33,025 nt of DNA from a bacterium (GTDB lineage: Bacteria > Actinomycetota > Acidimicrobiia > Spongiisociales > ZC4RG35). The position numbers and the translations under genes were made by a program. The notes under the pieces were generated by a model that saw only the letters and a program-made list of their open reading frames with translations, was not told where the DNA came from and searched no databases. Below, piece after piece: positions 1 through 33,025 of the stretch (positions within the stretch are counted from its first letter, which is position 1; every line of letters begins with the position of its first letter). The stretch covers positions 1-33,025 of the forward strand of contig JAPPFC010000029.1 in assembly GCA_028824015.1 (NCBI GenBank). The letters run 5' to 3'.

Positions 1-149
1 TCATCCCCACCGGCACCAACCCCACATTGAACCACGCATGGTGGTGGGGGAGGGATCCCGAAGGGGCACCCTGTTTTCGCGGGCTTTCGGGCCTTGACCG
101 CGGGAGCCGGTTGGGCCCCTGGTGGCGCCGGTTGTGGGGAAGAGTCCTG

Positions 150-1160
150 TCAGTCGAGGCCGAGGAGTTTCTCGGGGTTGGTCTTGACCAACTTGCGGAC
201 GTCCCGGGCCGGTATTCCCAGATCCAGGAGGGACGCGATGAACCCTCGCATACCTTCAACCGGATCCGGGAGGGTGTAACCGCCGAAGTCCGTGGCCAGG
301 ATGCAATGGTCTGCTCCGATCTCCTGGATTTGTTCGGCAGCCCCTCTTACGCTCCCTTTCGCGCCGCCCGCCATGTCCTCGTCGGCCGCATATTCCAACT
401 CGACGTAATAGTGGGTCTTGGGGATCGATGTGGTGTGGGTGTAGGCCCCCAGGGTGTATTCGATGAAAGCACCTTTGGCGGCCATGTGCCGCAGTTGCTC
501 AATTGAGGCAACCGAAGTTACGGCCGTGGCAACCAACACGCTTTGGATCCCGTAGTCACAGGCAAGGTCGACCAAGCGAACGGCTTCGGCGGGCGAGACG
601 TGTCCGGTGTTCAGGAAGATGTGGGGATTGTCCGCAATGAGCCCCAGGATCTCCTCCAGATCATCACCCAGCGGACCCTCGACCGGTATGCGGATCGCCC
701 GATCCACCTCCTCCCTTCTGAACTCGGGATACAGGTCCTTCAGAGGTGTGAAACGGCCTTCGACTATTCGGCCCTCACTGGATGCCTGATAGTGGGTGGA
801 GTGCGCTCCGAAGCTGATGAACTTGGCGCCGTCCCCGTACCCGATCGCGGTCTTGACGGCGCGAGGATTGAGACCCCCGTAGGCGGTATTGAGGATCAGG
901 CCGCCATAGACCTCGAAGTCGGGGACAGCCCGGTTCACGATCCAGGCGACCCCGTTGCTCATCTGAAACACATCCATGAGCACTATTGCTCGCATGCCCG
1001 CGTCACGCGCCTCTATGGCAGCCTCGATGGGATCGAGTCTTCTCGGACTGCTGGGCAGGTGCGGTGTGGCGTGCACGTGGATGTCGATGGCGCCTTGGAG
1101 AAGGTCCCGGGATAACTCGAAAGAACGGCCTTCCGGCAGCATCATGCGGTCCTCACTCAC
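150..1160 (-). CDS. DUF6282 amidohydrolase-like protein
   Basis: A 336-residue protein of the DUF6282 family, related to metal-dependent amidohydrolases; its substrate is unknown. The N-terminal GAIDIHVHATPHLP (about residues 23-36) carries the H-x-H strand motif of the superfamily. Later come the family-typical GGLILNTAYGGLNP, a histidine in NTGHVSP, and a C-terminal ILATDFGG with an Asp in the usual metal/catalytic position. No signal peptide or membrane segment is seen, so it is probably cytoplasmic. The GTG at 1160 gives the longest form. The ATG at 1145 is a real alternative because a GTGAGG-like ribosome site lies just before it. It is transcribed away from the M19-like gene, and the pair may share a regulatory region. 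The family call is firm; no reaction can be assigned. Confidence 0.8.
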   Translation of the reverse strand: MSEDRMMLPEGRSFELSRDLLQGAIDIHVHATPHLPSSPRRLDPIEAAIEARDAGMRAIVLMDVFQMSNGVAWIVNRAVPDFEVYGGLILNTAYGGLNPRAVKTAIGYGDGAKFISFGAHSTHYQASSEGRIVEGRFTPLKDLYPEFRREEVDRAIRIPVEGPLGDDLEEILGLIADNPHIFLNTGHVSPAEAVRLVDLACDYGIQSVLVATAVTSVASIEQLRHMAAKGAFIEYTLGAYTHTTSIPKTHYYVELEYAADEDMAGGAKGSVRGAAEQIQEIGADHCILATDFGGYTLPDPVEGMRGFIASLLDLGIPARDVRKLVKTNPEKLLGLD

Positions 1161-1301
1161 TAACGGTTGGGGAAGAGTCTTGACGACCCAGCCGCACTCT
1201 GCCTTGGATGAACTGGCCCATCACGGTTCATGGTACCCACGGGCCTCAGACTGATGCCACCGAACCCCTCCTGGACAGCCCCGGATATTGCCTGTGCGCG
1301 G

Positions 1302-1307
1302 TAATGT
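1302..1307 (+). promoter_or_regulatory. Candidate -10 box for a leaderless M19-like transcript
   Basis: TAATGT fits the actinobacterial TAnnnT -10 pattern and ends 8 nt before the GTG at 1316. No Shine-Dalgarno-like sequence precedes that GTG, so transcription may start at or next to the start codon. No convincing -35 was found. This is pattern matching only. Confidence 0.3.
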
Positions 1308-1315
1308 GTCCGAAT

Positions 1316-2284
1316 GTGATGGACCGAACGCCTCGATCCCGACCCGTGGTGGTGGACGGGTGCGCTCCGCTGCTGTCCAAGCCCGGCGCGTGGGAGGGAT
1401 GGGTGGTGGGTGGGGTGGACCTTGCGATCCCGACGGTCGCCACCCATGAGAATCCGGGGGAGGCCCTCAGGCGAGTGGGGGAGTGGAGAAGTTGGCTTGC
1501 AGAAGAAGACGGGGTCTTCCACGTTGTCTCGCCCACCGACCTGGATCGACTGGGTAAGGGGCGCCTGGGCGTGGCGTTTCACTTCCAGAACACGACGCCT
1601 CTCGGTGACGACCTGGATCTTCTGGAGGCTTACCGGGAACTGGGCGTGCGGATGATCCAACTCACATACAACGATCGCAACGCGGTGGGAGGCGGATGCA
1701 TGGACCCCGAGGACGCCGGACTCTCGGCATTCGGAAGGGATCTCATCGGGGAGATGAACCAACTGGGCATCGTGGTGGATCTCTCCCACACCGGGGATCG
1801 CACCACCCTGGAAGCGATCGAAGCCTCATCCGTGCCCACGGTTTTCTCCCACTCCAACGTCAGGCGGCTGTTCGATCACCCCCGCAACATCACCGACCAA
1901 CAGATCCGGGCGGTCGCCGAGCGGGGCGGACTGGTGGGGGTTAACGCAGTTGCGTCCTTCCTCCGCACCGATGGAATAGGCGCCGATCTGTCGGACCTCC
2001 TGGACCACATCGACTATCTGGTGGAGATGATCGGTCCTGGCCAGGTGTGCCTGGGACTCGACTTCTGGTCCGGGCCCGAGGTGGACTTCGAGGAGTGGAA
2101 CCGCACCGGGCGCTGGAGGGCCGACGACCTCTCGGAGTATGTCGACTGGCCCCGCGACATCGCCGGCCCGGGCCACTTCCCCCGCCTCCGGGAAGGTCTG
2201 GCCGCCCGCGGATACGCGACCGAGGACATAGCGGCGATAATGGGAGACAACTGGGCGCGGCTCTTCCGCCAACTCTGGGCGTGA
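1316..2284 (+). CDS. Peptidase family M19 (membrane dipeptidase-like) protein
   Basis: About 322 residues of the renal dipeptidase (M19) TIM-barrel family. Recognisable blocks are LGVRMIQLTYNDRNAVGGG, VVDLSHTGDRT and VFSHSNVRRLFDHPRN (which hold the two conserved histidines and the substrate-binding Arg), then CLGLDFWSG with the conserved Asp. The N-terminal metal motif, normally H-x-D after VVDG, reads VVDGCAP here. The bridging Glu region, usually a FEG-type block, reads FHFQN with Gln. It therefore belongs to a divergent subgroup that also has a W..GRW block near the C-terminus, and ordinary dipeptidase activity should not be assumed. The frame is open from 1208, but the family N-terminus begins about 1319. 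GTG 1316 is preferred for its TAATGT box 8 nt upstream; ATG 1319 is equally possible. Confidence 0.8.
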   Translation: MMDRTPRSRPVVVDGCAPLLSKPGAWEGWVVGGVDLAIPTVATHENPGEALRRVGEWRSWLAEEDGVFHVVSPTDLDRLGKGRLGVAFHFQNTTPLGDDLDLLEAYRELGVRMIQLTYNDRNAVGGGCMDPEDAGLSAFGRDLIGEMNQLGIVVDLSHTGDRTTLEAIEASSVPTVFSHSNVRRLFDHPRNITDQQIRAVAERGGLVGVNAVASFLRTDGIGADLSDLLDHIDYLVEMIGPGQVCLGLDFWSGPEVDFEEWNRTGRWRADDLSEYVDWPRDIAGPGHFPRLREGLAARGYATEDIAAIMGDNWARLFRQLWA

Positions 2285-2288
2285 GCCT

Positions 2289-3284
2289 CTAAAGGGCTTG
2301 TCGGGCCGTCTCCACCCTCTCGATCAGGTACCCGCCCATCCGTTCCAAGACTCCGGTGGTCTCCCCGATTGCCAACCTGGCCAAGGCCTGGCTTGCCACC
2401 TCCGCGTGCTCCAGGGCCACGGAGAGCGCCCGGTCGACATAACCCCCTTCGTTTACCAGTCCTATGACTTCTTCCACCGCCTCTTCCGGATAAGGGGGCG
2501 GGTGCCCCAGCAACTCGACGATCCGGCGGCCCTCATTCCCGCGGGCGGCCAGCAGCACCGGAAGGGTGAAGGTCCCCTCCCGGATGTCGGCGCCGGCCGG
2601 CTTCCCCAGCAGGTCGGTGGTGGCCACCAGGTCCAAAGCGTCGTCGGCGATCTGGAAGACCCGTCCCAGTTCGAAGGCCCACAGAGTCAGGACCTCCACC
2701 ACGTCGGCCGGGGCGTCGCCCGCTCTTGCCCCCACGTAGGCCGACGTGCGAATCAGGCTGGCAGTCTTCTGGTCGATCAGCTTCCGGTAAAGGGAGAGAT
2801 CGTGGTCGAGCCGACCGATCAATCGGAACTCCAGCGTCTGGCCCTCCACCAACTCGGTGTAGGTGATGGCCAGCATGCGCACCGACTCGATGTCCAGATA
2901 GGTGGCGGCCACCTCCGAACCCCGGGAGATCAGAAAGTCTCCGGCCAGCACCGCCAGGGTGTTGTTCCAGTTGGCGTTCACCGACGGCGCGCCCCTCCGG
3001 GTGTCCGACTCGTCGATGACGTCATCGTGATAGAGGCTCCCCACATGGATCAACTCGACGGCCGCGGCCGCCTCCACCGCCCTGCGGTCTTGCGCCGGCC
3101 CCAGGCTGGAGGCCAGGAGCGCCAGAAGGGGACGAAGGCGCTTGCCGCCCGCCCGGAGCAGGTGCTGGGAGATGTCGGTCGTGTACTGGTTCTCGGAGGA
3201 GCTGAGCTCCAGCAGACGGCCCTCCACCTTCTCGAGGCGGGTCCAGATGTGTGGAATATCGATCAGGTGTCGCAGGTCATCCAT
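2289..3284 (-). CDS. Polyprenyl diphosphate synthase
   Basis: A 331-residue all-alpha trans-prenyltransferase of the hepta/octaprenyl diphosphate synthase type. It condenses isopentenyl diphosphate onto an allylic primer, giving the long chains used for menaquinone side chains or lipid carriers. The first aspartate-rich motif is HDDVIDESDTRRGAPS, preceded by GGKRLRPLL; the second is FQIADDALDLVATTDLLGKP. Both metal-binding sites are intact and the length is usual for the family. The same frame stays open for another 2.5 kb antisense to clpC, but homology begins at MDDLRHLIDIPHIW, so ATG 3284 is the start. No Shine-Dalgarno is visible there; the upstream stretch is pyrimidine-rich. It diverges from clpC across about 130 bp and converges on the M19-like gene with a 4-nt gap. 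Chain length and product cannot be told from the sequence. Confidence 0.9.
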   Translation of the reverse strand: MDDLRHLIDIPHIWTRLEKVEGRLLELSSSENQYTTDISQHLLRAGGKRLRPLLALLASSLGPAQDRRAVEAAAAVELIHVGSLYHDDVIDESDTRRGAPSVNANWNNTLAVLAGDFLISRGSEVAATYLDIESVRMLAITYTELVEGQTLEFRLIGRLDHDLSLYRKLIDQKTASLIRTSAYVGARAGDAPADVVEVLTLWAFELGRVFQIADDALDLVATTDLLGKPAGADIREGTFTLPVLLAARGNEGRRIVELLGHPPPYPEEAVEEVIGLVNEGGYVDRALSVALEHAEVASQALARLAIGETTGVLERMGGYLIERVETARQAL

Positions 3285-3320
3285 GGGAAGAAAGGAAGGA
3301 AAAAGGGGTCGTACCCCACT

Positions 3321-3326
3321 TATACT
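3321..3326 (+). promoter_or_regulatory. Candidate -10 box upstream of clpC
   Basis: TATACT (one mismatch to TATAAT) lies in the divergent region between the prenyl synthase and clpC, about 90 nt before the clpC start. A second weaker candidate, TAGACT, is at 3364-3369. No good -35 accompanies either, and no clear heat-shock repressor palindrome was found by eye. Confidence 0.25.
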
Positions 3327-3405
3327 CCGAAGGGAAGACAACAATGGTGTTCTGTAGTTGCTATAGACTAGGAACCCCGGAGGCACCCGGGATTCAGGCG
3401 TAGTC

Positions 3406-3410
3406 AGGAG
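3406..3410 (+). promoter_or_regulatory. Ribosome binding site that fixes the clpC TTG start
   Basis: AGGAG followed by a 6-nt spacer leads into TTG at 3417. This supports TTG as the true start codon of clpC, in agreement with the conserved N-terminus [12 protein letters not shown]. Confidence 0.7.
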
Positions 3411-3416
3411 AGTATT

Positions 3417-5921
3417 TTGTTCGAGCGATTCACCGACCGGGCCCGCCGGGTGGTCGTCATGGCGCAGGAAGAAGCGCGCAAGATGAACCACAAATACATC
3501 GGCACGGAGCACCTCCTCCTGGGTCTGCTCGCCGAGGGAGAGGGCGTGGCCGCCAAGTCTCTCGGGAGCCTCGGAATCGATCTGAACAGCACCCGGGAAA
3601 CGGTGATCGAGACCGTGGGAGTAGGTCAACAGGCCCCCACCGGGCACATTCCCTTCACGCCCCGGGCCAAGAAGGTGCTGGAGCTTGCCCTCCGGGAGGC
3701 TCTCCAGTTGGGGCACAACTACATCGGCACCGAGCACATCCTGCTGGGCTTGATCCGGGAAGGTGAGGGCGTGGCGGCCCAGGTGCTCGGCCAGGCCGAG
3801 GCCGGTTTGCAGAAGATACGCCAGACCGTGCTGACGGAACTCTCCGGCTCGGGAGGAGAGGGAGGCAGGGCAAAGGGTCAGCAGTCCCCCCAGGCCGCCC
3901 GGACGGGCGCCGGCCGGGAGAGCCACCGGTCGGGATCGAGCATCCTCGACCAGTTCGGCCGCAACCTGACTCAGGCCGCCCGAGCAAAAGAACTCGACCC
4001 GGTTATCGGCCGGTCGAGGGAGATCGACCGCATGATGCAGATCCTGGCGCGCCGTACGAAGAACAACCCGGTCCTGATCGGAGAGCCCGGGGTGGGGAAG
4101 AGCGCCATCGTGGAGGGTCTGGCCCAGCGGATCGTGGCCGGAGAAGTGCCCCGGTCGCTCAGCAACCAGACGCTCTACACCATCGACCTCGGCGCGATGG
4201 TGGCGGGCACCAGATACCGGGGGGACTTCGAGGAGCGGATGAAGAAGGTGCTGAAGGAGATAAAAAAGCGCGGAAACGTCATCATCTTCCTGGACGAGAT
4301 CCACACCGTGGTGGGCGCCGGCGCCGCAGAGGGGGCGATAGACGCCGCTTCCATTCTCAAGCCCATGCTTGCCCGCGGCGAACTTCAGACGATCGGCGCC
4401 ACCACCCTGGACGAGTACCGGAAGCACTTCGAGCGCGATTCGGCGCTGGCCCGCCGCTTCCAGCCGGTCCAGGTGGACGAGCCGAGTGTCGCCGATGCGG
4501 TCGAGATCCTGATGGGACTCAAGGACCGGTACGAGAACTTCCACCAGGTGGTGTTCACCGACGAGGCGATCGTCACCGCGGTCCACCTGGCCGACCGGTA
4601 CGTCTCCGATCGCTTCCTGCCCGACAAGGCGATCGACTTGATGGACGAGGCCGGCAGCCGCAAAAAGCTCTACAGCATGTCCCCGCTTCCCGAGGTCGAG
4701 GAGTTGAACATAAAGCTCTCCGACATTCGGCTGAAGAAGAAGGATGCCATCGAGGCGGACGAGTTCGAGACTGCGGCCGAGTTGCGGGACCAGGAAAGGG
4801 CCATCAGGAAAGAGATGGACAAGGCGATCGGCAAGGGCGGGGCGGTCTCTGCCACGTCGGTGATCGACGAGGAGGAGATCGCCGAGGTTCTGGCCCAGTG
4901 GACGGGAATCCCGGTCCATCGGCTCACCGAAGAGGAGACGGCCCGGCTGGTGAACATGGAGGAGGAACTCCACCGGCGGATCGTCGCCCAGAACGACGCC
5001 ATCGCGGCGGTGAGCCGGGCGATCCGGCGCACGCGGGCCGGGCTGAAGGATCCCAAGCGGCCGGCAGGGTCGTTCATCTTCCTCGGTCCGTCGGGAGTGG
5101 GAAAGACCGAGACCGCCAAAGCTCTCACCGAGTTCCTGTTCGGCAACGAGGACTCTCTGATCCAGATCGACATGTCCGAATACATGGAGAAGCACACCGT
5201 CAGCCGCCTGATCGGGTCTCCTCCCGGGTACGTGGGCTACGACGAGGGCGGCCAGTTGACCGAGGCGGTCCGGCGCCGACCATTCTCGGTGGTGCTCTTC
5301 GATGAGATCGAGAAGGCTCACCCCGATGTGTTCAACATCCTGCTGCAGATACTGGAGGACGGGAGGCTCACCGACTCCCATGGCAAGTCGGTGGACTTCA
5401 AGAACGTGGTCATCATCATGACCTCCAACCTCGGCACCAAGGAACTCCGGAAGAAGTCGGTCGGGTTCCACAGCGAGTCGAGCGAGGTCAGCTACGAGCA
5501 CATGCGCGCCAGGCTGTTCGACGAGATGAAACGTCATTTCCGCCCCGAATTCCTGAACCGAATCGATGAGATCATCGTCTTCCGGGAACTCACTTCCGAA
5601 GAGATCAAACAGATCATCGACCTGTTGCTGGAGAGAGTCAAGGAACAGCTTCGGGCCCAGCGCCTGGAACTGGTGGTCACCGACTCCGCCAAGGGCTATC
5701 TGGCCAAGGTGGGATACGATCCCGAACTGGGCGCCCGCCCCCTGCGGAGGGCCATCCAGCGCCACGTTGAAGACCCTCTCTCCGAAAAGGTGCTGATGGG
5801 GGAATTCTCAGCCGGCACGACCATTCTGGTCAGCCTGGACGAGGAAAACGAGGAACTGGTGCTAGAGGGGTTCGACGTCTCCGACGACCGTTCTGAGGTG
5901 GAGGCGGCCTCTTCGGGCTGA
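3417..5921 (+). CDS. clpC: ATP-dependent Clp protease ATPase subunit ClpC
   Basis: An 834-residue class I Clp/Hsp100 unfoldase that forms hexamers and feeds proteins to ClpP in the cytoplasm. The domains are complete. Two N-terminal Clp repeats occupy about residues 1-145, each with an [14 protein letters not shown] core. AAA-1 has Walker A GEPGVGKS near 222 and Walker [11 protein letters not shown] near 288. A UVR/coiled-coil middle segment (about 425-465) distinguishes ClpC from ClpA. AAA-2 has Walker A GPSGVGKT near 557, the pore motif GYVGYDEGG and Walker [13 protein letters not shown], followed by a C-terminal D2-small domain. The start is TTG, backed by AGGAG at 3406-3410. A short acidic tail follows the last domain. 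It appears to be a single-gene unit, divergent from the prenyl synthase and convergent with the qng1 homologue. Confidence 0.97.
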
Positions 5922-5937
5922 GCCCCCGCCGTTCGGG

Positions 5938-6954
5938 CTAGTAGTCCAGAGTGACCGTCCGGTGGTGTTCGCCCATCCGGGAGGCATCGGGACCCAGGAC
6001 GGCCTCCGACCAGAGGAAATAGTCGAGGCGCGGGCCGGTCACCGAGACGCCTTCATCCCTGAGGCCTTCCACCAGCAGGTGGCCGGCGTAGACCGTCGCC
6101 CAGCGGATCGCCACCTCTTCGGGTGAGTGACGGGGGATCTCGGTGCGGGAATCCACCGCCCGGGACAATGCGGGCGAGTAGCCAAGCACCCCGAGGTGGC
6201 GAAGCAGGCGGGGGAGCATGTAGTCGGGATAGACGGGGAAGGAATCCAGCCCTGTCCAGGGTCTGGTTGACCGGGAGGCCATGAGCGACGACGCCAGATA
6301 GGCCAGTTTCCTGAAACGGAGACGGTGGCCACCCACGGTCGCCTCGTCCTCGTAACCGGGGACGGTTGTGGCTAGCAGTTCCACCACCGCCGGCCCGTCC
6401 CATCCCGCCTCTTCCACCAGGTGGAGGACGGCGCCGGCCCAGCGTTCTCTGACCGCGGTCGCTACCCGGGCGATCCGGATCGCCCGTTCCGGCGCCATCT
6501 GCAGCACCCCCCGTCCCGCGAAGAGACAACCGGCCTCTTCGCGGCCCAACTCCGAGAAGGAGAGGAGATCCGGGCGGGTGCAGGGTCCCATCCAACGGGT
6601 GACGGCCCCGAACAGGGCCGGAGCATCGGTGAGCCGCCGTGCCGCATGGCTGATGGACCACATCTGGCCGTCCGGGGGCGGCCAGAGACAAGCCAGAACC
6701 GAGACCGACAGCACCGCGTAGTCGAACCACGGTCCGTCGCGGAGGCCCGGTGGCGGTCCGGGATAGTCGAATCGAGGCGCGGGAAACGAGCGGCCTCCCC
6801 ACGCTTTGGCCAAAGCGGCCACGGCTTCCGTGGAGATCTCTACACCCCACCCGGCCGGGGGTGGCCCCGAACGGAGATCGGTGAGGGGCGGACCTTCCTC
6901 CGCCGGGTTAAGGCCACCGCTCGGGCCGGTATTCTCATAGGGCAGGGGAGGCAT
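5938..6954 (-). CDS. Queuosine salvage protein (DUF2419, Qng1-type N-glycosylase)
   Basis: A 338-residue homologue of the queuosine-salvage family (Q_salvage/DUF2419). Known members hydrolyse queuosine 5'-phosphate to release queuine for tRNA modification. The C-terminal half matches the family block by block: VPGYEDEATVGGHRLRF, then PDYMLPRLLRHLGVLGYS (the conserved DYR-PQ-L--LG-L-YS block, Asp retained), EEVAIRWATVYAGHLL, LDYFLWSEA and a terminal HHRTVTLDY. The N-terminal half has the expected DYPG and aromatic WFDYAVLSVSVLACLW segment. No signal peptide is seen, so it is cytoplasmic. The start ATG is 37 bp from the divergent start of a nucleoside-type ABC importer lipoprotein, which suggests shared control and perhaps shared substrate use (inference). 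The family call rests on remembered motifs, not a database search. Confidence 0.85.
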   Translation of the reverse strand: MPPLPYENTGPSGGLNPAEEGPPLTDLRSGPPPAGWGVEISTEAVAALAKAWGGRSFPAPRFDYPGPPPGLRDGPWFDYAVLSVSVLACLWPPPDGQMWSISHAARRLTDAPALFGAVTRWMGPCTRPDLLSFSELGREEAGCLFAGRGVLQMAPERAIRIARVATAVRERWAGAVLHLVEEAGWDGPAVVELLATTVPGYEDEATVGGHRLRFRKLAYLASSLMASRSTRPWTGLDSFPVYPDYMLPRLLRHLGVLGYSPALSRAVDSRTEIPRHSPEEVAIRWATVYAGHLLVEGLRDEGVSVTGPRLDYFLWSEAVLGPDASRMGEHHRTVTLDY

Positions 6955-6991
6955 GTTCTAAGTAGAAGTCAACAATCAAGAAGGAGCCAAT

Positions 6992-8014
6992 ATGAGAAAG
7001 AGAATATTCGGGTTGTCCATCGTGGCGGCGTTGTCGCTCCTGGTAGCCGGCTGCGGAGGCGGTGAGGACACCTCGGTGTACCTGGTCTTTGACATTGGAG
7101 GACGAGGCGACCAGTCGTTCAACGACTCGGCCGCCGCCGGGCTGGACCGGGCCACCGAAGAGTTGGGTATTACCGCCAGCGAACTCGAACCCACCGCCGG
7201 TGGAGAGAATCGGGATGAACTGCTGAACCTGGCAGCCGAGGACGGCGCCCAACTGGTCTTCGGCGTGGGCTTTCTGTTCACCGACGCCATTGCGGCGGCA
7301 GCGGCGGCCTACCCGGACGCCAACTTCGGCCTGATCGACGGTTTCGTTCCCGACCTGACCGCCGACAGCAACCTGGTCTCGCTGGGCTTTGCCGAGCACG
7401 AGGGCTCCTTCCTGGTGGGAGCGGCCGCCGCCCTGAAGAGCCGGACCGGAAAGGTGGGCTTCATCGGTGGGGTGGAGATCGACCTCATCAAACGGTTCGA
7501 GGCGGGGTTCGCGGCTGGCGTGAGGCACATTGATCCCGGCATCGAGATTGACATCAAGTACATCACCCAGCCCCCTGACTTCGCAGGGTTCACCGATCCG
7601 GCCAAGGGCAAGGAGATCGGAGCCGCTATGTATCAGGCGGGCGCCGACGTCGTGTACCACGCGGCAGGAAGCTCGGGAGGCGGACTCTTTCAGGCCGCCA
7701 AGGAGCAGAGCGAGAGCACCGGCAGCCATGTGTGGGCGATCGGAGTGGACTCCGACCAGTATCTGACCGCCGGCGCCGAATTCCAGCCCTACATCCTGAC
7801 TTCGATGTTGAAGAGAGTGGATGTTGCGGTGTACGAGACCATCGCTACTCTGGTCGACGACAGCTTCGAAGGCGGCTATCGCACATTCGACCTGGCCGTC
7901 GACGGGGTTGGGTACGCCACCAGCGGAGGCCATGTCGCTGACATAGCCGACCAACTCGAGGAGTTGAAGGCCCAGGTCGTCTCGGGCGCCATCACTGTTC
8001 CCCAAGCGCCTTAA
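6992..8014 (+). CDS. BMP-family nucleoside ABC transporter substrate-binding lipoprotein
   Basis: A 340-residue lipoprotein of the BMP/Med/PnrA family, which binds purine nucleosides or related ligands for ABC import. The signal peptide MRKRIFGLSIVAALSLLVAG ends at a lipobox Cys21, so the mature protein would be anchored to the outer face of the membrane. Family blocks are DIGGRGDQSFND (ligand-binding loop), GVGFLFTDAI, LGFAEHEGSFLVGAAAAL, GFIGGVEIDLIKRFEAGF, WAIGVDSDQY and TSMLKRVDVAVYETI. AAGGAG at 6981-6986 with a 5-nt spacer fixes the ATG. It is the first gene of the importer operon, separated from the ATPase by a hairpin at 8040-8070. The ligand is not predictable in detail; a nucleoside is expected from the family, and the neighbouring qng1 homologue makes queuosine a candidate. 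Confidence 0.92.
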   Translation: MRKRIFGLSIVAALSLLVAGCGGGEDTSVYLVFDIGGRGDQSFNDSAAAGLDRATEELGITASELEPTAGGENRDELLNLAAEDGAQLVFGVGFLFTDAIAAAAAAYPDANFGLIDGFVPDLTADSNLVSLGFAEHEGSFLVGAAAALKSRTGKVGFIGGVEIDLIKRFEAGFAAGVRHIDPGIEIDIKYITQPPDFAGFTDPAKGKEIGAAMYQAGADVVYHAAGSSGGGLFQAAKEQSESTGSHVWAIGVDSDQYLTAGAEFQPYILTSMLKRVDVAVYETIATLVDDSFEGGYRTFDLAVDGVGYATSGGHVADIADQLEELKAQVVSGAITVPQAP

Positions 8015-8039
8015 CGAGAAACTCCTTCAAACCGGCCGA

Positions 8040-8070
8040 GACGGGGCGTCCCCAGGGATGCCCCGTCTTT
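8040..8070 (+). terminator. Intercistronic terminator/attenuator hairpin
   Basis: GACGGGGC (8040-8047) pairs perfectly with GCCCCGTC (8060-8067) over 8 bp around a 12-nt loop and is followed by TTT. It lies between the lipoprotein gene and the ATPase gene of the same importer. A partial terminator here would give more binding protein than membrane components, a common arrangement in ABC operons. The short T tract makes full termination doubtful. Confidence 0.6.
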
Positions 8071-8185
8071 GCATGTCCGTCGCCAACGGGCGCCGGGCGC
8101 CCTATTCCATCTCCCCCGAGGGCATCGACAGAAAGCCCCCGACCTGAGGTTCAAAGCACCCGGATCCGCTGGTAGTGTCAGGCCG

Positions 8186-9691
8186 GTGAGCCTTGCAATA
8201 CAGCTGGTTGGTATCACCAAGCGATACCCGGGGGTTATAGCGAACGACCGGATCAACCTGGATGTGCGGGAAGGCGAGATTCACGCGGTGGTGGGGGAGA
8301 ACGGCGCGGGCAAGTCCACACTGATGAAGATTCTCTACGGGATGATCCCCCCCGACGAAGGAGAGATCCGGATCCGGGGGGAGGCAACCACCATGTCCTC
8401 GGCCCGGGACGCCATCGGGGCGGGAATCGGGATGGTGCACCAGCACTTCATGCTCGCCGAACAGATGACCGTGCTGGAAAACGTGATCCTGGGCGCCGAA
8501 CCCCGCCAGGGCCTGAGGATCGACTTTGGGGAGGCCAGACGGCGCATCGTGGAGATCAGCGGTGAAGGCGCACTCGATGCCGATCAGATGGTCGAGGAAC
8601 TGTCTGTGGGGGAAAAGCAGAGGGTTGAGATCGCCAAGGTCCTTTTCCGGGGAGCCCAGATCCTCATTCTGGACGAGCCGACCGCCGTGTTGGTCCCCCA
8701 GGAGGTAGAAGAGTTATTCGTGTCTCTGCGGGAACTGCGGGAGAGGGGAGTGACGATCATATTCATCTCCCACAAACTCGACGAGGTCCTGGAGATAGCC
8801 GACTCGATTACCGTAATCCGGGCAGGACGGACGGTTGCCACCGCTGATCCGCGTCGCATCTCCACCCGGGAGTTGGCCGAACTCATGGTCGGGGCCGAAC
8901 TTCCCACCGCCGAGACGCGCCTGTCCACTGTCACCGATCAGGTCCTTCTGGAGGCCGAGGGCATCGGCACGCTGTCGGAGGACGGGGACAGGTGGGTGAT
9001 CGAGGACATCCGCCTGCGGATTCACCGCGGACAGGTGTTGGGGATAGCCGGGGTGGAGGGCAACGGGCAGCGGGAGCTGGTTGACATCCTCATGGGCCTG
9101 CGGCCCGCCGACTCCGGGAGGGTGCTGCTCGGTGGGAAGGACATCACCGACATGTCGACCCTCCGCCGCCGGGAAGCAGGCATCGGACTGATTCCGGCGG
9201 ATCGGCACGGACGGGGCCTGTTGCTGGGTTCACCTTTGTGGGAGAACGCCATGCTGGGCCATCAGAGTCAACCGCCCTTCAGCCGGGGGTGGCTGGTAGA
9301 CCGCATCGGGGCTCGCAGGAGGACCGAAAACGTGGTTGAGCATTTCGATGTTCGCACTCCGGGGGTGGAAGTCAAGATTCACGCCCTGTCGGGCGGCAAC
9401 CAGCAAAAGCTCCTGGTCGGGAAGGAAATGCTGGCCACGCCCCAGGTTCTTCTCGCGTCCCATCCCACTCGCGGGATCGATGTCGGCGCCCAGGCGGCGG
9501 TTTGGGAGAGCATTCGGACGGCCCGCGCCGAAGGTCTGGGCGTGCTTCTGATCTCCGCCGACCTCGATGAGTTGATCGGTCTGTCCGATACCCTCATGGT
9601 GATCCTGCGGGGCAGGCTGGTCGCCACCCTCGATCCCGGCCACATCACTCCTGCCGAGCTGGGGTCCTACATGACCGGAGCATCGCAATGA
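8186..9691 (+). CDS. BMP-type nucleoside ABC transporter ATP-binding protein (two ABC domains)
   Basis: A 501-residue fused double-ABC ATPase of the sugar/nucleoside (RbsA/YufO-like) type, powering the permeases that follow. The N-terminal domain has Walker A GENGAGKST (about residue 38), signature LSVGEKQRVE (about 139) and Walker B ILILDEPTA. The C-terminal domain has the usual degenerate Walker A GVEGNGQREL (about 288), signature LSGGNQQK (about 401) and LLASHPTRGIDVGA in place of a canonical Walker B, as expected for this class. The frame is open from 8069, but homology starts at SLAIQLVGITKRYPG, so GTG 8186 is chosen. Its stop overlaps the next start by 4 bp (ATGA), so the genes are translationally coupled. 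Confidence 0.93.
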   Translation: MSLAIQLVGITKRYPGVIANDRINLDVREGEIHAVVGENGAGKSTLMKILYGMIPPDEGEIRIRGEATTMSSARDAIGAGIGMVHQHFMLAEQMTVLENVILGAEPRQGLRIDFGEARRRIVEISGEGALDADQMVEELSVGEKQRVEIAKVLFRGAQILILDEPTAVLVPQEVEELFVSLRELRERGVTIIFISHKLDEVLEIADSITVIRAGRTVATADPRRISTRELAELMVGAELPTAETRLSTVTDQVLLEAEGIGTLSEDGDRWVIEDIRLRIHRGQVLGIAGVEGNGQRELVDILMGLRPADSGRVLLGGKDITDMSTLRRREAGIGLIPADRHGRGLLLGSPLWENAMLGHQSQPPFSRGWLVDRIGARRRTENVVEHFDVRTPGVEVKIHALSGGNQQKLLVGKEMLATPQVLLASHPTRGIDVGAQAAVWESIRTARAEGLGVLLISADLDELIGLSDTLMVILRGRLVATLDPGHITPAELGSYMTGASQ

Positions 9692-10803
9692 GAGCAAACC
9701 GGCGCCTGGTCTATGCGGTGGTCTCCTCCGGTCTGGCCATCGTTTTCGCCTTACTCGTCTCCGCCGTGATCCTGGCTGTTTCGGGGAACAACCCCTTTGA
9801 AGCCTACGGACAGATGTTCGAGTACGGAGTCCGGGTCGACTCGCTCGCCTCGGCGGTGAACCGGGCCGTGCCCCTTTACTTCTCGGCCATGGCGGTGGCG
9901 CTGGGATTCAAGATGGGACTGTTCAACATAGGGGTGGAGGGGCAGTACCGGATCGCTGTGCTCATCGCGGCCGCGGTGGGGGCGGCCATCGCTCTTCCCG
10001 GTCCGCTGCACGTGCTGGCGATCATTCTCACGGCCATGGCGGTGGGCGCGGCGTGGTCGGGTTTCGCCGGATACCTGAAAGTGAAGCGGGGGGTCCACGA
10101 AGTTATCTCAACCATCATGCTGAACTATGTCGCCACCGGGATGGGCGCCTTCTTGCTGGCCAACTGGCTTCGCCAGGAGAATCCCCCCGGCGACCTGGTG
10201 ATCAAGACTCCCGAGATCCCCGAATCGGGCAGGCTCCCGTCCCTGAACCAGGTGCTCGAGTGGGTCGGTCTGGACCCGGGCCGCGTGAATCTGTACGGGA
10301 TGGCGGTTTTGGCGGTGGTGGCCGGATTCGGATTTCATGTGCTGATCAATCACACTCGTTTCGGGTTCGAGTTGCGCGCATCCGGGGCCAGTGCAGGTGC
10401 GGCTCGGACCGCCGGCATTGATCCCGGCCGGATGGTCGTGCTGACCATGGTGATCAGCGGAGCTATAGCCGGCCTGGTGGGAATGGCCCATCTGCTGGGG
10501 TTCTTTCACCGCTACACCATCGATTTTCCCACCATGCTGGGCTTCACCGGTATAGCGGTGGCGCTGCTGGGCCGCAACCACCCGGCGGGAATGGCGGCGG
10601 GGGCGCTGCTGTTCGGCTGGTTCGACCGGGCTACCCAGATACTCGACCTCCGAGGAATCCCGAAAGAGATCGTCTTCATTCTCCAAGGCGTGATCCTCCT
10701 GTCGGTGGTGGTGGCCTACGCGGTGGTGGAAGTGCGGATCAGGGCGGCTGAGAGCCGGGCGGTTACCGGTGCACTCCGACCGGGCGCCGAGGAGGAATCA
10801 TGA
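9688..10803 (+). CDS. BMP-type nucleoside ABC transporter permease (NupP/YufP-like)
   Basis: A 371-residue integral membrane permease of the branched-chain-amino-acid/ribose permease superfamily. About eight to ten hydrophobic segments are visible, beginning with AVVSSGLAIVFALLVSAVIL. The signature LFNIGVEGQ near residue 77 and the block FELRASGASAGAARTAGI are characteristic of the first permease in BMP-type importers. Its ATG overlaps the ATPase stop (ATGA) behind GGAG at 9677-9680, and its own stop overlaps the second permease start (ATGA). It presumably forms a heterodimer with that permease. Confidence 0.92.
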   Translation: MRANRRLVYAVVSSGLAIVFALLVSAVILAVSGNNPFEAYGQMFEYGVRVDSLASAVNRAVPLYFSAMAVALGFKMGLFNIGVEGQYRIAVLIAAAVGAAIALPGPLHVLAIILTAMAVGAAWSGFAGYLKVKRGVHEVISTIMLNYVATGMGAFLLANWLRQENPPGDLVIKTPEIPESGRLPSLNQVLEWVGLDPGRVNLYGMAVLAVVAGFGFHVLINHTRFGFELRASGASAGAARTAGIDPGRMVVLTMVISGAIAGLVGMAHLLGFFHRYTIDFPTMLGFTGIAVALLGRNHPAGMAAGALLFGWFDRATQILDLRGIPKEIVFILQGVILLSVVVAYAVVEVRIRAAESRAVTGALRPGAEEES

Positions 10804-12065
10804 CCAGCCTCCTGTCTCCCCGACAGCGTATGATGCGGGCCAACCGCTGGCTGTGGCTGGCCCTGGCAGTGGTGGCCGCCCTGGCGGTCACCCGAACGCT
10901 GGCCGACACGCCGGATCTGACTTCCAGCGGCACTTTCGGCGCCGCGCTTCGACTGGGAACTCCGATCTTTCTGGCCGGCTTGGGCGGGGTCTACGCCGAA
11001 CGGGTGGGAGTGGTCAACATAGGCCTGGAGGGAATGATGATTCTCGGCACGTGGTTCGGCGCCTGGGCAGGATGGCTGTGGGGACCGTGGATCGGGCTGG
11101 CGGTCGGGGTGCTGGCCGGGGCGCTGGGCGGCTTGCTGCACGCTCTCGCCACTGTCACCTTCAACGTCGACCACATCGTCTCGGGGGTGGCGATCAACAT
11201 CCTGGCGTTCGGGGGGATGAGATTCCTGTCGGTGGTCACCTACGGCGCCGAGACCGGTGGAGGAGCAACCCAGTCGCCGCCCATCTCGGACGTGATCGGC
11301 AAAGCTTCGGTGCCGGTGCTGTCGGGAGGGGAGATCCTGGGATGGGAGAGTCCCGACCTGTTGGGGACGCTGGAGTCCCAGCGGTGGTTTTTCATCTCCG
11401 ATCTAGCCGGGCTGGCAAAAGGGCTGACGGTGGATGTCTCCTGGGCCGTGATAGTGGCGGTGGCGCTGGTGCCGGCCACTTGGTGGTTCCTGTGGAAGAC
11501 TCCGCTGGGTTTACGGATGCGATCGGTGGGGGAGCATCCCGTGGCATCGGAGTCCCTGGGGGTGGACGTCTACCGGATGAAGTACCTGGGCGTGATCCTC
11601 TCCGGCGGCATGGCGGGGTTGGGCGGCGCCGTCCTGGTCACCGAATTCGCTCGTATCTACCGGGAGGGCCAGACCGGGGGCAGAGGGTTCATCGGGCTGG
11701 CCTCCATGATCATGGGCAACTGGCGCCCCGGAGGCGCCGCCGCGGCCGGCGGTCTGTTCGGATTCACCTTCGCCCTTGAGTTGCGGGACGAGCCGGCCGT
11801 CCATGCTCTGCTGCTGATGATCGCCCTGGCCGGGGTCGCCTCCGGTGTTTGGATGGGATACCGACGCCGTTGGGCGCCCGCCGTGTGGCTGGTGGGAACC
11901 GGGGTAGCGGCACTGGCTGTGTTCCTGGCCACCGACTCCATTCCCCGAGAATTCGTGTTCATCGCTCCCTATGTCACCACCCTGGTAGTGATGTCCCTGG
12001 CCTCCCAGCACCTGCGGATGCCGGCCGCCGACGGACGCCCCTACCGGCGGGGCCAGCAACTTTGA
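10800..12065 (+). CDS. BMP-type nucleoside ABC transporter permease (NupQ/YufQ-like)
   Basis: A 421-residue second permease. Multiple hydrophobic helices are present, with the hallmark VNIGLEGMMILG near residue 72 and the cytoplasmic-loop block LRMRSVGEHPVASESLGVDV that contacts the ATPase. GGAGG at 10791-10795 precedes the ATG. It is longer than usual because of additional hydrophobic segments at the C-terminus (IALAGVASGVWMGY and VWLVGTGVAALAVFLA). The last codons overlap the start of the P450 gene through TTGA, so the P450 seems part of the same transcript. Confidence 0.92.
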   Translation: MTSLLSPRQRMMRANRWLWLALAVVAALAVTRTLADTPDLTSSGTFGAALRLGTPIFLAGLGGVYAERVGVVNIGLEGMMILGTWFGAWAGWLWGPWIGLAVGVLAGALGGLLHALATVTFNVDHIVSGVAINILAFGGMRFLSVVTYGAETGGGATQSPPISDVIGKASVPVLSGGEILGWESPDLLGTLESQRWFFISDLAGLAKGLTVDVSWAVIVAVALVPATWWFLWKTPLGLRMRSVGEHPVASESLGVDVYRMKYLGVILSGGMAGLGGAVLVTEFARIYREGQTGGRGFIGLASMIMGNWRPGGAAAAGGLFGFTFALELRDEPAVHALLLMIALAGVASGVWMGYRRRWAPAVWLVGTGVAALAVFLATDSIPREFVFIAPYVTTLVVMSLASQHLRMPAADGRPYRRGQQL

Positions 12066-13294
12066 CAGCGGGATTCGATCCCTACCATCCCGACTTCATC
12101 TCCAATCCCTATCCCGTCTATGCCCGGCTGAGGCAACGACATCCGGTCTTCTACGACCAACACTGGAACCTCACATTCTTCAGCCGACACGCCGACGTCT
12201 ACCAGATTCTCCGGGATCGCCGCTTCGGACGGGACATCCGCCACGCGCCGGCAGCCGCCGCCCGGGTCGATCCCCAGGTCTACGAGCGCATCTATCCACC
12301 CCGGTATCCGGTGTGGACCCGGATGATCCGGGACTCGTTCATCGATCTGGAGCCGCCGAGACACACCCGTATCCGCCGGCTCGTGCAGTGGGCTTTCAGT
12401 CGCCGCGCCTCACAGAGCTATCGCGAGAGGATGGAAATCGAGGCGAACCAGCGGCTCGACGCGGTGGCCGGAGCGGGACGGATGGAGGCCATCTCCGAGT
12501 ACGCCACCCCCATTCCTCTGGTGATGATCGGAGAACTGATGGGAGTGCCTCCGGAGGATCAACCCCGCCTGGTGGAGTGGTCGCATCAGATCGTAAGGCT
12601 CTTCGACCAGGGCTGCACCCCTGCCGAGGGGGAGGAGGCCGAGCAGGCAGTCATCAACTTCTGCGCCTATATGAAGGAGTTGATCGCCGAACACCGCGGA
12701 CGGGACGCGGACAATCTCCTATCACATCTGATACGGTCCGAGCACGAGGGGGATGTCCTCAGCGAGGAGGAACTGATCTCCACGGCAATCCTGGTCCTCA
12801 ACGCCGGACACGAGGCGACCGTCCAGGCGATCGGGAACGGGCTGATGGCGCTTGCGGCCCATCCCGACCAGTGGCGGCGATGGCGAACCGATCCCGGAAT
12901 GAGCGGGACCGCGGTGGAGGAGTTGCTCCGGTACGACACGCCCCTTCAGATGTTCGAGCGGTGGGTGACCGAGGACCTCGAATGGGGCGGGACGCCTTTG
13001 GAAGGGGGATCGAAGGTGGGGCTGCTGCTGGGCTCGGCCAATCACGACGAGGAGGTGTTCTCTCAGCCTGAGCGCCTCGACCTGGGGCGCACCCCCAACC
13101 CGCATGTCTCGTTCGGCGGCGGCGTGCACTATTGCGTCGGGGTCGCCCTTGCCCGTGAGGAGCTGAAAGTCGCTTTCGAAGTCCTCTTGGACAGAGTGCG
13201 CTCGTTCGAGGTGGAGGATGCCGCCGGCGAGCGGGTCCCCAGCCTGGTGTTCAGGGGGGTCCCGGAACTGCCTGTCAGCCTGGAGTTTGACTAG
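12062..13294 (+). CDS. Cytochrome P450
   Basis: A 410-residue soluble bacterial P450 (class I type), a haem-thiolate monooxygenase that would take electrons from a separate ferredoxin. Landmarks are all present: the N-terminal ANPYP-like SNPYPVYARLR, the C-helix PPRHTRIRRLV, the I-helix oxygen-activation motif LNAGHEATVQ (about residue 247), the K-helix E-x-x-R in VEELLRYDTP (about 285), and the haem loop FGGGVHYCVGVALAR with Cys358. The frame is open upstream, but family homology begins at TAGFDPYHPDFISNPYP. The TTG at 12062 overlaps the permease stop as TTGA, matching the coupling style of the operon. No ferredoxin or reductase gene is nearby. The substrate is unknown; its place behind a nucleoside-type importer hints at action on an imported compound. 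Confidence 0.92.
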   Translation: MTAGFDPYHPDFISNPYPVYARLRQRHPVFYDQHWNLTFFSRHADVYQILRDRRFGRDIRHAPAAAARVDPQVYERIYPPRYPVWTRMIRDSFIDLEPPRHTRIRRLVQWAFSRRASQSYRERMEIEANQRLDAVAGAGRMEAISEYATPIPLVMIGELMGVPPEDQPRLVEWSHQIVRLFDQGCTPAEGEEAEQAVINFCAYMKELIAEHRGRDADNLLSHLIRSEHEGDVLSEEELISTAILVLNAGHEATVQAIGNGLMALAAHPDQWRRWRTDPGMSGTAVEELLRYDTPLQMFERWVTEDLEWGGTPLEGGSKVGLLLGSANHDEEVFSQPERLDLGRTPNPHVSFGGGVHYCVGVALAREELKVAFEVLLDRVRSFEVEDAAGERVPSLVFRGVPELPVSLEFD

Positions 13295-14214
13295 GAGACG
13301 GTGGTGACCGTCGTCTCAGAACTGAGCGGCGCCGCAGGATAGCCGATCACGTTGATGCCCTCCACCGCCAACTCCTTGTAGACGGTGCCGTTGCGGACTT
13401 CCGCGTCGTACACGGTGGTGATGGTCAGATTGAGTTGGTTGGTTCGCATGACCGCCAAGTCGATGATCTGGGATCCGAGGCGGTCCACGAGGTTGAGGGG
13501 GATGGCGACACCGCTGTCGCTTCCCGCTTCCATGGTCCTCACCCTGAAGTTCTGGTAGAAACGATCTTCGTCACTGATATTGACCCACTCCAGGCGGCGA
13601 ATCGTGATGGGCTGCTCGAAGACCAGGCTTATGGTGACCTGAGTGCCCGGGGTGATGTCTGTCCACCTTATCTGCCACTCGCCGGTCTTTCCATTTATCA
13701 GGTTGTCACAGGAGTAGATGGCTCCCAGTCCCTCCGGGGTACATTCCACGCTCAACACTCCCTGGGTGGTGGGGATCGGTGGGGGAGCAGTGGTGGTGGT
13801 GGTTTCTTCGACCGCCACGGTCTCTTCGGGCGCCTCCCCGTTGTCTTCGGATCCGCCGGTGAAGAGGTTGAAAAGCAGGGCGAACACCGCTACCGCGAAG
13901 ATGGTCGTCCCCGTGGCGATTACCGCCCTTACCCGAGCATTCGTCCCGATAGTGGGTCGGGGAGCGAGAGGCATATCCGCTTGGTTGAGTCTTATGTGGC
14001 ACTGCTCACAACTCTGCCGGGAAGGAGGGTTGAGGTGGCCGCACAAAGAGCAGGCCACCATGTTGTGGGTGGAGGGGTAGGCGGCCGGGGCGTCGTCTTG
14101 GGTGGGCTCGTCAGTCGGTGTTGAAGGGATCGGCCTTTCAAGGAGAGCGCCGCACGAGGAACAAAAGTCAGCGTCTCCGACATCAGCGCCGCATCGACCG
14201 CAGATCTGTCTCAT
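13291..14214 (-). CDS. Zinc-ribbon membrane protein with C-terminal discoidin-like domain
   Basis: A 307-residue protein of unknown function. The N-terminus carries two zinc ribbons: CGRCG...CSSCG (about residues 5-20) and CSLCG...CEQC (about 54-71). A single membrane segment, AVIATGTTIFAVAVFALLFNL, follows at about 97-117, then an acidic and Thr/Pro-rich linker. The C-terminal 140 residues look like a discoidin/NADase-type glycan-binding beta-sandwich (INGKTGEWQIRW, ISLVFEQPITIRRLEWVN). Topology is probably zinc ribbons inside and binding domain outside. The frame is open to 14337, but the conserved part starts MRQICGRCG, so ATG 14214 is used. It is divergent from disA with a 106-bp gap and overlaps the P450 stop by 4 bp in convergent orientation. 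Confidence 0.75.
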   Translation of the reverse strand: MRQICGRCGADVGDADFCSSCGALLERPIPSTPTDEPTQDDAPAAYPSTHNMVACSLCGHLNPPSRQSCEQCHIRLNQADMPLAPRPTIGTNARVRAVIATGTTIFAVAVFALLFNLFTGGSEDNGEAPEETVAVEETTTTTAPPPIPTTQGVLSVECTPEGLGAIYSCDNLINGKTGEWQIRWTDITPGTQVTISLVFEQPITIRRLEWVNISDEDRFYQNFRVRTMEAGSDSGVAIPLNLVDRLGSQIIDLAVMRTNQLNLTITTVYDAEVRNGTVYKELAVEGINVIGYPAAPLSSETTVTTVS

Positions 14215-14320
14215 AGCCAGCCTATTTTGGCACAATCTCCGGGGTGGAAGGTTGATTTCACTTGTGGAGCCAAGGTACCCTGTCCGGTCTCTGTTGTATA
14301 CACCGTCAGAGTGATGATAC

Positions 14321-15445
14321 ATGGCTGAATCCGGCAACCTCTTTGCTAGCCTGAAAGCTGTGGTGGGAGACCGAACAACCCAAGAAGTGGTGGAGAGACT
14401 ATTCTCACATCGTCCTATCCGGGACGGGTTGGAAAGGATACTTCAGGCCAGGGAGGGAGCACTGATCGTGCTCGGTTCAAATCCCGATTTGCAATACATC
14501 AGCGTCGACGGACTGCAGATAGCATCTGTCGGCTTTGACGCGGCCCGTCTATCGGAAGTGGCGAAGATGGACGGAGCGATAATCCTCGACAATTCGTGGA
14601 AGAGCATCCTTACAGCCAACGCCCACCTCTCCCCTCCGGTGGACCTCCCCACCACCGAATCGGGGTCCCGGCACCGTACCGCCCAGCGGACCGCTCACGT
14701 AACCGGCCTGCCGGTTGTCACGGTGAGCAAAGACAGGGCGGTAGTCACCCTCTATTTCAACTCCGAGCAGGCAGACCTCACTCCCCGCTGGACAATCCAT
14801 AGGCGGATACTCCACCACCTTCAGATACTCGTAATGATGCGCAAGCGCTTCGACGAGGCCGAGGAGCATCTCCTGCGGATGGAGTTGCTTGGGCTGGTGA
14901 CCAGCAGGGACGTGGCGCACGTGCTCAGGTTGGGCGAGTTGGTCGTCAGGGCTGCATCCGGCATCGAGGCCATGGTGGTCGACTCCGCCCAGGACCCGGA
15001 CACCACCGCGGCTGTTGTGGCGGATCGAGTCTTCGAAGTGGAGAGACTGGTGCAATTGACATTGATGGACTATCTGGGTGACGACTGGGATGAAGCCCGC
15101 GGGACGCTGGCCGGATTGATGGGACACAAACTCGCCTACACCTGGCTTGTGGATACAGAGGTAGGACTGGCCGACCTGGATGCAGAGCTCATCCCGCGCG
15201 GGCACCGACTTCTGTACAGGACCGGAGTTGTCACCAAACGTTTGAGGGTGGTCCTATTGGGGGATTTCCCCGATGCCCAGGCACTGCTGCATGCGCCCTT
15301 GGAACGCTTTATGGAGGTGAAAGGAGTAGGCCATAAGACCGCCACCAGGTTGAGGCACTACTTCGACCGGCTGCTGGCCGCTGTTCACCCCATAGGACAA
15401 CGGGTGCTCACAGACGGGCGCAATTCGTATAATCCTCTTCCATGA
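14321..15445 (+). CDS. disA: DNA integrity scanning diadenylate cyclase DisA
   Basis: A 374-residue DisA, which makes cyclic di-AMP from two ATP and responds to branched DNA. The N-terminal DAC domain has the catalytic D-G-A in KMDGAIILD (about residues 82-90) and the R-H-R-T-A motif in GSRHRTAQR (about 116-124). A helical linker follows, then a C-terminal helix-hairpin-helix DNA-binding segment (LERFMEVKGVGHKTATRL, about 326-343). All expected domains are present, and the length is slightly above the family norm because of a C-terminal tail. There is no strong Shine-Dalgarno at the ATG. Its stop overlaps the carD start (ATGA at 15442-15445), so DisA and CarD are translationally coupled. Mycobacteria keep the two genes near each other but not fused in this way. 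Confidence 0.93.
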   Translation: MAESGNLFASLKAVVGDRTTQEVVERLFSHRPIRDGLERILQAREGALIVLGSNPDLQYISVDGLQIASVGFDAARLSEVAKMDGAIILDNSWKSILTANAHLSPPVDLPTTESGSRHRTAQRTAHVTGLPVVTVSKDRAVVTLYFNSEQADLTPRWTIHRRILHHLQILVMMRKRFDEAEEHLLRMELLGLVTSRDVAHVLRLGELVVRAASGIEAMVVDSAQDPDTTAAVVADRVFEVERLVQLTLMDYLGDDWDEARGTLAGLMGHKLAYTWLVDTEVGLADLDAELIPRGHRLLYRTGVVTKRLRVVLLGDFPDAQALLHAPLERFMEVKGVGHKTATRLRHYFDRLLAAVHPIGQRVLTDGRNSYNPLP

Positions 15446-16140
15446 CCCAGAGAACTCCGACATCCAAGAAGAACCCCGCCAAGACCAGTAGGCCGGGAAC
15501 CAAGACCAAGAGCGGATCGGCGGGAATCGCAGCCGCGCCGTCCGTCCCCGCCCGGGCTCGCAGGAGAAAGGTCAAGTCTCCTCCGAGACATGCCCGGCGC
15601 GCCGCGGCGGCCGCCTCGGCCACACCCGAACAGGCCCCGAAGTACAAGAAGGGCGACTACGTGGTCCACATTCAGCACGGGGTGGCGCACATCTCCGACA
15701 TCCAGACCAAGAGCGACTTCGGGGAGACACAGGAGTACTTCATTCTGAACTTCCCCACCGAGGAGATGGTGATCAGCGTCCCGATCAACAAGACTCTTTA
15801 CACGATCCGGCCGCTGATCAACAAAACGGAGGCCGCCCGGGTGGTTCAGAAGCTCAAGGAGGACCCGCAGGAATCGGGGGCCAACTGGAGCCGGTGGTAC
15901 AAGGTGCTTCAGGAGAAGATGTACTCGGGAGACATCTTCCAGGTGGCGGAGGTAGTCAGGGATCTCAACTACTCCAACCAGACCAAGGGTATCTCTCCGG
16001 CTCTCAAGAAGATGCTCAATCGCGCTCGAGACGCATTGATCACCGAGGTCCGTTTCTCTCTGGGTCTGGAGGCCAAGGCCGCGGAGGCCAAGATCAACCG
16101 GGCGCTGCCCACTTTCGAGCCCATCGCCCGCAAGAAGTGA
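15442..16140 (+). CDS. carD: CarD-family transcriptional regulator with basic N-terminal tail
   Basis: A 232-residue CarD/CdnL-family RNA-polymerase-binding factor. The core from about residue 68 starts KYKKGDYVVHIQHGVAHISD (RNA polymerase interaction Tudor-like fold) and runs into the helical DNA-binding half (WSRWYKVLQEKMYSGD, SPALKKMLNRARDALITEV). Ahead of it lies a roughly 66-residue Lys/Arg/Ala/Pro/Ser-rich segment with runs such as RARRRKVKSPPRHARRAAAA, resembling a histone H1 or HMGA tail. Typical mycobacterial CarD lacks such an extension. The ATG overlaps the disA stop. Starting later would remove the tail, but the ATGA overlap supports the long form. The gene leads into ispF, cysS and rlmB, the usual actinobacterial neighbourhood. 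Confidence 0.92.
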   Translation: MTQRTPTSKKNPAKTSRPGTKTKSGSAGIAAAPSVPARARRRKVKSPPRHARRAAAAASATPEQAPKYKKGDYVVHIQHGVAHISDIQTKSDFGETQEYFILNFPTEEMVISVPINKTLYTIRPLINKTEAARVVQKLKEDPQESGANWSRWYKVLQEKMYSGDIFQVAEVVRDLNYSNQTKGISPALKKMLNRARDALITEVRFSLGLEAKAAEAKINRALPTFEPIARKK

Positions 16141-16628
16141 CCGGGTCGCGCCCGGATTGGCGGGTGGGATGGGGATTGGACGTCCACCAATTGGGAGGAG
16201 AGCCTCCCATATTGCTGGCCGGCGTGGAGGTTGACCTTCAGAGAGGGGTGATAGCCACCTCGGACGGAGATGTGGTGGCCCATGCCGTGGCCGACGCCCT
16301 GCTGGGCGCCGCCACCCTGGGAGACCTGGGCACCTTCTTCCCGTCCTCGGACCCGAAGTGGGAGAACGCCGACAGCATGGGACTGCTGCGCCGGGTGGTG
16401 GAGATGGCAGACAGCGCAGAGTGGCAGCCGTCTTTCTGCGATGTGACGGCGATCTCCGAATCGGTAAGGGTGGCTCCCTTTCGGGAGAAGGTCCGGGCAG
16501 CCTTGGCCGGCGCCCTCGGAGTGAGTGTCGGGCAGGTCTCGGTGAAGGCCACCACCACCGATGGATTGGGATGGATCGGTCGCGACCAGGGAATTGCAGC
16601 GGTCGCCGCGGTGACAGTGGTCAGGTAA
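16137..16628 (+). CDS. ispF: 2-C-methyl-D-erythritol 2,4-cyclodiphosphate synthase IspF
   Basis: A 163-residue IspF of the MEP isoprenoid pathway, converting CDP-methylerythritol 2-phosphate to the cyclic diphosphate. The N-terminal RVGWGLDVHQL supplies the D-x-H metal ligands, and SDGDVVAHAVADALLGAATLGD supplies the third ligand His and substrate-binding residues. The C-terminal VSVKATTTDGLGWIGRDQGIAA is the conserved CDP-binding region. The frame is open far upstream. GTG 16137 overlaps the carD stop as GTGA and gives a normal length; GTG 16164 is an alternative. In many actinobacteria ispD lies between carD and ispF; it is absent here. Confidence 0.92.
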   Translation: MTGSRPDWRVGWGLDVHQLGGEPPILLAGVEVDLQRGVIATSDGDVVAHAVADALLGAATLGDLGTFFPSSDPKWENADSMGLLRRVVEMADSAEWQPSFCDVTAISESVRVAPFREKVRAALAGALGVSVGQVSVKATTTDGLGWIGRDQGIAAVAAVTVVR

Positions 16629-16674
16629 GGACTTGGCGCCGACCTCCAAGTCCCCGGTCGGAGGATCCTTCCCC

Positions 16675-16680
16675 TAAAAT
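16675..16680 (+). promoter_or_regulatory. Candidate -10 box before cysS
   Basis: TAAAAT (one mismatch to TATAAT) lies 13 nt before the cysS ATG in the only real gap of the carD-rlmB cluster. It may give cysS its own transcript. No matching -35 is visible. Confidence 0.3.
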
Positions 16681-16693
16681 CGGCTGTGGCTTG

Positions 16694-18118
16694 ATGATCT
16701 TCAACACCCTCGACAGGGTGACAACACCTCTGGAACCGGTTGACCCCCCGACAGTCGGGATGTACGTGTGCGGGCCTACCGTCCAATCTCCTCCTCATGT
16801 GGGGCACGGGCGTTCCGCCGTGGTCTTCGATGTGGTGCGTCGCTATTTGTCATGGAAGGGCTGGGATGTGCGATTCGTGCGAAACGTCACCGACGTGGAC
16901 GACAAGATAATCGCCATTGCCCGCCAGGAGGGAGTACCGGCGGGAGAACACGCCGTCCGGATCGCGGAGGAGTTCGACCGCGGGTATCGGGACCTCGGCG
17001 TGGATGCCCCTGACGTTGAACCCAAGGCAACCGAACACATCCCCGACATGATCGCTCTGATCAATCGGCTCATGGACAAGGACCTCGCCTATGCCCGCGG
17101 AGGAGACGTCTACTTCGTCGTGCGGTCCCTGCCCGGCTACGGGAAACTCTCAGGTCAAGGGCTGGATGACCTCGTGGCGGGCGCCCGGGTGGAGATTTCC
17201 GAACAGAAGGACGATCCCCTGGACTTCGCCCTTTGGAAGGAGGCCAAACCAGGTGAACCATGGTGGGACTCGCCTTGGGGCCCGGGCCGACCCGGATGGC
17301 ACATTGAGTGCTCCGCCATGGCCGCCCGATACCTGGGGGAGACCTTCGACATCCATGGCGGGGGAAACGACTTGATCTTTCCGCACCACGAAAACGAGAT
17401 AGCCCAGTCTGAAGGGGCAACCGGAGCGCCTTTCGCCCGGATCTGGATGCACAATGGCATGCTCAACCTGAGCGGGGAGAAGATGTCAAAGTCCACCGGC
17501 CACCTGGTTGACCTGAACGAGGCAAACCGGCGATTCGGAGGATTGGCGGTCCGGCTGTTTTACCTGCAGGCTCACTACCGCTCTCCCCAAGAGTTCTCCA
17601 ACGAACTTCTGGAGGATGCTCAAACCGCACTGGCTCGTCTTCACCGCCTCCTGGAGAAGACCACCGATGTCGCCCAGCCGCCCCACCGGGAGACGATGGC
17701 CGGCTTCGAAGATGCCATGGACGACGATTTCTCCACTCCTCGGGCGCTTGGCTGGCTGTTCGGAGCGGTGCGGCAGGCCAACCGGGAACTGGAACTCTCC
17801 GGCTCCGGAGGATCCCATGCGGCGGCTGCTTGGGAGATGGCCCGGATTCTGGGATTGGACGATTTCTCAGGCACCTCCCCTCACTCCCGTTCCCAGGGCC
17901 TCGACGAACTCCGGTCTTCGGTGGAAGAGATCGCCGGCCGGGAAAGCGCCGAAACCATCGGAGACACCGCCGAAATCGTGGAAAGCCTGCTTGCAAGACG
18001 ATCCGCGGCCCGTTCGGAGGGCGACTACGCGACAGCCGATCGAATCAGGGACGACCTGGCCGCCGTGGGGATCGTGGTGGAGGATTCCCGAGATGGCACT
18101 CGCTGGCTACGGCGCTAG
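16694..18118 (+). CDS. cysS: Cysteinyl-tRNA synthetase
   Basis: A 474-residue class I aminoacyl-tRNA synthetase that charges tRNA-Cys. Cys26 in MYVCGPTV is the first zinc ligand, followed by the HIGH-type motif HVGH (about 35-38). Further zinc ligands come from WHIECSAMA and HGGGNDLIFPHHENE. The KMSKS loop is present at about 263-267 (GEKMSKSTGHL). A C-terminal DALR-like helical part and tail complete a full-length protein. The frame extends upstream inside ispF, but homology starts at IFNTLDRVTTPLEP. ATG 16694 is chosen, with a TTG one codon earlier as a possible alternative. It lies between ispF and rlmB as in mycobacteria and overlaps rlmB by 26 nt. Confidence 0.95.
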   Translation: MIFNTLDRVTTPLEPVDPPTVGMYVCGPTVQSPPHVGHGRSAVVFDVVRRYLSWKGWDVRFVRNVTDVDDKIIAIARQEGVPAGEHAVRIAEEFDRGYRDLGVDAPDVEPKATEHIPDMIALINRLMDKDLAYARGGDVYFVVRSLPGYGKLSGQGLDDLVAGARVEISEQKDDPLDFALWKEAKPGEPWWDSPWGPGRPGWHIECSAMAARYLGETFDIHGGGNDLIFPHHENEIAQSEGATGAPFARIWMHNGMLNLSGEKMSKSTGHLVDLNEANRRFGGLAVRLFYLQAHYRSPQEFSNELLEDAQTALARLHRLLEKTTDVAQPPHRETMAGFEDAMDDDFSTPRALGWLFGAVRQANRELELSGSGGSHAAAAWEMARILGLDDFSGTSPHSRSQGLDELRSSVEEIAGRESAETIGDTAEIVESLLARRSAARSEGDYATADRIRDDLAAVGIVVEDSRDGTRWLRR

Positions 18119-18839
18119 GGTCGAGGGCATCCCGGCGGTCGGGGCTGCCCTCGAAGCGGGCCGGGTGCGGAAGCTTCGAGTCGAAAACCGCTCCGCCTCC
18201 AGTCCCCGCATGGCCGAACTGCTGGGTTCGGCCCGGGGAAGGGGAGTGGAGGTAGAGATGGTGAGCAGCCTGGAGGGGACGGCGGTCACTGCCTCGCCCC
18301 AGGGAGTGCTGGCCGAATGCCGGCAGCTTCGGTCGGTGACGCTCACACACCTGGCAGCAGAGGAGACGCCCGCCGCTCTGCTGGTGGTCGATCACATCTC
18401 CGATCCCCGCAACCTGGGGGCGATCGCCCGCAATGCGGTGGCGGCGGGAACCCCCCGGCTGGTAATTCCCCGGCGGCGGGGATCGCCCCTGACGCCCACC
18501 GCCTTCAAGGCTTCCGCGGGAGCCTTGGAGAAGACCCGGGTTTGCGTGGTCTCCTCCATAGCAGAGACTCTCAGCCAACTCTCCCGCATGGGCGTCTGGA
18601 CAATCGGTCTGGCCGCCCACGCACCAACGTCTCTCCTGGGGTTGGAGTTGTTGAAGGAGCCCGCCGCACTGGTGGTGGGCGGCGAGCACCAGGGCCTGTC
18701 AAGGCTGGTGGCGCAACGGGTGGACCAACTGGCTTCCATCCCCATGGTGGGAGAGACCGAGAGTCTGAACGCGTCGTTCGCAGCCGGGATGGCGCTCTTC
18801 GAACTGGCTCGGGTCCGGGGTTACCTTCGCAAACCATGA
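18093..18839 (+). CDS. rlmB: TrmH/SpoU family 23S rRNA 2'-O-ribose methyltransferase (RlmB-like)
   Basis: A 248-residue SPOUT methyltransferase; RlmB methylates the 2'-OH of a guanosine in 23S rRNA (G2251 in E. coli numbering). The N-terminal substrate-binding domain (YGARVEGIPAVGAALEAG) is followed by the three SPOUT motifs: DHISDPRNLGAIARNA, ALVVGGEHQGLS and IPMVGETESLNASFAAGMAL. They build the trefoil-knot SAM site. The ATG lies inside the end of cysS, with GGAGG at 18079-18083 and a 9-nt spacer. The exact rRNA target is inferred from the conserved position after cysS, so rlmB versus another TrmH paralogue remains open. tRNA-Thr follows 43 nt downstream. Confidence 0.88.
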   Translation: MALAGYGARVEGIPAVGAALEAGRVRKLRVENRSASSPRMAELLGSARGRGVEVEMVSSLEGTAVTASPQGVLAECRQLRSVTLTHLAAEETPAALLVVDHISDPRNLGAIARNAVAAGTPRLVIPRRRGSPLTPTAFKASAGALEKTRVCVVSSIAETLSQLSRMGVWTIGLAAHAPTSLLGLELLKEPAALVVGGEHQGLSRLVAQRVDQLASIPMVGETESLNASFAAGMALFELARVRGYLRKP

Positions 18840-18882
18840 GCAGGATTCGGCCTCAAAGTGGTACGATCTCGATCTCAACCCC

Positions 18883-18956
18883 GCTGGCGTAGCTCAGACG
18901 GCCAGAGCAGCTGATTTGTAATCAGCAGGTCGTGGGTTCGAGTCCCACCGCCAGCT
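18883..18956 (+). tRNA. tRNA-Thr(TGT)
   Basis: A 74-nt cloverleaf. The acceptor GCTGGCG pairs with CGCCAGC, the D arm is AGCTC...GAGC, and the anticodon stem GCTGA/TCAGC encloses loop TTTGTAA with anticodon TGT. The T arm is GTGGG-TTCGAGT-CCCAC. The discriminator is T, and the next bases are CCC, so the 3' CCA is not encoded and must be added by nucleotidyltransferase. Confidence 0.95.
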
Positions 18957-19100
18957 CCCACGGGCCCGTTTCTAAATGTGCCAACTTAGCCACAGACTGC
19001 GATAACCTACAGTTGGGATGTCGAATCGAGTCTCCCCGTCAAGCGACTTCGTAGAGGTGCTGGAACTGTTAATCGTCGGACCTGAAACAGCAGATCGCCA

Positions 19101-19712
19101 ATGAGGGGCCGGCACGCTGCGGGAGGCTGGTCACCCTTCTGGCGCGACATAATTCTGAGGACCGTCCTGGCCCTGTTGCTGATTGCGATGGTCGTTTTCA
19201 TATGGTGGCTCTTCTCCGAGGACGACCTGTTCACGGAAGCCGTTCCGACAACCTCGGTCCCCGAGACCACCGCCACCTCCGAGGTCATGACCACGGAAAC
19301 CGAGCCCGAGGTGGACGCCACTACCACCACCCGTCCTGCTACCACCACGGCCACGCAAGCTGACACCACCACTTCCACCACTGCGGCGGTCACCACCACC
19401 TCCACCACGACCACCGTCCCTCCCCCTCTCGATCCGGCCCAGTTGGTGGTGAGGGTCCTCAACGCCAACGGCGTCCAGGGCGTGGCCGGGAGGGTGTCCG
19501 GCCGGCTGGAGGAGGCGGGGTATGGGGTAACCGCACCGGACAATCATGCTCAACGCCTGGATGTGTCACGAGTGTGGTACCGGGACGACCTCTCCAGGGA
19601 GGCTGCGCTTGTCAGGGACGAACTCGTCCCCGATGCGCTGGTGGAGGCGATCCCCCTGGAACAGGAAGGGATTGACATCGTGGTAGTGCTGGGACGTTCC
19701 TTCGAGGAGTGA
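19101..19712 (+). CDS. Membrane-anchored LytR C-terminal domain protein
   Basis: A 203-residue protein. A short basic cytoplasmic N-terminus leads into one membrane helix (ILRTVLALLLIAMVVFIWWLF, about residues 16-36). Next comes an acidic and then very Thr-rich linker (about 45-108), probably spanning the cell wall. The last 95 residues form a LytR_C domain (LVVRVLNANGVQGVAGRVSGRL; VSRVWYRDDLSREA; IDIVVVLGRSF). The LytR-CpsA-Psr catalytic domain is absent, so it is a stand-alone LytR_C protein, a common actinobacterial arrangement thought to act at the envelope. The start ATG has no clear Shine-Dalgarno. Its stop overlaps the next gene as GTGA (19709-19712), so the two are coupled. Confidence 0.82.
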   Translation: MRGRHAAGGWSPFWRDIILRTVLALLLIAMVVFIWWLFSEDDLFTEAVPTTSVPETTATSEVMTTETEPEVDATTTTRPATTTATQADTTTSTTAAVTTTSTTTTVPPPLDPAQLVVRVLNANGVQGVAGRVSGRLEEAGYGVTAPDNHAQRLDVSRVWYRDDLSREAALVRDELVPDALVEAIPLEQEGIDIVVVLGRSFEE

Positions 19713-20617
19713 CCCATCCGGAGCACGCCTTGGTACAAAAAAGGGGAGCTTGGGGGCTCATCAGTGCAGTCTTGGCCATCCTCGTGGTGGGGGTGGCGAT
19801 CCGGCTCCTTTCGCCCGCCGTTTTCCTGGACATCGGCGCCCTGTGGCCGATTGGCGCGGCTCTCCTGGCGTTGGGATGGGTGATACGGAGGATCTGGCCG
19901 ACCGCGCCCCTTGCTCTCGCCCCGGTTACACCCCTCGTGGTATTCACCTGGCTGGTGTTCTCTGTCTCCCTTCACTTCACCGACATCGGGTCGCTCCCTT
20001 CACGCAGCGCCGATCTGAGGGGCCCGCCCGTGGAACAGGTGGGATTCTCCACACTTGCAGTCCAGATGAGGGAGGGACGGTTGACGGTCTCGACCGGGAC
20101 CGGCCCCTCCGCCTACCAGGTCGAGATGACCCGACGGGGAGGAGGAGCCGGACTCCCTCTGGCGGTTGAGAGCGCGGGGGACCAGGGGGGAGAGATAACC
20201 ATCATTGATGTCAGGGACCCCCTTCCTTTCGACCTTGACCTTCCGGTGCAGGACAACCCCTGGTTACGTTCCGCCGGTTGGAAAGTGGGTCTGCATCCCG
20301 ATCCGACCTGGAACCTGACGCTGGCGGCCCCCGAGGTATCACTGGATCTTCGCAGTGTTCGGTTAGCGGGCTTGGCAGTGGCCGGCCAGGGCGACATCAA
20401 GGTGGGAACGACGTCGACGCCCACGCAGATAGTCCTGAGCGGTTCCTTCAACATCGAGGTGCCCGCAGGGGTCCCGGTCGAGGTGCTGGGAGCTGCAATC
20501 GTTCCCGAGGAGTGGACGGTCGAAGGTGACACGGCTTGGCTAGGCGATCGTGGCGCCGGGTGGAACATCACAGTCATGGATGAAAGCTCGGCCCAGATAC
20601 TCACCGCCCCGGGCTAG
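19709..20617 (+). CDS. Membrane protein with toast-rack-like extracytoplasmic domain
   Basis: A 302-residue protein starting at GTG inside the previous stop. Three hydrophobic segments near the N-terminus (GLISAVLAILVVGVAIRLL; IGALWPIGAALLALGWVI; LAPVTPLVVFTWLVFSVSL) are followed by about 200 residues rich in beta-strands. The repeated pattern WNLTLAAPEVSLDLRSVRL / GLAVAGQGDIKVGT / IVLSGSFNIEVPAGVPVEVL resembles the LiaF/DUF4097 toast-rack fold found in envelope-stress sensors. The similarity is in pattern only. With the LytR_C gene it makes a two-gene envelope unit. No catalytic residues are recognisable. Confidence 0.65.
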   Translation: MTHPEHALVQKRGAWGLISAVLAILVVGVAIRLLSPAVFLDIGALWPIGAALLALGWVIRRIWPTAPLALAPVTPLVVFTWLVFSVSLHFTDIGSLPSRSADLRGPPVEQVGFSTLAVQMREGRLTVSTGTGPSAYQVEMTRRGGGAGLPLAVESAGDQGGEITIIDVRDPLPFDLDLPVQDNPWLRSAGWKVGLHPDPTWNLTLAAPEVSLDLRSVRLAGLAVAGQGDIKVGTTSTPTQIVLSGSFNIEVPAGVPVEVLGAAIVPEEWTVEGDTAWLGDRGAGWNITVMDESSAQILTAPG

Positions 20618-20648
20618 GGCGGGCGCGGAGCATCCGGTGTCGGGGCGG

Positions 20649-20654
20649 TATAGT
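20649..20654 (+). promoter_or_regulatory. Candidate -10 box for the redoxin gene
   Basis: TATAGT (one mismatch to TATAAT) ends 8 nt before the ATG at 20663. There is no Shine-Dalgarno between them, so a leaderless transcript is likely if the box is used. No -35 of note. Confidence 0.35.
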
Positions 20655-20662
20655 GCCTGCGA

Positions 20663-21334
20663 ATGACCCTACCTGATTTCACCCTTGATGACCAGGCCTG
20701 CCAACCCTGGAAACTCAGCCATCACCTGGACGCGGGGGTGCTTCTGGTGTTCCTCCGCGGCGATTGGTGACCCTACTGCAACGGCCAGTTGGCCAGCCTG
20801 GCGCACCGCCACCAGGAGATCCTGGCGGCAGGGTTCCGCACCGCGGCGATCGACGTCGACTCCCCCTCCCGGCATGCGGCAATGGTGGAGAAGCTGAAAC
20901 TTCCCTTCCCGATGCTCTCGGATCCCGATCGCTCCCTCGCCATTGCTCCCTATGGGCTGGCCGACCACCAGGATCCGCGCCGGGTGGCCCGGCCCGCGCT
21001 GGTGGCGGCGCTGCCCGGAGGACAAGAGGTGTACCGGTTCGTGGCGCGGGACTTTGCCGACCGTCTGTCCGAGGACACTCTGGTGGAGATGCTAGCCTCG
21101 CATGGGCTTCCGCCCACAACCCAGCCGCCGCCTACGCCGGGTCATCCTGAGCCCGGGCCGCGGGCCATGCCTGTCCGGGCCATGGTCCCCTACTTCCGGG
21201 GAGGCCAGTACGTGGCCCTCTCCCTGGGTATGCGTCACCGCCACCTGGGAGAGGAGTTCCGGGATGACGCCGAGGCCTTCATGGCGGAGATGGAGCGTTT
21301 TACTGAAGCCGTCAAGGCCCTGCGGGACCGTTAG
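20663..21334 (+). CDS. Predicted selenocysteine-containing redoxin (U-x-x-C), UGA at 20768-20770
   Basis: A 223-residue thioredoxin-fold redoxin of the AhpC/TSA-like type, if UGA at codon 36 is read as selenocysteine. Translation from ATG 20663 gives MTLPDFTLDDQACQPWKL, then LLVFLRGDW-U-PYCNGQL, and continues without a break for 187 more codons (FRTAAIDVDSP, LPFPMLSDPDRSLAIAPYGL, YRFVARDFADRLSEDTL). Cysteine homologues of this family have W-C-P-Y-C at exactly this place, so UGA stands where the attacking Cys should be. The first 35 codons fit the family too (beta strand before the active site). A hairpin able to act as a bacterial SECIS starts just after the UGA. Conventional gene calling would start at TTG 20789 and lose the active site. 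The alternative is a recent nonsense mutation (TGC to TGA). The function would be thiol or peroxide redox chemistry. Confidence 0.8.
20768..20805 (+). promoter_or_regulatory. Candidate bacterial SECIS hairpin
   Basis: Immediately 3' of the in-frame TGA (20768-20770) the sequence can fold in more than one way. One hairpin is GGCC-AGTT-GGCC (20783-20794), with its loop starting 16 nt after TGA and a G in the first two loop bases. Another is CAAC-GGCCA-GTTG (20779-20791), with loop GGCCA recalling GGUCU of E. coli fdhF but closer to the TGA. A third is GCCAG/CTGGC (20784-20802). Stems are short, so the element is plausible rather than proven. Confidence 0.4.
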
Positions 21335-21400
21335 CGGCGCCCGGGCCGCCTTCCGACCGGCGGGCACTGGCGCCTGCGACAACTAATCTGGAGACCATCT

Positions 21401-22639
21401 ATGGCGACTATTTCCGACGGAACACGCCTGAGCCGGATCGTGCTGACGATCTGGGGAACGATCGGAGCCCTCACTCTCGCGGGGTTTGTGTGGTGGATCG
21501 CCGAAAAGATAAGAATCATCTGGCTGCCGGTGGTATTCGCCACGGGCATCGTCGTGATCCTGAACCCGCTGGTGACCTTCCTCCAGCGCCTCCGGTTACC
21601 CCGCATCCTGGGAGCCACGGTGGCCTATGTGCTTTCGGGGGTGGTGTTGATTGCCCTGGGGTCAGCACTGAGTGTTCCGGTGGTCCAGCAGGCCGAGGAG
21701 TTCGCCGACCGTCTCCCCGAGATCTACGAGGCGGTGTACGAACAGGTTGATTCGATCGCCGACAACCTGGGACTGGCGCTCAGTCTGCCCGAGAGCGCCG
21801 AGCAGATAAGGGACTGGCTCTCGGATAGAGAGAATCTCGGCGCCCTGGGAGGCCTGACCGATGCACTGGGCGACGACCTGGGGAACACCGTGTGGCGACT
21901 GGCGGGTGGAGTGGCGGAAGCCCTGGTGGTGATTCTCCTGGCCCCGGTGCTGGCCTTCTACCTGTTGATCGACCTGCCGCGGCTCCGCGCCCTCCTCCTG
22001 AGCCTCACCCCTCACCGCCACCAGGAGGAGGTCGTCTACCTGCTGGGCGCCGTCACCTCCACCATCAGCCGCTTCGCGCGCGGACAGTTCCTGGTGGCCT
22101 CCATCGTGGCGGTACTGGGGAGTTTCGTGATGTGGATTCTGAATCTTCCCTTCTGGTTGATCGTCGGCGTTCTCTCCGGGGTGTTGAACCTCATCCCCTT
22201 CGCCGGGCCGGTAGCGGGCGCCACCCTGGCTTTTCTCGTGTCGCTGCTGGTCGGCAAGCCCTTCACCGGCCTGATCGCAATCCTGCTGTTCACCGCCATC
22301 CAGCAGTTCGACAACCACGTTGTGACGCCCCTGGTCCAGAGGACCCGGGTGAAGCTTTCGGCCTTCACCATCGTGGTGGCCCTGGTGGTCGGCGCCTCGG
22401 TGGAGGGCTTCCTGGGGGTGTTGATCGCGGTGCCCGTGGTGGGGCTCTTCCGGCTCCTCGCCGGCCACTTGTGGCGTACCCGGGTCCTGGGCGAGGATTG
22501 GCACCAAGCCCGTGAGTCGATCATCACAGAAATCCGACCTCCCGCTCTCTGGGCCCGAAGAAGGCCTCCGGAACCCGCCCCTCCGTCGGACCCGGAGCCC
22601 GAGGGCGAAGACGAGTCCCCACTCAGATCCGATCCATAG
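21401..22639 (+). CDS. AI-2E family (UPF0118/PerM-like) membrane protein
   Basis: A 412-residue polytopic membrane protein of the AI-2E/PerM family. Members are linked to export of small molecules or to Na+/H+ exchange, and the substrate is not predictable. N-terminal helices (IIWLPVVFATGIVVILNPLV; ILGATVAYVLSGVVLIALGS) precede a long soluble segment. The second helix set has the family blocks FWLIVGVLSGVLNLIPFAGPV, QQFDNHVVTPLVQRTRVKLS and FLGVLIAVPVVGLFRLL. A Pro/Glu-rich tail ends the protein. GGAG at 21390-21393 with a 7-nt spacer supports the ATG. Its 3' end overlaps the convergent FAD oxidoreductase by 17 nt. Confidence 0.88.
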   Translation: MATISDGTRLSRIVLTIWGTIGALTLAGFVWWIAEKIRIIWLPVVFATGIVVILNPLVTFLQRLRLPRILGATVAYVLSGVVLIALGSALSVPVVQQAEEFADRLPEIYEAVYEQVDSIADNLGLALSLPESAEQIRDWLSDRENLGALGGLTDALGDDLGNTVWRLAGGVAEALVVILLAPVLAFYLLIDLPRLRALLLSLTPHRHQEEVVYLLGAVTSTISRFARGQFLVASIVAVLGSFVMWILNLPFWLIVGVLSGVLNLIPFAGPVAGATLAFLVSLLVGKPFTGLIAILLFTAIQQFDNHVVTPLVQRTRVKLSAFTIVVALVVGASVEGFLGVLIAVPVVGLFRLLAGHLWRTRVLGEDWHQARESIITEIRPPALWARRRPPEPAPPSDPEPEGEDESPLRSDP

Positions 22640-23798
22640 TCCTCTTAACGAAACGGCGCTCCAGAGAGAATGGGGAGTCGTCAAGCCTGGAGGTCAGTAG
22701 GTCGGCCAGGATGCGTCCGGCCGCGGGGGAGCACATGATCCCGTGACCCGAATAACCCGTGTTGATCCAGAATCCCTCCACCGGGGTCTTTCCGATCAGT
22801 GGCCGGTGATCGGGCGTCAACATGTACTGTCCGGAGTGCACCATCCACCGTAATTCCCCCCGGAGCCAAGCCTCTCCCCAGAAGGGACTGATACGGGCCG
22901 CGGATTCCGGTTGGGAGGGATCGAGCACGCCGAACACCATGTCGGAGTCCGGTGGTACATCCTCGGTGGGCTCCCTCCCCGGGCCCGTAGGAGAAGCATC
23001 CAGAAGATAGGCGCCCGAGTATGCCGGACGCCAGTGGACGCCGGTGTCGTCGTCGATAGTCATGGGCGCATCCGGGGGCACCCGCGCCAGGTCCGGCACC
23101 ACAATCTTGTGGCGCGGCTTGACCACCAGCGGCAATTCCACTCCCACCATCTCCGCCAGCTTCCCCGAGAAGGGTCCGGCCGCGTTCACCACCTGATCGG
23201 CCTCGATGGAACCGTGATCGGTCTCCAGCCGGAATCCCCCGGCAGCGAGCGGTGTTATCGAGGAGACGCGGCATGAGGTATGCAGAGGGGCTTGTGAGGC
23301 CGCAAGCAGTCCCAACGCCAGAGCTCTGGGGTCGACAAATCCGTCGTCCGCTCTGTATCGGGCCTGTACGACGTCACCGCTCAGATAGGGGAACCTGCTC
23401 CGGGCCTCGGCGCCGTCGAGAAGCTCTATGTCGGTCTGACCCCAGGAGTGCTGGAGGGACACCAGCCGCCGCTGGGACTCAGCTCCCTCATCGGAGGTCG
23501 TGGCCCACAGATAGCCGGGCTGGCGTATGGCCAGGGGAGCGGAGTCTTCCCCGGTGACTTCGGTGAAATTGAGGATCAGGTCCACCGACTCCCGTACCAG
23601 TTCCATCTCCTCCCGATTGTCGAATTGCAGGCGGAACGCCCCTGTCGAAGCGGGGGTGGTGAGAGAAGCGGCGGCCGGCCTGGCCTCAAGGACCACCGGG
23701 CGAAGACCGGCCTGAGCAGCCCAGAATGCGGTGGAAGCGCCCACAACTCCCGCGCCCACGATCACCAGTTCCGCTCCGGGGGGAAGGGCTTTGACCAT
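22623..23798 (-). CDS. DAO-family FAD-dependent oxidoreductase (sarcosine/glycine oxidase-like)
   Basis: A 391-residue flavoprotein of the D-amino-acid oxidase family, which oxidises amino or imino groups of small substrates such as sarcosine, glycine or proline derivatives. The N-terminal dinucleotide-binding motif is LVIVGAGVVGASTAFWAA (G15, G17, G20), followed by LEARPAAASLTTPASTGAFR. The middle block VVNAAGPFSGKLAEMVGVELPL and the C-terminal LTPDHRPLIGKTPVEGFWIN plus TGYSGHGIMCSPAAGRILAD are typical of the SoxB-like branch. No covalent-flavin signature could be judged. ATG 23798 is divergent from alaX with a 33-bp gap. The exact substrate is unknown, and no partner subunits are nearby. 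Confidence 0.88.
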   Translation of the reverse strand: MVKALPPGAELVIVGAGVVGASTAFWAAQAGLRPVVLEARPAAASLTTPASTGAFRLQFDNREEMELVRESVDLILNFTEVTGEDSAPLAIRQPGYLWATTSDEGAESQRRLVSLQHSWGQTDIELLDGAEARSRFPYLSGDVVQARYRADDGFVDPRALALGLLAASQAPLHTSCRVSSITPLAAGGFRLETDHGSIEADQVVNAAGPFSGKLAEMVGVELPLVVKPRHKIVVPDLARVPPDAPMTIDDDTGVHWRPAYSGAYLLDASPTGPGREPTEDVPPDSDMVFGVLDPSQPESAARISPFWGEAWLRGELRWMVHSGQYMLTPDHRPLIGKTPVEGFWINTGYSGHGIMCSPAAGRILADLLTSRLDDSPFSLERRFVKRTMDRI

Positions 23799-23817
23799 GA
23801 GGCGAAGGGTACAGGGC

Positions 23818-23823
23818 TAGCCT
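23818..23823 (+). promoter_or_regulatory. Candidate -10 box for leaderless alaX transcript
   Basis: TAGCCT matches TAnnnT and ends 8 nt before the ATG at 23832 in the 33-bp divergent gap. There is no Shine-Dalgarno. A TTGACC lies at 23791-23796, but the 21-bp spacing is too long for a standard promoter. Confidence 0.3.
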
Positions 23824-23831
23824 TTGGCACA

Positions 23832-24551
23832 ATGAGCACGAACACCGAGGAACTGGCGGCGCGCGACTCCTATCTGGCAAGCGCCGAGGGAACTGTGGTC
23901 GAGGTGGTGGACGAAGGATTGATTCTCGACCGCACCCCTTTCTACGTCCGCGGGGGAGGCCAACCCGGCGACACGGGGCTAATCCGCTGGGACGGGGGTG
24001 AAATGGCGGTCACAGACACCTACCGGCGACGGGGAAGGGTGATCCATGTGGTCGCCGAACCCCAGATGCTCGACCCCACAACCCCCATCGAGGCCGCCAT
24101 CGACTGGGAGCGACGTTACACCATCATGCGCACCCACACCGCCCTTCACGCGCTGTCGGGAGTGGTGTGGCGGGACTACGGAGCGAAGGTGACCGGCGGC
24201 GACATGAAAGAGGGGACCGCCAGGATGGACTTTGAGTTGGAGGGAATCTCGAGGGAGTTCGGGCGGGAGGTGGAAAGGCGCCTCAACCAGGAGTTGGTCA
24301 AGGGATATCCCGCCGAGGTGCTGTGGATGGCCCGGGCCGAGGCGTTGGCCGACCCCGACCTGATCCGCACCAAGGTCAACCTCATCCCCGAGTGGGTTGA
24401 GGAGATCAGGGTGATCGACATCGTGGGACTGGACCGCCAGGCTGACGGGGGAACCCATGTCCGCTCCACGCTGGAGGTGGGGCCGGTGAGAGTTACCAAG
24501 ACCGAGAGCAAGGGTCGCGCCAACAAACGCATGCGAATCGCCCTTGCCTAG
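23832..24551 (+). CDS. AlaX-type alanyl-tRNA editing hydrolase
   Basis: A 239-residue free-standing editing domain related to that of alanyl-tRNA synthetase; it removes Ser or Gly mischarged onto tRNA-Ala. PFYVRGGGQPGDTGLI is the conserved N-terminal glycine-rich block. RTHTALHAL supplies the H-x3-H zinc ligands. The second zinc motif, normally C-x3-H in CGGTHV, reads ADGGTHVRSTLEVG, with Asp in place of Cys, a variant I believe occurs in part of the family. The frame is open upstream antisense to the FAD oxidoreductase. ATG 23832 fits the conserved N-terminus and a TAGCCT box. It heads a compact four-gene unit with cvpA, the alkD-like gene and a methyltransferase. Confidence 0.88.
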   Translation: MSTNTEELAARDSYLASAEGTVVEVVDEGLILDRTPFYVRGGGQPGDTGLIRWDGGEMAVTDTYRRRGRVIHVVAEPQMLDPTTPIEAAIDWERRYTIMRTHTALHALSGVVWRDYGAKVTGGDMKEGTARMDFELEGISREFGREVERRLNQELVKGYPAEVLWMARAEALADPDLIRTKVNLIPEWVEEIRVIDIVGLDRQADGGTHVRSTLEVGPVRVTKTESKGRANKRMRIALA

Positions 24552-24559
24552 CCAAACCG

Positions 24560-25132
24560 ATGCTTGATCTGGCCATCCTGGCGGCCGCGGCGCTCCTGGC
24601 CCTCCGGGGCTGGCGTAAGGGCCTGTTGCGGCAGGTGGCGAGCTTCTTCGCCCTGATCCTCAGCCTCCTACTGGGAGTCCGGCTAGCCCCGGGTTGGGCG
24701 ACGCTGGTGGAAGAGTGGCTGGGCATTCCCTACGGGGGTGCGCTGGCCCTGGTGGGACTGGCCCTATTCGGCGGGGTGGGAATCGTGGTGTGGGCGGCTT
24801 TTCAGGCTTTGACCAGAATGATGAGGTTCCCCGGGCTCAACACCCTGGACCGGGCAGCCGGCGCAGCCCTGGGCCTCGTTTGGTTGGTGGCTTGGGTCAT
24901 GGCCCTTGTCTGGTTCGCCTCCTTCCTTCCGCTTCCCGACACCGTGACCGACATGCTCTCGGAATCTCGCGCCGTGGGGCGGATCACCGAACCGGACAAC
25001 CTGCCTCGTCGGTTACTCGACTCCCTGACCCAGGACCGTTGGGAGGAGATGCTGATCAAACTCGGGGAGATCACCGGCAGGGTGAACGATCTCCTCAGAG
25101 ACCTCCTGGGAGAGAGCGCGCCACCGCCTTGA
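24560..25132 (+). CDS. CvpA family membrane protein
   Basis: A 190-residue inner membrane protein of the CvpA (colicin V production) family, role not well defined, linked to envelope integrity in studied bacteria. Four hydrophobic helices are visible (LDLAILAAAALLAL; VASFFALILSLLLGVRLAP; ALALVGLALFGGVGIVVWAAF; AALGLVWLVAWVMALVWFASF). The family features LRGWRKGLLRQ after helix 1 and GLNTLDRAAGAALGLV before helix 4 are present, and a soluble acidic C-terminal tail follows. ATG 24560 lies 8 nt after the alaX stop. Its own stop forms TTGA with a possible TTG start of the next gene. Confidence 0.85.
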   Translation: MLDLAILAAAALLALRGWRKGLLRQVASFFALILSLLLGVRLAPGWATLVEEWLGIPYGGALALVGLALFGGVGIVVWAAFQALTRMMRFPGLNTLDRAAGAALGLVWLVAWVMALVWFASFLPLPDTVTDMLSESRAVGRITEPDNLPRRLLDSLTQDRWEEMLIKLGEITGRVNDLLRDLLGESAPPP

Positions 25133-25143
25133 TCGGCACCCGC

Positions 25144-25812
25144 ATGGAGGAGGCGATAGCGGAGGCCTTCTCGGCTCACCGCGACCCCGCCCGGGCGGAG
25201 GGAATGAGCGCCTACATGAAACACCGCTTCCCGTTCCTGGGGATCCCTTCGCCGGAACGCCGGCAGCTGGCCCGGATTGCCTTGGGGGGACTTCCCCGGC
25301 CGACCGAGGACGACCTCCTGGAATTCGCCCGGGCTTGCTGGGAGCGCCCCGAACGGGAGTACCAGTATGCCGCCATCGACCAGTTGAGGAAAGCGACCAA
25401 ACGCCTCTCGGAGCAATTCCTGACCGAGTTGCGCTGGATGATCGTCACCAAGCCGTGGTGGGACTCATGCGATCCCCTGTCCAGCACGGTGGTGGGAGGG
25501 GTCGTCAAGCGTTTTCCCGGGTCGGACTCGTTGATGGAGGACTGGATCTCAGACGAAGACCTCTGGCTGCGCCGCGCCGCTCTCCTGCACCAACTCAAGT
25601 GGAAGGAGGACTGCGACCAGGAGCGCCTCTTCCGGTTCTGTCGACTGACCATGGGGGAGAAGGACTTCTTCATCCGGAAGGCGATCGGGTGGGGGCTTCG
25701 CCAGCATGCCCGCGTCGCGCCGGCCGAGGTGAGCCGCTTCCTTATGGAGAACCGGGACCGGCTCTCGGGACTCTCATTCCGGGAGGCCGCCAAGCATCTC
25801 CGGCTGACCTGA
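25144..25812 (+). CDS. AlkD-like DNA alkylation repair HEAT-repeat protein
   Basis: About 222 residues of the AlkD family, monofunctional glycosylases that excise N3- and N7-alkylated purines using a HEAT-repeat superhelix. The catalytic surface is conserved: the W-W-D-x-x-D block of KPWWDSCDPLSS (about residues 103-114) and the later Trp in FFIRKAIGWGLRQHAR. MKHRFPFLGIPSPERR near the N-terminus and LSFREAAKHL at the C-terminus fit the family. ATG 25144 is used. TTG 25129, which overlaps the cvpA stop as TTGA, would add five residues and is an equally fair choice given similar starts elsewhere in this window. It is coupled to cvpA and followed 4 nt later by a methyltransferase gene. Confidence 0.87.
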   Translation: MEEAIAEAFSAHRDPARAEGMSAYMKHRFPFLGIPSPERRQLARIALGGLPRPTEDDLLEFARACWERPEREYQYAAIDQLRKATKRLSEQFLTELRWMIVTKPWWDSCDPLSSTVVGGVVKRFPGSDSLMEDWISDEDLWLRRAALLHQLKWKEDCDQERLFRFCRLTMGEKDFFIRKAIGWGLRQHARVAPAEVSRFLMENRDRLSGLSFREAAKHLRLT

Positions 25813-25816
25813 GCAG

Positions 25817-26422
25817 ATGGGCACCGAGGGACCGGGCGGCGCCGACTGGGAGGATATCTATCTCGGCGACGGCAGCGACATCGAGCCTTTTGATCACCAA
25901 CTGCTGGAGGAGGCGCTTGCCCTTCCGCCCGGGCGAGTCCTCGATCTGGGATGCGGCGCCGGGGGCAACCTCATCGGGTTGGCGAGGCGGGGCTGGACTG
26001 CAACCGGTGTGGATTCGTCCTCCAGGGCTATCCAGTCGGCTCGGATAGGCGCCGGAAGAGCCCAGGTCACGGCCAGGCTACACCGGGCTGACATGTTGAC
26101 CTGGAAACCCGAGGGTCTCTACGACCTGGTGATCAGCTCATACTCCCTTCCTCCCCGGGGGCCTGCTCGAGACGCCCTCCTGTCCATCGCCCGCCGAACC
26201 CTGGCGCCGGGAGGCATGCTGATAGTGGGGGAGTGGGACGCGGAGGGGGCTGTCGGCGGCGATCCCGACCACTTTGCCACTCTGGCCGAGTTGACCGCCG
26301 CGTTCGTCGACCTGGTGATCGTGCGGGCCGAATCCGTCGACGCCGACCCCCGGATCCCGGGGCGGGAAGATGTGAGAAACACAGCCTGGCGGGCGGTAAA
26401 GGTGGTGGCTCGTCGTCCTTAG
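25817..26422 (+). CDS. Class I SAM-dependent methyltransferase
   Basis: A 201-residue methyltransferase with the Rossmann SAM site VLDLGCGAGGNLIGLARRG (motif I, about residues 41-59), an acidic residue at the end of strand 2 (TATGVDSSSRAI), LHRADMLTWKP (motif III region) and YDLVISSYSLPP (motif IV). LAPGGMLIVGEWD follows as the post-IV strand. It is short, with no added substrate domain, so the target cannot be assigned. Last gene of the alaX unit; its stop overlaps the convergent membrane-protein gene by 4 nt. Confidence 0.85.
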   Translation: MGTEGPGGADWEDIYLGDGSDIEPFDHQLLEEALALPPGRVLDLGCGAGGNLIGLARRGWTATGVDSSSRAIQSARIGAGRAQVTARLHRADMLTWKPEGLYDLVISSYSLPPRGPARDALLSIARRTLAPGGMLIVGEWDAEGAVGGDPDHFATLAELTAAFVDLVIVRAESVDADPRIPGREDVRNTAWRAVKVVARRP

Positions 26423-27021
26423 GGACGGGGAATGCCTCGCGGAGCCCGACTCGCCCACCAGGCCGCCAGCAGCGCCCCGACCATGTTGGCGATCAGATCC
26501 TGCATGTTGTTGGCGTAGTCGCCCACCTTGACCCCCTCGATGATCAGATAGGAGAGGTATTCGCCGATCTCGATCACGGTCCCGATGGCGTGGGCTCCCA
26601 GGAAGGTTATTACGGCTGCCGGCCAACCGCCGAAGGCCCTGAACATCCGGGTTGTCGCCTCCCAGACCGCAAGGCCACCCGCTCCCAGCCCTACCACGTG
26701 GAGGAGATGGTCATAACCGAGGAACCCGAGCCAGGTGGACTGGTACAACAAGACGTCATCGATGACAACGTTCCCTCCGGCCAGGTGGGCAAAGCCCGAG
26801 ATGGACAGAAGGACCAGCACCTCGGTGGAGAATCGAACCCGGCTGTCGAACACCAACACCAGACCGCCCGCGAACAGCAGCCACATCAGGTAGGGGATGG
26901 TCAGCCTGGCGCCCGTGCTGAATCCATAGATGGTCCACGCCGCCACGTACAGCCCTGTAACCCCCGCAATCCACGGATGCCGGGTGATCGTGTAGGTGAC
27001 CCGCGATCCGCTCGGATTCAT
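26419..27021 (-). CDS. DUF2238/YjdF-like integral membrane protein
   Basis: A 200-residue membrane protein with about six hydrophobic helices (WIAGVTGLYVAAWTIYGF; IPYLMWLLFAGGLVLVF; VLVLLSISGFAHLAGG; AAVITFLGAHAIGTVIEIGE). The blocks WLGFLGYDHLLHVVG and VGDYANNMQDLIANMVGALL correspond to the Tyr-Asp-x-x-x-His and D-L-x-x-N patterns of the YjdF/DUF2238 family of unknown function. The start ATG at 27021 lies only 2 nt downstream of the mature 3' end of tRNA-Arg on the same strand. The mRNA would therefore be leaderless if the tRNA is processed from the same transcript. No good alternative start occurs before the first helix. Confidence 0.72.
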   Translation of the reverse strand: MNPSGSRVTYTITRHPWIAGVTGLYVAAWTIYGFSTGARLTIPYLMWLLFAGGLVLVFDSRVRFSTEVLVLLSISGFAHLAGGNVVIDDVLLYQSTWLGFLGYDHLLHVVGLGAGGLAVWEATTRMFRAFGGWPAAVITFLGAHAIGTVIEIGEYLSYLIIEGVKVGDYANNMQDLIANMVGALLAAWWASRAPRGIPRP

Positions 27022-27023
27022 AG

Positions 27024-27088
<65 letters not shown>

Positions 27089-27096
<8 letters not shown>

Positions 27097-27324
27097 GGGG
27101 CTAGCGCGTAATTCGGCGCGTAATTCGGGGGTGATTCTTTGTTGTTGGTGTGCGGGGTTGTTTCTGTAGGGTAGTGGTGTGGCGGCCGGGTGTGGGGTGC
27201 TGGTTTGGTCATTGGGCAGTGGTCTTTGGCCGGGATTTGTCCTGTTCGGGGCGTGTCTGGTTCGGGGTGGGGTGGGTTGGTATGGGGTTAGGCTGCGTTG
27301 GCTGGGCCGGCTCTGACGCGTGGC
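27089..27324. repeat. Diverged direct repeat, left copy (starts at the tRNA-Arg 5' end)
   Basis: This segment recurs in the same orientation at 30420-30671. Shared blocks are ACAAGGGCGGGG (27089-27100, including the tRNA-Arg 5' end), an identical 27-nt block at 27150-27176, and a 41-nt block at 27284-27324 with only two differences from the other copy. Between blocks the copies have drifted in length and sequence. A perfect 12-bp tandem repeat (GCGCGTAATTCG twice) sits at 27104-27127 in this copy only. No protein coding is apparent. Confidence 0.75.
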
Positions 27325-27791
27325 AGGTGTTCTCAGGTGTGTTGGTGAGAGGTAACTGGTTTGGGCCTGGGAAGGTAGGTTGAGAGTCCGGTTAGGCGGG
27401 TCGGTTATTGAAGCCACGTCGATCTAGGGTGGCCGGGAGGTTGGGGAAATAGAGGGCTTGTTTCGCTGGTTCGGCCCGGGTGTTGGCCTACGGATCAGGC
27501 GAGGTCCGCGCCAGCCCGTCCTCACAGTAGTTGCTACTATTACGAAATGGATCGACAGCGTTTTGCTGTTTTTGTGGTGGGGGTCCCATTGGCGACTCTC
27601 CGTGGTGAAAAGGGTTTGCGGTCGTGGCGGGTCTGGTGATCATTTCCGAAGCGTCCGCGGAGTGCTTACCGGGTGATGGCGAGTGCGAGATCTGTTGTGA
27701 AGGGCATTGAAAGCGGGTGTTCCGGAGTGGACGCTGACGGCGACAACCTGCAACAGATCGCCTACTACGTGGCCATGACTCGGGAAATGAA
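27325..27791. other. Non-coding stretch before the PD40 gene
   Basis: No convincing gene. A small hairpin followed by T residues (ACAGC-GTTTT-GCTGT then TTTT, 27555-27573) could be a weak terminator. A 40-codon open frame at 27676-27798 ends in VDADGDNLQQIAYY, faintly like a PD40 repeat, and may be debris of the neighbouring beta-propeller gene. GC is visibly lower than in the core genes. Confidence 0.4.
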
Positions 27792-29555
27792 TTGTTAGCT
27801 CTGCTGCTTACCTCCGTCAACCCCAACCGGGGATTGGGATGGCGCAACCGATTTCTTTGGTTGTTGGTTGTCTTGGTGTTTACGCAGGGGGCATGCGGGG
27901 ACACCGAGTCCGGTTCTCATTCCACCGTCACGACGCCACCTCCAGTCAGCGGCGCTGTTCTGTGGCCGCAGGAGACGGAGGGGGGTGCGTGCGGCCTTCC
28001 AGCGGGCCAAGTTGTGTCGAAGTATGCGGTTGGCCGGATTGCTTTCACCAGGTATGACGGCGGGGGTCAGGATGTCGTTGGGGATGCGGACCGGAGCAAT
28101 GTTGGGCCACAGACCCCCGTTGGCACGGCGGTGTGGTCCCCTGATGGTGAACGATTCGCTATGAGCTACCAAGCCCAGATCCTGGTGATGGACGTGAAGC
28201 GGGATGGGCGGATGGTCCTGACCGATGGCAACTCTAAGGCGGGTTGGCCGGTGTGGTCCCCTGATGGAACACAGATGGCGTTTCTCGCCCGTAGTGGAGA
28301 AGGCGGTGCGGACGTTTTCGTGGCGGATGTGGAGACCGGCGACCGTAGACAACTCACGGACGACGACAACGTGTATACAAATCCGGTGTGGTCCCCTGAT
28401 GGAACACGGATAGCGTTTGAAGGCGTGGATGTGCCCGACGACGTGCCCGACGATGCGGACATCTATGTTTTGGAGATCTATGTTGATGATCGAGAGATCT
28501 TTGTTATCAACACGGATGGTACGGAGTTTCTACAACTCACTGATAACGAGGTAACGGATCGCTGGCCGGTGTGGGCGCCGGATGGATCTAGCTTGGCTTA
28601 CTTTTCATATGCTGCTTCCCAGCAGGATTCCGCTGCTCCCCGCCATATCGTTCTCGTGGATGCAGATGGTGGCAATCGGCGACAAGTGACTGACAGCGAC
28701 GATTCACCCGTTGGTTTGACGTGGTCGTCAGACAGTACCCGCATTGCATTCCGTACCTATGGGGAGAGGAAGGTATTCATCGCAACTGCGGATGGCAGCA
28801 GTGTCACAGAAGTCGCCTACTCCGACTCTCAGGGCAAGGGACCGGTGTGGTCGCCTGATGGCTCGCGCCTGGTTTTCGAGGGTTATCCCCAGGGACCTGC
28901 CTGGGGTCATAGAGAATTGGAGATATTTGTTGTGGATGCGGAGGGACAGAATCTCCAGCAGCTAACCGACGGTGATTTCCCGTCCGGAAACCCGGTTTGG
29001 TCGCCGGACGGCACGCGGATCGCTTTTGCTTCCATGCGCGCAGTGTTTGTGATGGAGGCCGATGGGAGCAATCAGAGGCAACTCACTGACAACAAATATG
29101 CAGGCAGGCACCTTGTGTGGTCGCCCGATGGTTCAAGCATCGCTTTTGATGGCGTCGTTGGCGACAACTACCAGGAGGTTTGGGTGATAGATGTCGAAGA
29201 TGGCAGTCTTCAGCGTCTCACATTCAAGAGTGATCATGATAAGCAGCCGGTTTGGGGGCCTGAAGGTCTCTGGTTCCTCCTTTTCACGAGGTATTTCACT
29301 CCCAAGATCTTTGTGATGGAGGCCGATGGAGGCAACCAACGGCAACTAACCACCAGCAACTCGGGTAGCTACAACCCGGTTTGGTCCCCCGATGGCACCC
29401 ACATCGCGTTCTCCTCTGGTCAAGGTATCCACGTGATGGATGCGGATGGCCAAGGTGGGCGGGTACTTGCTGAGGTCAACTCTGAGCACTTCGAAGTTAG
29501 GTGGTCCCCCGATGGACGACAGATTGCCTACACCGATTACGACCACCTTTCGTAG
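27792..29555 (+). CDS. TolB/PD40-type beta-propeller protein, 5' part (frameshifted gene)
   Basis: This part encodes 587 residues of a secreted PD40 (TolB-like WD40) repeat protein. About eleven repeats with the core WSPDG-x-x-IAF are visible, alternating with strands such as IFVMEADGGNQRQL. Proteins of this kind bind other proteins or glycans at the cell surface; no enzymatic residues are recognisable. TTG 27792 gives the longest form. TTG 27834 may be the true start, placing a hydrophobic signal (FLWLLVVLVFTQGAC) with a possible but poor lipobox at the N-terminus. The frame ends at a stop just after TDYDHLS. Adding one T to the TTT at 29548-29550 would read TDYDHLFVVDAETGTRQQL and rejoin the downstream frame, so this is a broken gene or an assembly error, not a natural end. 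Confidence 0.75.
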   Translation: MLALLLTSVNPNRGLGWRNRFLWLLVVLVFTQGACGDTESGSHSTVTTPPPVSGAVLWPQETEGGACGLPAGQVVSKYAVGRIAFTRYDGGGQDVVGDADRSNVGPQTPVGTAVWSPDGERFAMSYQAQILVMDVKRDGRMVLTDGNSKAGWPVWSPDGTQMAFLARSGEGGADVFVADVETGDRRQLTDDDNVYTNPVWSPDGTRIAFEGVDVPDDVPDDADIYVLEIYVDDREIFVINTDGTEFLQLTDNEVTDRWPVWAPDGSSLAYFSYAASQQDSAAPRHIVLVDADGGNRRQVTDSDDSPVGLTWSSDSTRIAFRTYGERKVFIATADGSSVTEVAYSDSQGKGPVWSPDGSRLVFEGYPQGPAWGHRELEIFVVDAEGQNLQQLTDGDFPSGNPVWSPDGTRIAFASMRAVFVMEADGSNQRQLTDNKYAGRHLVWSPDGSSIAFDGVVGDNYQEVWVIDVEDGSLQRLTFKSDHDKQPVWGPEGLWFLLFTRYFTPKIFVMEADGGNQRQLTTSNSGSYNPVWSPDGTHIAFSSGQGIHVMDADGQGGRVLAEVNSEHFEVRWSPDGRQIAYTDYDHLS

Positions 29556-30195
29556 TGGACGCTGAAACCGGCACCCGACAGCAACTCGTAAGAAAGCCCT
29601 CTTCCCGTATACAGGGTTTTGCGTGGTCGCCCGACAGTTCACAGATCGCTTATGGCACCGGCCACATATTCGTCATTGACCTAGACAGTGGCACCCAACA
29701 GCAACTCACACAGGACAAAAACAACATAGAACCCACATGGTCGCCGGACGGTGCCCGGATTGCCTTTACTAGTGATTTGGCCATTCATGTGATGGACCTC
29801 GGCGGCCAGAACAAAAGACAACTCAGTCCCTCCATCAGTTATGGTCCGGTATGGTCACCGGACGGCGCACGGATCGCCTATCTGTCAAGAAGTGCAACAG
29901 AAAACGAAAGTTCAGAGGTTTTCGTGGTGGGATTGGACGGTGCCAATCCGCAGCGACTCACCTACAACGACACTCACGAAAATAGCATCAGATGGTCCCC
30001 CGATGGGAACCGCATCCTATTCGTGAGTAGAAGAGACGGTGACGCTGAGCTATTCACGATGGACGCTGATGGCAGTAATGTCCAGCAACTAACGCACAAC
30101 GATTATGGAGACTACGACCCGGCATGGTGCCCGGCGGGCGGATAGCTTTGCAGGTATTTGAGGCGACGACACGATCACACCGCCAATTCAATATC
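29556..30195 (+). pseudogene. TolB/PD40-type beta-propeller protein, 3' remnant
   Basis: Continuation of the same propeller in the -1 frame, with at least four more WSPDG-type repeats (WSPDSSQIAYG, WSPDGARIAFT, WSPDGARIAYL, WSPDGNRILFV). A second lesion is visible at 30128-30129. The text DPAWCPAGG-stop becomes a normal repeat (WSPGGRIALQVFEA) if one base is restored in TGGTGCCC, as in the TGGTCGCC seen elsewhere in the gene. The propeller match stops about 30170-30195, where insertion-sequence-like repeats begin, so the 3' end looks cut off. Two single-base losses plus truncation argue for a pseudogene. Confidence 0.7.
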
Positions 30196-30206
30196 CCGAC
30201 TCCACC

Positions 30207-30248
30207 AAAGTGGGGGCACAACTCCGACTCCGGAAAAGTGGGGGCACA
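30207..30248. repeat. IS21-like terminal multiple repeat (solo end)
   Basis: Two direct copies of AAAGTGGGGGCACA, at 30207-30220 and 30235-30248 (28-nt period). Short spaced direct repeats like this occur inside the ends of IS21-type elements. No transposase gene is attached. It lies where the PD40 gene is cut off. Confidence 0.5.
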
Positions 30249-30255
30249 CCTACAC

Positions 30256-30279
30256 CTCCGGGAAACTCGGAACGGTTCA
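30256..30279. repeat. IS3-like terminal sequence, copy 1
   Basis: 24 nt beginning CTCCGGGAAACTCGG and ending CGGTTCA. The near-identical copy at 30840-30863 differs in two bases and has the same orientation. Its reverse complement begins TGAACCG, as do many actinobacterial IS3-family ends. No transposase remains. Confidence 0.45.
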
Positions 30280-30419
30280 GATCCTCTCCCTGGCGGCCTT
30301 CCCTGGCTTGACTCCGTGGCTACGAAGCAATCAAACCGTGTCATATTTAGGCTGTAACCGTGTTAAGGCCCTTCACCGGACGCTTGTGACAGGAGGATTT
30401 GTAGTTTCGCGCCAGCGCC

Positions 30420-30671
30420 ACAAGGGCGGGGTTGACGCGATTTGTGGTGTGTGATGTGGCGCGTAATACCGTGTGATGCGTTGTGGGTGTGGTGCGGGGT
30501 TGTTTCTGTAGGGTAGTGCGGCGGCTTGGGGGTGTGGGGTGCCGGTTTTGGTTGGCTGGTGGAGGTGTTGGCCCGGGTATGTGCGTGTTTGGGCGAGGTT
30601 TTCTGCGGAGGGTGGGGGTGGCGGTTGCCTGGGGTTAGGCTGCTTTGGCTGAGCCGGCTCTGACGCGTGGC
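30420..30671. repeat. Diverged direct repeat, right copy
   Basis: Second copy of the segment at 27089-27324, lying on the other side of the PD40 gene. It keeps ACAAGGGCGGGG at its left end (equivalent to the tRNA-Arg 5' end, but with no tRNA body), the identical 27-nt block at 30492-30518, and the 41-nt block at 30631-30671. The region 30280-30892 around it holds no gene that I can support. Confidence 0.75.
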
Positions 30672-30839
30672 TGGTGGTGCCCTCTTGGAGAAACCTGGGG
30701 AGTTCAAGTCAAGGATCGGAGCAAACACGCCCCAAAACTCACTACCGTGGGACCCGAATGACGCCGGCGGGAGGCGACCTGGACGGGCCAAGCCGTTCCC
30801 CCTCAATGTAGCTGGTCTTGCGGGCATCCAAGAAAGCAT

Positions 30840-30863
30840 CTCCGGGAAACTCGGGGCGGTTCA
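30840..30863. repeat. IS3-like terminal sequence, copy 2
   Basis: 24 nt beginning CTCCGGGAAACTCGG and ending CGGTTCA, the same orientation as copy 1 at 30256-30279 with two base differences (AA versus GG). It lies 30 nt before the RCC1-like gene, so insertion or excision here may have set the current upstream region of that gene. Confidence 0.45.
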
Positions 30864-30879
30864 CAACTCCAGTGCGGAT

Positions 30880-30885
30880 TAATGT
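30880..30885 (+). promoter_or_regulatory. Candidate -10 box for leaderless RCC1-like gene
   Basis: TAATGT (TAnnnT) ends 7 nt before GTG 30893, with no Shine-Dalgarno between. It is the same hexamer found before the M19-like gene at 1302-1307. Confidence 0.3.
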
Positions 30886-30892
30886 GGGTTAG

Positions 30893-32842
30893 GTGCGTTC
30901 TTTTGTGAGGTTGGTGTTGGTGGGGGTGGGTTTGTTGTTGTTGGTTGGCGTGTTGGTGTTGGCGGGGGTGGTGGACTTGGTGGGGTCCGGGTTGGATGAT
31001 GATCCTGGGGAGACTGCTGTGGTGGTGGATGATGGCCCTCGGCAGCCTGTGGGGGCGGAGGTTGACGAGCCCGAGCCGGATGATGGTCCTGGAGAACCTG
31101 TTGTGGGTGAGGGGGCGGAGGCGCCCGGGTTGAATGATGGCGCTGGGGAAACTGTGGTGGGTGTCGGGATGGAGGGTGTGGTGGTGGGTGGTTCTCCCGG
31201 TCCGTTTGTGGCGGTGTCGGCCGGTGAGTTTCACTCGTGTGCGATTCGTTCGGATGGGACTGTTACGTGTTGGGGTGAGGAAGGTTGTCGGACTTCAGAG
31301 GCATGTCGATATCCGTTTGTGTTAGCTGACCCGCCGCCTGGGGAGTTCGTGGCTGTATCAGTTGGCGGCTACAACGCTTGCGGTCTGCGTCCCTCCGGCG
31401 TGATCCGTTGTTGGGGCCCCTACAACCGTTGGGGTGTGTTGGATGTGCCGGAGGGGTGGTATCTTTCCGTTTCGGTAGCCGCGTGGCATGCTTGCGCGGT
31501 GGGTGTCGACTACACGGTCACCTGCTGGGGCAACAATGACTTCGGTCAGTTGGATGTGCCAGAAGGAAAGTACAAGGCTGTCTCCGCCGGCCTTACGTTT
31601 TCTTGTGCTTTACGTCTCGATGACACTGTCGCTTGTTGGAGCGGGGACGTGGTATGTGGAATTGGTGGGGGTTGTTACGGCAGACCGGGGTTGTTGGATC
31701 CACCCGAAGGGGAGTACACGGCTCTTTCCTCCGGTGGGTCATTCATTTGTGCGCTGAGCGTGAGCAAAACGCTTATCTGCTGGGGCTATGAGGCGCCTAC
31801 TGGAGGGGGCGTCTTCCCCGAATACCAGGCCATGTCGGTGGGCCATAACCGTATATGCGGGTTGGGTGTGGACGGCGCTGTGGCCTGTTGGGTATCAGAC
31901 TACAAGGGATACTTGGACGTGCCGGATGGGAAGTACCTGGCTGTGGTGGCGGGTCGCCGCCATTCTTGTGGTTTGCGCACCGACGGCGAGGTGGTGTGTT
32001 GGGGTGGTGATCCTGACTGGCAGGGTGACCCACCCCCGGGACAGTACCTGGCTGTCTCCACCGGCTCGTATCACTCTTGTGCCATAGGAATCGACAGCAC
32101 CCTTTCCTGCTGGAACAGCAGAGAAGAGTTGGAAACACCCGACGGGACATACACGATGGTGTCGGCTGGGAGGGGAAGCGGGTACGCCTGTGCCCTGGGA
32201 CTTGATAACACCATCACTTGCTGGGGCCGCAATCGCTACGGCCTGATGGACCCACCCGAGGGCGAATACACAGACATCTCCTCAGGGAAGAATGACGCCT
32301 GTGCTATACGACTTGATAACACCATCACCTGCTGGGGACAAAACTATCACGGCCTGATGGACCCACCCGAAGGCGAATACACAGAAATATCCTCAGGCAT
32401 GCACTTCGCCTGTGCTATACGACTTGATAACGCCGTCACCTGCTGGGGAGGAGGCAACTACGGCCAGTCGGACCCACCGACAGGTGAATACACGGAAGTC
32501 TCCTCCGGCAATCAGCACGCCTGTGCTATAGGCCTTGATAACACCATCGCCTGCTGGGGACGAAACGACCACGGCCAGTCGGACCCGCCGGCGGGCGAAT
32601 ACACATCCATCTTCTCAGGTGAGCAGCACTCCTGCGCCATTGGACTCGATGGCACCATCACCTGCTGGGGGTTGCTCCAAAACCCTTCACCCGACAGCCA
32701 GTTCTACAAACGGATCCGCCCACCTCCTCAAGGACAATTCAAAAGCGGGTCAGCCTCCTCCCCCGGCTACTCCTGTGCCATTGGACTCGATGACACCATC
32801 ACCTGCTGGGGATCCGAAAACCCTCTCATAACAGTCGGATGA
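30893..32842 (+). CDS. RCC1-like repeat protein, surface anchored or secreted
   Basis: A 649-residue protein starting at GTG. A hydrophobic N-terminal segment (about residues 7-31, LVLVGVGLLLLVGVLVLAG core) is followed by an acidic low-complexity region with four loose copies of a DDGPGEPVVG-type unit (about 33-95). Fourteen RCC1-like blade repeats then run to the end. A typical unit is YTEISSGMHFACAIRLDN followed by CWG and G-x-x-DPPEGE. Units 9-13 are very similar even at DNA level, while units 1-8 vary in sequence and length, so the 3' end has expanded recently. Each repeat has two Cys (ACAI and TCWG), which could pair outside the cell. A binding role at the surface is likely; no partner can be named. 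Confidence 0.85.
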   Translation: MRSFVRLVLVGVGLLLLVGVLVLAGVVDLVGSGLDDDPGETAVVVDDGPRQPVGAEVDEPEPDDGPGEPVVGEGAEAPGLNDGAGETVVGVGMEGVVVGGSPGPFVAVSAGEFHSCAIRSDGTVTCWGEEGCRTSEACRYPFVLADPPPGEFVAVSVGGYNACGLRPSGVIRCWGPYNRWGVLDVPEGWYLSVSVAAWHACAVGVDYTVTCWGNNDFGQLDVPEGKYKAVSAGLTFSCALRLDDTVACWSGDVVCGIGGGCYGRPGLLDPPEGEYTALSSGGSFICALSVSKTLICWGYEAPTGGGVFPEYQAMSVGHNRICGLGVDGAVACWVSDYKGYLDVPDGKYLAVVAGRRHSCGLRTDGEVVCWGGDPDWQGDPPPGQYLAVSTGSYHSCAIGIDSTLSCWNSREELETPDGTYTMVSAGRGSGYACALGLDNTITCWGRNRYGLMDPPEGEYTDISSGKNDACAIRLDNTITCWGQNYHGLMDPPEGEYTEISSGMHFACAIRLDNAVTCWGGGNYGQSDPPTGEYTEVSSGNQHACAIGLDNTIACWGRNDHGQSDPPAGEYTSIFSGEQHSCAIGLDGTITCWGLLQNPSPDSQFYKRIRPPPQGQFKSGSASSPGYSCAIGLDDTITCWGSENPLITVG

Positions 32843-32973
32843 CCAAACCGCCAAAACCAGCCTCTCCACCCCGTCAACGTGAACGGACAACCGTCACCGC
32901 ATTCTGGACCATCGACAGCACCTACAGAGGCAGAAGAGTGGTCGTATGCGAAAACCGCTACGTCGTCCACTGA
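32839..32973 (+). CDS. Small ORF overlapping the RCC1-like stop
   Basis: 44 codons beginning MTKPPKPASPPRQRER and ending RYVVH. The ATG overlaps the RCC1-like stop codon (ATGA at 32839-32842), the same coupling style as the real operons in this window. The N-terminus is basic and Pro-rich; the C-terminal half (TAFWTIDSTYRGRRVVV) could form two beta strands. I recognise no family. It may be a genuine small protein or the C-terminal remnant of a transposase, since IS-like repeats follow 4 nt after its stop. Confidence 0.35.
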   Translation: MTKPPKPASPPRQRERTTVTAFWTIDSTYRGRRVVVCENRYVVH

Positions 32974-32976
32974 TGG

Positions 32977-33018
32977 CGATCATCGAAATTCCCCAGAGTC
33001 GATCACCGAAATTCCCCA
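32977..33018. repeat. IS21-like terminal multiple repeat at the window edge
   Basis: Two 19-nt direct repeats CGATCAYCGAAATTCCCCA, at 32977-32995 and 33000-33018 (23-nt period, one difference). Spaced repeats of this form are found inside IS21-family ends. The element body, if present, lies beyond 33025. Confidence 0.5.
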
Positions 33019-33025
33019 CCCTGGG

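Follow-up and report, generated by a model that had tools for sequence, protein, structure and literature searches.

The locus at positions 20663–21334 raises the question of whether a TGA codon inside a redoxin gene is a stop or a codon for selenocysteine (Sec). The window, i.e., the whole stretch of DNA that was analyzed, is 33,025 nt and represents one complete contig (C20) of a 2.9 Mb genome assembly that has 60 contigs and is 95% complete. The best explanation of the locus as a whole, with a probability of about 95% as judged from sequence data, is a gene for a 223-residue Prx-like thioredoxin-fold selenoprotein in which Sec would be inserted at UGA codon 36 in a SelB-dependent manner.

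Translation of 20663–21334 gives M-TLPDFTL...RGDW*PYCNGQL...RDR*, with the TGA in the context FLRGDW-TGA-PYCNGQL. The TGA is the sole internal stop and is followed by 187 sense codons and a TAG. This agrees exactly with the initial annotation, which described one frame from ATG 20663 to 21334 broken only at codon 36. An in-frame TAG four codons 5' of ATG 20663 closes the frame upstream, and the start is therefore well bounded. Downstream of the TGA, the list of open reading frames has a 181 aa ORF with TTG 20789 as a possible start, which is the truncated product that the initial annotation had named. The coordinates of the features are in Table 1.

Table 1. Positions of the features of the selenoprotein locus in the window
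Feature	Position	Strand	Evidence
TATAGT, -10-like hexamer, 8 nt before ATG	20649..20654	+	TANNNT 5–10 nt before start in 23/37 orthologues
Complete selenoprotein frame, 223 codons + TAG	20663..21334	+	Translation with TGA = Sec; dN/dS
AhpC/TSA (thioredoxin-fold) domain, residues 3–101	20669..20965	+	Pfam PF00578, E 3.5e-22
TGA, codon 36, proposed Sec codon	20768..20770	+	Homologue column: TGA 68/82, Cys 11, Ser 2, Asp 1
U-P-Y-C redox motif, codons 36–39	20768..20779	+	Cys39 invariant in A1; Prx and ResA chain alignment
Candidate bacterial SECIS hairpin	20783..20803	+	Synonymous constraint, pairing, Sec/Cys contrast
Conserved fold A, loop GGCC 20791–20794, 20 nt after UGA	20784–20802	+	
Alternative fold B, loop AGUU, 16 nt after UGA	20783–20794	+	
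Conserved C-terminal extension, about residues 146–223	21098..21331	+	Conservation in A1; no Pfam/NCBIfam match

The read-through protein matches the Pfam AhpC-TSA model (PF00578) with 79.1 bits (cut-off 26) across residues 3–101, which places the TGA inside the domain. The same single TGA is found in orthologues that span 43–87% identity, the nearest named relative being an Acidimicrobiia MAG at 87%. A search of 138 genomes of the order shows 37 places at E < 1e-53, each with one TGA. Every full-length orthologue in these genomes has exactly one TGA, which in the extracted sequences lies in the codon-36 column, and no full-length Cys form was seen among the 138. Given the Pfam match across the TGA and the orthologues that share it, the open frame is far beyond chance.

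Profile searches of the class and phylum contributed more distant homologues; a plasmid search gave distant relatives only, with query coverage of 64% or less and identity below 41%. The position of the TGA is common to more than 60 related genomes. In the alignment of 82 homologues, Cys occupies the codon-36 column in 11 (nine in an RGDWC context and two in distant RGGWC proteins that form the outgroup). An in-frame UGA is thus present where homologues have Cys, the pattern looked for in a selenoprotein, and the pairing of U36 with Cys that the initial annotation proposed to look for is borne out.

A pseudogene, i.e., a redoxin that once had Cys here and acquired the TGA by nonsense mutation, would be in keeping with the single base that separates TGA from TGC and with the Ser or Asp at the codon-36 position in some relatives of one family (f71). 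However, 68 homologues retain the TGA, and within the order it persists to identities as low as approximately 43%. Comparisons with four relatives give dN/dS values of 0.08–0.21 before the TGA and 0.14–0.20 after it, and the codons on both sides are under purifying selection. No other frame damage is present in the gene, and none was seen in relatives. Conservation of the TGA across homologues and the constraint on the codons after it refute the pseudogene reading, whose probability is negligible, and agree with the earlier argument that 187 intact codons after the TGA speak against an old pseudogene.

In a maximum-likelihood tree, the clade of the window sequence consists entirely of Sec forms. 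The RGDW-type Cys, Ser and Asp forms are all located inside one other actinobacterial family, f71, among Sec forms, and three f71 genomes (G650, G731 and G465) have Sec and Cys paralogues together. The tree is midpoint-rooted, and the direction of exchange is likely from Sec to Cys. In one Cys form (L089, genome G676) the SECIS-like hairpin is still intact, as a recent change from Sec to Cys would predict. In three f71 members (L129, L131 and L133) Ser or Asp replaces Sec/Cys, and in two (L132 and L133) Asp replaces the second Cys; these four sequences are possible redox-altered derivatives. Several Sec forms (L082, L084, L095 and L108–L112) have an extra Cys no more than two residues from the motif (UPYCNC or UPYCC).

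The TTG at 20789 provides a start for a C-terminal protein, and the locus could accordingly be read as two products that lack Sec, a 35-residue peptide and the protein that begins at this TTG. Only the genus of the window and part of family f1 have TTG as codon 43; it is CTG or CTC elsewhere, and the start is therefore not conserved. In addition, a single domain covers both halves, and selection acts on them alike. Two separate products are very improbable.

The initial annotation proposed a search of the genome for selA, selB, selD and tRNA-Sec, and all four are present. The tRNA-Sec scores 79.5 bits and is called SeC with anticodon tca by ARAGORN. Matches to SelA (399 bits), SelB (288 bits) and SelD (382 bits) complete the set expected of a bacterium with selenoproteins, and selA adjoins selB directly upstream. 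The host selD gene (G000, contig C16, positions 13691–14608, minus strand; L052) has an in-frame TGA at the N-terminal active site, HGAG-U-GCK, followed by a strong hairpin. SelD is thus likely to be a second selenoprotein, and the genome very likely encodes at least two.

Among high-quality genomes of the order, SelA is present in 19 of 19 that have the gene (counted by hand), and the gene is found in none of the eight without SelA. As a discriminating test this is consistent, but it has little power because SelA occurs in most genomes of the order. The genomes that have the TGA form and no SelA match are few and mostly incomplete by estimate. They include three of the order (G001, G101 and G129, 69–84% complete), of which G101 does carry a tRNA-Sec, and also G640 (93% complete, 590 contigs), G731 and G650. 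SelA is usually retained in genomes whose sole form is Cys, so that the choice of Sec or Cys is not tied to loss of the pathway.

A bacterial SECIS element had been proposed to lie within 20768–20815, and a SECIS-type hairpin is found in this stretch. With correction for residue type, the ten lowest values of synonymous diversity among 217 seven-codon windows start at codons 35–44, at the TGA and immediately behind it, and codons 42, 44 and 45 show zero synonymous diversity. In fold A, numbered from the U of UGA, G17 to U23 pairs with A28 to C30 and U32 to C35, base 31 is bulged, and the loop is GGUC or GGCC. Across 42 sequences the fraction of paired cells is 96%, vs. 49% at best when the partners are slid. 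Five sequences have A-U or G-U in place of C-G at pair 18/34, base 18 being the silent third position of the Gly41 codon; 18/34 is the only pair of columns that covaries on both sides. Family f71 has a variant hairpin, GGGCA/UGCC.

Both stems are mostly lost in non-Sec homologues. The apical stem is intact in 55 of 68 Sec forms vs. 4 of 14 non-Sec forms (Fisher p 2.6e-4, relatedness ignored), and the basal stem in 63 of 68 vs. 5 of 14 (Fisher p 1e-5, relatedness likewise ignored). Minimum free energy folding is only mildly stronger than in synonymous shuffles (mean z -0.65). Since these plain folding statistics are weak, the case for a SECIS rests on the synonymous constraint and the contrast between Sec and Cys forms. 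The sequence in the window has two competing hairpins, fold A at -6.5 kcal/mol and fold B (GGCC-AGUU-GGCC) at -7.4 kcal/mol. Seven sequences in which pair 22/29 is broken may use fold B. The published model of the bacterial SECIS calls for a G among the first two bases of the loop and a distance of 16–37 nt between UGA and loop (PMC13188914). The GGUC or GGCC loop at 20 nt fits this model, as does the AGUU loop of fold B at 16 nt.

Conservation of the TGA does not by itself name the residue, and the codon might be read as something other than Sec by suppression or a change of code. Many orthologues, however, end on TGA as a normal terminal stop, so that UGA is not reassigned. Against such a reading there are also the tRNA-Sec, SelA, SelB and SelD in the genome, Cys as the exchange partner at codon 36, and a SECIS-like hairpin that Sec forms retain and Cys forms have largely lost. 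Insertion of a different residue is highly unlikely. The machinery, the Sec/Cys column, the purifying selection and the hairpin together strongly support the initial annotation in its assignment of the TGA to Sec, and SelB-dependent insertion of Sec at UGA36 is predicted with high confidence.

A TANNNT hexamer is located 5–10 nt 5' of the start codon in 23 of 37 orthologues, vs. a mean of 1.2 and a maximum of 5 in shuffled sequences. By comparison with known actinobacterial leaderless genes, this spacing suggests that the mRNA is leaderless and separately transcribed, and it backs both the start codon at ATG 20663 and separate transcription. A gene for an AI-2E-type transporter is located downstream and is common to the genus. 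No neighboring gene conserved across the order was found, and the gene context consequently gives no clue to function.

The solved structures closest to the protein are Bcp/PrxQ-type peroxiredoxins and ResA. When aligned with Bcp/PrxQ chains, the protein has U36 opposite the Ser/Thr of the peroxiredoxin (S/T)xxC motif and Cys39 opposite the peroxidatic Cys, and the Bcp-like paralogue of the host aligns in the same way. In ResA chains (PDB 3c71 and 2h1b) it is CxxC that aligns with UxxC. U-P-Y-C is a thioredoxin-like UxxC motif and not TxxU or TxxC. With U36 on the Ser/Thr position and Cys39 on the peroxidatic position, the center is thioredoxin/ResA-like in appearance. The U-x-x-C redox center that was first proposed has its counterpart in the CxxC of ResA. 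The description of codon 36 as the active-site Cys position is correct in that the codon matches the first Cys in a CxxC of the thioredoxin/ResA type; the classical peroxidatic Cys has its counterpart in Cys39 instead.

These alignments bear on mechanism. A true peroxiredoxin with Cys39 as the peroxidatic and U36 as the resolving residue is compatible with Sec and would be in accord with the alignment of Cys39 with the Cys of Bcp/PrxQ SPVC and TPGC and of U36 with Ser/Thr. Yet Sec in proteins is normally retained as the attacking nucleophile, and the ResA chains, with their first Cys on U36, match about equally well. The peroxiredoxin mechanism is unlikely, though it carries some weight. For the Prx-like selenoprotein, transcription would start at AUG 20663 or a few bases before it. 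SelB in complex with Sec-tRNA(Sec) and with the small hairpin 16–20 nt downstream would then direct Sec to UGA codon 36 in place of termination, which would give a product with the U36-P-Y-C39 center on an AhpC/TSA fold. By homology the protein would be a two-residue redox enzyme. A cycle via a U36–C39 selenenylsulfide that is reduced by a thioredoxin-like partner is proposed with moderate confidence. Family membership suggests hydroperoxides, or protein or low-molecular disulfides, as substrates and a thioredoxin-like system as the source of electrons.

The C-terminal extension has four residues invariant in A1 (Y177, R179, G180 and R191), and R212 is near-invariant. An AlphaFold2 model from a four-row alignment has a pLDDT of 39 and was set aside. 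A broader proposal is that of a distinct actinobacterial selenoenzyme subfamily with leaderless mRNAs, a selenol at the Thr position together with a Cys at the peroxidatic position, and an undescribed C-terminal domain that would give a new substrate or partner; taken as a whole, this is speculative and rather improbable.

The general kind of protein is already known. What is new is a well-populated actinobacterial clade whose conserved C-terminal extension lies outside Pfam and NCBIfam models, exchanges of Sec and Cys inside one family, and a distance between promoter hexamer and start codon suggestive of leaderless transcription of a selenoprotein gene. Since standard gene finders would truncate the gene and no NCBIfam model covers the protein, dozens of actinobacterial genomes are probably mis-annotated at this locus. 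The clean Sec/Cys pairs, some of them paralogues within one genome, provide test material for why Sec is kept or lost, and the seemingly leaderless mRNAs offer a testable case of SelB-directed decoding.

In comparison with known systems, the protein scores below the cut-offs of all NCBIfam models. The SelL-related redox protein (NF040769) comes nearest, a model that covers residues 2–92 and is matched by all 30 members tested; the score is 44.7 bits vs. a cut-off of 120, and the motif is UxxC whereas that of SelL is UxxU. PrxU (NF040737, TxxU) has the superfamily and the thioredoxin fold in common with the protein, but here Sec takes the first and not the peroxidatic position of the motif, and the score is 28.7 vs. 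270 bits. ResA/TlpA thiol-disulfide oxidoreductases have a CxxC that aligns with the UxxC, yet the protein scores 24 with the ResA model, whose cut-off is 170. A literature search gave no match to the motif RGDWUPYC. The Sargasso Sea survey described Prx-like selenoproteins as distant homologues of Prx with a thioredoxin-like UXXC in place of TXXU (PMC1088965). The protein has this feature and is placed with that group for this reason: it is a Prx-like (AhpC/TSA) UxxC selenoprotein by sequence, a kind known since 2005. The clade differs from the published Prx-like selenoproteins in its extension of about 80 residues and in its motif RGDWUPYCNGQL, although its sequences may already be part of those published sets. 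It resembles the Prx-like thiol:disulfide oxidoreductase selenoproteins (PF00578, UxxC/UxxU; "Prx-like 1" in the GOS survey) in its AhpC/TSA domain, UxxC motif, bacterial SECIS and Cys homologues (PMC1088965, PMC2398784, PMC9312934, PMC13188914).
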